Both the position numbers and the translations under genes were made by a program. This document shows positions 1 to 51,101 of a DNA stretch of 51,101 bases, piece after piece (within the stretch, counting starts at the first letter, position 1; each line of letters begins with the position of its first letter). Origin of the DNA: Sporolactobacillus vineae DSM 21990 = SL153 (GTDB lineage Bacteria > Bacillota > Bacilli > Bacillales > Sporolactobacillaceae); contig NZ_KB899055.1 in the NCBI RefSeq assembly GCF_000377985.1, positions 1 through 51,101 on the forward strand, read 5' to 3'. Under the pieces are notes generated by a model. That model was not told the origin of the DNA, did no database searches, and was given only the letters and a program-made list of their open reading frames with translations.

Positions 1-102
1 CCGATAGAGCAGCAGTCCTGAGTCGGAGGAAAGAGCCCCACCTGAAAAATCGATCTTGATTTTTTTATTGAACTGAAGCGACGTTTCTTTTACACTGATC
101 AT
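1..102 (-). CDS. IS1380-family transposase, N-terminal part (runs off the window)
   Basis: A 34-codon open frame starts with ATG at 102 and reads out of the left edge. The visible protein (MISVKETSLQFN followed by KKIKIDFSGGALSS and DSGLLLYR) has the layout of the N-terminus of IS1380-family DDE transposases: a short lysine-rich strand, then a G-G-x-L-S-S-D-S-G-L-L-L segment. A purine-rich stretch with GGGGACTCC lies just upstream. Only the first tenth or less of the expected 430-450 residues is present, so catalytic residues cannot be checked. The family call is from memory of the motif. Confidence 0.7.
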   Translation of the reverse strand, partial: MISVKETSLQFNKKIKIDFSGGALSSDSGLLLYR

Positions 103-273
103 ATGAGGAGTCCCCTTACCTTGTATGTTTGGTTCTCACAAATTAATCATACCAAGGAGGGGCTCCTTTTTCATTCACTTTTTTCACTTAATGGGTGAAA
201 ATAAGAAATCCAGGTTAATCTTGTTTTCTCAACGTTTATCACCTCTAAGGTTTAGTGCTATGAATAATTCAGG
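1..273 (-). mobile_element. IS1380-type insertion sequence, 5' end only
   Basis: The region between the transposase start and the truncated PTS gene is non-coding and AT-rich. I place the element's outer end at 273, where the minus strand begins CCTGAATTATTCAT, because PTS EIID coding similarity stops there and the EIID stop codon lies inside this sequence. A CAGGTTAAT direct repeat occurs at about 211 and 270. The other end lies outside the window, so inverted repeats and target duplication cannot be tested. The boundary is inference. Confidence 0.45.
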
Positions 274-850
274 TTAATTGTTTGATCATCCCTGATTTCA
301 AAATCTGGGTTGCAGAACTTGCACCAGTCTTATAGCCCAGCCGATCCAGCGAAAGTCCTTCGAAAATCGTAATCAGCGCGAAGATCAGGAATGGAGCTAC
401 ACCGGCAATCCAGCTCCCGCTTTTGGCCAGAGGAATGAACAGCCCGATCATAATAGGCAACCATGTTGCCCAGTCAATCGTATCGCCAATACCTGCGAAG
501 GGTCCCATCAATCCGGTCTTAATACTTGTTACTGTCTCTCCAGGAAGCTTTGCGCCCTTAGCTTTTTGTTCCTCAAGGGCAATCGTAATTCCGTGAACGA
601 TACTTCCCCAAATGGCATTTGTATTGTAAAACTGTAAGTGTCTTTTTAATGCTTCCTGAAAGTCCTCTTTTTTCTTATACAATTTTTTGAGAATTGGAAT
701 CATCGAAATACAGAAGGACAGACCCATCAATCGTTCAAAAGAATCATTTACTTCTGCAAAGAGCCACCACAGCCACCAGGATTTCCGCAAGTCTTTTTTA
801 GTGAGCAAGCTTTCATTTTCTTCAGTATGCTTAACTGTTGGTGCTGACAT
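269..850 (-). pseudogene. PTS mannose/fructose/sorbose-class EIID, 3'-truncated
   Basis: Membrane subunit of a mannose-class PTS permease, which with EIIC moves sugar across the membrane while EIIB phosphorylates it. The protein opens with LTKKDLRKSWWLWW, followed by the LMGLSFCISM, HLQFYNTN and GLMGPFAGIGDTIDW stretches typical of EIID. The true start is the ATG at 850, preceded by GGGGGATCC; it overlaps the end of EIIC by 20 bp. The product is only 193 residues against about 270-300 for the family, and it stops at GMIKQLT, where intact members continue through a further membrane region. The break coincides with the proposed IS1380 end, so the permease is probably inactive. Confidence 0.85.
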
Positions 851-1640
851 TTGAGGATCCCCCTTCCCCGTTCTTATTCTTCGTAAACAGAACATGCAGG
901 TAAGCAATTATCGCCCCGAATATGGCTAATGGAAGAATAGCAATGTTGCTATACGCGACAAGGAAAAAGCCCAGCGCAAAGTACGGCAGCAGATATTTCC
1001 GGCCAATTACAGAAACAACAATCGCAAAGCCCAGTGCAGGAAGCATCTGTCCGACAACGGTAAGTCCATTCATTAATGGTGCTGGAATAGCTTTAACAAT
1101 TCCTGCAAGATATCCAGTTCCGAAGTACAGGGCGGTTGCTACAGGAATAATATAGAAAGGTATTTTAAACAATATTGGATAAAGGATGCCTGCTCGATAA
1201 ATTCCTCCTGTATTTCCCTTTTCTGCATATTTATCTGCCATATGAACCCACAGTGAATTGATAATTCGTTCCAGATTCAACAATTGGGCACCTAGTAATC
1301 CCACAGGTACGGCCAGTGCAATCGCAGCACCTGACGGTATATGCAGGACTACCGCCGCGGTACACGAAATCAGAGCAGCAAGGCCAGAATCCTGCGGCAG
1401 ATTTCCGCCAGGAGCAATAATTCCTAAATACATTAATTGCAAGGCTGCGCCAACTGACATCGCTACTGGAATATTCCCCAGAACAATGCCTACCCATAAG
1501 GCAGCAGGGAGTGGCGTAAAAATTGTCGTTACCCCTACCGTGTAGCCAACACGGCATCCTTTGAACCAATAATAGGCGCCAATTAAAATCGCTTGTATCA
1601 GTGTAATTTGAGCTACTTGGCTTGCCAAGATAATCACCAT
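831..1640 (-). CDS. PTS mannose/fructose/sorbose-class EIIC
   Basis: Integral membrane sugar channel subunit, 269 residues, with about seven or eight hydrophobic segments. Family signatures include LIQAILIGAYYW near the start, LGNIPVAMSVGAALQLMYLG and the LPQDSGLAALIS loop. It follows EIIB by 56 bp and overlaps EIID at its 3' end, so all four subunits are one operon. The ATG at 1640 sits directly against its AAAGG, so a TTG nine to twelve bases further on is a realistic alternative start. The sugar cannot be read from sequence; the layout resembles sorbose- or N-acetylgalactosamine-type members as much as mannose ones. Confidence 0.9.
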   Translation of the reverse strand: MVIILASQVAQITLIQAILIGAYYWFKGCRVGYTVGVTTIFTPLPAALWVGIVLGNIPVAMSVGAALQLMYLGIIAPGGNLPQDSGLAALISCTAAVVLHIPSGAAIALAVPVGLLGAQLLNLERIINSLWVHMADKYAEKGNTGGIYRAGILYPILFKIPFYIIPVATALYFGTGYLAGIVKAIPAPLMNGLTVVGQMLPALGFAIVVSVIGRKYLLPYFALGFFLVAYSNIAILPLAIFGAIIAYLHVLFTKNKNGEGGSSNVSTNS

Positions 1641-1696
1641 CCTTTATCTAATAGGGCTTCAACTAAAATATTTGAAAGATAACAAATTCACATGGA

Positions 1697-2197
1697 TTAA
1701 GATAGCTTTTTGTAATGCTTGTTCATCACTGATTGAAGTTCAAGTTTTCTATCCTCCGGGAGTGATTGAAAATACACTTTAACTCCCTGATTGCCTATCG
1801 ATATCAATAAGTCAGCGTCATTTTTTGACAGACTGACAGTTTTATAGACTAATTTTTTCCCGGGAGATGAGCCCATATTCCCGACTTGAAGCTCATCCAT
1901 TTTAAATCCGGCTTTTATGGCATCGCTTACATTTTCCGGATCCTTAAACAAAACTAAAACATTTCCCTCGCCAAATTGATCTTTTTTCCATTCACTGCCT
2001 GCCTGTTCCGTAGATTTTATCTGCACGTTAATGCCTGGAGGGGCAGCCATCAGAAATACGTCTCTTAAAAAGTCATCACTTACTAATTTATTGTCAATAA
2101 TAATCACGCGGCTGCTGTCGGACTCCTGGATCCATTTTGTAACAACCTGTCCGTGTAATAGTCTTCCATCAATTCTTACCAATCCAATTGAAGCCAT
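1697..2197 (-). CDS. PTS mannose/fructose/sorbose-class EIIB
   Basis: Cytoplasmic phosphocarrier of 166 residues, the usual length for this family. It begins IGLVRIDGRLLHGQVVTKW; His15 in RLLHGQV is the residue expected to take phosphate from EIIA and pass it to the sugar. The start ATG at 2197 has an ideal AAGGGGGG site seven bases upstream. It lies 15 bp after EIIA and before EIIC, the standard A-B-C-D order of this class. Confidence 0.92.
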   Translation of the reverse strand: MASIGLVRIDGRLLHGQVVTKWIQESDSSRVIIIDNKLVSDDFLRDVFLMAAPPGINVQIKSTEQAGSEWKKDQFGEGNVLVLFKDPENVSDAIKAGFKMDELQVGNMGSSPGKKLVYKTVSLSKNDADLLISIGNQGVKVYFQSLPEDRKLELQSVMNKHYKKLS

Positions 2198-2212
2198 AAT
2201 AATCCCCCCTTA

Positions 2213-2623
2213 CTATTTGCTTTTCAATAAAATCTGATTAATATCTTTAATCCCGTCAACACCTGATTTCATCACCTTACTCGAGAGTTGATCCAGATCG
2301 TCTGTCCCATTTCTAAGAATTAATGCTTCCAGGAGCATCGGCAAGTTCACTCCGGACAGACATTTAAAACCCATACTTTTCAAGTTAGCCGCAGTAACAT
2401 TTGACGGACTGCCCCCAAATAAATCGGTTAATACGAGCAGCTTGTTACGATGTGAGAGAAGCGATGCTATTTTTTGACGAACCACATCACCAAACTCTTG
2501 GATACTGTCTTCCTTGTTAAGTGAAATGGTCTCAACATCCTCCTGCTGGCCAGCAATGAGTTCAGCACTCTTTAATAATTCAGCGCCAAAATGACCGTGA
2601 GTCACTAGTAAAATAGCAATCAA
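2213..2623 (-). CDS. PTS mannose/fructose-class EIIA
   Basis: Cytoplasmic EIIA(Man)-type phosphocarrier, first gene of the PTS operon. The start MIAILLVTHGHFG puts the phosphorylated histidine at position 9 in THG, and LTDLFGGSPSNVTA is the conserved second motif. The frame is open from a TTG at 2632, but that codon touches the AAGGAGGA site. The TTG at 2623 is ten bases from it and gives a family-like N-terminus, so I chose it. The length is about 136 residues. Transcription probably starts at the sigma-54 promoter some 80 bp upstream. Confidence 0.88.
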   Translation of the reverse strand: MIAILLVTHGHFGAELLKSAELIAGQQEDVETISLNKEDSIQEFGDVVRQKIASLLSHRNKLLVLTDLFGGSPSNVTAANLKSMGFKCLSGVNLPMLLEALILRNGTDDLDQLSSKVMKSGVDGIKDINQILLKSK

Positions 2624-2706
2624 TAGAATCAATCCTCCTTCATGATGTAATGATCATGTTGATGATCTCGTCAGTATCTTCTCTTTTTATCCTGACACAA
2701 TTAATC

Positions 2707-2724
2707 AAGCAATTCCCATGCCAA
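2707..2724 (-). promoter_or_regulatory. Sigma-54 (-24/-12) promoter of the mannose-class PTS operon
   Basis: On the minus strand this reads TTGGCATGGGAATTGCTT. The GG and GC doublets are separated by exactly ten bases, matching the TGGCAC-N5-TTGC consensus. It lies about 85 bp before the EIIA start. In Bacillota, mannose-class PTS operons are often driven by RpoN with a LevR/ManR-type activator; no such activator gene is in the window. Confidence 0.75.
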
Positions 2725-2783
2725 TTATTTTGACACTAAAAATAATGAGACTTCCAGCAGAAACTAGCGGGCAGCCTTTTCTT

Positions 2784-2813
2784 ACTGTCAAAACCATTGA
2801 TATTTTTGACACT
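2784..2813. promoter_or_regulatory. Inverted repeat upstream of the sigma-54 promoter, likely activator site
   Basis: ACTGTCAAAA and TTTTGACACT form an inverted repeat with a 10-bp spacer, 60-90 bp upstream of the -24 element, which is the usual place for an enhancer-binding protein. A further half site, TTTTGACACTA, lies at 2728-2738 beside the promoter. The rest of 2625-2998, between the divergent PTS and hydrolase genes, shows no open frame. Confidence 0.55.
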
Positions 2814-2998
2814 ATTTCCTTTCATCTTTTCGAAATCTAATCATCGGCACCAGAAGCCAGAGAAGGGAAGACTCGGCAGTCTCTAGCGATAAAGAAGGTA
2901 CTTACATATGTCAGATTATATAACACATGATTTGACATTTCTGAATTTAGTGATATTTTGAACTTATATCGAAAATCCATACAGAAAGAAGAGGTCAA

Positions 2999-3916
2999 AT
3001 GTTCAAAGATGTCATGAACTTGTCCGTCGTCACGTTTAATGCGGTCTGGGGTGACAAAGAAAAGAATCTGAATCGTATTAAAGGGTACATTGAAAGTGCA
3101 GCCAAAAAGGGCAGTGACTTTATTGTATTTCCTGAGATGTCGCTTACCGGGTACGATGACGAAGCTGAAAAACCTCTTGAAGAAAAAATGCAGTTTAAGC
3201 TTTCTGAAACGATACCAGGTGAAGCAACTGACGAAGTCGCTGAGCTTACCAAAAAATTCGGCATGTATGCCGTGTTCGGCATGCCCGAAAAAGATCCGGA
3301 TGATGCCTCCAAATTATATAATTCATTGGCCGTCTTTTCTCCAGAAGGTCTTGTTGGTTCCTATCGGAAAATGCATCTGCCTGCACCGGAACCAAACTGG
3401 GCCGTCCGCGGCGACAAACCTTTTATTCTAGACACTCCATGGGGTCCTGTTGGATGTGCCATCTGTTATGACACCTATTGTTTCCCAGAGTTGATGCGCT
3501 ACTATGCAGCCAAGGGATGCCGGCTATATATTAACAGCACTGCACTTGCAAAATGCCATGGGAAAGGGCTTGGCACAACGACACTGGAAGCCGGTGTTAT
3601 TCGGGAAGGTATTTATATTGCTTCAGCCAACCTTGGCGGTGTGGATCTGTATAATGATTTCTGGGGCGGCAGCAGCATTATCGGCCCGAGCAGAAAGACG
3701 TGGGAGCCCTATTACTTTGCCGGACACAAATTTACTGATGACGTTGCCGGCGAATCGGAAATGTTCTCAGCAACCATTGACCTGTCGCTCGCCTCACGGT
3801 TCCTGTTTAAATATAACAAATCCGTTGAAGGCACTGACTGGAGACCGGACAAATATATTAAGATGTACGAGGATGCCCTTGAAGATATGAAAAGCAAGAC
3901 ATTAGTGAAAAAATAA
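2999..3916 (+). CDS. Carbon-nitrogen hydrolase (nitrilase superfamily)
   Basis: 305-residue amidase/nitrilase-fold enzyme hydrolysing a C-N bond; substrate unknown. The catalytic Glu-Lys-Cys triad is visible: E46 in FPEMSLTGY, K124 in SYRKMHLP and C156 in CAICYDTYCFPE. The start at 2999 has AGAGG four bases upstream; an in-frame ATG at 3014 has a poorer site. The gene stands alone, divergent from the PTS operon and convergent with pcp, so context does not fix the substrate. A second, distinct member of the superfamily occurs at 47151. Simple amides, N-carbamoyl compounds or nitriles are all possible. Confidence 0.88.
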   Translation: MFKDVMNLSVVTFNAVWGDKEKNLNRIKGYIESAAKKGSDFIVFPEMSLTGYDDEAEKPLEEKMQFKLSETIPGEATDEVAELTKKFGMYAVFGMPEKDPDDASKLYNSLAVFSPEGLVGSYRKMHLPAPEPNWAVRGDKPFILDTPWGPVGCAICYDTYCFPELMRYYAAKGCRLYINSTALAKCHGKGLGTTTLEAGVIREGIYIASANLGGVDLYNDFWGGSSIIGPSRKTWEPYYFAGHKFTDDVAGESEMFSATIDLSLASRFLFKYNKSVEGTDWRPDKYIKMYEDALEDMKSKTLVKK

Positions 3917-4024
3917 ATATCTTTCAAATCGAATAGGCAGATCCTGCTGTCCAGCCCGATGGTAAATTCGAATAAACCATCCCCCGTATTATCGAATCGA
4001 TCATCCCGGCAATTTGTTCCACTT

Positions 4025-4045
4025 TGAGGTCCATATTGGGCCTCA
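4025..4045. terminator. Possible bidirectional terminator between converging genes
   Basis: TGAGGTCC and GGGCCTCA form a stem with a short loop, followed on the plus strand by a T-rich run. It lies between the hydrolase stop (3916) and the pcp stop (4064), where a shared terminator would be expected. A weaker GATGGT/ACCATC stem precedes it near 3960-3980. The T tract is imperfect. Confidence 0.4.
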
Positions 4046-4063
4046 TTTCTTCTATTCTTATCA

Positions 4064-4666
4064 TCACAACACGCTGATTAATTTTCTGATTCCGCGAACC
4101 AGATCTTCAGTCGACCAGCTCGGAACGTTCTCATCAAGAAGTACAGAAAGTTCATGTGATGCCGGCACATGTACAAATCCCGCCGGAATACCCTGCTTTG
4201 TTTTATAGAGATAATTAAGCATACTGTACATAACGTTATTACAGAGATAGGTTCCCGCCGTATTTGATATTGATGAAGGCAGATTTTCTTCATGAAGTGC
4301 CTCAACAAAATGATGTATCGGCAGTTTAGAAAAATAGCCATCTAATCCGGATGGATCAATTTTCTGATCCCCCGTCACCATACCTGTATTATCTTTTGGC
4401 CCTCCGTTGCAGTTGATGGCAATGCGTTCGGGAGTGATATATGATCTCCCTTTTGCCAGTCCAAGCATCAGCACCGCATCAGGATTAAGTTCCTCAAATT
4501 TAGAGATAAGAACCTTCGAACTTCTACTGTAGTCTACCGGTAAAACATGACTATAGACTCGATAATTTCCGATTGTTTCTGAATTCAACTTTTGAGCAAT
4601 CGTTTGTGTCGGATTAATCGGGTTATTTAAAAACGGCTCAAAGCCGGTCAATAATAGATGCTTCAT
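4064..4666 (-). CDS. pcp: Pyroglutamyl-peptidase I
   Basis: Cytoplasmic cysteine peptidase (family C15) that removes N-terminal pyroglutamate from peptides. The 200-residue protein shows LLTGFEPF at the N-terminus and the triad E80 (ITPERIAIN), C142 (AGTYLCNN) and H166 (GFVHVP), all at family positions. The start at 4666 has GGAAAGGTG seven bases upstream. It is the last gene of the operon with the peptide ABC transporter and M14 peptidase, 44 bp after the latter, which fits digestion of imported peptides blocked at the N-terminus. Confidence 0.95.
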   Translation of the reverse strand: MKHLLLTGFEPFLNNPINPTQTIAQKLNSETIGNYRVYSHVLPVDYSRSSKVLISKFEELNPDAVLMLGLAKGRSYITPERIAINCNGGPKDNTGMVTGDQKIDPSGLDGYFSKLPIHHFVEALHEENLPSSISNTAGTYLCNNVMYSMLNYLYKTKQGIPAGFVHVPASHELSVLLDENVPSWSTEDLVRGIRKLISVL

Positions 4667-4710
4667 AGAAGTTCACCTTTCCTTTTTGTAACCATGGTCT
4701 GTTTCGTTTT

Positions 4711-7700
4711 TCACAGTTTTAAGGGTCGATCCCGATAATACGAAATATAACCATCATTATTTTTAAATTTCCTGCTTGTGTGAGTATTACATACAGTCTC
4801 TATGACTCCCATGTCGAAAAGCCGATGCGCCCTTTTACATAGTTCAAGTGCTTCAGAATCTACCGTTTCATCTGCAGTTTCTGAAATCAGTTCAGCACTG
4901 CACCACTTCGGAAATCGGGCAATTACCTGATGCGAATGATCACTTACATCGGTATTCCAATGATAAAAGATCATATCCTCCGTTTCCTGTAATGGAAAAA
5001 CTTCAGATAACCAATTAGATCCATACCTTTTGTAAGTCTCCTTAATTGAAGAATTAAGGCGATCAATTTCATGATCAAGTTTCATTTTCTTCGCAATTTG
5101 ATTGACTACAGCTCGTTCAAATTGGTGATGCAGTACGTATTCTTTTCCTGCTGGATCTTTGGTGATTCCATAGATTAAAGAAATAGGGATCCAGTAAGAA
5201 ACAGGAAAACTAGGAGGGCTATTATATCCCGCAAAGGGTTGTACCCATTCGTGTGACGGAATACCATGGTCGTCAACGCTAACATCCGGAAGCCATCTTT
5301 TAAAAACCCGGGGGACAACATTTGCTTCATCGAAAAAGGTTTCCTTAAACCGTTGATAATAGTATTCCAGGCCAACAGCGTTAAATCTCGCGGCATGTAA
5401 TTTCCAGTTCTTATTCTCAGAAGACATTCTGCGATGAAGTGCTCTTCCATCAGGATTGGCACAATAAATAACAGAAAGATTTACCTTTTTTAAAAATGAC
5501 CGATCCATTCCGTTGATCAGTTCGATAACCGCAGGCATGCTTGAAACTTCGTTTGGATGATGTCCGGTCTCGATCATAATGGTTGGTTTATAAAGTGATA
5601 ATTTATGCGTTGAAGTATACTTTGCTTGTCCAGGTAAGAATACGTCAATAGCAAGAATATCTCTTCCTTCAAATGATTCTCCAGCCTTCCACACCTTAGC
5701 AAATTTGCCTGACAACCCTGGTATCTCCCTTGCCACACGGTTACCTTCACAGATTTCTACACAGTCCATTTCCTGACCATGAACAATTGAGGCCCTAACT
5801 GGGATAAAATGACTGGTATCAAACGACAAAGAACGAGTAATATATTTTTCGTTATTCGCAGAATTCCACCCTAAAACCTTTATTTCAGCTCTTGGATCAG
5901 CTCCGGTCTCAACATGAACAAAGGGTCTTACACCCCCAGGACATGTAATAGGTGTGTCAGAAATTTGTTTACCGACGTTTGAAAAGAAGTTTAATGTATC
6001 AAAATAAATATCTTCATGTAAGGATTCCAGTGGCGAAATCCGTTCCTCGCCAATTCCCAGTTTACGCTCTTCCTCACTCATCGTTACATCAACTGTCAAA
6101 TAGCTGAACAAGGGGATCTCACGTCCACGATTGTGATCATCGACGGGTAACAGCGGCGGTAGTTTATTCAGTATTTCTTTCATGAAAAAGTTCCAGAATT
6201 TTTCTCGGTCTGTTGCTATATGTTCTGATTCAAGGATCTTGCCATTTGAACTAATGAGCAGCTGCCCTGTCGTTGGATATACTTTCTTCTCACTGTTTAT
6301 GTAGTTCATTTCTGTTACCGGAACAGTCAACGTATCCTTGAAAATAACCCTTCCATTTTTAGATAATGCCAAAAACTTGTACGTTTCATCCTGCTTGTCT
6401 TCAAGTTCAAAGTGAATATTTTTCAACGGAGTATGCATTTTATCATTTAAATAGCGATCAATCGGATAGATTTCCTGAATCCAGCGAATCGGTAATTCAA
6501 TACCCTCTGCATGATTCTCCTTCTTGCACTTGATGACAATCTTTTCAATACTTTTGCCGAAATTAGCGATCTCTGGCAGAATGATCTCTTCGATCCAATG
6601 ATACGCCGGCTTATAGGAAGAAAAAACGTGTACTGAAAGATCATGAACATAACTAAATCTCTCTTCTATGATTTCCTTTAAATGAGATCTGATGCTGAGT
6701 GGTTCGGAGATAAAGGCTTTGATGTCGAGCGTGTGTTCTTTAGTAAATGAGCCGGAAAATTTATCAATTCTATGCAGGAGATCATCCTTTTCACTTTGTG
6801 CAGTCCATTTTTTCTCCATCAGAACCGGCAAATTATCTTTATTAAGCTTTGCCGATTTCCCTTCCCAACTGCCAAAACTCCCCCCTTCTTCAAAGGGCTG
6901 AGCCCGTGCCAGATAACCCAAGGCATTCGCGGAAGCAATATCGTTCCCCTCGATTTTAATCACTATGGCGCCCTTTTCTTTGATGCCCCATGACACAGTC
7001 GACTTCTTTGATTTCTTGCCATCAATAATAAAATCGATCTCAGAATACTGATTTCTTCCAGTCAAAGGGTATTTAATTCCTGTTGAATAAAGGCCGATTT
7101 TCGCAGCAAGCAAACATGTCTGTTGGAATAGCCTAATTACAGGACGGCTTCTGAAACTAAAGGTGACATCAGTCTGTTCATTTAAACCCACCCTGTCACT
7201 CTGATAGAAACCGCTTGTCGTCCATAAATCAGTCAAGCTTTCAAATGAAGGATGAAACATACTACATTGAGTTTGTTCTTTGGGTTCAATTGGAAACCAT
7301 TGGCTTAAATTTTCGGAACAGGAACCCACTCTGACACGTGATCCATCAAAATCTACAATCTGAATATTTTCATCTGCTGATTTGAGGTACTTTGCTGGAT
7401 TGCACATTGGCCAGGAATTAGAAAACCAGCGGAGAAATTCACTTACTTTTTCTTCAGTTGATGCACTTATTCTGATCACTTTATTTTCAGGGAATAACCG
7501 GCAACGTGAAAAGTGGTCCGTTCCCTTTTCCAGACTCATTACCCATCTCTCTCTAATTCCTGATAGATCCTCAAAAAAGTCTAGACTGGTTCCCGTGGTT
7601 TCCAGTCCAACTCGAGCAATAAAGTCGATCAAACCGATCGGAAGAAAATCTTCGGTCAGACCCTTAATGAAAAGTGATGTTTCATCTGGAACCGCATCAT

Positions 7701-7755
7701 CATTTGTATCTATAAGAAGTCCACTAGTTGACCATATATCTCTTAAATCATTCAA
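4711..7755 (-). CDS. Large M14-type zinc carboxypeptidase with duplicated N-terminal domain
   Basis: A 1014-residue protein with a metallocarboxypeptidase core in its C-terminal third. The zinc ligands are H733 and E736 in GHHPNE, the substrate-binding segment is CANPDGR (766-771), and a further DDHGIPSHEW motif (828-837) probably supplies the third histidine. No signal peptide is seen, so it should act in the cytoplasm. Residues 4-58 and 174-231 look like two copies of a module (LxDxWxTSG, later IxLxxTG); I do not know its function. The gene starts 23 bp after the second permease and precedes pcp, so a role in cleaving imported peptides or a related amide is likely. The SD (GAGG) is about 12 bases from the ATG. 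The length is far above that of ordinary carboxypeptidases. Confidence 0.8.
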   Translation of the reverse strand: MNDLRDIWSTSGLLIDTNDDAVPDETSLFIKGLTEDFLPIGLIDFIARVGLETTGTSLDFFEDLSGIRERWVMSLEKGTDHFSRCRLFPENKVIRISASTEEKVSEFLRWFSNSWPMCNPAKYLKSADENIQIVDFDGSRVRVGSCSENLSQWFPIEPKEQTQCSMFHPSFESLTDLWTTSGFYQSDRVGLNEQTDVTFSFRSRPVIRLFQQTCLLAAKIGLYSTGIKYPLTGRNQYSEIDFIIDGKKSKKSTVSWGIKEKGAIVIKIEGNDIASANALGYLARAQPFEEGGSFGSWEGKSAKLNKDNLPVLMEKKWTAQSEKDDLLHRIDKFSGSFTKEHTLDIKAFISEPLSIRSHLKEIIEERFSYVHDLSVHVFSSYKPAYHWIEEIILPEIANFGKSIEKIVIKCKKENHAEGIELPIRWIQEIYPIDRYLNDKMHTPLKNIHFELEDKQDETYKFLALSKNGRVIFKDTLTVPVTEMNYINSEKKVYPTTGQLLISSNGKILESEHIATDREKFWNFFMKEILNKLPPLLPVDDHNRGREIPLFSYLTVDVTMSEEERKLGIGEERISPLESLHEDIYFDTLNFFSNVGKQISDTPITCPGGVRPFVHVETGADPRAEIKVLGWNSANNEKYITRSLSFDTSHFIPVRASIVHGQEMDCVEICEGNRVAREIPGLSGKFAKVWKAGESFEGRDILAIDVFLPGQAKYTSTHKLSLYKPTIMIETGHHPNEVSSMPAVIELINGMDRSFLKKVNLSVIYCANPDGRALHRRMSSENKNWKLHAARFNAVGLEYYYQRFKETFFDEANVVPRVFKRWLPDVSVDDHGIPSHEWVQPFAGYNSPPSFPVSYWIPISLIYGITKDPAGKEYVLHHQFERAVVNQIAKKMKLDHEIDRLNSSIKETYKRYGSNWLSEVFPLQETEDMIFYHWNTDVSDHSHQVIARFPKWCSAELISETADETVDSEALELCKRAHRLFDMGVIETVCNTHTSRKFKNNDGYISYYRDRPLKL

Positions 7756-7778
7756 AGAAACCGCCTCTTCGTATGTGG

Positions 7779-8687
7779 TTAAATCTGAATATTAGGATCA
7801 AGCTCATCCCGAAGCCAGTCTCCTAATAAGTTAAATCCCATGACTGTCAACATAATCGCAATACCGGGAAAGGTTGCGGTCCACCAGGCCGTAGAGAGAT
7901 AATTTCTACTGTCAGCCAACATTCCGCCCCAACTCGGTATCGTTGGATCCGATCCGAGTCCAAGGAATGTTAGGGCTGCTTCAAGCAGAATAAATTCTGC
8001 AATATACAAAGTCGACAGTACCAATATGGATGAGAAAACATTGGGTAACACGTGCTTCATAATAATTTTAAAATTATTGCTTCCAACGACATAGGCAGCT
8101 TGTATATACTCGGTCTCTTTGAGTGACATCGTCTGTCCTCTGACAATTCTTGCGAAGCCAACCCAGTAGGTTAATCCTAAAATGATAATAATTTTCCATA
8201 TCCCGCTGCCGAGGATAGACATCACAACGATGGCAAATAGTATAAAGGGGAAGGCAAGCTGAATATCAGCGATCCGCATGATCAATTCATCAAGCCAGCC
8301 TCTGAAGAACCCTGCGATCAATCCAAGAATCACGCCGAAAATCGAAGACAAGACAACCCCTGATATGCCAACCAGTAAGGATACTCGTGCCCCATAGATG
8401 ATTCGGCTGAGAAGATCCCTTCCGATTGGATCCCCGCCTAACAAATAGGGCGAATTCGGATCAACCCAGGAAGGCGGAGCAAGTCTTTCGATCAGATTTA
8501 TTTTCTCAGGGTTATATGGCGCTATAAATGGGGCAAACAATGCACATCCTATAGCGGTCAGAACAAGAAGAGAACCAATTAATGCGCTTGGATTTCTAAT
8601 TAATTTTATAAAAAAGATCAGCACTTTATTTTTCTTGCTTTTTATCTTAGCCGGCCGATCATTTTTTTGAATTGCAGCCTCACTCAT
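7779..8687 (-). CDS. Peptide ABC transporter permease, DppC/OppC type
   Basis: 302-residue inner permease with six predicted membrane segments and the EAA-type loop (AAYVVGSNNFKIIMKHVLPN) that contacts the ATPase. The N-terminus has the short cytoplasmic helix typical of the C-type subunit, with LIGSLLVLTAIGCALFAPFI. Its ATG overlaps the stop of the B-type permease (ATGA), with GGAGGG upstream. It forms one importer with the next four genes; the substrate is probably short peptides given the downstream peptidases, but related transporters carry nickel or sugars. Confidence 0.92.
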   Translation of the reverse strand: MSEAAIQKNDRPAKIKSKKNKVLIFFIKLIRNPSALIGSLLVLTAIGCALFAPFIAPYNPEKINLIERLAPPSWVDPNSPYLLGGDPIGRDLLSRIIYGARVSLLVGISGVVLSSIFGVILGLIAGFFRGWLDELIMRIADIQLAFPFILFAIVVMSILGSGIWKIIIILGLTYWVGFARIVRGQTMSLKETEYIQAAYVVGSNNFKIIMKHVLPNVFSSILVLSTLYIAEFILLEAALTFLGLGSDPTIPSWGGMLADSRNYLSTAWWTATFPGIAIMLTVMGFNLLGDWLRDELDPNIQI

Positions 8688-9616
8688 GCTTTTCTTCCCT
8701 CCACCTTAATTCTAGGATCGATAAATTGGTAGCTTAGGTCTACCAGTAAATTCACGAATACCATCAGAAGGGCCAGAATAATAACGCCGCCCTGTACTAC
8801 TGGGTAATCCCGTTCAGAGATCGCATTGATAATTAATTGACCCACTCCCGGCCATGCGAAGACCTGTTCTATAATAACGGTACCGCCCAGCAGTGAACCA
8901 AACTGAATACCTAAGAAAGTAACTACGGGAATTAACGCATTTCGAAACCCATGGCGCAGTACAACAAGCCATTCAGAAGTACCTTTTGATTTTGCAACCG
9001 TAATATATTGTTTATTCAAAACTTCGAGCATTGAAGATCGCACTAATCTTGCGAGTACACCAGCAAGGATTAATCCCAGAGTAAGAGACGGAAGAATAAT
9101 TGAAACTGGTCCGTCGTATCCAGATGCTGGAAGCCAGTCGAGATAAACAGCAAAGAACATGATGAGCATAATGCCAAGCCAGAAATTCGGGAATGATAAT
9201 CCAAGCAAAGAAAAAATTCTACCCAAAAAATCCCATGCTGTACCCCGTTTTACTGCAGAAATGATTCCGACAGGTATGGCAATGATTAAGGCGACAATGA
9301 CACCTGCGAAGGCAAGTACAACAGTTGCCCCCATTCTACTGAAAATCATACCTGAGACGGGTTGTCCTGTTCGGAACGATGTACCAAGATTCAATGTAAA
9401 AATGCCCTTTAAAAAAATTAAATATTGCATAATAAGTGGTTTATCGAGTCCAAGAGAAGCCCTCAGATGCTCGATCGCGGACTTGGTTGGTTCACCCGCA
9501 CCAAACATTACTGCTACAGGATCACCAGTCAGTCGCAGTGCGATGAATACGATCAGAGAAATCGCAAGGATGACATAGATACTATGAAGTAATCTTTTGA
9601 GAACATAAAGTAGCAT
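8684..9616 (-). CDS. Peptide ABC transporter permease, DppB/OppB type
   Basis: 310-residue permease beginning MLLYVLKRLLHSIYVILAIS, with the family GDPVAVMFG segment, an EAA loop (VAKSKGTSEWLVVLRHGFRN) and the FAWPGVGQL motif near the end. Six membrane segments are expected. AAGGGAG lies seven bases before the ATG. It overlaps the C-type permease by 4 bp and follows the binding-protein gene by 98 bp, with a hairpin between them. Confidence 0.93.
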   Translation of the reverse strand: MLLYVLKRLLHSIYVILAISLIVFIALRLTGDPVAVMFGAGEPTKSAIEHLRASLGLDKPLIMQYLIFLKGIFTLNLGTSFRTGQPVSGMIFSRMGATVVLAFAGVIVALIIAIPVGIISAVKRGTAWDFLGRIFSLLGLSFPNFWLGIMLIMFFAVYLDWLPASGYDGPVSIILPSLTLGLILAGVLARLVRSSMLEVLNKQYITVAKSKGTSEWLVVLRHGFRNALIPVVTFLGIQFGSLLGGTVIIEQVFAWPGVGQLIINAISERDYPVVQGGVIILALLMVFVNLLVDLSYQFIDPRIKVEGRKA

Positions 9617-9650
9617 TATTTTCTCCCTTCCTGGGCAAGTAAATGAAAGA

Positions 9651-9700
9651 GATAGTATATAGAAGTGCCACTGTTTATGTGTACCTCAATATATACTATC
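9651..9700. promoter_or_regulatory. Intercistronic hairpin after the binding-protein gene
   Basis: GATAGTATATA and TATATACTATC are a perfect 11-bp inverted repeat with a 28-base loop, between the binding-protein stop and the permease start. There is no T tract on the minus strand, so I read it as an mRNA-processing or stability element that could raise binding-protein levels over permeases. Confidence 0.5.
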
Positions 9701-9714
9701 CCCTATTAGGAATG

Positions 9715-11289
9715 TTACTTTTTCAATGAAGACTGTGCTAAATTGATACGATCATCATGAGGTGGTGCAAAACCAACGACTCTATTATTGACAGCATAAA
9801 GAGCGACTGTCTGAAATAGATTGACTTCAGGAACATCATTATACAGTTTTTGTGTCAATTGCATAAAAATTTTCTGTCGCTTAGTCTGATCAACAGTGGA
9901 CCGCTCAGCAGCCAATAATTTTTCGACTTGCGGATCATAGAAATCTGGATTCCAGAATTGACCTTTACTGTAGAGGAGATAGGCTGTGTTATCAAAGTCA
10001 AGTGTCCAGCCTCCCCAACCCATTTGATAAAATTGTCCTGCCTTACCTGTTGGTGTCAGCTTTGATGTGAGTGTAGATCCATCCACTGTATGAATGTTAA
10101 CCTTCAAGCCTACTTGCTGGAGATACGCCGAAACAGTTTGGGCTACTTCCTTAAAAGTAGCATCGCTTCCTGAAATAAACATATCAAGAGAAGTGCCGTT
10201 TTTAACACCTGCTGAGGCAAGTAATTTCTTCGCTTTGGCAGGATCATAAGGGTACGGTTTCAAATTAGGATTGTTCCCAAAAGAAAGTGTACTTTGGTAT
10301 GTGCTGATTTCTTTACCGTAACCGTTTAGAACCTTGTCAATAATTGCTTTCTTATCAATGGCATAATTAATTGCTTGACGTACTTTCACATGATTAACCG
10401 GACTCTTTTTTACATTGAACCGAAGCGAATAAACCGTAGGCGTTGAGGCTTGCATCAGCGTCGCATATTTCAATTTTTTGACGGTTGCTGCCTGACTCAC
10501 TTGGACGGTCTTCATAATATCAATAGCGCCCGTTTGAAAATCAGCCAATCGTGTACTTGGATCCGGAATAATTCGGAAAACGACCTTTCCGATTTTTGGT
10601 TCTCCTGACTTCCAATAATATTTATTCTTTTCCAGAACTACCTGGTTATCCTTCTTATAAGAAGTCATTTTGTAAGGTCCTGTGCCAATCGGATGATTCG
10701 CAAAATATTGAGCACCATGTTGTTTTATATATTTAGGTGGAACGATCACTGCACCATATCCTGCAAGCTTCGTAATCAATACTGGATCAGGCTGTTTCAG
10801 AATAAAGTTAACTGTATTATTGTCTATGATCTGGACATGATCAATTGAAGTATAATTTGCCTGCTGTGGTCCTTTTTTCCCTTCCGGTCCAAGTAAACGA
10901 TCAAAAGTGAATTTGACTGCAGCAGCATTGAAAGGCTCACCGTCTTGGAATTTGACACCTTTTCTCAACTTGAATTGCAACGTGTTTTTGTTAATATATT
11001 TCCAAGAAGTTGCAAGAGCAGGGTGGATTTTCAAGTTATTGTCTCTGTTAACTAATCCTTCAAAGACTGAATTGGCTACATTGCTCCATGCAAGGAGAAA
11101 AGTAGCAATCGGGTCCCAACTATGGGGATCTCCATCCACACCTACCACTAATTCATTACTCCGCCCACTAACAGGGTTTTTTGAAACCCCGGAAGAAGAA
11201 CTCGAACCTTTACTGCTGGAGCAGCCGGACAGAGCTGTTACGACTACCAATAAAGCGACCATCAGCAGCATGGCAAATCTTTTTTTCAT
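9715..11289 (-). CDS. Peptide ABC transporter substrate-binding lipoprotein (family 5)
   Basis: 524 residues, the usual size for an OppA/DppA-type protein. A signal peptide ends in the lipobox LSGC, with C23 as the lipidated residue, followed by a serine/glycine-rich linker. Family 5 signatures include LATSWKYIN, FNAAAVKFTFDRLL and VRQAINYAIDKKAII. The start at 11289 has GGAGGG seven bases upstream. Lying between the ATPases and the permeases, it should deliver ligand to the importer from outside the membrane. Peptide is the likely ligand from context. Confidence 0.93.
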   Translation of the reverse strand: MKKRFAMLLMVALLVVVTALSGCSSSKGSSSSSGVSKNPVSGRSNELVVGVDGDPHSWDPIATFLLAWSNVANSVFEGLVNRDNNLKIHPALATSWKYINKNTLQFKLRKGVKFQDGEPFNAAAVKFTFDRLLGPEGKKGPQQANYTSIDHVQIIDNNTVNFILKQPDPVLITKLAGYGAVIVPPKYIKQHGAQYFANHPIGTGPYKMTSYKKDNQVVLEKNKYYWKSGEPKIGKVVFRIIPDPSTRLADFQTGAIDIMKTVQVSQAATVKKLKYATLMQASTPTVYSLRFNVKKSPVNHVKVRQAINYAIDKKAIIDKVLNGYGKEISTYQSTLSFGNNPNLKPYPYDPAKAKKLLASAGVKNGTSLDMFISGSDATFKEVAQTVSAYLQQVGLKVNIHTVDGSTLTSKLTPTGKAGQFYQMGWGGWTLDFDNTAYLLYSKGQFWNPDFYDPQVEKLLAAERSTVDQTKRQKIFMQLTQKLYNDVPEVNLFQTVALYAVNNRVVGFAPPHDDRINLAQSSLKK

Positions 11290-11346
11290 CAGATAACCCT
11301 CCGTTCACTATTTAATAATATGATTTGTAAATAATTAAAGCCGAAA

Positions 11347-12327
11347 TTATGTAGCTATGTGGCACGCAACAAAATGCTCATTGCCCTTATTAATAAACTC
11401 GGGCAGAGACTTAGAGCATATTTCCATAGCAACTGGACATCTTGTATGAAACGGACAGCCCTCCGGCGGATTTGAAGGGTCTGGCACCTCTCCTTGTAAA
11501 ATAATTCTTTTCTTATCTGTATTTGGTCTAGGAATTGGAATCGCCGAGATTAATGATTGAGTATATGGATGTCGCGGATGTTTGAACAATTGTTCAGCCT
11601 CAGACAACTCAACGATTCTCCCGAGATACATAACTGCAATACGGTCACAAAAATGTTTGACAACACTAAGATCATGGGAGATAAATAAATAGGTTAAATC
11701 TAATTTCTTTTGCAGCCCTTTCATCAAATTAAGAACTTGTGATTGAACTGAAACATCTAATGCGGACACCGGTTCATCTGCAATGAGCAGTTTCGGGTGG
11801 GACGCCAAAGCTCTGGCAATACCAATTCTTTGCCTCTGCCCGCCGCTGAATTCATTGGGATATCGGTCCGCATATGCGGAGGACAGGCCTACCTCTTTCA
11901 GTAAATCTGCCACTCTCTGTTTTCTTTGCTTGCGGTTGTATAAATTGAAATTTTTCATCGGTTCTTCCAGAATTGCGCTGATTTTCATCCTTGGATCAAG
12001 TGATTCGAAGGGATCCTGAAAAACCATTTGTATGTCTTTTCGGATTTTTCTCATCTCATGTCTTGATTTCTCAAGCAAATTTTCCCCTTCAAAGTTAATT
12101 TCACCTGATGTCGGTTCCAATAGTCTGATAATCATCCGGGCCGTAGTCGACTTCCCACATCCAGATTCACCAACTATTCCTAATGTCTCGCCTCTATGTA
12201 TATTGAATGAAATATCTTCGACAGAATGAATGTTTGTGCTAACCCTTCTGCCAATTTGTCCTGTTTTTATTGTGAAATATTTTTTCAGATGATGAACAGT
12301 CAATATCGGATCAGAATCAACATTCAA
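11347..12327 (-). CDS. Oligopeptide/dipeptide ABC transporter ATPase, OppF type
   Basis: 326-residue ATPase with Walker A GESGCGKST, signature SGGQRQRIGIARAL, Walker B LLIADEPVSALD and the H-loop FISHDLSVV. The C-terminal extension with CPFHTRCPVAMEIC is the cysteine-bearing oligopeptide/dipeptide transporter domain. It starts 6 bp after OppD, so the two are translated together and should form the heterodimeric motor. The SD (AAAGGATG) is about 12 bases from the ATG. Confidence 0.93.
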   Translation of the reverse strand: MNVDSDPILTVHHLKKYFTIKTGQIGRRVSTNIHSVEDISFNIHRGETLGIVGESGCGKSTTARMIIRLLEPTSGEINFEGENLLEKSRHEMRKIRKDIQMVFQDPFESLDPRMKISAILEEPMKNFNLYNRKQRKQRVADLLKEVGLSSAYADRYPNEFSGGQRQRIGIARALASHPKLLIADEPVSALDVSVQSQVLNLMKGLQKKLDLTYLFISHDLSVVKHFCDRIAVMYLGRIVELSEAEQLFKHPRHPYTQSLISAIPIPRPNTDKKRIILQGEVPDPSNPPEGCPFHTRCPVAMEICSKSLPEFINKGNEHFVACHIAT

Positions 12328-12333
12328 ATAAGA

Positions 12334-13329
12334 TCATCCTTTTCTGTTACTTTTCTCATAAAGCCAACATCTTACTTTATATTGATTATTAATAGAGATT
12401 AAATCAGGTTCTTGGTCAAAACACTGATCAAATGCAAGAGGACAGCGATCAGCAAATCTACAGCCCTTGGGCATAGAACGCGGGCTGGGTACACTGCCCT
12501 CTATATAAGGCAAAGATTCTTGTCTCTCATCAATACGAGGAATTGACTTGAGTAACGCCTGTGTATAGGGATGCTTTGGATCATTAAATATCTGTTCTAC
12601 TGTTGCTTCTTCTACAATCTCACCTGCATACATCACAATGACACGCTGACAGAATTCTGCCACAATCCCCATATCATGTGTAATTAGTATTACAGATGTC
12701 TGGTTCTCATTTTTCAGGTCCCCCATCAAATCCATAATTTGTGCCTGTATTGTAACGTCCAATGCCGTTGTCGGTTCATCTGCAATTAATATCTCCGGTT
12801 TACAGGACATGGCCATTGCGATCATGATTCTCTGACTCATTCCACCGGATAGCTGAAAAGGAAACTCATTCAGAATCTCTTTGGCTCTTGGTATTCCGAC
12901 TTTCTCAAGCAAATCTATGGAATAATTTTTTATCTCTGACCTTGTTAACTTAAGATGGTTTTTTATCATCTCAGCTAATTGTTCACTGATTGTATATACG
13001 GGATCCAAAGATGCCATTGGCTCCTGGAAAATCATAGCAATCTCTTTCCCCTGAATTTTGCGCATGTCACGTTTCTTTAAAGAACTTATTTCCCTATTAT
13101 TCAGAATAATATCTCCGCCTGAAAGCCAGGCGTTTGAAGGCAACAATCCGATTATTGACTTTGCCGTTATTGATTTCCCGCATCCGGATTCCCCTACTAT
13201 TCCGAGAGTCTCTCCTTTACCAACGTGAAAGGAAACATCTTTCACCACCTCAAACTTTTCATTCCCAACCTTGGCAGAAACACTGACATGATGTAATTGA
13301 AGGATTGAATCCATTGTTAATCTAATCAT
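12334..13329 (-). CDS. Oligopeptide/dipeptide ABC transporter ATPase, OppD type
   Basis: 331 residues with Walker A GESGCGKS, signature LSGGMSQRIMIAMAM, Walker B ILIADEPTTALD and a C-terminal CRFADRCPLAFDQC segment. First gene of the peptide-use operon. Neither the ATG at 13329 nor the in-frame one at 13314 (MDSILQLHH) has a strong ribosome site, so the start is uncertain by five codons. About 120 bp separate it from the NCS1 permease upstream; its promoter is probably there, but I cannot pick out clear boxes. Confidence 0.92.
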   Translation of the reverse strand: MIRLTMDSILQLHHVSVSAKVGNEKFEVVKDVSFHVGKGETLGIVGESGCGKSITAKSIIGLLPSNAWLSGGDIILNNREISSLKKRDMRKIQGKEIAMIFQEPMASLDPVYTISEQLAEMIKNHLKLTRSEIKNYSIDLLEKVGIPRAKEILNEFPFQLSGGMSQRIMIAMAMSCKPEILIADEPTTALDVTIQAQIMDLMGDLKNENQTSVILITHDMGIVAEFCQRVIVMYAGEIVEEATVEQIFNDPKHPYTQALLKSIPRIDERQESLPYIEGSVPSPRSMPKGCRFADRCPLAFDQCFDQEPDLISINNQYKVRCWLYEKSNRKG

Positions 13330-13424
13330 CTCAATTCGAGTTAAATTCCTTAGTAAACGGCACCGTTCGCTTTTTGCAGAAAAATTTCACTTCTTGTACT
13401 GCCCATCTTTAGTAGTAAAAGGAG

Positions 13425-13446
13425 CGATTCAATTTATAAAGAATCG
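13425..13446 (-). terminator. Weak hairpin after the NCS1 permease
   Basis: CGATTC and GAATCG form a 6-bp stem followed on the minus strand by CTCCTTTT, 7 bp past the permease stop. It could be a weak terminator separating the permease from the peptide operon. Confidence 0.3.
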
Positions 13447-13452
13447 GCAAAG

Positions 13453-14889
13453 TTATTGCACGGCAGCCACTTCCTGTTTGGCATTCTTAGTTGTTGTTCG
13501 TCTCATAAGCATCGCATAGATTAAGAATCCCGATCCGACGCCCAGGAACCAGGAATACGAATACAGCGGTTTGAGAATCGGCACAAACAAGCCAATAAGA
13601 GAGATAAGGGTACCAACCGCCATAGCAATCACGGCGCTGTAATTCCACCCATTGTTATATGTGTAATTACTTTTCGCCATATAGAAGCTGTCAATATCAT
13701 AATGACGATGATGAACCACGTAGTAGTCAGCAAACATTATTCCGGCAACAGGGCCGAGCGCACCGCCGACAGCACCCATTACAGCAAGAATGACACTTGC
13801 ATTATTGAACCAGAGCCACGGAACAAAGAACAGGGAAAGAACGATTGATATATTTCCCGCCTTGACAAAATTCAGTTTGCGTGGAAACAGATTGACCAGA
13901 TCATAACCGGGAGATACAACATTTCCGGCAATATTTACAGACAGCGTAATAATAATCAGTGCAATCGCTCCAAAGAATAGGAGAAATGGATTTCCAAACT
14001 TCTGCAGTAAAGTGACAGGATTCCAAATTGCATGACCAAAAGCAATAACAGTTCCGGAAGTCGTGATGATACTCATTAGTGCAAAAGCAATTGCTGTCCC
14101 CGGAAGTCCAATGAGTTGGCCAACTGTTTGATCTTTCTGGCTGCGTGTGAACCGAGTGAAATCCGAAATATTCAGAACAAGTGTGGCCCAGACGCCCACT
14201 AAGCCCGTTACAGATACCGGGAATACGGTCCAGAATTCTGCTGGAGACAGCTTGCTTGGCTGTTCAAACAGTGGGCCCAGTCCATGGGACACACTAATCG
14301 ACCAGATTACCAGAACCAGTCCCAGGACAATGACGAGAGGCCCTGCCCAAAGTTCAAATAGTTTAATTCGATGCATTCCTTTCGAGACGATCCACATATG
14401 CAACAGCCAGAAGAGAACAACAGCAATGGCACTATTCAAGCCCATGCCAAGTACATTAATTCTCGAAAGGACGTTCCATCCGGGGATCAGGGCTCCAAAG
14501 ATCGCATTTACTGCAGCACTGCCGGCATAAGCCTGGACTGCGAACCAGAATATCGCAACAAACGCCCGGAGAACGACGGGAATATGCGCCGCCTTATGGC
14601 CAAAAGCCGCCCGTATAATTACCGGGAAAGGAATGCCATACTTTCCACCAACAACACTGTTCAGCCACATCGCACTAATCAGAACCAAGTTGGCAATGAT
14701 TACAGCTGAAATAGCCTGACCGACGCTCATTCCGATCATAATCAGACTGCCGGCTGTTTCCCAGGCGACAATATTATGGATCATACCCATCCAGATCGTC
14801 GTAAAATTAAGCCAAGTCCATGTTCTGTGTTTCTTATTCGTCGGTGCTAAATCGTAATTATACAGGCTTGAATCATATTTTGCTTCCAC
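13453..14889 (-). CDS. NCS1-family nucleobase/hydantoin permease (cytosine-permease-like)
   Basis: 478-residue membrane protein with about twelve hydrophobic segments, importing a nucleobase-like or hydantoin-like compound, usually with a cation. The N-terminal NKKHRTWTWLNFTTIWMG and the later GKYGIPFPVIIRAAFG are NCS1 hallmarks. The start is GTG at 14889 with AGAGGTG eight bases upstream. The gene shares an operator-like sequence with the amidohydrolase-SDR-amidase-GntR operon beside it, which suggests it imports that pathway's substrate. Cytosine, allantoin, hydantoin or another ring amide are all possible. Confidence 0.88.
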   Translation of the reverse strand: MEAKYDSSLYNYDLAPTNKKHRTWTWLNFTTIWMGMIHNIVAWETAGSLIMIGMSVGQAISAVIIANLVLISAMWLNSVVGGKYGIPFPVIIRAAFGHKAAHIPVVLRAFVAIFWFAVQAYAGSAAVNAIFGALIPGWNVLSRINVLGMGLNSAIAVVLFWLLHMWIVSKGMHRIKLFELWAGPLVIVLGLVLVIWSISVSHGLGPLFEQPSKLSPAEFWTVFPVSVTGLVGVWATLVLNISDFTRFTRSQKDQTVGQLIGLPGTAIAFALMSIITTSGTVIAFGHAIWNPVTLLQKFGNPFLLFFGAIALIIITLSVNIAGNVVSPGYDLVNLFPRKLNFVKAGNISIVLSLFFVPWLWFNNASVILAVMGAVGGALGPVAGIMFADYYVVHHRHYDIDSFYMAKSNYTYNNGWNYSAVIAMAVGTLISLIGLFVPILKPLYSYSWFLGVGSGFLIYAMLMRRTTTKNAKQEVAAVQ

Positions 14890-15077
14890 CTTGGGATCAC
14901 CTCTGAAATGATCTTGAGTAATTTTTATTCACAGAATCTAAGATTCAATCATCTACCGCAAACGCTGCATCCAAGAAACGAACCTTTTATTTTGAGCCAT
15001 CATACATAGAATATTATAAAAATTAAATATATTTTTTCTTCAATCCTCCTCGTATATTTATATCACCATCTGGCCTC

Positions 15078-15093
15078 ACCGGTATGACCAGTT
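15078..15093. promoter_or_regulatory. GntR/FadR-type operator in front of the NCS1 permease
   Basis: ACCGGTATGACCAGTT; on the other strand AACTGGTCATACCGGT, containing TGGT-N3-ACC as in FadR-subfamily operators. The same 16 bases, with one difference, occur at 19418-19433 before the catabolic operon that encodes a FadR-type regulator. The rest of the 14890-15242 gap is AT-rich, with no open frame I would support. Confidence 0.7.
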
Positions 15094-15242
15094 CATGAAT
15101 TTATTATATCATCATGAAATTTATTTTTTAATGATTTGTTATATTATCTCACATTGTTTTTTACTATTTATCACATTAACTGGAAAGTTATAGGCCATAG
15201 ATCGATGACTAAAAGTATTTCTAAAAAATTTTTGAGTATATT

Positions 15243-15280
15243 AAAAGAGACGCCTTATAATTTCATAAGACGTCCCTTTT
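15243..15280 (-). terminator. Terminator of the GntR operon
   Basis: AAAAGAGACGCCTTAT pairs with ATAAGACGTCCCTTTT (two mismatches), a long stem with a short loop and a T-rich run on the minus strand, 18 bp past the GntR stop. It may also act in the other direction. Confidence 0.8.
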
Positions 15281-15297
15281 AATGCCCATTGACCGTT

Positions 15298-16026
15298 TTA
15301 TAATGATTTGCGCTGCCGTAATTCATTGGTCTGATCGACTGCGATCTGCCGGTTAATCTCAGACAACATTTTCTTATAATGCAGCCGCACATCTTCTATA
15401 TGATCGCGCATCAGCATGCTGCTCTTGCTCGCATCTCTGACCTTTATGGCTTTTAGTATTTCCGTATGAAAGTAAACAGCATTCTCCACGTCATCATTGA
15501 TCGCCATCTCAATCCGAACCTTTTTGAAATACTCAATAAGCGAATCGTAGACCTGTATCATGACCCTATTTTGTGTGGAATGAGCCACCGTATTATGAAA
15601 AGTAAGATCCGGAACAATTATCGACTCACCCTTTTTCACACATTCTTTAAGGTCGACAATCGATTTCTTTAAAATATCTATTGATGGGCTTGTCATTCTC
15701 TGCGCTGCAAGATAGGCATTCTCAGTCTCAATACCTCTCCGGAATTCCAGAAAATCGAGTGATGATTCGATATTAAATGTCGGCAAAAGACGCTGGACGA
15801 CTGTCGTCATTCGCCCATCGATTTTTTGTTTCAGATAATTTCCTTTGCCGGGCCGTTTCTCGATGATTCCGGAATCGCACATGGACTGCAGGGCCTCACG
15901 TACTGAGGAGCGGCCAACCTGGAGCATTTTGGCAATTTCACGCTCCGAAGGCAGCTTGTCTCCTATTTTCACACGAGTTCTTATGTAGTCCAGCAGAAAC
16001 TTCTGTACCGTTTCACTGACAATCAT
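15298..16026 (-). CDS. GntR-family transcriptional regulator, FadR subfamily
   Basis: 242 residues: an N-terminal winged helix-turn-helix (LPSEREIAKMLQVGRSSVREALQ, then the KRPGKGNYL wing) and an all-helical C-terminal ligand domain of the FCD type with conserved histidines near HNTVAHSTQN and HTEIL. It probably represses the operon it ends and the NCS1 permease, relieved by a pathway intermediate. It lies 36 bp after the amidase. The shared TGGT-N3-ACC operators at 15078 and 19418 are the evidence for the two targets. Confidence 0.92.
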   Translation of the reverse strand: MIVSETVQKFLLDYIRTRVKIGDKLPSEREIAKMLQVGRSSVREALQSMCDSGIIEKRPGKGNYLKQKIDGRMTTVVQRLLPTFNIESSLDFLEFRRGIETENAYLAAQRMTSPSIDILKKSIVDLKECVKKGESIIVPDLTFHNTVAHSTQNRVMIQVYDSLIEYFKKVRIEMAINDDVENAVYFHTEILKAIKVRDASKSSMLMRDHIEDVRLHYKKMLSEINRQIAVDQTNELRQRKSL

Positions 16027-16062
16027 TAAACTATTTAACCTCGTTTCCTGTGCATTGTGCTT

Positions 16063-17250
16063 CTAATGATCACTGAACAGATCACCAATTTCAGTGACGA
16101 AACTGAGCAACTGTCTGTCTGTATTATAGCCTGAAATGAATGAAAGTCCCAGCGGCTTTTTTGACTGCCTGAACGGGGCCGTGATCTGAGGGACACCCGA
16201 CAGTCCGGCAAGGCAGGTAAGTTTCATTGTTTTTGATCTGAGCTGTTCGGCTGTCACAAAGTCACCCCCTCTTTCCGGCGCCGTTCCTGGTGTCGTCGGG
16301 ATGAGTACCATTGAATCTGTGCCTAATAGCTTTCTCATTTCGGCGGTAAATTCTCTTTTCAAACTTAACATCTGAGAATAAGCTTCATCTTCCTTAATTT
16401 TGGAAGCCGATTCGAATCGTTCGGCTATATCTTTTCCAAAGTCGGGATGACAGGCCTGAATCCATTTTCCATGAGACAGCCACGCTTCCCTGCCCTGCAG
16501 GATTCGAAAACATTCTGTAAGCTCTTCAAAAGAATGGTCTTGCATTAAGTCAACAGACTGGAGTTTATATCTTTCCTTAATTAACCTTAATAATCGCGTA
16601 AAGTCAGTAAAATCATCTGGATCCTGAACCAATTCAAAGGCTTTATTAAAGATAAAAAGATGCCTGTAGGTGTGGACCGGCTGATTCGGGAGCAAACTCA
16701 GCCCGACTTTGGACAAGGTGTCCGCGCTGCCTGACATCCAGCTGACAGTATCAAAGCTGGGTGCAAGCGGAATAACTCCCTTCATAGAAATCCGTCCATG
16801 TGACGGACGCATACCAAAAATGCCGCAATAGGATGAAGGAACGCGAACGGATCCTCCAGTATCTGTGCCCATTGCAAAATCAGTCTGGTGCGAAGCAACG
16901 GCAACCGCCGAACCGCTGGACGAGCCTCCGGTATAGCAGTTCTGCGCTTTCGGATTTATAGTAGGGGGAAAGTGCTTATTATCTCCTTTAAGACTGTACA
17001 TCAGCTCATCAGTGACCGTCGTACCGACAAGTGCTGCGCCTTCGGTAAGTAATCGGTCCACAGCATCGGCATTCTCAGAAGCTCTTTTCGCATGCTCCAG
17101 CCAAGTTGGATTTCCTGCCGTATTTTTATATCCTTTTACCGAAAATACATCCTTCACTGCGAAATGAAGTCCCCCGAGAGGGCCACTGTTTCCAGAGGAA
17201 ATATGTAAACTGTGATCAATGAAAGCTCCGTAATCGCCAAAGTTTACCAT
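16063..17250 (-). CDS. Amidase-signature family amidase
   Basis: 395-residue hydrolase of a carboxamide. The Ser-cisSer-Lys triad is K33 (HFAVKDVF), S110 (in GGSSSGSAVA) and S134 (TGGSVRVPSS), with the usual 24-residue spacing between the serines. At 395 residues it is shorter than GatA (about 480) and resembles AtzF- or malonamidase-like stand-alone enzymes. It sits between an SDR and the GntR regulator, so it should handle an intermediate of the amidohydrolase pathway. Substrate unknown. Confidence 0.9.
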   Translation of the reverse strand: MVNFGDYGAFIDHSLHISSGNSGPLGGLHFAVKDVFSVKGYKNTAGNPTWLEHAKRASENADAVDRLLTEGAALVGTTVTDELMYSLKGDNKHFPPTINPKAQNCYTGGSSSGSAVAVASHQTDFAMGTDTGGSVRVPSSYCGIFGMRPSHGRISMKGVIPLAPSFDTVSWMSGSADTLSKVGLSLLPNQPVHTYRHLFIFNKAFELVQDPDDFTDFTRLLRLIKERYKLQSVDLMQDHSFEELTECFRILQGREAWLSHGKWIQACHPDFGKDIAERFESASKIKEDEAYSQMLSLKREFTAEMRKLLGTDSMVLIPTTPGTAPERGGDFVTAEQLRSKTMKLTCLAGLSGVPQITAPFRQSKKPLGLSFISGYNTDRQLLSFVTEIGDLFSDH

Positions 17251-17305
17251 CCTTCAGTCTCCTTTTTTTGCTGTTCGGATGAACGGCACAATATCGTTTT
17301 AAAAA

Positions 17306-18046
17306 TCACCGACTCGTATAGCCGCCATCAACAACCAGAGCACTTCCAGTCATGAAAGAAGCGTCATCACTGCAGAGGAACAGAATGGGGCGGGCAATTT
17401 CCTCAGGTTTTCCGAGACGCCCAATCGGATGCATTCTGATCAAATCATCAATTGTCCCCTGAGGCCCTGTCTTGCCGTTTTCAAATTGTCTGTTCAGCAA
17501 TGGTGTATCAACGGCACCGGGACAAACTGAATTTACACGAATACCATCTTTCGCCATCTCTATGGCCAGACTGCGCGTGAAATTCAGTATTGCAGCTTTG
17601 GATGCGGTGTAAGCTGTGAATAAGGCAGAGCCTACATAGGCAAGCTGAGAGGCTGTATTGACAATGACGCCGTGGGTCTCCTTCAGAAAAGGCAGTACTG
17701 CACGTGTAACAAGAAATACACCCTTTAAATTCGTATCCAGTACACGATCCCACGCGTCCTCCGTTGTCTGTTCCAGCGAAGCGACCAGTTCAATTCCTGC
17801 GGTATTTACAAGAATATCAATCTGTTTCTTTTTCTTAATAACCTTTGTGACTGCTTCTTCGACCTGATCCGCCTTCCGGATGTCTGCCTGATACGTATCA
17901 CAGTCAAGATGTCTCAGTGCCTCACTCACTTTATAATCCAGGACAGATACGGCAGCCCCTTCGGAAATAAAAAGTTTTGCTGTAGCAAGTCCGATACCGG
18001 ACCCTCCACCCGTAATAAGAACACTTTTATTAACAAAACGATTCAT
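17306..18046 (-). CDS. Short-chain dehydrogenase/reductase
   Basis: 246 residues with the nucleotide-binding TGGGSGIG near the N-terminus, NTAGIE after the fourth strand, the catalytic S (NTASQLA) and YTASK. The family oxidises or reduces an alcohol/ketone with NAD(P). It lies 55 bp upstream of the amidase and 17 bp downstream of the amidohydrolase, so it is part of that pathway. Sequence alone does not give the substrate; FabG-like annotation would be a default rather than evidence. Confidence 0.9.
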   Translation of the reverse strand: MNRFVNKSVLITGGGSGIGLATAKLFISEGAAVSVLDYKVSEALRHLDCDTYQADIRKADQVEEAVTKVIKKKKQIDILVNTAGIELVASLEQTTEDAWDRVLDTNLKGVFLVTRAVLPFLKETHGVIVNTASQLAYVGSALFTAYTASKAAILNFTRSLAIEMAKDGIRVNSVCPGAVDTPLLNRQFENGKTGPQGTIDDLIRMHPIGRLGKPEEIARPILFLCSDDASFMTGSALVVDGGYTSR

Positions 18047-18063
18047 CGTTATCGCTCCATTTC

Positions 18064-19266
18064 TTAGTAGATTTTATTTCCCTTTTTATACAAAGTAAGT
18101 ACCTTCGGCTGATCAAGCAGTGCATTGCGCAAACTTTTCGTATCGAGTAAAATCAGATCCGCATGACATCCTTCCTTAACGCCATACTGATTTAGTCCAA
18201 GTGCTTTCGCGGATCGGTAAGTAAGCATATCCAGAATAGTTTCAGCGTCCTGCGCTGTGCCCATCTGTGTCACTTCAGCGAACAAATAGGCCACGTCAAG
18301 AATGTTTCCTGTACCGAATGGTGTAAACGGATTCTGAATATTGTTGGTAGCGAAAATCACATTCACCCGCTGGCTCAGCAGAGTGTTTACCGGCGTTATC
18401 CCTCTTCTCACTTTTTCTTTGTCATGACGTCCGTTAATGTAAAGGTCCGTTGCAGGAAGTGCCACAACATTGATACGGGCATCGGCAATTTGTTCAGCGA
18501 TATCACGAGCCATGTTATGTTCGACTGAACCTAGTGACGTCATATGCGCTACTGTGATTTTGTTTTCAAAGTGATGCTCTTTAGTCCGCTTGATGATCTC
18601 CAGTATGGAAAGGTCCTCAGGATTATCCGAATCATCAATGTGCAGATCCAGCGGCTTTCCATACTTTTCAGCCAGACGGAACACAAAATCAAGATGTTCA
18701 TCCTGATCCCGGTCATTATAAGGAATACCGCCCACCACATCAGCACCCATCTTCAATGATTCTTCCATAAGTTCCTGAACATGCTTTTGGATGAAGATGC
18801 CTTCCTGCGGGAACACTACGATTTGCAGCGTAATCTGGTCTTTGTATTTCTCTTTCAATGCCATAATGGTTTCCATGGCCCTTAAATTGAGAATATCGTC
18901 AACCTCTACGTGAGCACGTATGGTGGTCACACCGCTTTGAATGCTCTTTTCAATCACCTTTGAAGCACGTCTGGCCATATCCTCTTTGGTGAACGACATT
19001 TTGAGTGCCGCAGTCATCTGGATCGCTTCCTGCAGAGAATGCGCATCTTTTTCCATCTTATTTAAAAGGTAAGCTTTTTCCAGGTGAATATGAGACTCAT
19101 TGAATCCCGGAAGTACAACACGCCCATTCGCTTCAATAATCCGTTTTGCAGCAGGCATCTCACTTCCAGTATCCCGTATGTACCGAATAATGCCCTCTTC
19201 GACTCCAATGTCGATATTATTTTGAAAGTGAAGGCTCTTTGCATTATGAAACAACAGATCCAGCAT
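18064..19266 (-). CDS. Cytosine-deaminase/AtzC-like metal-dependent amidohydrolase
   Basis: 400-residue amidohydrolase-superfamily protein. Metal-binding motifs in order are HIHLEKAYL (H59, H61), AHVEVDD, DLHIDDSDNPED, AHMTSLG and FATNNIQNPF. The HxHLEK form and the D-N-I-x-x-P-F region are typical of cytosine deaminase, isocytosine deaminase and N-isopropylammelide hydrolase. It would deaminate or open an N-heterocycle. First gene of the operon, preceded by the operator at 19418, and likely to act on the compound brought in by the NCS1 permease. Confidence 0.87.
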   Translation of the reverse strand: MLDLLFHNAKSLHFQNNIDIGVEEGIIRYIRDTGSEMPAAKRIIEANGRVVLPGFNESHIHLEKAYLLNKMEKDAHSLQEAIQMTAALKMSFTKEDMARRASKVIEKSIQSGVTTIRAHVEVDDILNLRAMETIMALKEKYKDQITLQIVVFPQEGIFIQKHVQELMEESLKMGADVVGGIPYNDRDQDEHLDFVFRLAEKYGKPLDLHIDDSDNPEDLSILEIIKRTKEHHFENKITVAHMTSLGSVEHNMARDIAEQIADARINVVALPATDLYINGRHDKEKVRRGITPVNTLLSQRVNVIFATNNIQNPFTPFGTGNILDVAYLFAEVTQMGTAQDAETILDMLTYRSAKALGLNQYGVKEGCHADLILLDTKSLRNALLDQPKVLTLYKKGNKIY

Positions 19267-19417
19267 TTTGATTCCTCCATTAATTATATTTATTTGTGTC
19301 TACTTAAAAAGCGAAGCATGCAGGTATTCCATTTATCATTCAGCCTCTTGGCCATGCTGCAGCTTCCCTTCACCCAGTTTGAAACTGATCCAAAAGGTCA
19401 TAAGTAAATCTGGCAAT

Positions 19418-19433
19418 ACCGGTCTGACCAGTT
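19418..19433. promoter_or_regulatory. GntR/FadR-type operator in front of the amidohydrolase operon
   Basis: ACCGGTCTGACCAGTT, identical to the element at 15078-15093 except for one central base; both are preceded by TCTGGC three bases earlier. It lies about 150 bp before the amidohydrolase start. A GTAAGAT-A-ATCTTAC palindrome at 19479-19493 sits further upstream; its role is unknown. Confidence 0.7.
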
Positions 19434-19538
19434 ATTGATTAATAGTTTATCATCAACTTTTTTATAATTCCATCATATGTAAGATAATCTTACACGAAAA
19501 ATCAAACCGCATCGAAAAAAAAGCTGCTGAGTTCAAAA

Positions 19539-19592
19539 TGAACGGACCCACTAAAGTTGACTTACCTTTGTCAAACTTTAGGGGGCTGTTCA
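19539..19592. mobile_element. IS3-type end-only relic (54 bp inverted repeat)
   Basis: TGAACGGACCCACTAAAGTTGAC is followed after 8 bp by the inverted GTCAAACTTTAGGGGGCTGTTCA. The tips resemble those of IS3/IS150 elements, and the left end of the longer relic at 24405 has the same tip-plus-hairpin structure. No coding sequence remains. Confidence 0.5.
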
Positions 19593-19637
19593 AGTCGTCC
19601 ATATCATAAGATTTCCTTTTTAAAAGTTATTCCTCAG

Positions 19638-19841
19638 CTATCTTTTATATCTCAATATCTGTCTTCCAGTGAACAATGAATAGTCCTTAGGCGGGATTGT
19701 ATTACTGATATCAACGTACACAAGATTGTTTTTGAGCTGGAATTTTACTGCTCCACCTTTATTAAAAATATCTATTTTAACTTTATTATTGCTTAGCTAG
19801 ATTGCAACAATAAACAGAATAACAGCAGTTATCAGTGTCAA
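19638..19841 (-). pseudogene. Fragment of an unrecognised small membrane-anchored protein
   Basis: A minus-strand frame reads QLTLITAVILFIVAI, then a TAG stop, then LSNNKVKIDIFNKGG and on to FTGRQILRYKR before a final stop. A hydrophobic anchor followed by a polar, strand-like segment looks like real coding sequence, but there is an internal stop and no ribosome site at the TTG. I do not recognise the family. The remainder of 19267-19960 holds only the operator and the IS relic. Confidence 0.3.
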
Positions 19842-19960
19842 CTGTTAATATTTGATAGGAAGCGAGGGACCGGGGGTATGCTAAAGACAGGCTTTTCCAG
19901 AGGGAAGCATTCGCACACCCGGACGGGAAGGTGTACATTAAGCATACAGAGGTGATGGAC

Positions 19961-20908
19961 ATGATTGAAAAAGCGACGTTTGCAGGCGGCTGTTTCTGGT
20001 GTATGGTTCATCCGTTTGATCAGGAACCAGGGATCTTGAAAGTCATTTCAGGTTATACAGGCGGATCAACGGTCAATCCAACTTATGAAGAGGTCTGTTC
20101 AGGAACAACCGGACACCGGGAAGCAGTTGAGATCACTTTTGATTCCGATATTTATCCGTACCGGAAACTTCTGGCACTTTACTGGCAGCAGATTGATCCG
20201 ACAGATCCGGGCGGACAGTTCCACGACCGCGGCTCCTCCTATCGAACAGCCATTTTCTATCATTCTGAAGCACAGCGGAAGGCAGCTGAAAGCTCAAAAA
20301 AAGAACTTGCGGAGAGCGGACGTTTCAGCAAACCGATTGTCACGGAAATCGTGCCCGCCGGCCCCTTCTATCCGGCTGAGGAAAAACATCAGGATTATTA
20401 TCGGAAAAGCCCTTTTCATTACCGGCTGTACCGTCAGGGATCGGGACGCGAGGATTTTATCCGGAGCCACTGGAGCCTGAAGAAAGATGAACAGAAACTT
20501 CGTGAAAAGCTGAATGAGATCCAATATCACGTGACGCAGGAGAAAGGCACGGAGCCGCCGTTTCAAAACGCGTACTGGAATAATAAACGGCAAGGCATTT
20601 ATGTAGATATCGTGTCGGGGGAACCCCTGTTCTCCAGCACCGATCAGTATGATGCGGGCTGCGGCTGGCCGAGTTTTACCCGGCCAATCAGTGACAGCCG
20701 GCTGACGTCGGAAACAGATACGCGTCACGGGATGGTACGGACAGAGGTACGGAGCCGGTATGGCAACTCCCATCTCGGTCATGTCTTTGATGACGGTCCG
20801 GCCCCTGGCGGCCAGCGCTACTGTATCAATTCTGCCGCGCTGCGCTTTATCCCGAAAGAACGTCTCGATGAGGCAGGATACGGGGAATATAAAGGACTGT
20901 TTCATTGA
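19961..20908 (+). CDS. msrAB: Peptide methionine sulfoxide reductase, MsrA-MsrB fusion
   Basis: About 315 residues in two domains. The first (1-160) is MsrA, with the catalytic GCFWC, GYTGG and the [18 protein letters not shown] segment; it repairs methionine-S-sulfoxide. The second (about 185-310) is MsrB, with GCGWPSF and [11 protein letters not shown], where the Cys acts on the R form. I see no CxxC zinc pairs in MsrB. The start is the ATG at 19961, eight bases after AGAGGTG; a GTG at 19931 is open but lacks a good site. The frame stays open further upstream without a start and reads [17 protein letters not shown], perhaps an older gene remnant. Confidence 0.93.
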
Positions 20909-21012
20909 ACTTCAGGCTTCGGGTGCTGCCCGGGCAACTGCCTGCTGCTTGCGGTAAGTGAAACACATCGCATGGCGCGTAAACAAACCGTCATAACTTT
21001 TTGTAAAAAAGG

Positions 21013-21018
21013 TATAAT
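21013..21018 (+). promoter_or_regulatory. Possible -10 box ahead of the WxL cluster
   Basis: TATAAT lies about 195 bp before the first WxL gene; no convincing -35 is found at 17 bp. Nothing else is supported in 20909-21211: a frame open from 21080 has no ribosome site and merges with the WxL signal peptide. Confidence 0.3.
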
Positions 21019-21211
21019 TATCAGCTGTCATATTGATAAAATAGTCTTAGGTAAAGATAACCAGTCCCTTTCATGAGACGTGTGGTCTTTTCCTAAGCGT
21101 GAACCATTAAATGAAAGCGCTCTAATATCCGCATTTCGCAACAATTTGGCCAGTGCGTATTCTTTCCGTGGAGTCATGCGGAGCAAAGGATTTCAAAAGG
21201 AGGAACTTAAG

Positions 21212-21856
21212 ATGCGCTATATAAAAGTGATACTCACAGGATTACTATTGGCAGGCCTGTGGGTCGGGATCAGTCCTCAGGCTTTCGCGGCGGAGCCGCA
21301 GTCGTCTGCCACACAGGCGACAGTCACCTTCCAACCGGAGGATAACGGGGGTTCGGGAGTCAATACCGGAGCGTTAAGGCTGGACAAGGTGCCGGATATT
21401 TTTAACTTCGGGACACAGACCCTCTCCTCACAGCCACAGGATTATAAGCTAAACACGGAAAGCCAACCGACTTTAACCGTAACGGATAACCGGGGAACGG
21501 GCGCCGGCTGGGAAGTCACTGTGCAAGCACCTAAATTGCAGACTCCATCCGGAAAAACATTGGACGGGGGGAATATCGTCATTGATCAGTCGCAGAATCT
21601 CAACGGGAATGGAAGCGTATCGCAGCCGCCGACAGTTTCCCCGTCTGTTACAGTAGATACCGCGGATACGAGCGGCAATCCTGTTCCTGTCGTTATTGCA
21701 GGCGCTCAGGCAGATCAGCATCAGGGAATGGGAACCTGGGCGATCAACTGGGAATACAATCAGGTTCATCTGAAAATCAACCCTGGTGAAGCGTTCAGCG
21801 GGGAACCCTATACAACGACGATCACCTGGACTTTGAACAATACTCCGGTTGAGTAA
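21212..21856 (+). CDS. WxL-domain cell-surface protein
   Basis: 214-residue secreted protein with a clear signal peptide (MRYIKVILTGLLLAGLWVG, cleaved after QAFA). The mature protein is rich in G, S, T and N, and ends in a WxL domain: WAINWEY, then YTTTITWTLNNTP, the YxxxITWxLxxxP pattern that binds peptidoglycan non-covalently. The start is the ATG at 21212 with AAAGGAGG eight bases upstream; a longer frame from 21080 has no such site. It is first in a three-gene set with a DUF916/DUF3324 protein and a larger WxL protein, the standard composition of these surface complexes. Confidence 0.9.
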   Translation: MRYIKVILTGLLLAGLWVGISPQAFAAEPQSSATQATVTFQPEDNGGSGVNTGALRLDKVPDIFNFGTQTLSSQPQDYKLNTESQPTLTVTDNRGTGAGWEVTVQAPKLQTPSGKTLDGGNIVIDQSQNLNGNGSVSQPPTVSPSVTVDTADTSGNPVPVVIAGAQADQHQGMGTWAINWEYNQVHLKINPGEAFSGEPYTTTITWTLNNTPVE

Positions 21857-21902
21857 TACCGGGGGTATGTTTTTTCGTAAACGAGAATGAGGTGTTCATC
21901 AG

Positions 21903-22898
21903 ATGAAAACGATTAAATGGCTGTCGGTTCTTGCCTGTTTTGCCATCTGCCTGGGTACAGGAAATATGGCCCATGCGGCTTCTACACATTTTTCAGTGAC
22001 CGCCATCATTCCGAACAATCAAATAGATAAACGTCAAACTTATTTTGACTTAAGAATGGTACCGAAGCAGACTCAGACGATTCAGGTGAGAATCGACAAT
22101 ACATCCGACCAGAAAATGACGGTCATTCCATCGATCATCAATGCAACAACGACGCTTTACGGAGATATCAATTATACGGACAAGCACGCAAAAATGGATG
22201 AAAGCATGAAATTCCCGCTGACGTTGATCGCGAAGCAGGTGCATCCCGTCACTCTGAACGGCCGCAAGTCCAAACTGCTTCATCTTCGGTTAGTTATGCC
22301 AAAAGAAAAGCAAAATGGCGTGATACTGGGAAGCATTCATTTCATTGAAAAAAACCATTCGGCGGTAAGGGCGCAAAAGCACCCAACCGTTTTGGTTCAA
22401 AACCAATATGCTTATGTCATTGGTCTGAAACTGAATGAAGGAACGGCAGTTCAGCCCGATCTTCATTTCAAGTCGATCAAAAAGCAAATGCTGAACAATC
22501 AGGAAATTATGTCAATTAATATTCAAAACAGCAGACCTGTCATCGTTCATGACCTGTCTGTGAAGACTCAGCTCATGAAGGCAGGGTCTGAAAAGATCTT
22601 GCAGTCCAGTACCAGGAAGAATATGCGCATGGCGCCGAACTCAAATTTCGATCTGCCGATCATCCGGAATCCCGCCAGTCTCCACCCCGGAAAATATGTC
22701 GTACACCTTTCCGCTGAAGCGAACGGGAAAAGTTGGACAGCTGACAGGACTTTTGTCATTAAAGGAGATGAAACCGCGCCCACGCATCGCCTGTCACCAG
22801 ATGCACCCTTCTATAAATGGCTAGGAGGCGCAGTTTTTATCGTATGTATTGCAATCATTTTTTACCTGCTTGGCAAGCGGCAGAGAAAGAAAGAGTAG
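21903..22898 (+). CDS. DUF916/DUF3324 WxL-associated membrane-anchored protein
   Basis: 331 residues. A signal peptide (to about residue 28, HAA) is followed by the DUF916-type domain (FSVTAIIPNNQID, YFDLRMVPKQTQTIQVRI), then the DUF3324-type domain (about 170-290), and a C-terminal membrane helix near 305-325 (AVFIVCIAIIFYLLGKRQRKK). These proteins are encoded beside WxL proteins; the first domain has been linked to peptidoglycan binding and the second to host or surface binding. AGGTG lies eight bases before the ATG. It is 46 bp after the first WxL gene. Confidence 0.9.
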   Translation: MKTIKWLSVLACFAICLGTGNMAHAASTHFSVTAIIPNNQIDKRQTYFDLRMVPKQTQTIQVRIDNTSDQKMTVIPSIINATTTLYGDINYTDKHAKMDESMKFPLTLIAKQVHPVTLNGRKSKLLHLRLVMPKEKQNGVILGSIHFIEKNHSAVRAQKHPTVLVQNQYAYVIGLKLNEGTAVQPDLHFKSIKKQMLNNQEIMSINIQNSRPVIVHDLSVKTQLMKAGSEKILQSSTRKNMRMAPNSNFDLPIIRNPASLHPGKYVVHLSAEANGKSWTADRTFVIKGDETAPTHRLSPDAPFYKWLGGAVFIVCIAIIFYLLGKRQRKKE

Positions 22899-22926
22899 AA
22901 GCAGAGAAAAAAGGACGGACGAATAA

Positions 22927-24225
22927 ATGAAGAAATTTCTTTTGCTTTTTCTGCTGACCGTGTTCTCTTTTTTTACGCTGAATATACACAGCAGTGATGC
23001 AGCCGCCTCCCCTGTGGCCATGAATCCCCTTTCCCTGACGCACCAGCCAAATGACTTTACGGGAGGGACGGTCGTGCTGCGCTGGGATGGAACAGCCAAC
23101 GTGGCCGCCATCCTTGATTTATCCAATATAAGTTATACGGTCCGTTTCACCATTCCTGAAGAATTACGCTACCTGATGAAAGATGCGGCCAGGTTCAAGA
23201 ATAATCTATCTGCGTCCTATCGCTATCCCTTTATTAATCTGCTTGGAATCATAACCGGTTACGGAACGCAAACGGTAAACAGCGATGAGATACAGATCGA
23301 CGAAAGTACAGGAGATGTTTCCTTTTCCGTGAGCTATGCTCATGTCAGTCTGCTGAACTTAATCGGTACAGTGAATGTTTCGCATTCACTGACCATTCAT
23401 CTCGATCAAATGGGCGTGACAAAATTGCCTCCGAATCCGGCAAAAGAATTGATGTTTACAGGCACGATCCTTGATCAGACCTCCTCCGCCTCACTGCCGA
23501 CATGGTATCGCAAGATTGGGATCCATTTAATCGATTCGACCGCAGATGCCAATAATGTACTGGTTCTTCCGGTCGGAAACCACGGGGAACCCTTCGAGCC
23601 TTTAAGACAGGTCAGGGTCATTGATGAAGAGACCGGGGATGTCGTTCCGGACGCAATGGTGACCGTAACGGTAGACACGGTGAACAGTGGCGATCACTTG
23701 TGGCTGGCCGGCGATTACCTAGTCACCTGCCAGGCGACGGACAGCTACGGTCTCACTGCCACCCGAACCTTTACCGTACGCATCGTTCCCGGAGGATTAT
23801 CGTTTGTAAACGTCCCCTCTCAGCTTACCTTCGCAACGACTGTGATTTCATCAGAACCGCAGTGGATTGCAAGAGAAACCCCGTCCGACTGGGTCATCGA
23901 AATAGAAGATTTACGCGGCGAGTCGGAAGGTCAGTGGTCCATTTGGGTAAGTGCCATCCCGCTCATAAATGCGTCGGGTAAATCCCTGAAGCCCGGGACA
24001 TTATCTGTTTATGGGAGGGCCGGCGATTCCTCTCAAATGACGGCTCAGTTAGGGGACGGTGAAAGCCATAAAGTCGCCAGCGGGACGACCCATCCGGTCG
24101 ATCATGGACATAAAACAATGACCTGGAGTAATGACAGCGGGCCGCTGCTGCATGTATCCCCGGGAGACGCCTATACGGGAACCTATCATTCTCTTTTAAC
24201 CTGGACGTTGATAGATGCCCCCTGA
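22927..24225 (+). CDS. WxL-domain surface protein, larger
   Basis: 432-residue secreted protein. A signal peptide (KKFLLLFLLTVFSFFTLNI) precedes a beta-rich body. An Ig-like or cadherin-like segment is suggested around residues 215-290 (VVPDAMVTVTVDTV and DSYGLTATRTFTV). The end is a WxL domain: WVIEIEDLRG, then YHSLLTWTLIDAP at the C-terminus. GGACGG lies upstream of the ATG, 28 bp after the DUF916 gene. Partner specificity is unknown. No strong terminator follows, only a weak CCTG/CAGG hairpin with CTCTTTTT. Confidence 0.85.
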   Translation: MKKFLLLFLLTVFSFFTLNIHSSDAAASPVAMNPLSLTHQPNDFTGGTVVLRWDGTANVAAILDLSNISYTVRFTIPEELRYLMKDAARFKNNLSASYRYPFINLLGIITGYGTQTVNSDEIQIDESTGDVSFSVSYAHVSLLNLIGTVNVSHSLTIHLDQMGVTKLPPNPAKELMFTGTILDQTSSASLPTWYRKIGIHLIDSTADANNVLVLPVGNHGEPFEPLRQVRVIDEETGDVVPDAMVTVTVDTVNSGDHLWLAGDYLVTCQATDSYGLTATRTFTVRIVPGGLSFVNVPSQLTFATTVISSEPQWIARETPSDWVIEIEDLRGESEGQWSIWVSAIPLINASGKSLKPGTLSVYGRAGDSSQMTAQLGDGESHKVASGTTHPVDHGHKTMTWSNDSGPLLHVSPGDAYTGTYHSLLTWTLIDAP

Positions 24226-24404
24226 TCTCAACAGGCTCTCTTTTTGGCTGTGTTAATGGTTGTTGGTTTTTCCAAAGCAGGAACGATTGTTCTATACTAT
24301 AAGTGGAAACGAGTGTTCGATGTGATTCTCAATGGTATTCATTCATGAGACATTTGCCGAATTGCAGCATTATTCAGATTTCTGATAAAAAAGGTACGAC
24401 AAAA

Positions 24405-24726
24405 TGAACTGACCTCCTAAAGTTGGACAATAAAAAATCTAACTTCAGGGGGGTAGTATGATCAAGCCTTGATTTTCAAGGTTTTGGATCACCCTACTCC
24501 GCCTGTGGGCGATGAAGCTCATAATGATACACGCTTTTAGTCAGCTTCATCACCCGGCGAATATCACTCAGAGAGTAGTGCCGCCTCAGCTCAGTAACTA
24601 CTTACGTTTGCTCCGTTCGTGTTGCTCGACGATCTGACGAAAAACTCGGTAGTCAAAGCCCGATTGACCATCGGATTTCGACTACCGAGCAAGCAGCTTA
24701 TGTCCAACTTTAAGTGTTCAGATCAG
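24405..24726. mobile_element. Deleted IS3/IS150-type element (about 320 bp)
   Basis: Left end TGAACTGACCTCCTAAAGTTGGACA and right end (inverted) TGATCTGAACACTTAAAGTTGGACA bound about 320 bp. Inside, on the minus strand, a frame reads VTELRRHYSLSDIRRV followed by MKLTKSVYHYELHRPQ, like the start of an IS3-family OrfB, broken by stops. A CTCGGTAGTC/GACTACCGAG hairpin lies at about 24648-24693. It occupies most of the 24226-24742 gap. Confidence 0.6.
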
Positions 24727-24742
24727 TTTAACTAGGATACTA

Positions 24743-25018
24743 TTATGCAAATGTCTTTATTTCTAATTGATTATTTAGTTTTTTAAAAACTTGCTCATAG
24801 TCTTTCCAATCAACTGAAGGATCACCAGATTCAATTTTTGATAAAGTTTCCAATGATACATTCGACTGTTTAGATAGCTCAGATCTTGATAATCGTTTAT
24901 TATTCCTTCTTTTGAAAATTTCTCTTCCCAATCTTGCTTGATCACTGTCTAAGTATTCTCGCACTTCAGGAATTTCTCTTGCTTTTTGCTTCAGTTGTTC
25001 AAATTGATTCTTTGCCAT
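24743..25018 (-). CDS. HTH antitoxin, HigA/Xre type
   Basis: 91-residue DNA-binding protein with a helix-turn-helix near its C-terminal half (LSRSELSKQSNVSLETLSKIESG). It should neutralise the toxin encoded just upstream and autoregulate the pair. A GTG at 25027 overlaps the toxin stop, but the ATG at 25018 is eight bases from AGGGG and gives a normal start, MAKNQFEQL. Toxin-before-antitoxin order is typical of HigBA. Confidence 0.8.
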   Translation of the reverse strand: MAKNQFEQLKQKAREIPEVREYLDSDQARLGREIFKRRNNKRLSRSELSKQSNVSLETLSKIESGDPSVDWKDYEQVFKKLNNQLEIKTFA

Positions 25019-25023
25019 TGAAA

Positions 25024-25521
25024 TCACCCCTCTAAATATGGTTTCAAAAGGCTATCTTCATTTTCTAGTATCTTTTCATGAAGCCTTTTAGCTTCAGATT
25101 TTTTTAAATCAGTTGGATCATATGCAGGATGCTCAGGCGGATTTTTTATAAATGCAGCAGTAAAAATATAAAATTGATGACCTCCATATTGATATGGAAA
25201 AAATATTGAACGAAAATGTACGCCATTGTAATCTACCCTAAATTCACAAACTGGAGCATCATGTAATGGTTTTGCAATTGTTCTTCTAATTTTTTTGATC
25301 CGTTTAGGTGTAACGATTACAAATGTATGATCAAATCCCACATCGCCCAACTCTGTTACTGGAAACTCATCAGCGTTTTCTAATGATTCAAATCCTTGCT
25401 GGATAAGAGACACAACAGTTTTGTCAAATTCTCCATTTTGAGCCTTATCAAATAATTCGTATATATAATTTAGAGTTTTGCTTTTCTCTGGCGACTCTTC
25501 CCAGAAAATCAATTGTGCCAT
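25024..25521 (-). CDS. Toxin of RelE/HigB (Gp49-like) type
   Basis: 165 residues; longer than classical HigB but with the Gp49-like core RRTIAKPLHDAPVCEFRV, then FRSIFFPYQYGGHQFYIF and AFIKNPPEHP. The family cleaves mRNA on ribosomes. It is followed immediately by an HTH antitoxin. The pair sits beside an IS3 relic and other debris, consistent with horizontal arrival. I judge the family from the C-terminal half; the N-terminal 50 residues are not recognised. Confidence 0.7.
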   Translation of the reverse strand: MAQLIFWEESPEKSKTLNYIYELFDKAQNGEFDKTVVSLIQQGFESLENADEFPVTELGDVGFDHTFVIVTPKRIKKIRRTIAKPLHDAPVCEFRVDYNGVHFRSIFFPYQYGGHQFYIFTAAFIKNPPEHPAYDPTDLKKSEAKRLHEKILENEDSLLKPYLEG

Positions 25522-25652
25522 TATTATTCTCTATCGACAATTAGTATATGACTTACTTACAGAAATTATACATCAAAATGGTTAACAACTAAAACTTGAA
25601 ACATCAAAAACAGCCTTCATGCCTTGTCAGATACGGGGGAATGCAAAAATAA

Positions 25653-25980
25653 AAGCATGAATACCGAACACTCGGTATAATTGAAGTACCCACTTCCAAT
25701 TAATCGAGGTCTATTCATGCTATGAAAAGTATATCACGAAATGATGCTTCAGCCGTTGGCATTTTTGCTTTTGTTCAAACCTTTTTTACCCGGTTTCATT
25801 TGGCACAAATAGCGCGGGCTTCCCGGGCCACAACGCGACAGCTCATCGATTTATTTCAGGAGGCTTTCGAGAATGACTCGTTCTGTCTGAGAAAATCATG
25901 GATCAAATGATTGAAGGGTTTCTAGCAAAACTGCCGGCCAGTTATCAGAATCGTTTGAAAAGAGTGGCAGGTTGAGCTAA
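25653..25980 (+). pseudogene. Broken, unrecognised gene, possibly a transposon remnant
   Basis: A frame from 25722 reads MKSISRNDASAVGIFAFVQT and on to ARASRATTRQLIDLFQEAFEND. After a frameshift near 25885 a second frame reads LSEKIMDQMIEGFLAKLPAS and ends RLKRVAG. The two appear to be one former gene. An inverted repeat (AGCATGAATA at about 25652, TATTCATGCT at about 25712) brackets ACCGAACACTCGGT upstream. No family recognised. Confidence 0.35.
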
Positions 25981-26136
25981 TTTATTCTATGAAAACATAG
26001 AACCAGCAAGAGATTGAGACACTTTTCTATCTTTTAAGTTTTAGTTATTTATCGTTGCTATGTTCTATTTTCACCGTCGTTGCTTCAGTGAATTCATTTT
26101 TTCATCTCTGGATACTTATGCTTCGCCGACACTAAG

Positions 26137-26343
26137 TCACTCAGTCAACTTAGTTTTCGAAATATTCAAATAGGCTCTATAAGCAATAAGTGCCTTCCCT
26201 GTGACACCAACAAATGTTTCCCGGAAAGCATTTAGGAAAACGCGTGATGTCAGAAAGCCCATCTGATACTGATGCTTAGCTATTACTTTCTGACAGTGCA
26301 TAAAGAAGGCTGAGCTTCCCTCAATATAAAAAGGAGATCTCCA
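26137..26343 (-). pseudogene. Unrecognised coding fragment
   Basis: A minus-strand frame of about 68 codons (WRSPFYIEGSSAFFMHCQ, later GFLTSRVFLNAFRETFVGV and KALIAYRAYLNISKT) has protein-like composition but no ribosome site. It may be the 3' end of a lost gene. The rest of 25981-26387 shows nothing else. Confidence 0.25.
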
Positions 26344-26387
26344 TCAATCGGAAATCCCCTCACCACATTTGCAGGATCGCTTCACCC

Positions 26388-26585
26388 TTATTCCGTTTGC
26401 ACGTCTTCACCAAGGATGCTTTTCAGATGCTCATCGAAATGCTTATGAATCTCCTTGAATTTCTCGCTGAACTCGGCCTCCGTGATGACCCCTTTTTCCA
26501 CAAGCAAGTAAAAAAGTGCTGTAATCCGCTCATAGTTCAGAACCGCTTCGGATCCCAGTTCCGTAATGATCTCGTCGTTGTTCAT
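26388..26585 (-). CDS. Small conserved-looking hypothetical protein
   Basis: 65 residues, acidic and helical, with an N-terminal SEAVLNYERITALFYLLVEKG and the ITEAEFSEKF pattern seen in short C-terminal oligomerisation modules. GTGAGG lies eight bases before the ATG, so it is probably translated. There are no membrane segments or catalytic motifs. It stands alone between degraded DNA and the SDR gene. Function unknown. Confidence 0.6.
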   Translation of the reverse strand: MNNDEIITELGSEAVLNYERITALFYLLVEKGVITEAEFSEKFKEIHKHFDEHLKSILGEDVQTE

Positions 26586-26705
26586 TCCCAGTACCTCACC
26601 TTCTCATTTTACAGGTACAAGCAAGATGCCCTACAAGGGCGCCTGACATACATGAGAAACATCGGTTGAGACAGGCTTTTTGTGAAAATATGCGAAACTA
26701 TCCCT

Positions 26706-27482
26706 TTATTGTGCCGTATAACCACCGTCAAGCACTACCGCTTGTCCGGTAATGCCGCGCGCTTTGTCACTGGCCAGGAATGCAGCGTAATCGGCAATTT
26801 CCTTCACATCCAGCAATCTTTTCTGCGGAACGAACGGATATATCACTTGTTCCAGAACCTGATCCAGAGGAACGTGACGTGCCTTCGCTAATCCTTCCAG
26901 CTGGCCGCGGACCAGTTTTGTCTCCGTATAGCCCGGGCAGAGCGCATTCACTGTAACCCCGAAAGGCGCACTTTCAAGAGCGGCGACCTTGGTCAACCCG
27001 ATCACACCATGCTTGGCACTGTTGTATGCCGCTTTATTTGCAAAACCGATCAGCCCATTGATCGATGCGATATTTATGATTCGCCCATATTTTTGTTCCT
27101 TCATGAACGGCAGAACATTCTTGATCGCGATAAAAGGCGCAACCAGCATAATGCGGATCATCAGTCTGAACTTGTCTGTCGGGAATTCCTCAATCGGCGC
27201 CACATGCTGCAGACCCGCATTATTGACAAATATATCAATATGACCAAACTTCTCTTTGGTGTTTTGAACTAATTGCTGTATTTCATCTTCCTGAGTGACA
27301 TCCGTCTTCATCGCTGTGACAGTGTAACCTTTATCCCGAAGCAACTGCGCCGATTCATTGGCTGCCGCCTCATTGATATCGGACAAAACGACAGTTGCCC
27401 CTTCTTTCGCAAAAGTTTTTCCGATCTCAAATCCAATTCCCCTGGCAGATCCCGTGATAATAGCGACTTTATTCTGAAGCAT
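26706..27482 (-). CDS. 3-hydroxybutyrate dehydrogenase-like SDR
   Basis: 258 residues from the ATG at 27482 (TTGGAGG eight bases upstream); a longer frame to 27533 has no site. Shows TGSARGIG, NNAGLQHVAPIEEFP, the catalytic YNSAKHG and the long C-terminal helix region LAKARHVPLDQVLEQV, which matches D-3-hydroxybutyrate dehydrogenases (about 258-260 residues) better than generic FabG. It would interconvert 3-hydroxybutyrate and acetoacetate. A cre-like site in the leader suggests carbon catabolite control. No partner genes for butyrate use are nearby. Confidence 0.8.
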   Translation of the reverse strand: MLQNKVAIITGSARGIGFEIGKTFAKEGATVVLSDINEAAANESAQLLRDKGYTVTAMKTDVTQEDEIQQLVQNTKEKFGHIDIFVNNAGLQHVAPIEEFPTDKFRLMIRIMLVAPFIAIKNVLPFMKEQKYGRIINIASINGLIGFANKAAYNSAKHGVIGLTKVAALESAPFGVTVNALCPGYTETKLVRGQLEGLAKARHVPLDQVLEQVIYPFVPQKRLLDVKEIADYAAFLASDKARGITGQAVVLDGGYTAQ

Positions 27483-27502
27483 GAAGGTTACCTCCAATAT
27501 TC

Positions 27503-27516
27503 TGTAATCGCTTACA
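27503..27516. promoter_or_regulatory. cre-like CcpA site
   Basis: TGTAATCGCTTACA fits the WTGNAANCGNWNNCW consensus with a near-perfect palindrome, 20 bp upstream of the dehydrogenase start. Binding there would block transcription when preferred sugars are present. Confidence 0.6.
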
Positions 27517-27532
27517 ATTAAATATCTAAACA

Positions 27533-27569
27533 ATGCTCAAAAAGGTTCATAACGAACATCGTTGAGCAT
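27533..27569. repeat. Inverted repeat upstream of the SDR
   Basis: ATGCTCAA and TTGAGCAT, with an inner GTTCATAACGAAC imperfect palindrome, lie upstream of the cre site. Possible operator. The rest of 27570-27750 shows nothing clear. Confidence 0.35.
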
Positions 27570-27750
27570 CATTGTTTGGTCGACTATCATTATACACATA
27601 ACGTTCACATATTCAATGAATCTGCCTGGCAATCCCCTCGGTTGACGTTATGAATTATCCTTGCCCATAGCCTACGGAGGACATTACAGTAATGATCTTC
27701 AATTGAGTTGAAGTGATATTCTCATACCAGCCTGTTCCACTGTCGATCAT

Positions 27751-27888
27751 TTAAAACGCACCATCGAGTAGTAAATTCAAATAAGAGTCTGCATCCAGTT
27801 CATGACTATTTTTCAGTACATCAATTGTGGCCTCATTAAAATCCCTGATACATGAAAACGTCTGTTCCAGAGATTCAAAATATTGGTG
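27751..27888 (-). pseudogene. 3' fragment of an unknown gene, copy 1 of a dispersed repeat
   Basis: On the minus strand a frame reads HQYFESLEQTFSCIRDFNE and on to LKNSHELDADSYLNLLLDGAF before a stop. The last part recurs at 33248-33325 as LKNSHELNVASYLNLLIDGAF. The pattern of changes looks like protein-level conservation, so this is a coding relic. It overlaps the 5' end of the PTS gene on the opposite strand. Family unknown. Confidence 0.45.
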
Positions 27889-29729
27889 GATACGGAAATA
27901 TCCAGTCCATTGATCACTGCGCTACACGTCTTAGAATTTATTTAAGAGATGAGAGCCTCTTCAACATCGAGGCGGTCAAAAAATTGGATGGGGTTTTCGG
28001 TGCGCAAAAGGTGAATCGTCAATATCAAATTGTCGTTGGCCAAATTGTACCTGAACTTTGCGCCATAATAAAAAGTGGTGCTGGCATATCCGCTCCCGCA
28101 TCAGCAATAAAGGAACCAAAAGCTAAGAAAACATCAATCAAATCACTTTTCGGCAGTTTCATGGAAATGATCGCCGGCTGCTTTGCACCAATCATCCCGG
28201 CACTCTCTGCGGCTGGTTTTATTAAAGTCATTTTGATCATACTGCCAATGATCGGGTGGATGAATGAGAAGGGCCAGACGTACTATATACTGAACTTAGC
28301 ATCTGATGCGGTATTTTATTTCATGCCCGTTGTCCTAGCCTATACTTCAGCCAAAAAGTTCAAAGCCGATATCATTTTATCCCTGATCATCGCACTCATG
28401 ATGCTGCATCCAAATTGGGTATCATTAGTTGCTCAGGGGGGTACCGCCCATTTCTTCGGACTGCCTGTTGCACTCGCTAATTACAATGGATCAGTAATAC
28501 CTATTATCCTAAGCGTCTGGATTCTTTCAAAATTGGATCCTGTTGTTGAAAAAATCGTGCCTAAACTCGTTTCCAGTTTATTAAAACCGTTTGTTCTATT
28601 ACTGATCATGACGCCGATTGTCTTTGTCGTAACTGGTCCTCTCGGCTATATTATTGGTGAGGGCCTGGCAAAATTAATTACACTCGCTTCGAGTCAGGCA
28701 AATTGGCTGATTGTAATGCTGCTGTGCGGTTTCAGTCCGTTTATTGCAATGACCGGCATGCACTTAGCTTTGATCCCTTTAGCATTAAGTTCAATACATG
28801 ATAATGGTTATGACACCATCATATTAGTCTGGTTCCTTTGCAACACCATTGCTCAAGGGGCCATGGCTCTCGGTGTACTTCTGAAAACGAAGAACCCCAA
28901 ATTACGCGAGTTAGCCATTCCTGCAGCAATATCCGGGCTGCTCGGAGGCATTTCAGAACCGGCGATGTACGGAATAGGATTTAAGATGAAGAAACCCCTG
29001 TACGCAGCAATGATCGGTGCAGCCGTATCCGGCCTGTTCGCCGGGCTGATGAAATTAAAAGCCTACGCATTCGGTTCCTATACACTCTTGGCTCTGCCAT
29101 CCTTTGCTGCGCATAACAACATCAGTAATTTATGGGTTGCCGTCATCGCTTCAACGATTTCAATCGTTGTCACGATCGCCGCAGTATGGATCCTTGGATT
29201 TGATGATTCTGTTTATGAGATGGATCATGATGTAACCATTAAGGACAAAAAGTCGCAAGGAAAATCAACTACTGAAGATATCGATTCTCCGATTAGTGGC
29301 CAAGTCATTGATGCGGCTCAAATAAACGATAAAGTCTTCTCATCCAATTCTATGGGGAAAACCATGGGCATTATTCCGAATGATGAGGTGATTCATGCCC
29401 CGTTTGACGGAATCATCACTGCTGAATTTCCAACAAAACATGCCATAGGAATGAAATCGGATAAGGGCGTAGAAATATTAATTCATGTTGGCATTTATTC
29501 TGTCGAGCTTAATGGAGAAGGATTCGAATCCTATGTAAACAAAGGAGATAAGGTCAGTCGAGGTCAGAAGCTGTTAAGATTTGATCGTCAGGTTTTTAAA
29601 GAACATCACATCGATGACACCGTTGTCATGGTCGTTCTCTCATCCGGAAATAAAACCTATGAGGTGAAACACTATCACACAGATCAGGCTTGCTCAGCTG
29701 GCGACCAACTGTTAACAATCACGATTTAA
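27852..29729 (+). CDS. PTS beta-glucoside-type EIIBCA permease
   Basis: 625 residues in B-C-A order. The EIIB domain carries the phosphocysteine C23 in DHCATRLR. A ten-segment EIIC domain (about 100-460) includes FSPFIAMTGMHLALIPLAL and GISEPAMYG. A C-terminal EIIA domain has EILIHVGIYSVELNG with the phospho-histidine. It imports and phosphorylates a beta-glucoside or similar sugar. No Shine-Dalgarno is visible before the ATG and a stop lies two codons upstream in frame, so the 5' region may have been rearranged. The N-terminus is about three residues shorter than usual. An esterase gene follows after 13 bp. Confidence 0.88.
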   Translation: MKTSVPEIQNIGGYGNIQSIDHCATRLRIYLRDESLFNIEAVKKLDGVFGAQKVNRQYQIVVGQIVPELCAIIKSGAGISAPASAIKEPKAKKTSIKSLFGSFMEMIAGCFAPIIPALSAAGFIKVILIILPMIGWMNEKGQTYYILNLASDAVFYFMPVVLAYTSAKKFKADIILSLIIALMMLHPNWVSLVAQGGTAHFFGLPVALANYNGSVIPIILSVWILSKLDPVVEKIVPKLVSSLLKPFVLLLIMTPIVFVVTGPLGYIIGEGLAKLITLASSQANWLIVMLLCGFSPFIAMTGMHLALIPLALSSIHDNGYDTIILVWFLCNTIAQGAMALGVLLKTKNPKLRELAIPAAISGLLGGISEPAMYGIGFKMKKPLYAAMIGAAVSGLFAGLMKLKAYAFGSYTLLALPSFAAHNNISNLWVAVIASTISIVVTIAAVWILGFDDSVYEMDHDVTIKDKKSQGKSTTEDIDSPISGQVIDAAQINDKVFSSNSMGKTMGIIPNDEVIHAPFDGIITAEFPTKHAIGMKSDKGVEILIHVGIYSVELNGEGFESYVNKGDKVSRGQKLLRFDRQVFKEHHIDDTVVMVVLSSGNKTYEVKHYHTDQACSAGDQLLTITI

Positions 29730-29742
29730 GAGGTTATGAAAA

Positions 29743-30810
29743 ATGATGAAGGAAACAAGCACAATAACGACTGTAAATGAATTAGATGTCTCTTTTGAGA
29801 AGACGCTTAAACGGTTTGATGACCATTCAAAGGGCTGCCTTGATCCTGCAGAGACAGATATTCTGCAACAAAAAATGAATAACAGACGACAAACGCTGAA
29901 CAGTGCTGCCGATTCTCTTATTTGGGAAAGAAACCGCAAAGATAAATACAGTACCGATTTAACGAAGAGTGTCATCGACGAGAAGGCCATACTCCTTGAC
30001 TTTCCCGACTATAAATTAATCGGCTATTTGTTCCGCCCGCAAAAAGACAAAAGAGCACCTATGATTCTATTTGTGCATGGTGGAGGATTTGTTGCCGGCA
30101 AAATCAGTTTCTACCGAAACCAATGCCGACTGCTTGCTGAAGCTTCTCAGCAAAAAGTCCTATTTGTTGAATACCGCCTGGCTCCGGAAAATGTATTCCC
30201 GGCACAAATTGAGGATATCGTTAATGCAACGAATTATGTTCTGGCAAATGCGGACGTATTCCATGTATCAAAAAGCAAAGTGGTTTTAGTCGGAGACAGT
30301 GCAGGCGGGAACATGATTAACAGCGTGGTATTAAAATTGACAAAGGAAAAAATAGCACTGGTTGTTGAACTGTACTCAGTCACTGACATTGATATCATCG
30401 GCAATCACACTTATGCCTGGGATTACTCCATGTACCCGGTTATTGATCAGCAGAAAAAGATGGTCATTGATCGCTTAAATCGATTTAAGAGTGGAACAAA
30501 CCAGCTAATCTCCTACTATCTTGGCGGGAGAAGTGAATTTACAAAATATCCTCAAGTTTCTATTAATTATGCTGCAGATGAGCAGCTCAGACTGTTCCCA
30601 GGAACTTTGCTTATCGAAGCTGAGTATGATTACTATAGAGTAGCTATGGATATTTTTGCAGCAAGACTGTCTATGAATAATGTTGACCTTTCCGTGATTG
30701 AATACTGCGGAGTCGATCACGGGTTCATTGATCAATTAGGGCGGCTGCCGCAAGCTGAAGATGCGCTAATCACTATCGGACATGCCATATCTGAGCTGTC
30801 ACCAGATTAA
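29743..30810 (+). CDS. Alpha/beta-hydrolase, HSL-type esterase
   Basis: 355 residues with the oxyanion HGGGF motif, the nucleophile in GDSAGG and the likely catalytic His in VDHGF near the C-terminus; the acid is probably D/E in LIEAEYDYYR. This is the hormone-sensitive-lipase/acetyl-esterase fold. The first ~95 residues form an N-terminal extension. AGAGG precedes the ATG, and the gene is coupled to the PTS gene. It may deacylate the imported, esterified glycoside; that is inference from pairing. Confidence 0.87.
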   Translation: MMKETSTITTVNELDVSFEKTLKRFDDHSKGCLDPAETDILQQKMNNRRQTLNSAADSLIWERNRKDKYSTDLTKSVIDEKAILLDFPDYKLIGYLFRPQKDKRAPMILFVHGGGFVAGKISFYRNQCRLLAEASQQKVLFVEYRLAPENVFPAQIEDIVNATNYVLANADVFHVSKSKVVLVGDSAGGNMINSVVLKLTKEKIALVVELYSVTDIDIIGNHTYAWDYSMYPVIDQQKKMVIDRLNRFKSGTNQLISYYLGGRSEFTKYPQVSINYAADEQLRLFPGTLLIEAEYDYYRVAMDIFAARLSMNNVDLSVIEYCGVDHGFIDQLGRLPQAEDALITIGHAISELSPD

Positions 30811-30833
30811 TTAATCAATAAAAAATAGTAAAC

Positions 30834-30888
30834 GGACACTCTAATGTCAGATTATCTACAAGCGCTGACATGAGAGTGTCCTTTTTTT
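30834..30888 (+). terminator. Rho-independent terminator after the esterase
   Basis: GGACACTCTAATGTCAG pairs with CTGACATGAGAGTGTCC (one bulge/mismatch), followed by seven T residues. Strong intrinsic terminator closing the PTS-esterase operon. Confidence 0.93.
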
Positions 30889-30958
30889 AATTTATGAAAT
30901 TAGCCTGTGAAGATACAATGATCACTACCAATGTGCCGCACATGCCGGATGTACCTCT

Positions 30959-30993
30959 AAAAAAATCGGGAAGATTTAAAACCTTCTCGATTT
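30959..30993 (-). terminator. Terminator of the small membrane protein gene
   Basis: AAATCGAGAAGG pairs with CTTCCCGATTT on the minus strand, followed by a run of T. It lies 28 bp past the stop of the gene at 31021. Confidence 0.85.
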
Positions 30994-31020
30994 GATTTAA
31001 AGAATAATATTAGATCATGA

Positions 31021-31539
31021 TTAGTGCTGATTGCTGGATTGCATTTGGCTGATAATCCTATCCGTACTTTTAGAAACATTACGTGAATCTTGAAAGCTGG
31101 CAATTGCCTGCTCCACTTGTTCCGATAGTTCCCGTGCATGATTGGCTTCAAAGAAGGGCAGATTTACTTTTTTCTCGACACCAGAACGCTCATACGAAAA
31201 CGTAGTGAGAATCCCACTTCCAAAGATCAGGAAGCCGATTAATAATAAAATTAATGCGCCAATGCCCATGCTGCTGAAAGATGCAAGGCCTCCAATAAAT
31301 ATCAAAGCCCCCAGTGCCATCCGTCCCAGTTTATAGGAAGATGAAGTGTAGACGTTTGACAATGCTTGAAGCGGCGAACTGTCTTTCTGTAATCCAGCTG
31401 GAATGAGTCCAAAAAGAATCGTATTTGGAATCTTTACCCGTAGAAATTGATCATCAACAAAGATATTGCCTTTGACCCAGAAAGCAGCCAAGCTTACAGA
31501 AAAATCTTTATTCTTACTGATTGTGTTACTTTCGACCAT
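31021..31539 (-). CDS. Small membrane protein of unknown function
   Basis: 172 residues from the ATG at 31539 (AGAAGG six bases upstream). A soluble N-terminal region with PH-like strands (FWVKGNIFVDDQFLRVKIP, then TILFGLIPAG) is followed by two adjacent membrane helices (about 70-112, LGALIFIGGLASF and ALILLLIGFLIFGSG). A C-terminal region from about 130 contains a helix, HARELSEQVEQAIASFQ. The layout resembles small Bacillota proteins with a membrane hairpin between cytoplasmic domains. Single-gene unit with its own terminator. I do not recognise a named family. Confidence 0.7.
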   Translation of the reverse strand: MVESNTISKNKDFSVSLAAFWVKGNIFVDDQFLRVKIPNTILFGLIPAGLQKDSSPLQALSNVYTSSSYKLGRMALGALIFIGGLASFSSMGIGALILLLIGFLIFGSGILTTFSYERSGVEKKVNLPFFEANHARELSEQVEQAIASFQDSRNVSKSTDRIISQMQSSNQH

Positions 31540-31679
31540 GATCAACCTTCTCTCTAAGTTTCTTGAATTTTTATGTATCTAATTTACTGATATTATAGCA
31601 CTGTTTTACGCCTAATTAAATGTAATTAAGGTAAATTTTGTATAGACTGGATTATATTCAAGAAAGGAGCGCAGCAGCC

Positions 31680-31751
31680 ATGGAGATTCCAAGACTCTTC
31701 ACCCAGACTCTGCTGTCCTTAATGGGCACAATCATTAGCATTCTGTGTTAA
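31680..31751 (+). CDS. Putative 23-residue hydrophobic peptide
   Basis: ATG at 31680 is preceded by AAAGGAG (spacing about ten) and the frame encodes MEIPRLFTQTLLSL followed by MGTIISILC. A charged start followed by a hydrophobic helix resembles type I toxin peptides or short signalling peptides. A hairpin begins at the stop codon. Translation is unproven and such a short frame could be chance; the good ribosome site and hairpin are the case for it. The rest of 31540-31919 has no other open frame. Confidence 0.4.
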   Translation: MEIPRLFTQTLLSLMGTIISILC

Positions 31752-31760
31752 AAAACACAG
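31743..31760 (+). terminator. Hairpin at the end of the short peptide frame
   Basis: CTGTGTT and AACACAG pair around a loop of A residues, directly at the peptide stop. It is followed by GTCAT-N6-ATGAC rather than a T tract, so it is a structural element or weak terminator. Confidence 0.35.
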
Positions 31761-31919
31761 CGTCATTGATCGATGACATTGGTCGTGATCAGACTCGTAT
31801 GTGTTAAACTATAATCATTCAATGAAATTAAATTTCACAAGAATCATCAGATCAAACGAAACTTTATAGATCTTTCATTATTTTCAACCACCATCATTTA
31901 TATAATGAGGCTGTATAAC

Positions 31920-33104
31920 ATGGAGCTTGGAATATTAAATAAGCATATACGGATGACTCGAAGAAATCAGATCAGCTATCAAATGGGGCAGATTAGCTTC
32001 ATCATTTCTCTTTTCTATTTTATTTTACAAGTTTCAGCGATCCCCTTTCAGAGTCAATTACAAGATAGCTATCTCCTGGTTTTTGTTACGGTTGCCGCGG
32101 TTACTAAGTTCTTGATTCAAGAGGAACATGATTTCAAGTACACTCTATTTTTGAGCTTATTTCTCTTACTCTCAATTGTCGTATCCATTCAAGCCCATGA
32201 TTGTATGCCTGTAATTATGGTCATGCTTGCCACGCTTACCCATGATTTAGATTTGAATACAATGGCCAAAGCGGCCTTTCTTACGTTGTCACTTTCGCTG
32301 GTGATTCTTTACTTGCTATCCCTTTCAGGATTGATCGTCGACTACCATGCCATGCGTGAAGGAATCATGCGCCATTCATTCGGATTGACACAGCCAACGC
32401 TTTTCTCGGATCTGGTTTTCTTCGCAGTAGCTGCATATGTTTATATCAGGAAAAGATTAAGCTTAATTAGTATCTGTTTGATTTTGGCCTTGGCCGCAAT
32501 CACTTACTACTATGCGAATGCGCGGAACGACACCATGGGTATTCTTCTATTAGCCGTTGCACCATTTCTATTGAAACACCAATACCCAGAAATGATAAAA
32601 CACATCGGAAAAACATTTGCCCTATGTTCCTATCCATTGTTTGCGATCATTGTGGTCGCTGTCACAAAAATGTATGCATACAACAAAGGAATAATCGGAA
32701 ACATCCATTTGAATGAGATGCTGACTGGCCGGTTATATTTAGGGAACCTGGCTTTCAAGCGCTACCCAATTCAGCTGTTTGGCCAACACGTGATTGAAAA
32801 CGCTGGTGGGCGTGTGAATTTTTATAATTTTATCCCATCCTATTTTTACATCGATTCATCCTATTTGCATTTGTTATTCAAATTCGGACTGATTTTTACC
32901 TTTCTATTCTTCATTGTTGTCATTTCGAAGATCTATCAGTTTCTCATTCAGAAAGATTATCTTCTTATCGCCATTGTGATCATTGTCGGTATTGAAACGC
33001 TCTGGGAAGCCAACTTATTCTCACCATTGAATTTTACTTTATTGATGCTGACAGCTGACGCAAGGTCAACAGTCCAAGGAACACAAAGGCTAATTCATCC
33101 ATAG
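31920..33104 (+). CDS. Wzy-like polysaccharide polymerase
   Basis: 394-residue membrane protein with about eleven or twelve hydrophobic segments and a larger external loop before the last helices (RLYLGNLAFKRYPIQLFG to DSSYLHLLFKFG). Signatures of O-antigen/exopolysaccharide polymerases include GLTQPTLFSDL and YYANARNDTMGILLL. The start is the ATG at 31920 with GAGG nine bases upstream; the ATG at 31905 is less likely. It would link repeat units outside the membrane. No glycosyltransferases flank it, only a dTDP-glucose dehydratase scrap, so it appears orphaned from a surface-polysaccharide cluster. Confidence 0.75.
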   Translation: MELGILNKHIRMTRRNQISYQMGQISFIISLFYFILQVSAIPFQSQLQDSYLLVFVTVAAVTKFLIQEEHDFKYTLFLSLFLLLSIVVSIQAHDCMPVIMVMLATLTHDLDLNTMAKAAFLTLSLSLVILYLLSLSGLIVDYHAMREGIMRHSFGLTQPTLFSDLVFFAVAAYVYIRKRLSLISICLILALAAITYYYANARNDTMGILLLAVAPFLLKHQYPEMIKHIGKTFALCSYPLFAIIVVAVTKMYAYNKGIIGNIHLNEMLTGRLYLGNLAFKRYPIQLFGQHVIENAGGRVNFYNFIPSYFYIDSSYLHLLFKFGLIFTFLFFIVVISKIYQFLIQKDYLLIAIVIIVGIETLWEANLFSPLNFTLLMLTADARSTVQGTQRLIHP

Positions 33105-33132
33105 CTTATTGTCAGACTATCAACTGATTGAT

Positions 33133-33199
33133 AAACCTTATTCCGGCCGTCACCATACAGCGGCAGTTGTTTTCTGGCAATTGCATTTGCGATCACCAC
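33133..33199 (-). pseudogene. Scrap of a dTDP-glucose 4,6-dehydratase-like gene
   Basis: The minus strand reads VVIANAIARKQLPLYGDGRNK, closely resembling the substrate-proximal loop of RfbB-type dehydratases (typically KPLPVYGDG followed by RDW). Only about 25 codons remain and the frame is not continued on either side. It supports a lost polysaccharide cluster. Confidence 0.4.
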
Positions 33200-33247
33200 A
33201 TCTCATAGTTTCAAAGGAAAAACATGATCCCCCTCAGATTGGCTCGT

Positions 33248-33325
33248 TTAAAACGCACCATCGATTAGTAAATTCAAATAAGAAGCCACATTCAGTTCAT
33301 GACTATTTTTCAGTACGTCTGTTAT
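33248..33325 (-). pseudogene. 3' fragment of an unknown gene, copy 2 of a dispersed repeat
   Basis: The minus strand encodes ITDVLKNSHELNVAS followed by YLNLLIDGAF and a stop, matching copy 1 at 27751. At DNA level the segments TTTAAAACGCACCATCGA, TAGTAAATTCAAATAAGA and TTCATGACTATTTTTCAG are shared almost exactly. The two copies lie 5.4 kb apart in the same orientation. Confidence 0.45.
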
Positions 33326-33470
33326 TCACTAATCGGATTGAGGGCAGATATAAATCATGATTACGGAAATACATAATAAGCTCTCCGACCGGCAGCAATC
33401 TTACAGAACGACTGGAGGGCAACCTGGCAGGCGATTTCTTGGTATGTCTACAGGCATCTTCTAAGTTCAT
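33323..33470 (+). pseudogene. Left copy of a two-gene module: end of gene A and start of a PD-(D/E)XK nuclease gene
   Basis: About 120 bp align at roughly three quarters identity with 41168-41291. One frame reads YSLIGLRADINHDYGNT and stops, like YPLIGMKADMNHDRRNT at the right copy. The overlapping frame begins MITEIHNKLSDRQQS, like MIAEIHNKISQTNS, then shifts frame and continues ERLEGNLAGDF. A deletion then joins a later part (GTCTACAG). Clearly dead. Confidence 0.7.
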
Positions 33471-33478
33471 GAGAACAT

Positions 33479-33850
33479 TTATTGCATCACGTTCTGATTG
33501 ACTAAATGGGATGGCCTTTGATTTTTACTCAAATGCTGAACGAGCTGTTCCAGCGCTATTTTTCTTGCATTGTAAAAGGAATCTTCGGAAACAAAAGCGG
33601 CGTGAGGAGTAATCATTGTGTTGTCGAGGGCAAATAGGGGGCTTTCTTCAGTTGTTTCATCTTCAATGACATCAACCGCCGCAGCTTTGATTTCGTGGTT
33701 CGTTAATGCCTTCGCCAGTGCTTTTTCGTCAACAACCTTGCCGCGTGCCGTGTTGATCAGAAAGGCACTCTTTTTCATCATCTTTAATTCTCTTTCAGAA
33801 ATGAGATGCGTCGTCGAATCGGTGAGGGGACAATGCAGCGACAGGATGCT
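33479..33850 (-). pseudogene. D-2-hydroxyacid dehydrogenase, C-terminal fragment
   Basis: The minus strand reads SILSLHCPLTDSTTHLIS, then KKSAFLINTARGKVVDEKAL, AAAVDVIEDE and ITPHAAFVSEDS: the second NAD-binding half and catalytic His region of phosphoglycerate-dehydrogenase-like enzymes. The N-terminal ~200 residues are missing. Its upstream end is fused out of frame to an aminotransferase fragment, so it came from a deletion between two genes. Confidence 0.85.
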
Positions 33851-34206
33851 CTGGCCAGCTTCAAAGCCCCGTCCACGGCTTCGGCTCCGCCATTGGAAAA
33901 GAACACGGAATTCAGCCTGCCTGGCGTCACTTCAGCAAGTCGTTTGGCGAGCTTAAGCGTGGGCGGATAGTTTACCAAATTAAGTGAGGCATTGATCAAT
34001 TGTTTTGCCTGTTCTATAATCGCTGCAACAATCTTCGGATGGCAGTGTCCCAGTGCATTGACCGCTATGCCCTGAATAAAATCCAGATACTGGTCGCCAT
34101 GGTTATCAGTCAGATAGCACCCCTGACCGCTCTCCACAATCAGGTCTGTTGCCTTGGCAAGGGCTGGACTCAAATAGGGCTGATAATCCTCAATTTTCAC
34201 GCACAC
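33847..34206 (-). pseudogene. Class III aminotransferase, N-terminal fragment
   Basis: About 120 codons: YLSPALAKATDLIVESGQG, GIAVNALGHCHPKIV and FFSNGGAEAVDGALKLAR are the N-terminal third of an acetylornithine/4-aminobutyrate-type PLP enzyme. Similarity stops after ALKLARA, where family members continue into the HGRT region; the sequence then becomes the dehydrogenase in another frame. The PLP lysine is absent. The start is GTG at 34206 or 34200 (GGGGG upstream). Non-functional. Confidence 0.85.
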
Positions 34207-34334
34207 GCCCCCATGAGTTACCGTTTTATATAGGGTATTTGGCGTTCGAGGGAGATATGCTCACCACTGCGAAATTGACATCTCAAGCATGTTCCGATCC
34301 AAATGATTATATCTCCAATCTGTTGGATCACCCA

Positions 34335-36245
34335 TCAATCTTCTTTCGTCTTATATGCTTGCTTCGGATGATGCAAGTCCGATTTATATAATGGTTCCAG
34401 AGTTCCCTCATGAACCATTTTCCTGATATAACCTACTCTCAGGGAATCTGGTGTACGACATAAATACTGACTCATTTCTCTGATGGTAAACTCTTTGTAA
34501 GTGCACAGTGTCATAATAAGTCCCTCCATTTGATCACGGGAGAGTCTCTTTCTTTGTCTGGCAATTTCAGTTATTTTCCAAAGTTGATCCAACTCCCCGT
34601 CTCTGTTAATTTCGGAGTTTTGAGCGTTAATTTCGGAGCTTTGAGCGTTAATTTCGGAGCTTTGAGCGTTAATTTCGGAGCTTTTCTCATTAGTGTGATT
34701 ATTAGCCGCAAAAAAACTAATTTGTTTTTGAGTATGTTCAGATGCTCTATTAAAAACACGTTCCGACAGTGTATATTTTGTTCCCCTTCCAAATCCTGTT
34801 GATTGTAATAAGCATTTATCCACAACAAGGCGAGTTAACAGACGATTCACTTCCCAGCTATTTTTATCCAGAAGTTGCTGCAGTCGTACATTTGTCACTT
34901 CATTTTCTTGGTATGCAGTAGTTAGCGCCATCAATTCGTCTCCATCCAATTTCATATCATCAAATTTGCCTCTTAATGAATTTTTTATGAAATGAATACT
35001 TTTTTCCGGTAACAAGGAAATCGCTTTTAATTTTAATATTGTTCGATCATTCTGAAAATCTTCTTCAAGGAATGGTGGTTGCCATTGCTTTCTTTTCCAA
35101 ATATATCGTATTGTTGGTATACCCGATCCAGCACGTTCTCCAATTCCGATTAAGGCAAATATTTTAAAAAGATATGCATTTCTTGGATCACTTACGCCGC
35201 CTCTTAATGCTTGTTCAAGTGGTACTCGTAAAGTTCCCGGGTTACTAAAGACAAATTCATTATGATTATTTTGAACGACAATGCCTTGCGATCCAAAATA
35301 ATCAGCATGAATTAGTGTATTTGCCAGAGCTTCGCGCATCGCCACTTGAACATCACTCTCATTTTTTCGATAAAGTCCGTTCATTTCAAATGGAACACTT
35401 ATATTCTGAATCAATCGTTCCAATGATTTAAAGAAAAAATGATATACATTTGCCTGCCATGTACCATCTATTGAGGTAAACCGATCTGCCCAACGTTCCT
35501 GGAATTCACGGTTTCCTGCCTCACGATATTCAAGAAAAAAGCCTGGTAAATAGTCAAGTATCGATCTGCTCTTACCAAACATTAATAAACCGGCAACTGT
35601 AAGTCCTTCAACATCTTTCTCGCGGTCCCGACCATAAGCATTAATTTCATACAAGAAATCGGCATCATTCAGTTCATTCCATGCATGAGTCTGATTTTGA
35701 TTCAAGAATCGATGCCGATATGCACGTAATGTTTCTATATCGATGTCATGTAATCCAAAGTTTTCAAGAACCTTGCTGTCTGCAGTGATAGACCGTTGAT
35801 CAGCCAGCATGCTTTTTACGATTTGTGGATTACAGAGATAATCACCCTCGAAATTTCTCCGAAATGTTCCGCTAAACGGACTTTGACCTTTGTAAATCGG
35901 TCTTTGTTCACGATTTGCACGCGGAATATGGATGATTAGTATAACTTTCCCCTCGACTGTATCTTGAACAATATCTTCTTCGCGTAAAATATTTGCGCTT
36001 ACCTTTTGTCGATTGTTTAAAGAGTCCCAAAGATCTTTGATTAGTGGATGAGGATCAACACCGGAAATCTCAAATTGATGGTCTGATAATTCTTTAACAC
36101 CCAGAATGACCAAGCCGCCCTCAGTATTGGCAAAGGAGGAGTACGTTTCAAAAAAAGATCGCGGCAATGATCGCCTTGCTTCCTTACATTCAAAATCGAT
36201 ACTTTCTCCTGCTTGAATTAGCTCTTCTATTTCTTGACTTTTCAT
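34335..36245 (-). CDS. AlbA_2 (Schlafen-type) / GHKL ATPase protein with tandem repeats
   Basis: 636 residues. Residues 12-130 form an AlbA_2/Schlafen-like domain (ESIDFECKEARRSLP, SFANTEGGLVILGVKE, a later FRRN). A GHKL ATPase-type region follows (about 300-380: MREALANTLIHADYF, FSNPGTL, GIGERAGSGI), and then winged-helix-like segments (about 430-500 and 555-620). These proteins are often labelled RecG-like regulators; several act in defence islands. Between the winged helices, residues 522-547 are a heptad repeat SEINAQS encoded by 21-bp repeats. GGAGAG precedes the ATG, 34 bp after the 53-residue gene. Last gene of the sigma-helicase operon. Confidence 0.85.
   Translation of the reverse strand: MKSQEIEELIQAGESIDFECKEARRSLPRSFFETYSSFANTEGGLVILGVKELSDHQFEISGVDPHPLIKDLWDSLNNRQKVSANILREEDIVQDTVEGKVILIIHIPRANREQRPIYKGQSPFSGTFRRNFEGDYLCNPQIVKSMLADQRSITADSKVLENFGLHDIDIETLRAYRHRFLNQNQTHAWNELNDADFLYEINAYGRDREKDVEGLTVAGLLMFGKSRSILDYLPGFFLEYREAGNREFQERWADRFTSIDGTWQANVYHFFFKSLERLIQNISVPFEMNGLYRKNESDVQVAMREALANTLIHADYFGSQGIVVQNNHNEFVFSNPGTLRVPLEQALRGGVSDPRNAYLFKIFALIGIGERAGSGIPTIRYIWKRKQWQPPFLEEDFQNDRTILKLKAISLLPEKSIHFIKNSLRGKFDDMKLDGDELMALTTAYQENEVTNVRLQQLLDKNSWEVNRLLTRLVVDKCLLQSTGFGRGTKYTLSERVFNRASEHTQKQISFFAANNHTNEKSSEINAQSSEINAQSSEINAQNSEINRDGELDQLWKITEIARQRKRLSRDQMEGLIMTLCTYKEFTIREMSQYLCRTPDSLRVGYIRKMVHEGTLEPLYKSDLHHPKQAYKTKED
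34606..34689. repeat. 21-bp in-frame tandem repeat inside the AlbA_2/ATPase gene
   Basis: The unit TTAATTTCGGAGCTTTGAGC plus G occurs three times in full plus a fourth copy cut after 17 bases; the first copy differs by one base. The copies are nearly identical, so the array is young or kept by slippage. Because the unit is 21 bp, copy number changes keep the frame. Confidence 0.9.
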
Positions 36246-36279
36246 TGGCGCTCTCTCCGTTCTCGCTGTTCCGTCTCAC

Positions 36280-36441
36280 CTAAGCGAATGTCGCAAAAAT
36301 ATCAGTGCAAACCCGACTTACCTGATACGATAGATATCTCAGAGTTTCTTCAAAAATTGATAACTTTCCTTTACTTTCTTCCGTAAAAGTGAAAGCTCTA
36401 TCGACAAAATGCTTTCTTTCCCTAGCAGTTCTCTCCTTCAT
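36280..36441 (-). CDS. 53-residue protein coupled to the helicase gene
   Basis: The ATG overlaps the helicase stop in ATGA, and the frame runs 53 codons: MKERTARERKHFVDRAF, TFTEESKGKLSIFEET, then LRYLSYQVSRVCTDIFATFA. The N-terminus is basic and the rest helical; no family recognised. It fills most of the gap before the AlbA_2 gene. Stop-start overlap and position in a tight operon favour a real gene. GTGGGAG lies just upstream of the ATG, inside the helicase gene. Confidence 0.6.
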   Translation of the reverse strand: MKERTARERKHFVDRAFTFTEESKGKLSIFEETLRYLSYQVSRVCTDIFATFA

Positions 36442-39400
36442 TCTCCCACCCTTTGTTCCTCTGCTAACGCCTCATATTTCACTTTATCCGGCAGTCTCCC
36501 GAGAAAATAATCTTCAATGATGTTCCAAAAATCTGTGGTATAGTTCTCGGTCTGCTCTTGCCTGGAACCCTTTTCCGGCCTTTTGGGCAACGTAAACAAG
36601 TAGTTGAGCATTGCCATGCTGATTCGATGTTTTTTGTGAACCTCGGCCATAATCAGATTATTGTAGCTTTTCGGCGAGTGAATCGCCCGATCCAGTGAAT
36701 AAATACTGTTGATGCGTATGTAGATTTGCGGATTGTTGCCGCCCTGAATCTCGTAGTTCAGTAAATCCAGAGACTCGGATAGACCCAGGATAATGAGAAA
36801 CTCCTCCAATTCCTGATCATCTTTTGTCAGATGCCTGTAAAAGGTATATTGCTTCCCCTCTTCTCTAGCAAAGGACTGCCCGGTATAAAGTTTCTTCACG
36901 GCGTTCTCCAGACGGTTAAAGTAATTGATGTAATTGGGGTAGACCTTATACCGTGTTTTCTGATCCTCACGGACAATCATGTATCGCCCATTTGACTGAT
37001 TTAGATGTACGGTCAGATGTGCCATACCATTCAGAAAAACATGAGCCAGTCCCTCCGCCTTGTAACGATTGGACAACTGCAGCCTCTCATTCAGATAGCC
37101 ACCCAACTGCTTTTCATCAAAGAACCGCTCCGCATAAGTCTGCCCTCGTAAAAACTCCTCCACAACCTGCAGGAACTGGTTAAATTCTGACATGACAGTT
37201 GCTCTATCATTGTTTTTAAGATCAACGGAAATCTGAACAGCAGAATCCATTGTATCAAATAGTTTAAGATCCCTTAACGAAGGATCCTTCTTAAACACAA
37301 GATACTTGAATTGGGCGAATGAATGGTGCGCGTACTTCTTTTCCCATAGCGCTTTCATATTGAATTGGTAAACACCGGCATAATAGCTGTCGGTGTCAAA
37401 CGTCTGAAGCAGTTGAAAAAACGGCCGGTAACTAGCCTTTTCAATCAGCTGCTTGCCCTGTTTACTGAGGAATACAGTCTGGTTAGCGAACAAAGATCTG
37501 GGACGGGCCACAATCGGTGAATACCCCATCTTCCGCTCAAAGTCCTTCTCGATGGTCAGAAGTACGATCTTCAGGCGATTATCGGCATTTTTATCCGACA
37601 GCGCTCCTTTGTCAAAGATATAAGAAAAGTCATCCGCGCTGACAACCAGATTGCGGCTTTTCTTCGTATAATAGATATCCAAAATCTTCTTCATAACATT
37701 GATAACTTCACTTTTTCTTATGGTGGACAGGCCATAGAGCCGCTTCACTTCAGTAAAGTCCTTGTTGAGAAAGTCAAAGTAGGCATGGCCGGTCATGGCA
37801 GGATCACGGGCAGCCCGTCCGATTTCCTGAACATAATCAATCACATTTCCAGTCGGTGCATAATGATAGACATTGTTAATGTCTTTAATATCGATGCCCA
37901 TACCGAATGCTTTCGTCGCCAGCATGATCTTGGCATCACCGCGATGGAATGCTGCAAAATTTCCTTTTTTCTCATCATTGTCTAGCGGTCCGTAATAACG
38001 CACTGTCTTTGCTGCTAACTCTTGTTCGAACTGTTTCAGATGACTGTAAAAGTAATTCAACAGTTTAACTGTCGGGAAATAAACCAGGGTTTTTTCCTTT
38101 CTTCTCGTAAACGTCTTCAACCGTTTGCTTAATAACCCGAATTTTGCTTTCCGATAATCGTTTGAATATTTCCCGTAATCCTTCTCTGAAGACTGAACAT
38201 GCATCATCAAATCATCACGCTTCACATAGCCGAAATAAGTAATGGGATTAACCATATTCAGACTATCCCGAGTCTCCGCATACATGTCCTCAGGTCCTCC
38301 GTATATTGCCGTGGCGGTAAAGGTCACAATTGGGAACTTTTGCTTTTTTCTCAGCCTGGCTAAATAGGAACCCAGATACCAGTAGTCCGCCCGAAAGGAC
38401 TTTCCCCATGTGGTGACGATATGCGCTTCGTCAATCACAAACAGCCCAAGTTTCCTTGTTCCGATAAGCATTTCAATATCCGACCGGCTCAGCAGCGTTT
38501 CCGTTGATATGTATAAAATGTCGATCTCTCCATTTTGCACGCGTTGAATAATTTCGTTCTTTTCAACCGGGGAAATGCCTGAGTTTAACGTTTTTGCGTT
38601 TGAGATATTTTTACGTTCCAATCCTTTTACCTGATCATCCATCAGCCCGATTAACGGAGAAATGACAATCGTCATCAGCCGCTGTGACTTATATTTTTCC
38701 GCCAGATAAAGCGCAGGCAGCTGAAACATGATCGATTTCCCTGCACCAGTCGGAGAGGTCACATAGATGTCTCTTGGTGTCGCATCCGGATCGTCCATGG
38801 CAATGGAGGCCTGGTCCACGATGTCATCAATGATCTGTGCTTGACTGACTTCAATCGTTTCATTCCCGTTTCCATCGATATTTTTGTACATTTTCAGAGG
38901 GCGAAAAGAGTCATAGCCCCAATACTTCTTCAAAATACTCAGATAATCAGGCAAGCGTGTAATTTTCTTTCGTGCCAGCTTTTTACTGGAGAGAAAAAGA
39001 TGGAGGTGTCCATCATAAAGATGACTGAGAAGAGCCAATCGCTGATCATAGTGATGGGGCAGATTGCTTCGGTCATCAGCAAAGAAGGCACAGGCTTTCT
39101 CAATCCCCTTGTCTGATTTCAGCTGGTCAATAAAAGACAGGAAAGAATCCTCACTGTTCGATAATTCGAAGACATAGGTTTCCTGATCAATCACTGGATT
39201 CTCCAGATAGTCAACCGGTTCCAGTCCTTCTGTGTCAAAGAAAAGCTCCTGATGCGCAAAATTCCGGTCGGCATCCGCATAGGTGACGTAGTACTTTTGA
39301 TTCAGTTCGTTGAAATAAATCTTGCCATAATATGTAGAAATCAAATCCAGCTGTTCCTGTTGCCTAGCCGTCAATTCTTCGTCATCATTTTCGTAAAGTT

Positions 39401-39764
39401 CCTTGTAAACTGAATATACGCTCGTCAGCGTCTGATCGTAAGGATACAAAGCATCATACAGATTGTTTTTCAAACCGACGACTGTATAAAAATTACTGAT
39501 GAAGTTTTTGACCGTTATGTATTCTTCAAAGGTACACCATGAGAACTGTTCAAGAGGTTGTCTCCTTTTATCAATTGCTTCCACGACCAGGTCATTCTGT
39601 CTCGCCATCAAATCATTGATCTTTGCCCCAAGCTCGATCGAAAAAAATTTATTCGGTTCATCACGAAGATCACTTCTCTGAAATCCCTCAAAAACAACAA
39701 GGATCGGTTTTTCTTCATTTAACCACGCATGTAGTGCTTGAGCTTTCTTCGCAATCAATGACAT
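36438..39764 (-). CDS. RecQ-like DEAD/DEAH helicase with large flanking domains
   Basis: 1108 residues. The SF2 core shows motif I SPTGAGKS (337-344), Ia VISPLIGLMDDQ, motif II DEAH (445-448), motif III TFTATA, then ATKAFGMGID and motif VI QEIGRAARD (646-654), a RecQ-type arrangement. The ~330 residues before and ~430 after the core match nothing I recognise; there is no RecQ zinc-binding or HRDC pattern. The N-terminal region (PILVVFEGFQRSDLRDEPN) might be a nuclease- or sensor-like domain, but I see no clear catalytic motif. GGTG lies seven bases before the ATG, only 6 bp after the sigma gene. Probably works with that sigma factor and the AlbA_2 protein. Confidence 0.85.
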   Translation of the reverse strand: MSLIAKKAQALHAWLNEEKPILVVFEGFQRSDLRDEPNKFFSIELGAKINDLMARQNDLVVEAIDKRRQPLEQFSWCTFEEYITVKNFISNFYTVVGLKNNLYDALYPYDQTLTSVYSVYKELYENDDEELTARQQEQLDLISTYYGKIYFNELNQKYYVTYADADRNFAHQELFFDTEGLEPVDYLENPVIDQETYVFELSNSEDSFLSFIDQLKSDKGIEKACAFFADDRSNLPHHYDQRLALLSHLYDGHLHLFLSSKKLARKKITRLPDYLSILKKYWGYDSFRPLKMYKNIDGNGNETIEVSQAQIIDDIVDQASIAMDDPDATPRDIYVTSPTGAGKSIMFQLPALYLAEKYKSQRLMTIVISPLIGLMDDQVKGLERKNISNAKTLNSGISPVEKNEIIQRVQNGEIDILYISTETLLSRSDIEMLIGTRKLGLFVIDEAHIVTTWGKSFRADYWYLGSYLARLRKKQKFPIVTFTATAIYGGPEDMYAETRDSLNMVNPITYFGYVKRDDLMMHVQSSEKDYGKYSNDYRKAKFGLLSKRLKTFTRRKEKTLVYFPTVKLLNYFYSHLKQFEQELAAKTVRYYGPLDNDEKKGNFAAFHRGDAKIMLATKAFGMGIDIKDINNVYHYAPTGNVIDYVQEIGRAARDPAMTGHAYFDFLNKDFTEVKRLYGLSTIRKSEVINVMKKILDIYYTKKSRNLVVSADDFSYIFDKGALSDKNADNRLKIVLLTIEKDFERKMGYSPIVARPRSLFANQTVFLSKQGKQLIEKASYRPFFQLLQTFDTDSYYAGVYQFNMKALWEKKYAHHSFAQFKYLVFKKDPSLRDLKLFDTMDSAVQISVDLKNNDRATVMSEFNQFLQVVEEFLRGQTYAERFFDEKQLGGYLNERLQLSNRYKAEGLAHVFLNGMAHLTVHLNQSNGRYMIVREDQKTRYKVYPNYINYFNRLENAVKKLYTGQSFAREEGKQYTFYRHLTKDDQELEEFLIILGLSESLDLLNYEIQGGNNPQIYIRINSIYSLDRAIHSPKSYNNLIMAEVHKKHRISMAMLNYLFTLPKRPEKGSRQEQTENYTTDFWNIIEDYFLGRLPDKVKYEALAEEQRVGE

Positions 39765-39770
39765 ATACGT

Positions 39771-40955
39771 TCACCTTTCAATAAATACTTTAAGTGTTTT
39801 GCTTCGGGACGGTTGGCGAAGTTTTCTGAGTGCTTTTGCTTCGATCTGCCTGATGCGCTCACGAGTCAAATGATACAGCTGACCTACTTCCTCAAGAGTC
39901 AGCGGTTTACCGCCATCCAGTCCGAATCTTGAGCGGATCACACCCGCTTCACGCGGTTTCAGCTCAGCAAGTGCCCTTTCCAATACACGTCGTGCCTCTT
40001 TCCTTTCGAACGCTTCGTCGGGTGTCATCATATAATCAGGAGTCGCGTCACCTTTTCCCAAAGCTTGTTTTGCAGGTAATAAATCCAACAATTCAGTATC
40101 CCCATCTTTACCAACAGTTACATCAAGATGTGCCAGCTGATCGAACTGGTAAATGATACGCTGAATCTTCCAGTAATCTTCAAGACTTATTCTCAGATTC
40201 TCACACAGCTGCTTCAGGTCAACAGTACCGAACGTATTTTCAAATCTTTGTTCCGTTTTTCTTACTTTTAGAATCTTTTCATGAAGATGAACAGGCAGGC
40301 GGATCAGGCGAGATTCATCAGCAATCCCACGAGTGATTGATTGCCTGATCCACCATGTCGCGTAGGTTGAAAATTGATAGCCCATGTCCGGATTGAATCT
40401 TGCGATGCTTTTCAGTAGCCCTTGATCACCAAACACGATCAAGTCGTCCTCATCCAGACAGGTTCCTCTAATCATCGCTGTATATCTGCCGGCTACCGTT
40501 TCTACCAATCTCTTATTCATGATGACTATCTGGTTAAGTTTCTGAGATTTCTCTGCATCTGTATCCGACATTCTTTGATAGGCCCGGATATTTGAGGTAT
40601 TAGTTGAGTAGTCATCTGTTGCAGTTTTAGACTCCTTTTTAAATTCATCCGAATTGAGAAAGTCGTCGATATCAAAATCATCTTCCGCATCAACTTCAGA
40701 GTTAGCGGGTCCCTTGTTTCTTTCAGAGTGAGCAGCTGTAGCTGCTGCATCTTTTCGTCTGAATCCTAACGAAGCCATATCCTTCCAAAATTGATCTTTA
40801 TTGTTGTGGTAAGCTTCCATAAAGTGCCGTTTATCGATCATTCTGTTCGCTTGAGATAATTGGTTAAGTATATCATCAATAGAATGCGGCAGTACCTTAT
40901 CCTTGAAAATATTTGAAAATATTGATCGCAGATCTATTGTCCCCATTGCCATCAT
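39771..40955 (-). CDS. Sigma-70-family RNA polymerase sigma factor, non-housekeeping
   Basis: 394 residues from the ATG at 40955 (GGGAG six bases upstream; a TTG at 40988 is open but poorer). Region 2 is complete (LIVFGDQGLLKSIARFNPDMG, FSTYATWWIRQSITRGIAD, IRLPVHLHEKI). Region 3 is weaker. Region 4 is clear (EAGVIRSRFGLDGG, LTLEEVGQLYHLTRERIRQIE). Residues 1-130 are an unusual N-terminal extension with an acidic stretch (EVDAEDDFDIDDF), not sigma region 1.1 as I know it. A sigma factor of this RpoD-like form as first gene of a helicase operon is unexpected. It may direct transcription of its own operon. Confidence 0.9.
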   Translation of the reverse strand: MMAMGTIDLRSIFSNIFKDKVLPHSIDDILNQLSQANRMIDKRHFMEAYHNNKDQFWKDMASLGFRRKDAAATAAHSERNKGPANSEVDAEDDFDIDDFLNSDEFKKESKTATDDYSTNTSNIRAYQRMSDTDAEKSQKLNQIVIMNKRLVETVAGRYTAMIRGTCLDEDDLIVFGDQGLLKSIARFNPDMGYQFSTYATWWIRQSITRGIADESRLIRLPVHLHEKILKVRKTEQRFENTFGTVDLKQLCENLRISLEDYWKIQRIIYQFDQLAHLDVTVGKDGDTELLDLLPAKQALGKGDATPDYMMTPDEAFERKEARRVLERALAELKPREAGVIRSRFGLDGGKPLTLEEVGQLYHLTRERIRQIEAKALRKLRQPSRSKTLKVFIER

Positions 40956-41041
40956 ATACCGCTCCCGGTTGAAAGAAGTCTGGTACAAATTCTCAATGAA
41001 TAATATGATAGATTAATCCAATGAACTTAGAACTATATTAA

Positions 41042-41221
41042 TTATTCGACGCAATCCTTCAAATTCCTTTAATAGGCACTAAATTTCCAGCTAAAGTATT
41101 GGGAAACTCAATAAATTTGCAAGATCCGGCAGGAAGTCGATTATTGCTATGGAATTATATAGATAGTTATCCATTAATCGGAATGAAGGCGGATATGAAT
41201 CATGATCGCAGAAATACATAA
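41042..41221 (+). pseudogene. 3' end of unknown gene A, right copy
   Basis: An open frame without start reads FDAILQIPLIGTKFPAKVLG, DPAGSRLLLWNYIDSYPL and MKADMNHDRRNT, then stops 20 bp inside the nuclease gene. The last 17 residues are conserved in the left copy at 33323, which supports coding. The family is unknown. The body of the gene is missing; the sigma gene's promoter region lies where it should be. Confidence 0.5.
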
Positions 41222-41621
41222 TAAAATTTCTCAGACCAACAGCAATCACTCAGAAAGACTAGAAGACAATCTGACCGGAGATTTCTTTGGAACATTGCGC
41301 TATCTTCCCTTTGAAAGGGGTCTGAATTATGTTCTGTCTACAGCACAGTTCAATGAAGAAAATGCCAACATACATTGGCATAAGTTTATTAACTCATTGC
41401 ACGGTTACCCTTTCAACTTTCAGTTCTGGAAGAGAATCCAGAATGATGAAATAGATTTACTGTTGACTTCTGAACGTGCAGTGATTGGCATTGAAGTAAA
41501 ACTAGACAGCATGTTGTCCTCTGAAGATGAAGATACCGAGAAACCAACAGACTATATCGAAAGCAAAAACCAGTTGGCACGATACTCTAAGATTGCTCCC
41601 AACGGGTACTATCACTTATGA
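41202..41621 (+). pseudogene. PD-(D/E)XK nuclease-like protein, 3'-truncated
   Basis: 139 codons from the ATG at 41202. The protein includes RLEDNLTGDFFGTLRYLPF and a nuclease core ID(LLL) with EVKLDS: the D of NDEIDLLL and the E-x-K of GIEVKLDS fit PD-(D/E)XK. Coding breaks at about 41605, where a UvrD-like helicase sequence takes over in another frame. An intact protein would be longer. Part of the same module as the left copy at 33323. Probably from a restriction or defence locus. Confidence 0.7.
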
Positions 41622-42786
41622 CGCCATCATCATTCTTGTTCTGTATCTCTTTAACAAGTATCCGACCGTCCATCACGGCTTTCAGCGTAGTATTAGCGCC
41701 ATCTGTATCGACGAATTTCAAGATAGCAACATCCTTGGAATGGCACTATTGCATGCCCTGCTCAACGAGAACACCAGATGTGTGGCTTTTGGGGATCAAA
41801 TGCAGCAAATCTTTAGTTTTCAAGGCGCAATTCCCAATCTGATTGATCGATTACTGGACTGGGCCACTGATGACTAAATTTCATACCTGAGGCTTATGAA
41901 GAATTATCGCTTTTCGGGTAATAAGGATATGCTGGATTTGGATCAAGCCCTACGAGATTTCCGTGATAACCCAACGCGGTATACTACTGACAAACCTGTC
42001 AAGATAAAATTTCTGCACGGAACAGATATCTTCTCACAAGCACAGGCAATCGCGAACTTGATAAAGTCAATCAGGGTTGATGATCCTGATGCTACTTTTG
42101 CCATTCTCTTCAATCAGGCAACAGCCACGACTTCAGCATTGCTGACCGACCTGACCCGGCAAACAAAGTTAATGGATGCGACTTTCAAGACAGAGGACCC
42201 TCAGTTCAAATTGTTCCAACAATCAGTGCTTGAACTTTATCAATCTACGTTCGCTACGCGGCCAATTCACAAAAACGAAATTCAAACATTTTGTAAACGG
42301 GTTGAGCAATCAATACCAAAATATCGTTTTAACTCATCATTCATAGAACTGCTGAAGGCATTCTTAACTACTAGCATAAAGAAGTTTCCAACAAGCATGC
42401 GATCGGAATACATTGTCTCCACGCTCAGTTCTGAATCTCTCCACCAAAGTCTCCCAGATGTCTCGAGTAGAATTGTTGCTACCACTATTCATGGCGCCAA
42501 GGGTCTGGAATGGGACTATGTCATCCTTGCAAACTTCCAACAGGAAGAATTCCCCAACTATTATGATTTACTAAGTCTGGGCATTTCGTCCGATGAGACG
42601 CACATTCAAGTTACAGACGCAAATGCCCGCGCTCTAAGTAGCATAATCAATAAACTCTACGTCGGTTTCTCTCGAGCCAAAAAGCAGATATATTTCGCGT
42701 ACTCCGACAAAGGACTCAAACCTTGGGGAGAATTTGACACTAGCATCAGCGTTCTAACATCGTTGCCGTTCTTCTCAATAAGCTAA
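41609..42786 (+). pseudogene. UvrD/Rep-like helicase, 5'-truncated with internal stop
   Basis: One continuous frame holds motif II ICIDEFQDSN, motif III AFGDQMQQIFSFQGA, then TAA at 41875, then KNYRFSGN, motif V ATTIHGAKGLEWDYVIL and motif VI LYVGFSRAKKQIYF. The Walker A part is missing because the sequence was joined to the nuclease by a deletion. The TAA is in frame, so one base change would restore reading. It is therefore dead twice over. Related UvrD proteins occur with nucleases in bacterial defence loci. Confidence 0.85.
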
Positions 42787-43199
42787 ATACCGTCAAAAAA
42801 AACATGGACAACGGGCTTCCCGTCACCCTTGTTATTAAATGCATTCACTAAGATCGACTTGTTTGGCGTAGCTCGGTGCGAATTCAATCTACGGAGCTCG
42901 TATTGTACCAAGTTCATTCAATTCATGGTCAATCGTAATACTGATAGATTTGGATCCGTGGCGTCCTGTGCTTGATAACATGTCACCGTCTACGTCCAAA
43001 AGCTGTAATATTTCACGTCAAGAATACCGTTATATCGGCGCTTATGGCGTATCGTAGTTGCGATTGGTTACAATTTACAACGAGTTCTGTGCTTATGTGC
43101 AAGGCCTTTTGTTACCCACCGTTAATTCCTTCATCCCCCACAAACTATGATTTTATCAAGCCTTTGAATCATAATTTTCTTGAACTTTTCATAGTGTCT
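42787..43199. other. Non-coding stretch between UvrD and ISL3 relics
   Basis: No open frame here has a ribosome site or protein-like composition; I see no family motif, tRNA or promoter I would defend. It is probably decayed DNA between the island and the ISL3 fragment. Confidence 0.5.
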
Positions 43200-43252
43200 C
43201 AGTCCTGGGAAAGCCAGTCAAGGATAGCGCTTGACAGACTTTCCCAGGACTG
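43200..43252. terminator. Long hairpin next to the ISL3 fragment
   Basis: CAGTCCTGGGAAAGCCAGTCAA and its inverted copy TTGACAGACTTTCCCAGGACTG form a 22-bp stem with two mismatches and a 9-base loop. It lies just past the transposase fragment's stop, and may be a transposon-borne terminator or the element's end. No strong T tract. Confidence 0.45.
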
Positions 43253-43280
43253 AGGTGGCCTCGTTAGTCCAACAAGGGAA

Positions 43281-43559
43281 TTATTTAGCCTGGGGAGGCT
43301 CAACCTTGATGTCCAGCTTATTCACGGTGGCGTAAATCATCGACACGTAGTTTTTTATCGACCTGTACCCTCGCGCCTTGCGCTTGGATGCCTGAATCAG
43401 GCTATTGATCCCCTCAAGAAAACCGTTGGTTATTTTGGAGACAAACCACCAGCGCAGAATCCCCTGGGCGTGATCCTTGATCGTCTTGGCAACCTCTTTA
43501 ATCGGCTGAAGCTGTGAACGAACAGCCCAATCATACCAGGCCTCTAAATAATTATTCCA
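43281..43559 (-). pseudogene. ISL3-family transposase, C-terminal fragment
   Basis: About 92 codons: YLEAWYDWAVRSQLQPIKEV, KDHAQGILRWWFVSKITNG, LEGINSLIQASKRKARGYRS and NYVSMIYATVNKL are the C-terminal end of ISL3 transposases, with the final catalytic E-region (FLEGINS). The N-terminal three quarters are missing; the TRAP terminator begins where similarity ends. Confidence 0.85.
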
Positions 43560-43576
43560 GCAAACCTGTAAAAAGC

Positions 43577-43614
43577 AAAGATTACACCTCACTATTCAAT
43601 GAAGTGTAATCTTT
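43577..43614 (-). terminator. Terminator of the TRAP transporter operon
   Basis: AAAGATTACAC and GTGTAATCTTT form a perfect 11-bp stem; on the minus strand GCTTTTT follows. It lies about 30 bp past the DctM stop. Confidence 0.88.
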
Positions 43615-43642
43615 ATTATAAAAGAGTCTATTCCAATCTATC

Positions 43643-44920
43643 TTACTTATTGAACATATGAGGTAAAAAGAGTGAAAAATCTGGCCAGTAAGTTATTAAA
43701 CCTAACACAAGCAATAAAATAGCAAACTGTGGCAAAAAAGATTTAACTGCTCGTAATAGAGTAGTTTTAGCAATTGCTGCGGTTGTAATGAGGCATATAC
43801 CAACAGGAGGAGTAATCATCCCTATTGTTAGATTAAAAACAATCATTAGCCCATATTGAATAGGATCCATGCCAATGCTCTGCATTATTGGAAAAAAAAG
43901 TGGAGTAAAAATAGTCAGAGCCGGCACCGTTTCAATAAAAGTTCCTGCTATTAATAAAGCAATGTTGATAATTAGCAATATTATCCATTTTTCATGGAAA
44001 GTACTCGTTATTGCATCGCTCAATATCTGTGGGATGTCGTTGTAGGTCAAAACCCAGCTGAATACACTTGCTGTCGCAATTAAAAACATGATAGATGAAG
44101 TTGTTTTTGTAGACTGTAATAACATTTTGGGAATCATTTTTAGTTTAAGATCTTTGTTAAAAAAAACAGCTACGATAAATCCATACACCACTGCAACAAC
44201 TCCTGCTTCAGTAGCTGTAAAAATACCTAATCTGAATCCACCAATGATCAGTATAGGTAAAAGTAACGCTAGAAAAGCATCTTTAAATCCAGTAAGAATT
44301 TCCTTAATAGAAGCACGTTTCTCTCTCTCTTTGATCTTAAACTTTCTTCCATAGAGATATACATATATCATCAAGAAAACGCCTATCATAACACCGGGGA
44401 TAACTCCTGATAAAAAAAGATCACCAATTGATGCATTAGTCATAACACCAAAAAGTACAAGCGGAATGGATGGCGGGATCATTGGACCCATCATTGAACC
44501 TGATGCTACTATGCTTGCAGAGAAATTTCTGTTATATCCCCTATTTATCATTGAAGGTATTAATATACTTCCTAATGCAACAGCGTCACCAATTGCAGAA
44601 CCTGATATAGCTGAAAATAACATACATGAAAGAATAACTACTAAACCTAAGCCACCATATAAATGTCCGACCAGAAGATCGGCAAAATTAACTAACTTTT
44701 GGGAAATGCCTCCAGCAGCCATTATATCGCCTGCAAAAAGAAAAAGTGGTATAGCTAACATCGAATAATTAACACTTGACACCATTTGCTGGGACATAGT
44801 GTCAAGACTTGTTCCAGTCATAATTAATCCAAACAAAGAGGAAATACCTAGGGCAAATGAAATAGGCACACGAATAATAAATAGTGCGAAAAGGATCAAA
44901 ACCATATAAAGACCAATCAA
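43643..44920 (-). CDS. TRAP transporter large permease (DctM)
   Basis: 425 residues, about twelve membrane segments. Typical DctM features are VPISFALG near the start, YSMLAIPLFLFAGDIMAAGG, GSAIGDAVALGSILIPSM and MGPMIPPSIPLVLFGV. It forms the ion-driven channel for a carboxylate or amide substrate. The reading frame is open to 44944, but I choose TTG at 44920: it overlaps the DctQ stop by 4 bp (TTGA) and gives MIGLYMVLILFAL. It is the last gene of the operon. Confidence 0.93.
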   Translation of the reverse strand: MIGLYMVLILFALFIIRVPISFALGISSLFGLIMTGTSLDTMSQQMVSSVNYSMLAIPLFLFAGDIMAAGGISQKLVNFADLLVGHLYGGLGLVVILSCMLFSAISGSAIGDAVALGSILIPSMINRGYNRNFSASIVASGSMMGPMIPPSIPLVLFGVMTNASIGDLFLSGVIPGVMIGVFLMIYVYLYGRKFKIKEREKRASIKEILTGFKDAFLALLLPILIIGGFRLGIFTATEAGVVAVVYGFIVAVFFNKDLKLKMIPKMLLQSTKTTSSIMFLIATASVFSWVLTYNDIPQILSDAITSTFHEKWIILLIINIALLIAGTFIETVPALTIFTPLFFPIMQSIGMDPIQYGLMIVFNLTIGMITPPVGICLITTAAIAKTTLLRAVKSFLPQFAILLLVLGLITYWPDFSLFLPHMFNK

Positions 44921-45402
44921 ATTTTTCCACTCTCCTTTTTCCAATTAATTATTTCTATAATCCATCTCCTAATGAAGTAATAGACCATTAGCACGCCTGA
45001 AATAGGTAGAACAATATTAGTCCAAGCAAGAGAAATGGAAAGGGATTGACTAATTGTTCCTATGGAATTTATAGTATAGTTCCACGAACTTCCAGTAAAA
45101 ACTATTACAAAGAGTATAGTTACTACATAGTTTATTGATATTAATACCTTTTGAATCCTTATTGGGAAAATGCCAAGAAAATCAACTGTAAAATGAGAAT
45201 TATATTTAACACCCAGTGCAGCTCCAAAAAACACAAGATATTCAAATAGCATTTGTACAATTTCATCCATCCAAGGAATGCCAATCTTAAGGACAGACCG
45301 AAAAACCACAGATATAAATACACAAATTGAAAGTGCGCCCAGTGTCCCACCACCAATAATTTCAAGCCAATTTTTAAGTGATTTAGTTATGATTTGTTTC
45401 AC
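44917..45402 (-). CDS. TRAP transporter small permease (DctQ)
   Basis: 161 residues with four membrane helices and the DctQ pattern: VFRSVLKIGIPWMDEIVQML, then FFGAALGVKYNSHFTVD. Partner of DctM. The start is GTG at 45402, seven bases after GAGGAGC. A hairpin separates it from the binding-protein gene by lying at 45436-45460. Confidence 0.92.
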   Translation of the reverse strand: MKQIITKSLKNWLEIIGGGTLGALSICVFISVVFRSVLKIGIPWMDEIVQMLFEYLVFFGAALGVKYNSHFTVDFLGIFPIRIQKVLISINYVVTILFVIVFTGSSWNYTINSIGTISQSLSISLAWTNIVLPISGVLMVYYFIRRWIIEIINWKKESGKI

Positions 45403-45435
45403 GTTTATCAGCTCCTCTATCTGTATTTAAAATAA

Positions 45436-45460
45436 AAGGGCTGGATCTCACTCAGCCCTT
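45436..45460 (-). terminator. Hairpin between TRAP binding protein and permeases
   Basis: AAGGGCT and AGCCCTT flank an 11-base loop, with TTATTTT on the minus strand. It probably works as a partial terminator giving more binding protein than permease. Confidence 0.6.
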
Positions 45461-45501
45461 AAAAAAATTTATCTATTACAATTTCTTATCCATACATCAG
45501 G

Positions 45502-46521
45502 TTACTTCGTGTTTTCAATTTTATTTACCAAACTTTTAGGAACAAATTTTGCAATTGCATTTGCAGAATTTTTCGTTGCCGCTTTAAAAGCTGCAATATC
45601 AGGATTAGTTATAATAATACCTTTGGCTTTTAAGTTGTTAAGTGTTTGTTGCTCCGTCTTTGCTAAATAGTCTCTTTGTTCGGCATATGCTTTTTGAACA
45701 TCGGCCTTAACTAGTTTTTGTTGATCAGGCGACAATTTTTTCCAAGTTGCTGGGCTCATAAGCACGACATTTGCTGTGTAAGAATGTTTCGTTAAACTCA
45801 AGTACTTGTTAACTTCATAAAACTTCATGGCATTAATTGTTGCTATAGGATTCTCCTGACCATCAACTACGCCTTGTTGCAGAGAACTATAAAGCTCTGT
45901 GAAACTGATTGATGTTGGAACTGCACCTAATTCTTTCATAAATGCATTCCAAACTGGTGCTGGTTGTATTCTGATTTTAAGTCCCTTCATGTCAGCAGGA
46001 GTTTTAATGGGATGTTTACTGTTTGTAATGTTTCTGAAACCTACCTCTGAAAAACCAAGGCCAATTAATTGGTGCTTATCCACTTCTTTCAGAAGACTAC
46101 TACCAATACCACCATCAAGAACATGATAGACTTGGCTTCTAGTGTTCATTAAATAAGGAATTCCAAATACATTCATAACAGGCACTACCTGTGCTAATGA
46201 ACTATCTGCTGCAACCTCAGTCATATCAATCGACCCAGTTTGAACTCCCTGGATTTCTGCATCTTCAGCTCCCAATTGACCATTTGGATAAATTTTAACT
46301 TTTATTTTTCCTTTACTGTCTTTTTCAATCATTTTTTTAAAATCTTCAGCATATATATTATCTTGGTGTATAAGAGATCCAACATGTGCAAATTTTAAAG
46401 TTATTGGGGCGCCACTACTTCCTGCTTTACTGGAGCTACTTCCATTAGTGCTGCTGCATCCAGATAAAGCAATAGCTAGTAAAAGACTAAGTGCTATAGT
46501 AATTGCTTTTTTAAATTGCAT
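45502..46521 (-). CDS. TRAP transporter substrate-binding lipoprotein (DctP family)
   Basis: 339 residues. The start is the ATG at 46521 (GAGGGAG seven bases upstream). A lipoprotein signal ends at LSGC (C22), then a serine-rich linker. Family motifs include LGAEDAEIQGVQTGSIDMT, GLKIRIQPAPVWNAFMKELG and SFTELYSSLQQGVVDGQENP; the arginine of KIRIQP is the usual carboxylate contact, so the ligand is probably an organic acid. First gene of the operon, divergent from the nitrilase and DUF2848 genes, which may act on the same compound. Confidence 0.93.
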   Translation of the reverse strand: MQFKKAITIALSLLLAIALSGCSSTNGSSSSKAGSSGAPITLKFAHVGSLIHQDNIYAEDFKKMIEKDSKGKIKVKIYPNGQLGAEDAEIQGVQTGSIDMTEVAADSSLAQVVPVMNVFGIPYLMNTRSQVYHVLDGGIGSSLLKEVDKHQLIGLGFSEVGFRNITNSKHPIKTPADMKGLKIRIQPAPVWNAFMKELGAVPTSISFTELYSSLQQGVVDGQENPIATINAMKFYEVNKYLSLTKHSYTANVVLMSPATWKKLSPDQQKLVKADVQKAYAEQRDYLAKTEQQTLNNLKAKGIIITNPDIAAFKAATKNSANAIAKFVPKSLVNKIENTK

Positions 46522-46957
46522 AAGTACACTCCCTCGTTGGTTTTTTTGCTTATCTATTTCTGATATCAAAAGTGAACATATTACCCATAGTTAGTTGTGT
46601 TACAAGCTTAAAAAAACAGGCATATATCCATTCTTAAAATCATGTAATGCAATACCCATAATCCCAATTCTTAAAGGATCTCTAACGTGAGCATAATAAA
46701 TATGTACTGTCTTAAAGTTTACTCAACTTCAGATACCGACTCAGATCTCTGAATAACATGTCATTTGTTAACTATCCTGGAATACCTTGTTGTTTTACTG
46801 GAATAATCTGATTAATCATATTATTCCCTCCTTTTCGTATAGTGTTAACATTCTAATACTCAAGTACTAATCCACAATATGAAGGGTTACTTTTATCGCC
46901 TCCACAAAAAGTTGTAACAATGTCTATAATAATCAGAAAATATTTAATTTAAATATA

Positions 46958-46978
46958 TTTGTCAGAATATATGACAAA
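46958..46978. promoter_or_regulatory. Palindrome in the TRAP/nitrilase divergent region
   Basis: TTTGTCA-GAATATA-TGACAAA is a perfect 7-bp inverted repeat with a 7-bp spacer, between the divergent operons. It could be the binding site of a dimeric regulator controlling both. The regulator is not in the window. The rest of 46522-47037 is AT-rich without open frames. Confidence 0.5.
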
Positions 46979-47037
46979 GTTTTTATCTTTTTATTCAGTT
47001 ATTTTGCATTATTGTGAAATTAATGATTAATTAAATA

Positions 47038-47065
47038 TTGACATTGGATAATCGACAAGTATATA
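47038..47065 (+). promoter_or_regulatory. Promoter of the nitrilase-DUF2848 operon
   Basis: TTGACA, 16 bases, then TATATA, about 85 bp before the first gene. The match to the vegetative consensus is good. Confidence 0.6.
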
Positions 47066-47150
47066 TTACACATTGTAAGTCTATAAAATTGCTCACTTTC
47101 AACAATTATTTTTTAAAAAATTTAGTTGCCAAGAGGTGTCATTTTAAATC

Positions 47151-47939
47151 ATGAAAATTGCTTCTATTCAGCTAGAGATCATTGATGCTGAATCTTCAGC
47201 TAACAGAGCTGAAAGAGTTGATGGCTTTCTAGACGGCTTGAAGGATTGCGATTTGGTTATGCTCCCGGAAATTTGGAAAACCGGATTCAATACTTTCGAT
47301 AAATACATTGAAGAATCTGAAAGCTTAAATGGTCCTTTTGTTAAACATTTTTCACAAAAGGCACGAAATTTAAAAGTGTATTTATTTTGTGGGAGTTTTG
47401 TAGAGAAATATAATGGCAAATACTATAACACTAGCGTTCTTTTTGACCCTAATGGTCATTTGATTGCTACTTATCATAAAATTCATCTATTTTCTACTTA
47501 TGGCTCCCAAGAAGGAATGATATTAACACGCGGTGAAAAGCCAACCGTTGTTGATACTGAGCTAGGGCCTATTGGGCTATCTACATGTTATGATTTAAGA
47601 TTCCCAGAGTTATATCGTCGTGAGTTAGACTTAGGGGCAAAACTCTTTATCGTAACTTCTGCTTGGCCTATCCCCCGTATATCTCATTGGGAATTGTTTA
47701 ATGCTGCACGTGCAGTTGAGAACCAATGCTTCTTAGCGTCCTGTAATTGTGTAGGCTCGAATAGAGGAACTGTATTAGGTGGTCATAGTAGGGTGGTTAA
47801 TCCTTGGGGAGAGACTATTGCTACTGCTGGGGAGCATGAAGAGGCTTTAAGGGCTGAAATAGATATGAGTAGTGTAGATAAGATTAGGGATGAGTTCCCA
47901 CAATTAAAACATCGAGTTCCAATTGATAAGGAGATGTGA
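47151..47939 (+). CDS. Carbon-nitrogen hydrolase (nitrilase superfamily, omega-amidase-like)
   Basis: 262 residues with the triad E40 (MLPEIWKTGF), K110 (YHKIHLF) and C146 (STCYDLRFPELYRR). The STCYDLRFPE form and the size match the Nit2/omega-amidase and YafV-like branch, which hydrolyse omega-amides of dicarboxylates. AGAGGTG is 12 bases from the ATG, a wide spacing. It is coupled to DUF2848 (6 bp gap) and divergent from a TRAP acid importer, so an imported amide-carboxylate is a fair guess. Confidence 0.9.
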   Translation: MKIASIQLEIIDAESSANRAERVDGFLDGLKDCDLVMLPEIWKTGFNTFDKYIEESESLNGPFVKHFSQKARNLKVYLFCGSFVEKYNGKYYNTSVLFDPNGHLIATYHKIHLFSTYGSQEGMILTRGEKPTVVDTELGPIGLSTCYDLRFPELYRRELDLGAKLFIVTSAWPIPRISHWELFNAARAVENQCFLASCNCVGSNRGTVLGGHSRVVNPWGETIATAGEHEEALRAEIDMSSVDKIRDEFPQLKHRVPIDKEM

Positions 47940-47945
47940 CAATAC

Positions 47946-48623
47946 ATGATTTTAAATCTTGATGGTAAAGATTTCGAATGGGTTCCTCATCAGTTAATTG
48001 TGGCTGGATACACAGGGAGAAATCAGGATGCAGTAAAAAAGCACGTGGAAGAGCTAAAAAAGATTGGTGTACCCGCTCCACCAAATATTCCAATGATATA
48101 TCATGTCTCAGAGAACCTTATAACCACTAATAATAAAATATCTGTTGTAAAAAGAGAAAGTAGCGGTGAAGCTGAAATTGTATTAGCTAATGTAAACAAG
48201 AAGTGGTATATAGGGTTAGGTAGTGATCATACAGATCGTATTCTTGAATCAACGTCGGTACAAAAATCCAAGCAAATTTGTTGCAAACCGATATCAAGAT
48301 GTTTTTGGAGCCTTGACTCCGTTGCTTTGAATCTTGATGAATATTATATAAAGAGTTGGGTAATTGATCATGGGAAAAAAATGTTATATCAGGAAGGATA
48401 TCTTGACAACTTACTAAAACCAGAAACATTAATAAACTTATTGAGTAATCGTGGTTTTTCTTTAAATAACATAATGATTTTTGGCGGAACTCTCCCGATT
48501 AAAGGTGGCAAATTTATCTTTGGTGATCGTTTTGTTGCAGTGTTAGAAAATTCTTCGAATGATAAAAAAATTGAATTGGATTATCAAATTAATTTTCTTG
48601 CGGATGATGAACCTACAGAATAA
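47946..48623 (+). CDS. DUF2848 protein (fumarylacetoacetase-like fold suspected)
   Basis: 225 residues, the size and pattern of DUF2848: IVAGYTGRNQDAVKKHVEEL, VPAPPNIPMIYHVSENLITT, SSGEAEIVL, GLGSDHTDRILES and SKQICCKPI. The family is thought to resemble fumarylacetoacetate hydrolases but has no proven reaction I can name. A double Cys in QICCKP and the GSDHTD motif are likely functional. Coupled to the nitrilase gene. Confidence 0.85.
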   Translation: MILNLDGKDFEWVPHQLIVAGYTGRNQDAVKKHVEELKKIGVPAPPNIPMIYHVSENLITTNNKISVVKRESSGEAEIVLANVNKKWYIGLGSDHTDRILESTSVQKSKQICCKPISRCFWSLDSVALNLDEYYIKSWVIDHGKKMLYQEGYLDNLLKPETLINLLSNRGFSLNNIMIFGGTLPIKGGKFIFGDRFVAVLENSSNDKKIELDYQINFLADDEPTE

Positions 48624-48669
48624 TAAATAAATCTAACAAGTACTTGGCTTATATTTGATTAAAAAAGAA

Positions 48670-49160
48670 AAGCAACTAAAATTGTCATTAACAAAGATCT
48701 ATCTCAAGGAATTCATTTATTTGATACAGCTCAAATGTATAATAATGAATCACTTATCGGAAGGTTACTGAAAACTTGTTCTATTTCCAGAAAAGATTTA
48801 TTCATTACTACAAAAGTGAATAATCCAATGCAAGGTTACAATAACACACTACGTTCTGTAGAACAATCATTAGAAGATCTTCAGGTGGATAACATAGACC
48901 TCTTATTGATACATTGGCCTAGTAAGCAACACTTTTTAATACGTGGAAAGCCTTAGAAAAATTATACGAGGAAAAAGTAGCAGAGCTATTGGAGTCTGTA
49001 ACTTTGAATCCACCATCTAGAGAAATTGTCTACAAGGAGTAATATTAAACGTGCCGTCAACAAATAGAATGTCATCCCTATTTGTTTCAAAAAGAATTGC
49101 GTCGATATCTGTCGGATCATGGTATCGCCGCTGAGCATGGAGCCCATTTGCACGTGGTAG
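48670..49160 (+). pseudogene. Aldo/keto reductase, multiply frameshifted
   Basis: Pieces of an AKR follow each other in different frames: IHLFDTAQMYNNESLIG, DLFITTKVNN, VDNIDLLLIHWPS; then TWKALEKLYEEKVAELLES; then KIECHPYLFQKELRRYLSDHGIAAE. These correspond to the catalytic Asp/Tyr region, the central helix and the NQxExHPY region. The N-terminus, the cofactor-binding end and single bases are lost. It follows DUF2848 and may once have belonged to that operon. Confidence 0.8.
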
Positions 49161-49226
49161 GATTTTTAAAGATTCGACTATTGGGTGTGCGGACAAAATA
49201 CTGGACTTCGGTAGGAGGTGAGCACA

Positions 49227-49539
49227 ATGGGATTTCTAGATACTTTGTTGGCTCCCAATGCCCTTTTACTGAACAACCATTTTACGACGGATCAGCTAAC
49301 TCTGGTTTGGTGATGATTCCGACTGTGCCGTCAAAATATTCACCGAGCGTCTGAACTGGATTGATCCCTATTGGAGAAGAACGCGACGCACCAATGGACC
49401 CGTAATTTATGCCCTTCGCACGTATCAGACTTTTGATATTTTGGAAAATCGTGAAGCAGAAACAATCAAAAAATGGTTTGAGGATCATTCGGAAGTTTTG
49501 CTTGTGAGTCGGGATCGTTACAACGAAAGCATCAAATAA
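49227..49539 (+). pseudogene. Internally deleted ISL3-family transposase
   Basis: A start with GGAGGTG reads MGFLDTLLAPNALLLNNHF and stops. In the next frame come DCAVKIFTERLNWIDPYWRRT, the zinc-finger/N-terminal part of ISL3 transposases, then without the middle LENREAETIKKWFEDHSE and VLLVSRDRYNESI of the catalytic region. About three quarters of the gene is deleted. Confidence 0.7.
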
Positions 49540-49576
49540 CCCTCACTCTTCAAGGTGGGGGTTATTTGACGCTTAC
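49533..49576. mobile_element. Hairpin and IS66-type end, left of the kinase fragment
   Basis: CAAATAACCC and GGGGTTATTTG form a hairpin that ends in GACGCTTAC at 49576. GTAAGCGTCAAATAA is the sequence at the other IS66 end (50395), here inverted, so this is probably the right end of a second, otherwise lost IS66-like element. Confidence 0.55.
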
Positions 49577-49583
49577 TTTATAT

Positions 49584-50394
49584 CTAGTTCTCCAGTACTT
49601 GATTAAAATAGTCCTCCGGCCCGAATTGACCGCTTTTTAATGCAATTTCAAGCCCGTCTAAATCAGGACCATCAGAATAGCAGCGGCATAATGGAGCACC
49701 GGGAGCCACCCTTGTAATCATTTCCAGTGCGTAAATGCCCAGCTGGCGTGTTGCATAGCTTGAGGTATCATCTCCGGCAAAGACCAATCGCTTAAGCCCG
49801 GTATCTTTTATTATCGTTTTTGCGAGATTCCCCAAAAACGAACCAAGGATCTTGCTTGAATCCGAAATCGGATGACCGTTCTTTATAATGTTTTCCTGAT
49901 TTTTCTTGATACTTGGGTCATCCGGACCCAACGCTGTATAGATGATTAAACTCTTCCCATTATTGATTTGATCAATGGCTCGCGCTAAGATACGTGCTTT
50001 GCCTGACTGATCTTGCGATGCCTCCATTATTTCATGTAACGTAAGGGAAAGTCCTTCAAAATTGTGACTAAGCGCCCATTGAATCTGTTTCTCTGTCGCT
50101 GGCGAACAGCTGCCCGAAATCACAAGAAGCTGATCCGCACCAGAGGTAGCAGATGCATCCGTGTAGCGTTCACCACTCTGGTACAATGATGCAATAGCAT
50201 TGCTGACCCCGGATGATCCAATAATAAACCGTTGCTCCCCTTCTAACTTAGAAGAGGCGATCAGCTGGCCGACTTTGCTCACGTGCTCATTGGTTAAGCT
50301 GTCGAAAAGCACCATTGAAGGCTGTCTCGTGACCTTACTTTCAAGTATGGTTAATACTTCATCCATCAGTTGATCAAGATCAAGAACACTGATC
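49584..50394 (-). pseudogene. Four-carbon acid sugar kinase, C-terminal half
   Basis: About 270 codons matching the nucleotide-binding domain of the DUF1537/four-carbon acid sugar kinase family: LLVISGSCSPATEKQI, then LVFAGDDTSSYATRQLGI and GLEIALKSGQFGPEDYF. The N-terminal substrate domain (about 200 residues) is missing. The apparent TTG start and first three codons lie inside the IS66 end, so insertion cut the gene. Such kinases phosphorylate erythronate/threonate-type acids, which fits the TRAP context but is now lost. Confidence 0.85.
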
Positions 50395-50426
50395 GTAAGC
50401 GTCAAATAATGAACACCTTGAATAAA

Positions 50427-50463
50427 TGAATCTCCATCTGGATGAAGTTCAGATGGAGATTCA
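50427..50463. terminator. Hairpin at the end of the IS66 transposase gene
   Basis: TGAATCTCCATCTG and CAGATGGAGATTCA form a perfect 14-bp stem with a 9-base loop directly after the transposase stop. Likely blocks transcription passing out of or into the element. Confidence 0.7.
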
Positions 50464-50465
50464 TG

Positions 50466-51101
50466 TTAGTTTATAGGAGATTGGCAGCTTGGAGGGAGAA
50501 CATCAGACCATGGCAGAACTGGGTCGAGCTGTTGCGGATCCTTAATTTCCATGTTTGGGAGCTGTTCAAAGAGATAGGTTAGGTAGTTGAGCGGGTTCAG
50601 CCCATTTTCTTTCGCTGTTTCCACAACACTGTAAATAATGGCACTCGAGCGCGCGCCTTTCGGCGTGTTCGCGAACAGCCATGCCTTTCTTCCCATCACA
50701 AACGGTTTGATCGAGCGCTCAGCTCGATTGTTGTCCAGTTCCAGACGCCCATCTTTAAGAAAAGCATTCAGCTTATCCCACTGCTCGCGGCAGTAGTGAA
50801 TGGCTTGGCCCAGGGCGCTTTTCGGCAGAACTCTGGGTGCCTGCTTCTGAAGCCATGCCGAAAAAGCCTGAAGAATGGGTTTACTTTTTTTCAGACGAGT
50901 CGTATAGCGTTCATCAGCGGAACGCTGTTCCTTTTTGAGTTCACGTTCAATGGCGTAAAGCTGGTTACAGAACGCCAATCCTTCTTTAGCTGTTCCTTCA
51001 GCCGACTGGGCCGAAGGCGGCAGGGCTTTTAAAGCGTCTGTATATTTGCGTCGCGCGTGCGCCCAGCACCCCACCAGGGTGACGTCGGTCAGTTGATTAT
51101 A
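50466..51101 (-). CDS. IS66-family transposase (TnpC), C-terminal part
   Basis: 211 codons, open to the right edge (begins in window YNQLTDVTLVGCWAHARRKY). The IS66 signatures are GCWAHARRKY, then LELDNNRAERSIKPFVMGRK, WLFANTPKGARSSA and ENGLNPLNYLTYLFEQLPN. The last catalytic acid of the DDE set lies in LDNNRAER. The C-terminus is complete; the N-terminal part lies outside the window. It reads towards the kinase fragment. Confidence 0.93.
   Translation of the reverse strand, partial: YNQLTDVTLVGCWAHARRKYTDALKALPPSAQSAEGTAKEGLAFCNQLYAIERELKKEQRSADERYTTRLKKSKPILQAFSAWLQKQAPRVLPKSALGQAIHYCREQWDKLNAFLKDGRLELDNNRAERSIKPFVMGRKAWLFANTPKGARSSAIIYSVVETAKENGLNPLNYLTYLFEQLPNMEIKDPQQLDPVLPWSDVLPPSCQSPIN

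What the first reader, a model, noticed from the sequence alone, without database searches (positions are those of the whole stretch)
34335..40955. Sigma factor, RecQ-like helicase, 53-residue protein and AlbA_2 ATPase in one tight operon
Seen: four minus-strand genes with gaps of 6 bp, a 4-bp overlap and 34 bp; a sigma-70 factor with complete regions 2 and 4 but an unusual acidic N-terminal extension; a 1108-residue helicase whose RecQ-type core (residues 338-680) is flanked by about 330 and 430 residues I do not recognise; a small protein; and an AlbA_2/GHKL ATPase. Known: AlbA_2/Schlafen-like domains and stand-alone helicases are common in defence islands; RpoD-like sigma factors are not usual partners. 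Inference: a nucleic-acid-sensing defence or island-control module in which the sigma factor drives conditional transcription of the operon. I do not match it to BREX, DISARM, Gabija, Zorya or Dnd.
Basis: partly seen in the sequence, partly recalled or inferred. Interest (0 to 1): 0.85.

Follow-up and report, generated by a model that had tools for sequence, protein, structure and literature searches.

The report
Sigma factor paired with defence helicase
Some bacteria of the Bacillota carry, often near anti-virus genes, a travelling two-gene unit that joins a spare transcription start factor to a large DNA-unwinding enzyme; the two stay side by side through rearrangement and transfer, which points to a shared, so far undescribed job, probably defence.

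Summary
The four minus-strand genes are real and spaced as described, but the conserved unit is two genes. An RpoD-derived sigma lies beside a RecQ-type SF2 helicase in all 21 assembled members of one helicase subclade (a 22nd is split by a contig end), co-directional or divergent, with at least 3 orientation changes. Partner sigmas form one clade apart from host SigA (97/97); sigma and helicase distances correlate beyond SigA (partial Mantel 0.79, 13 genomes). AlbA_2 sits next to the pair in 1 of 22 genomes or records (this one). Neighbours include type I RM, McrBC and BrxC-like genes.

The helicase belongs to PADLOC's candidate C3a193 ('poss. alt. Cas3'). The sigma's top named model is MzaA, far below cut-off, and two tested MZA partners are not linked. 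Partner sigmas keep the -35 and main -10 reading residues, lack the region 1.2 motif, and diverge fast (40% versus 91% identity for SigA).

Best reading: a two-gene defence module with helicase effector and dedicated sigma, most likely its transcriptional switch. Defence and the sigma's role are inferred; a promoter scan for autoregulation was null.

The parts
39771..40955 (-). Partner sigma factor (RpoD-derived, 394 aa from ATG 40955; longest ORF to 40988). Regions 2 and 4 present, region 1.2 motif absent, own N-terminal module plus acidic stretch.
36438..39764 (-). RecQ-type SF2 helicase, 1108 aa, PADLOC family C3a193; N-terminal (1-300) and C-terminal (700-1108) regions without Pfam match, and fold search returned helicase matches only.
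36280..36441 (-). 53-aa ORF overlapping the helicase stop (ATGA); no homologue found; local passenger or chance ORF, not part of the conserved core.
34335..36245 (-). AlbA_2 (Schlafen-type) plus HATPase_c_4 protein, 636 aa; local companion, not conserved with the pair.

Best explanation
A two-gene defence-island module. The helicase, with an intact RecQ-type ATPase core and private N- and C-terminal regions, is the likely effector acting on invading or damaged DNA. The sigma, descended from the housekeeping RpoD family and keeping its -35 and main -10 reading residues, is the helicase's dedicated partner; most likely it is a transcriptional switch that lets RNA polymerase express the helicase (and nearby defence genes) when the housekeeping sigma is limiting or taken over by a phage. 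Shown: pairing, common descent, co-inheritance, intact catalytic motifs, defence-rich context. Inferred: anti-phage activity, the helicase as effector, the sigma's regulatory role. In this window an AlbA_2/HATPase gene and a 53-aa ORF have joined the operon locally.
For: Sigma adjacent in 21 of 21 assembled members of a 100/98-supported helicase subclade; the 8 sampled rows outside show no adjacent sigma (maps; L066 has only 544 bases upstream). In G155 the helicase lies near a contig end beside a 108-aa divergent ORF that looks by eye like a partner-sigma N-terminus, and the rest of a sigma lies 308 bases from the end of another contig. At least 3 orientation changes with adjacency kept. Partner sigmas one clade, 97/97. 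Partial Mantel helicase-sigma given SigA 0.79, p 0.0001, 13 genomes. Helicase motifs I, II, aromatic-rich loop, III and VI in 18 of 18 tested of the 21 paired. TRER..Q and the -10 Gln in 20 of 20 sigmas. PADLOC models hit at E<=1e-20: 232 by 140 neighbour proteins versus 14 by 140 control proteins (models are redundant, so not gene counts). Type I RM or McrBC genes at 5 loci: L005, L033, L034, L038, L030. On plasmids of Enterococcus faecium, Lactiplantibacillus plantarum and Exiguobacterium.
Against: No promoter excess in the shared divergent gaps, shuffle p 0.16-0.96 (low power). In L005 the annotated sigma starts 36 bp after hsdR, with little room for a promoter of its own. I know of no phage assay. 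The sigma reading residues equal SigA's, so a distinct regulon is not implied. Island location is association, not function. L081 (G902) has the helicase frame broken and a SigA-side sigma downstream. The helicase family also exists without sigma.
Confidence: 0.45

Rival explanations
1. Sigma and helicase act as one machine at RNA polymerase: the sigma brings polymerase to -10/-35 sites and the helicase opens or clears them by ATP hydrolysis, or the sigma brings the helicase to transcribed foreign DNA.
For: Region 1.2, present in 19 of 19 SigA, is missing in 20 of 20 partner sigmas, and the first residue of the tryptophan pair is changed in 8 of 20. Co-inheritance. Private helicase ends hold nearly invariant residues.
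Against: Those end residues are nearly invariant in 30 sequences that include unpaired helicases, so they were not added for the sigma. Other sigma groups also lack region 1.2 (recalled) without needing a helicase.
Confidence: 0.2
2. The sigma is bait and restraint: it holds the helicase inactive or senses phage anti-sigma proteins; when a phage captures it, the helicase is freed and damages DNA, in the manner of the RqlH/RqlI (PsyrTA) pair.
For: Partner sigmas diverge far more than SigA (mean identity 0.40 versus 0.91 over regions 2-4, 13 genomes), as expected of a contested surface. Another RecQ-like helicase is genotoxic unless held by its operon partner (PMC4670107, abstract and outline seen).
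Against: RqlH toxicity lies in a PRTase domain (same abstract) that Pfam does not find here. Fast divergence also fits frequent transfer. The helicase occurs without sigma outside the subclade.
Confidence: 0.15
3. A maintenance or repair module of mobile elements, not defence: the pair helps plasmids and islands replicate or express genes in new hosts.
For: Found on plasmids; Phage_integrase in 4 of 140 neighbour proteins.
Against: RM or McrBC genes at 5 of 21 loci by named calls (13, 30, 50) and an excess of PADLOC models over control; neither excludes this reading.
Confidence: 0.15
4. One reading: sigma, helicase, 53-aa protein and AlbA_2 act together.
For: Tight spacing in this window.
Against: AlbA_2 linked in 1 of 22 genomes or records; no AlbA_2 or 53-aa match in 22 loci, including the closest relative L026 (helicase 69% identical), whose contig still shows 1.4 kb behind the helicase.
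Confidence: 0.05

Closest known systems
PADLOC candidate family C3a193 ('poss. alt. Cas3')
   Same: Window helicase matches its profile over residues 267-1090 (511 bits); 7 relatives tested match at 448-775 bits, some nearly full length.
   Different: The model is one protein; I saw no sigma partner tied to it. The best-scoring relative tested (L079) is sigma-less. No CRISPR-like array (exact 22-mer test) in 32 loci.
MZA system (MzaABCDE)
   Same: It has a sigma factor, MzaA (also PMC9523054, passages seen), the top NCBIfam and the only PADLOC model for the window sigma.
PsyrTA (RqlH/RqlI)
   Same: Two-gene unit with a RecQ-type helicase (PMC4670107 abstract; PMC10925250 passages list DpdF and PsyrT as SF2_RecQ among 20 defence helicases assigned).
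   Different: Partner is not a sigma; PsyrT model matches only the core (residues 333-658); no PRTase domain found.
RecQ DNA helicase
   Same: Core, aromatic-rich loop and motifs.
   Different: No RQC or HRDC domain found; two private terminal regions; the own genome has two further, core-only matches elsewhere.
Housekeeping sigma SigA/RpoD
   Same: Regions 2 and 4 with the DNA-reading residues.
   Different: Separate clade, no DPVRMYL region 1.2 motif, divergent N-terminus, present beside SigA as an extra gene.

Membership tests
PADLOC C3a193 helicase family | Match to the 983-position profile beyond the helicase core | tested here: met
   profile 215-981; relatives such as L029, residues 6-1074.
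MZA | MzaA sigma at the curated cut-off | tested here: not met
   244 bits versus cut-off 800, residues 132-404 only.
[not shown]
   [not shown]
MZA | Linked MutL-like MzaB and MzaD (recalled) | not tested
   No search with those models alone; not among the 25 of 232 families shown.
PsyrTA | Helicase with PRTase domain and its antitoxin partner | tested here: not met
   core match only, no PRTase; partner is a sigma.
RecQ helicase | RecQ ATPase core with aromatic-rich loop | tested here: met
   motif check in 18 of 18 tested.
RecQ helicase | Curated RecQ score; RQC and HRDC domains | tested here: not met
   194 versus 640 bits; no RQC or HRDC.
Group 1 sigma (RpoD/SigA) | Region 1.2 DPVRMYL motif | tested here: not met
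   absent in 20 of 20 partner sigmas, present in 19 of 19 SigA.
Group 1 sigma (RpoD/SigA) | Region 1.1 domain | tested here: inconclusive
   hhalign probability 14.7%, E 0.0018, colinear over 81 columns, 19 of 20 rows.
Group 1 sigma (RpoD/SigA) | -10 and -35 recognition residues (roles recalled) | tested here: met
   R347, E348, R349, Q352 and Q200 (own SigA ORF numbering) in 20 of 20; T203 in 14 of 20.
Anti-phage defence system | Protects against phage | not testable with these tools
   Only genomic context available.

The most novel reading that the evidence does not exclude
The pair is an ATP-driven transcription machine of bacterial immunity: a sigma that has lost region 1.2 and, in part of the family, one of its melting tryptophans relies on a dedicated RecQ-type helicase to open promoters, or uses polymerase recruitment to aim the helicase at foreign DNA under transcription. 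That would be a bacterial counterpart to helicase-assisted initiation in eukaryotes.
Probability: 0.12. Interest if true: 0.92.

Novelty: new variant of a known kind. Interest (0 to 1): 0.66.

Why it matters
Sigma factors are among the best-studied bacterial proteins, yet a sigma tied to one helicase, moving with it between genera and on plasmids and diverging far more than the hosts' SigA, did not appear in the listings of my 10 literature searches. It makes an open question testable: how defence genes keep or gain transcription when a phage captures the host polymerase, and whether transcription initiation itself can be part of sensing. It also gives a conserved partner to a helicase family that PADLOC lists only as a possible alternative Cas3.

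Tried and rejected
AlbA_2 and the 53-aa ORF as system members: rejected. MZA membership: rejected on score and on two partners. CRISPR link suggested by the PADLOC label: no spaced-repeat array in 32 loci. Shared SigA-type promoter in divergent gaps: null in all 8 (the L032 coordinates there were approximate). Fold search for the helicase ends: the 50 rows shown from the PDB library are RecQ-family helicases and those from the viral library mostly helicases, with query TM-scores of 0.30 or less; the sigma model is weak (pLDDT 66). Region 1.1 kinship of the sigma N-terminus: inconclusive (one of 20 rows, G272, was lost by the cutting rule). Phage records: 25 with a match, none covering 80% of the query. 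Plasmid sigma search: 50 of 223 records shown, many rpoD or unannotated, 4 of them the Lactiplantibacillus plasmids with the pair. Literature: 10 searches; no listed title or abstract start concerns a sigma-helicase defence pair. Listings were capped, and the library holds only CC0, CC BY and CC BY-SA papers.
Full report
Observation. Four minus-strand ORFs lie at the stated places with the stated gaps. Pfam gives sigma-70 regions 2 and 4, DEAD plus Helicase_C, and SLFN_AlbA_2 plus HATPase_c_4; the 53-aa ORF has no hit. The sigma most likely starts at ATG 40955 behind GGGAG, 394 aa. The closest relative with a name is a 7039-base contig of Sporolactobacillus inulinus, equal in length to contig C126 of the same-genus genome G272, so the window is probably from Sporolactobacillus (inference).

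How common. Helicase matches: 7 of 397 genomes of the order at E<=1e-60, 12 of 398 of the class, 15 of 398 of the phylum at E<=1e-80 (profile search), of which 9 cover most of the profile and 6 only the RecQ core. Each count includes the window genome, and G115 is in both of the first two. On plasmids, 6 of 234 matching records cover at least 80% of the query.

The pair. ORF maps and blastp clusters (21 loci plus the window) and profile searches of 12 further loci show a sigma gene directly beside the helicase. In the helicase tree of 30 rows the 21 rows with an adjacent sigma form one side of a branch with 100/98 support, and the 8 rows without form the other; one row, L027 (G155), was left unlabelled. 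L027's helicase begins 656 bases from a contig end; a 108-aa divergent ORF there resembles the partner-sigma N-terminal module by eye, and the remainder of a sigma sits 308 bases from the end of another contig. Rows are not all independent: L036 and L007 are near copies, and L037 is the same plasmid as L007 and was left out. The helicase frame of L035 is interrupted near its C-terminus. Not in the tree: L008, cut by an IS30 element with no sigma seen, and L081 (G902), where the helicase frame is broken and a SigA-side sigma lies downstream. Of the unpaired rows, L066 has only 544 bases upstream of the helicase; G413 (L041), G851, G1068 and G1047 have one sigma match each at E<=1e-25, their SigA. 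Pairing is co-directional in 13 and divergent in 8 rows, needing at least 3 changes on the tree: adjacency outlasted rearrangement.

Common descent and co-inheritance. Twenty partner sigmas (18 genomes and two plasmids) separate from 19 host SigA with 97/97 support; long branches are flagged by the program. Over 13 genomes with all three genes in hand, helicase and sigma distances correlate at 0.85, helicase and SigA at 0.68, sigma and SigA at 0.53; helicase-sigma given SigA is 0.79, permutation p 0.0001. Over regions 2-4, mean pairwise identity is 0.40 for partner sigmas and 0.91 for SigA in the same 13 genomes.

Sigma anatomy. Against the host SigA, partner sigmas keep the region 4.2 residues that read -35 (TRER..Q, 20 of 20) and the main -10 glutamine (20 of 20), while T203 is kept in 14 of 20 and the first tryptophan of the pair in 12 of 20 (roles of these residues recalled, not from a call). 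The DPVRMYL region 1.2 motif, present in 19 of 19 SigA, is absent in 20 of 20 partners. The N-terminal module and acidic stretch recur across the family; kinship with region 1.1 is inconclusive. The predicted model is weak (pLDDT 66 overall, lowest at the N-terminus and linkers).

Helicase anatomy. The RecQ-type core is intact: motif I, DEAH, the aromatic-rich loop, TATA and QEIGR-A/V-AR in 18 of 18 tested (the whole-genome copies among 21 paired). The predicted model is good (pLDDT 84, pTM 0.83), but the matches shown have query TM-scores of 0.30 or less, RecQ-family helicases in the PDB and mostly helicases in the viral library, and the ends have no Pfam match at E 10. G27, F28, E80, E81, N100 and N101 near the N-terminus and six positions between W1080 and G1089 near the C-terminus are nearly invariant in 30 sequences with and without sigma. 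The protein matches PADLOC's C3a193, a candidate called 'poss. alt. Cas3'; the sigma-less relative L079 scores highest of those tested.

Context. Of 140 proteins within about 4.5 kb of the pair (21 loci, including the window), PADLOC at E<=1e-20 gives 232 models hit; the 25 shown are type I methyltransferase and specificity subunits, mad5, BrxC and PbeA. The 140 control proteins (thinned evenly from 192, from 20 stretches I chose in the same genomes, 18 of them on the contig that carries SigA, with no plasmid control) give 14 models: mad2, mad3, RtcR-type and helicase-type. Many models answer to one protein, so these are not gene counts, and the control may be poorer in islands than a random draw. 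Pfam at E<=1e-8 names Methylase_S 5, ResIII 4, Phage_integrase 4, N6_Mtase 3, DUF6079 2 near the pair; none of these is among the 25 of 190 families shown for the control, where AAA_21 occurs twice. Single loci: type I RM beside L005 and, by cluster membership, L033 and L034; an N6 methylase with Methylase_S in L038, McrB plus McrC in L030, HNH in L007, and AAA_21 in L032, which the control shows is not specific. Other flanks in that call are ordinary (peptidases, glycerate kinase, a transporter). The two BrxC-like proteins are probably those of L076 and L077 (inferred from size).

What is not part. SLFN_AlbA_2 occurs in 6 of 22 genomes or records with the pair and beside it only here; the protein has no full-length homologue in 17 relatives besides the own genome, one partial match at 32%. 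Schlafen-type proteins with a minimal histidine-kinase part are reported as frequent companions of BREX and related loci (PMC12839542, passages seen), so it fits as a local defence passenger.

Mechanism. Short shared gaps between divergent sigma and helicase genes fit a regulator and its target, and the retained reading residues fit a working sigma. But a scan of 8 divergent gaps found no SigA-type promoter beyond shuffled sequence (p 0.16-0.96), and in L005 the annotated sigma follows hsdR by 36 bp. I therefore hold the switch model at moderate confidence, with the complex and bait models as real rivals. Two precedents bear on them: a RecQ-like helicase that is genotoxic unless held by its operon partner (PMC4670107, abstract and outline seen), and Hachiman, where a helicase senses DNA damage and frees a nuclease (PMC10925250, abstract start and passages seen).

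Verdict.

Noticed in passing
window 41202-42786 (+): Broken nuclease-like plus UvrD helicase gene split over three ORFs (41202-41621, 41527-41877, 41896-42786); best PADLOC model GajB, 233 bits for the last piece. It lies head to head with the sigma operon.
   Followed up: partly
window 33321-33379 and 41166-41224: A 59-nt direct repeat, 85% identical, flanks the operon; it covers the start region of the UvrD-type gene, and a third copy (91% over 86 nt) lies on another contig, C27:5245-5330. The operon sits between two copies of one gene start.
   Followed up: partly
window 33479-34206 (-): A fragment of a 2-hydroxyacid dehydrogenase abuts a fragment of a class-III aminotransferase, as might be left by a deletion or insertion.
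   Followed up: no
window 34605-34684: Direct repeat with a 21-nt period inside the AlbA_2 gene, coding a repeated SEINAQS-like peptide.
   Followed up: no
window 43643-46569 (-): DctM, DctQ and DctP genes of a TRAP transporter beside the defence genes, in DNA of lower G+C.
   Followed up: no
L067 5414-10721; L080 7772-14879; L082 8151-13702: Sigma-less relatives of the helicase lie beside NERD nuclease, UvrD-type or OLD-like TOPRIM genes instead, perhaps alternative partners.
   Followed up: partly
L076 7268-18588, L077 7569-19206: Pair followed by large genes that are probably BrxC-like (DUF6079; assignment inferred from size), hinting at a neighbouring BREX-type unit.
   Followed up: no
[not shown]
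   Followed up: no
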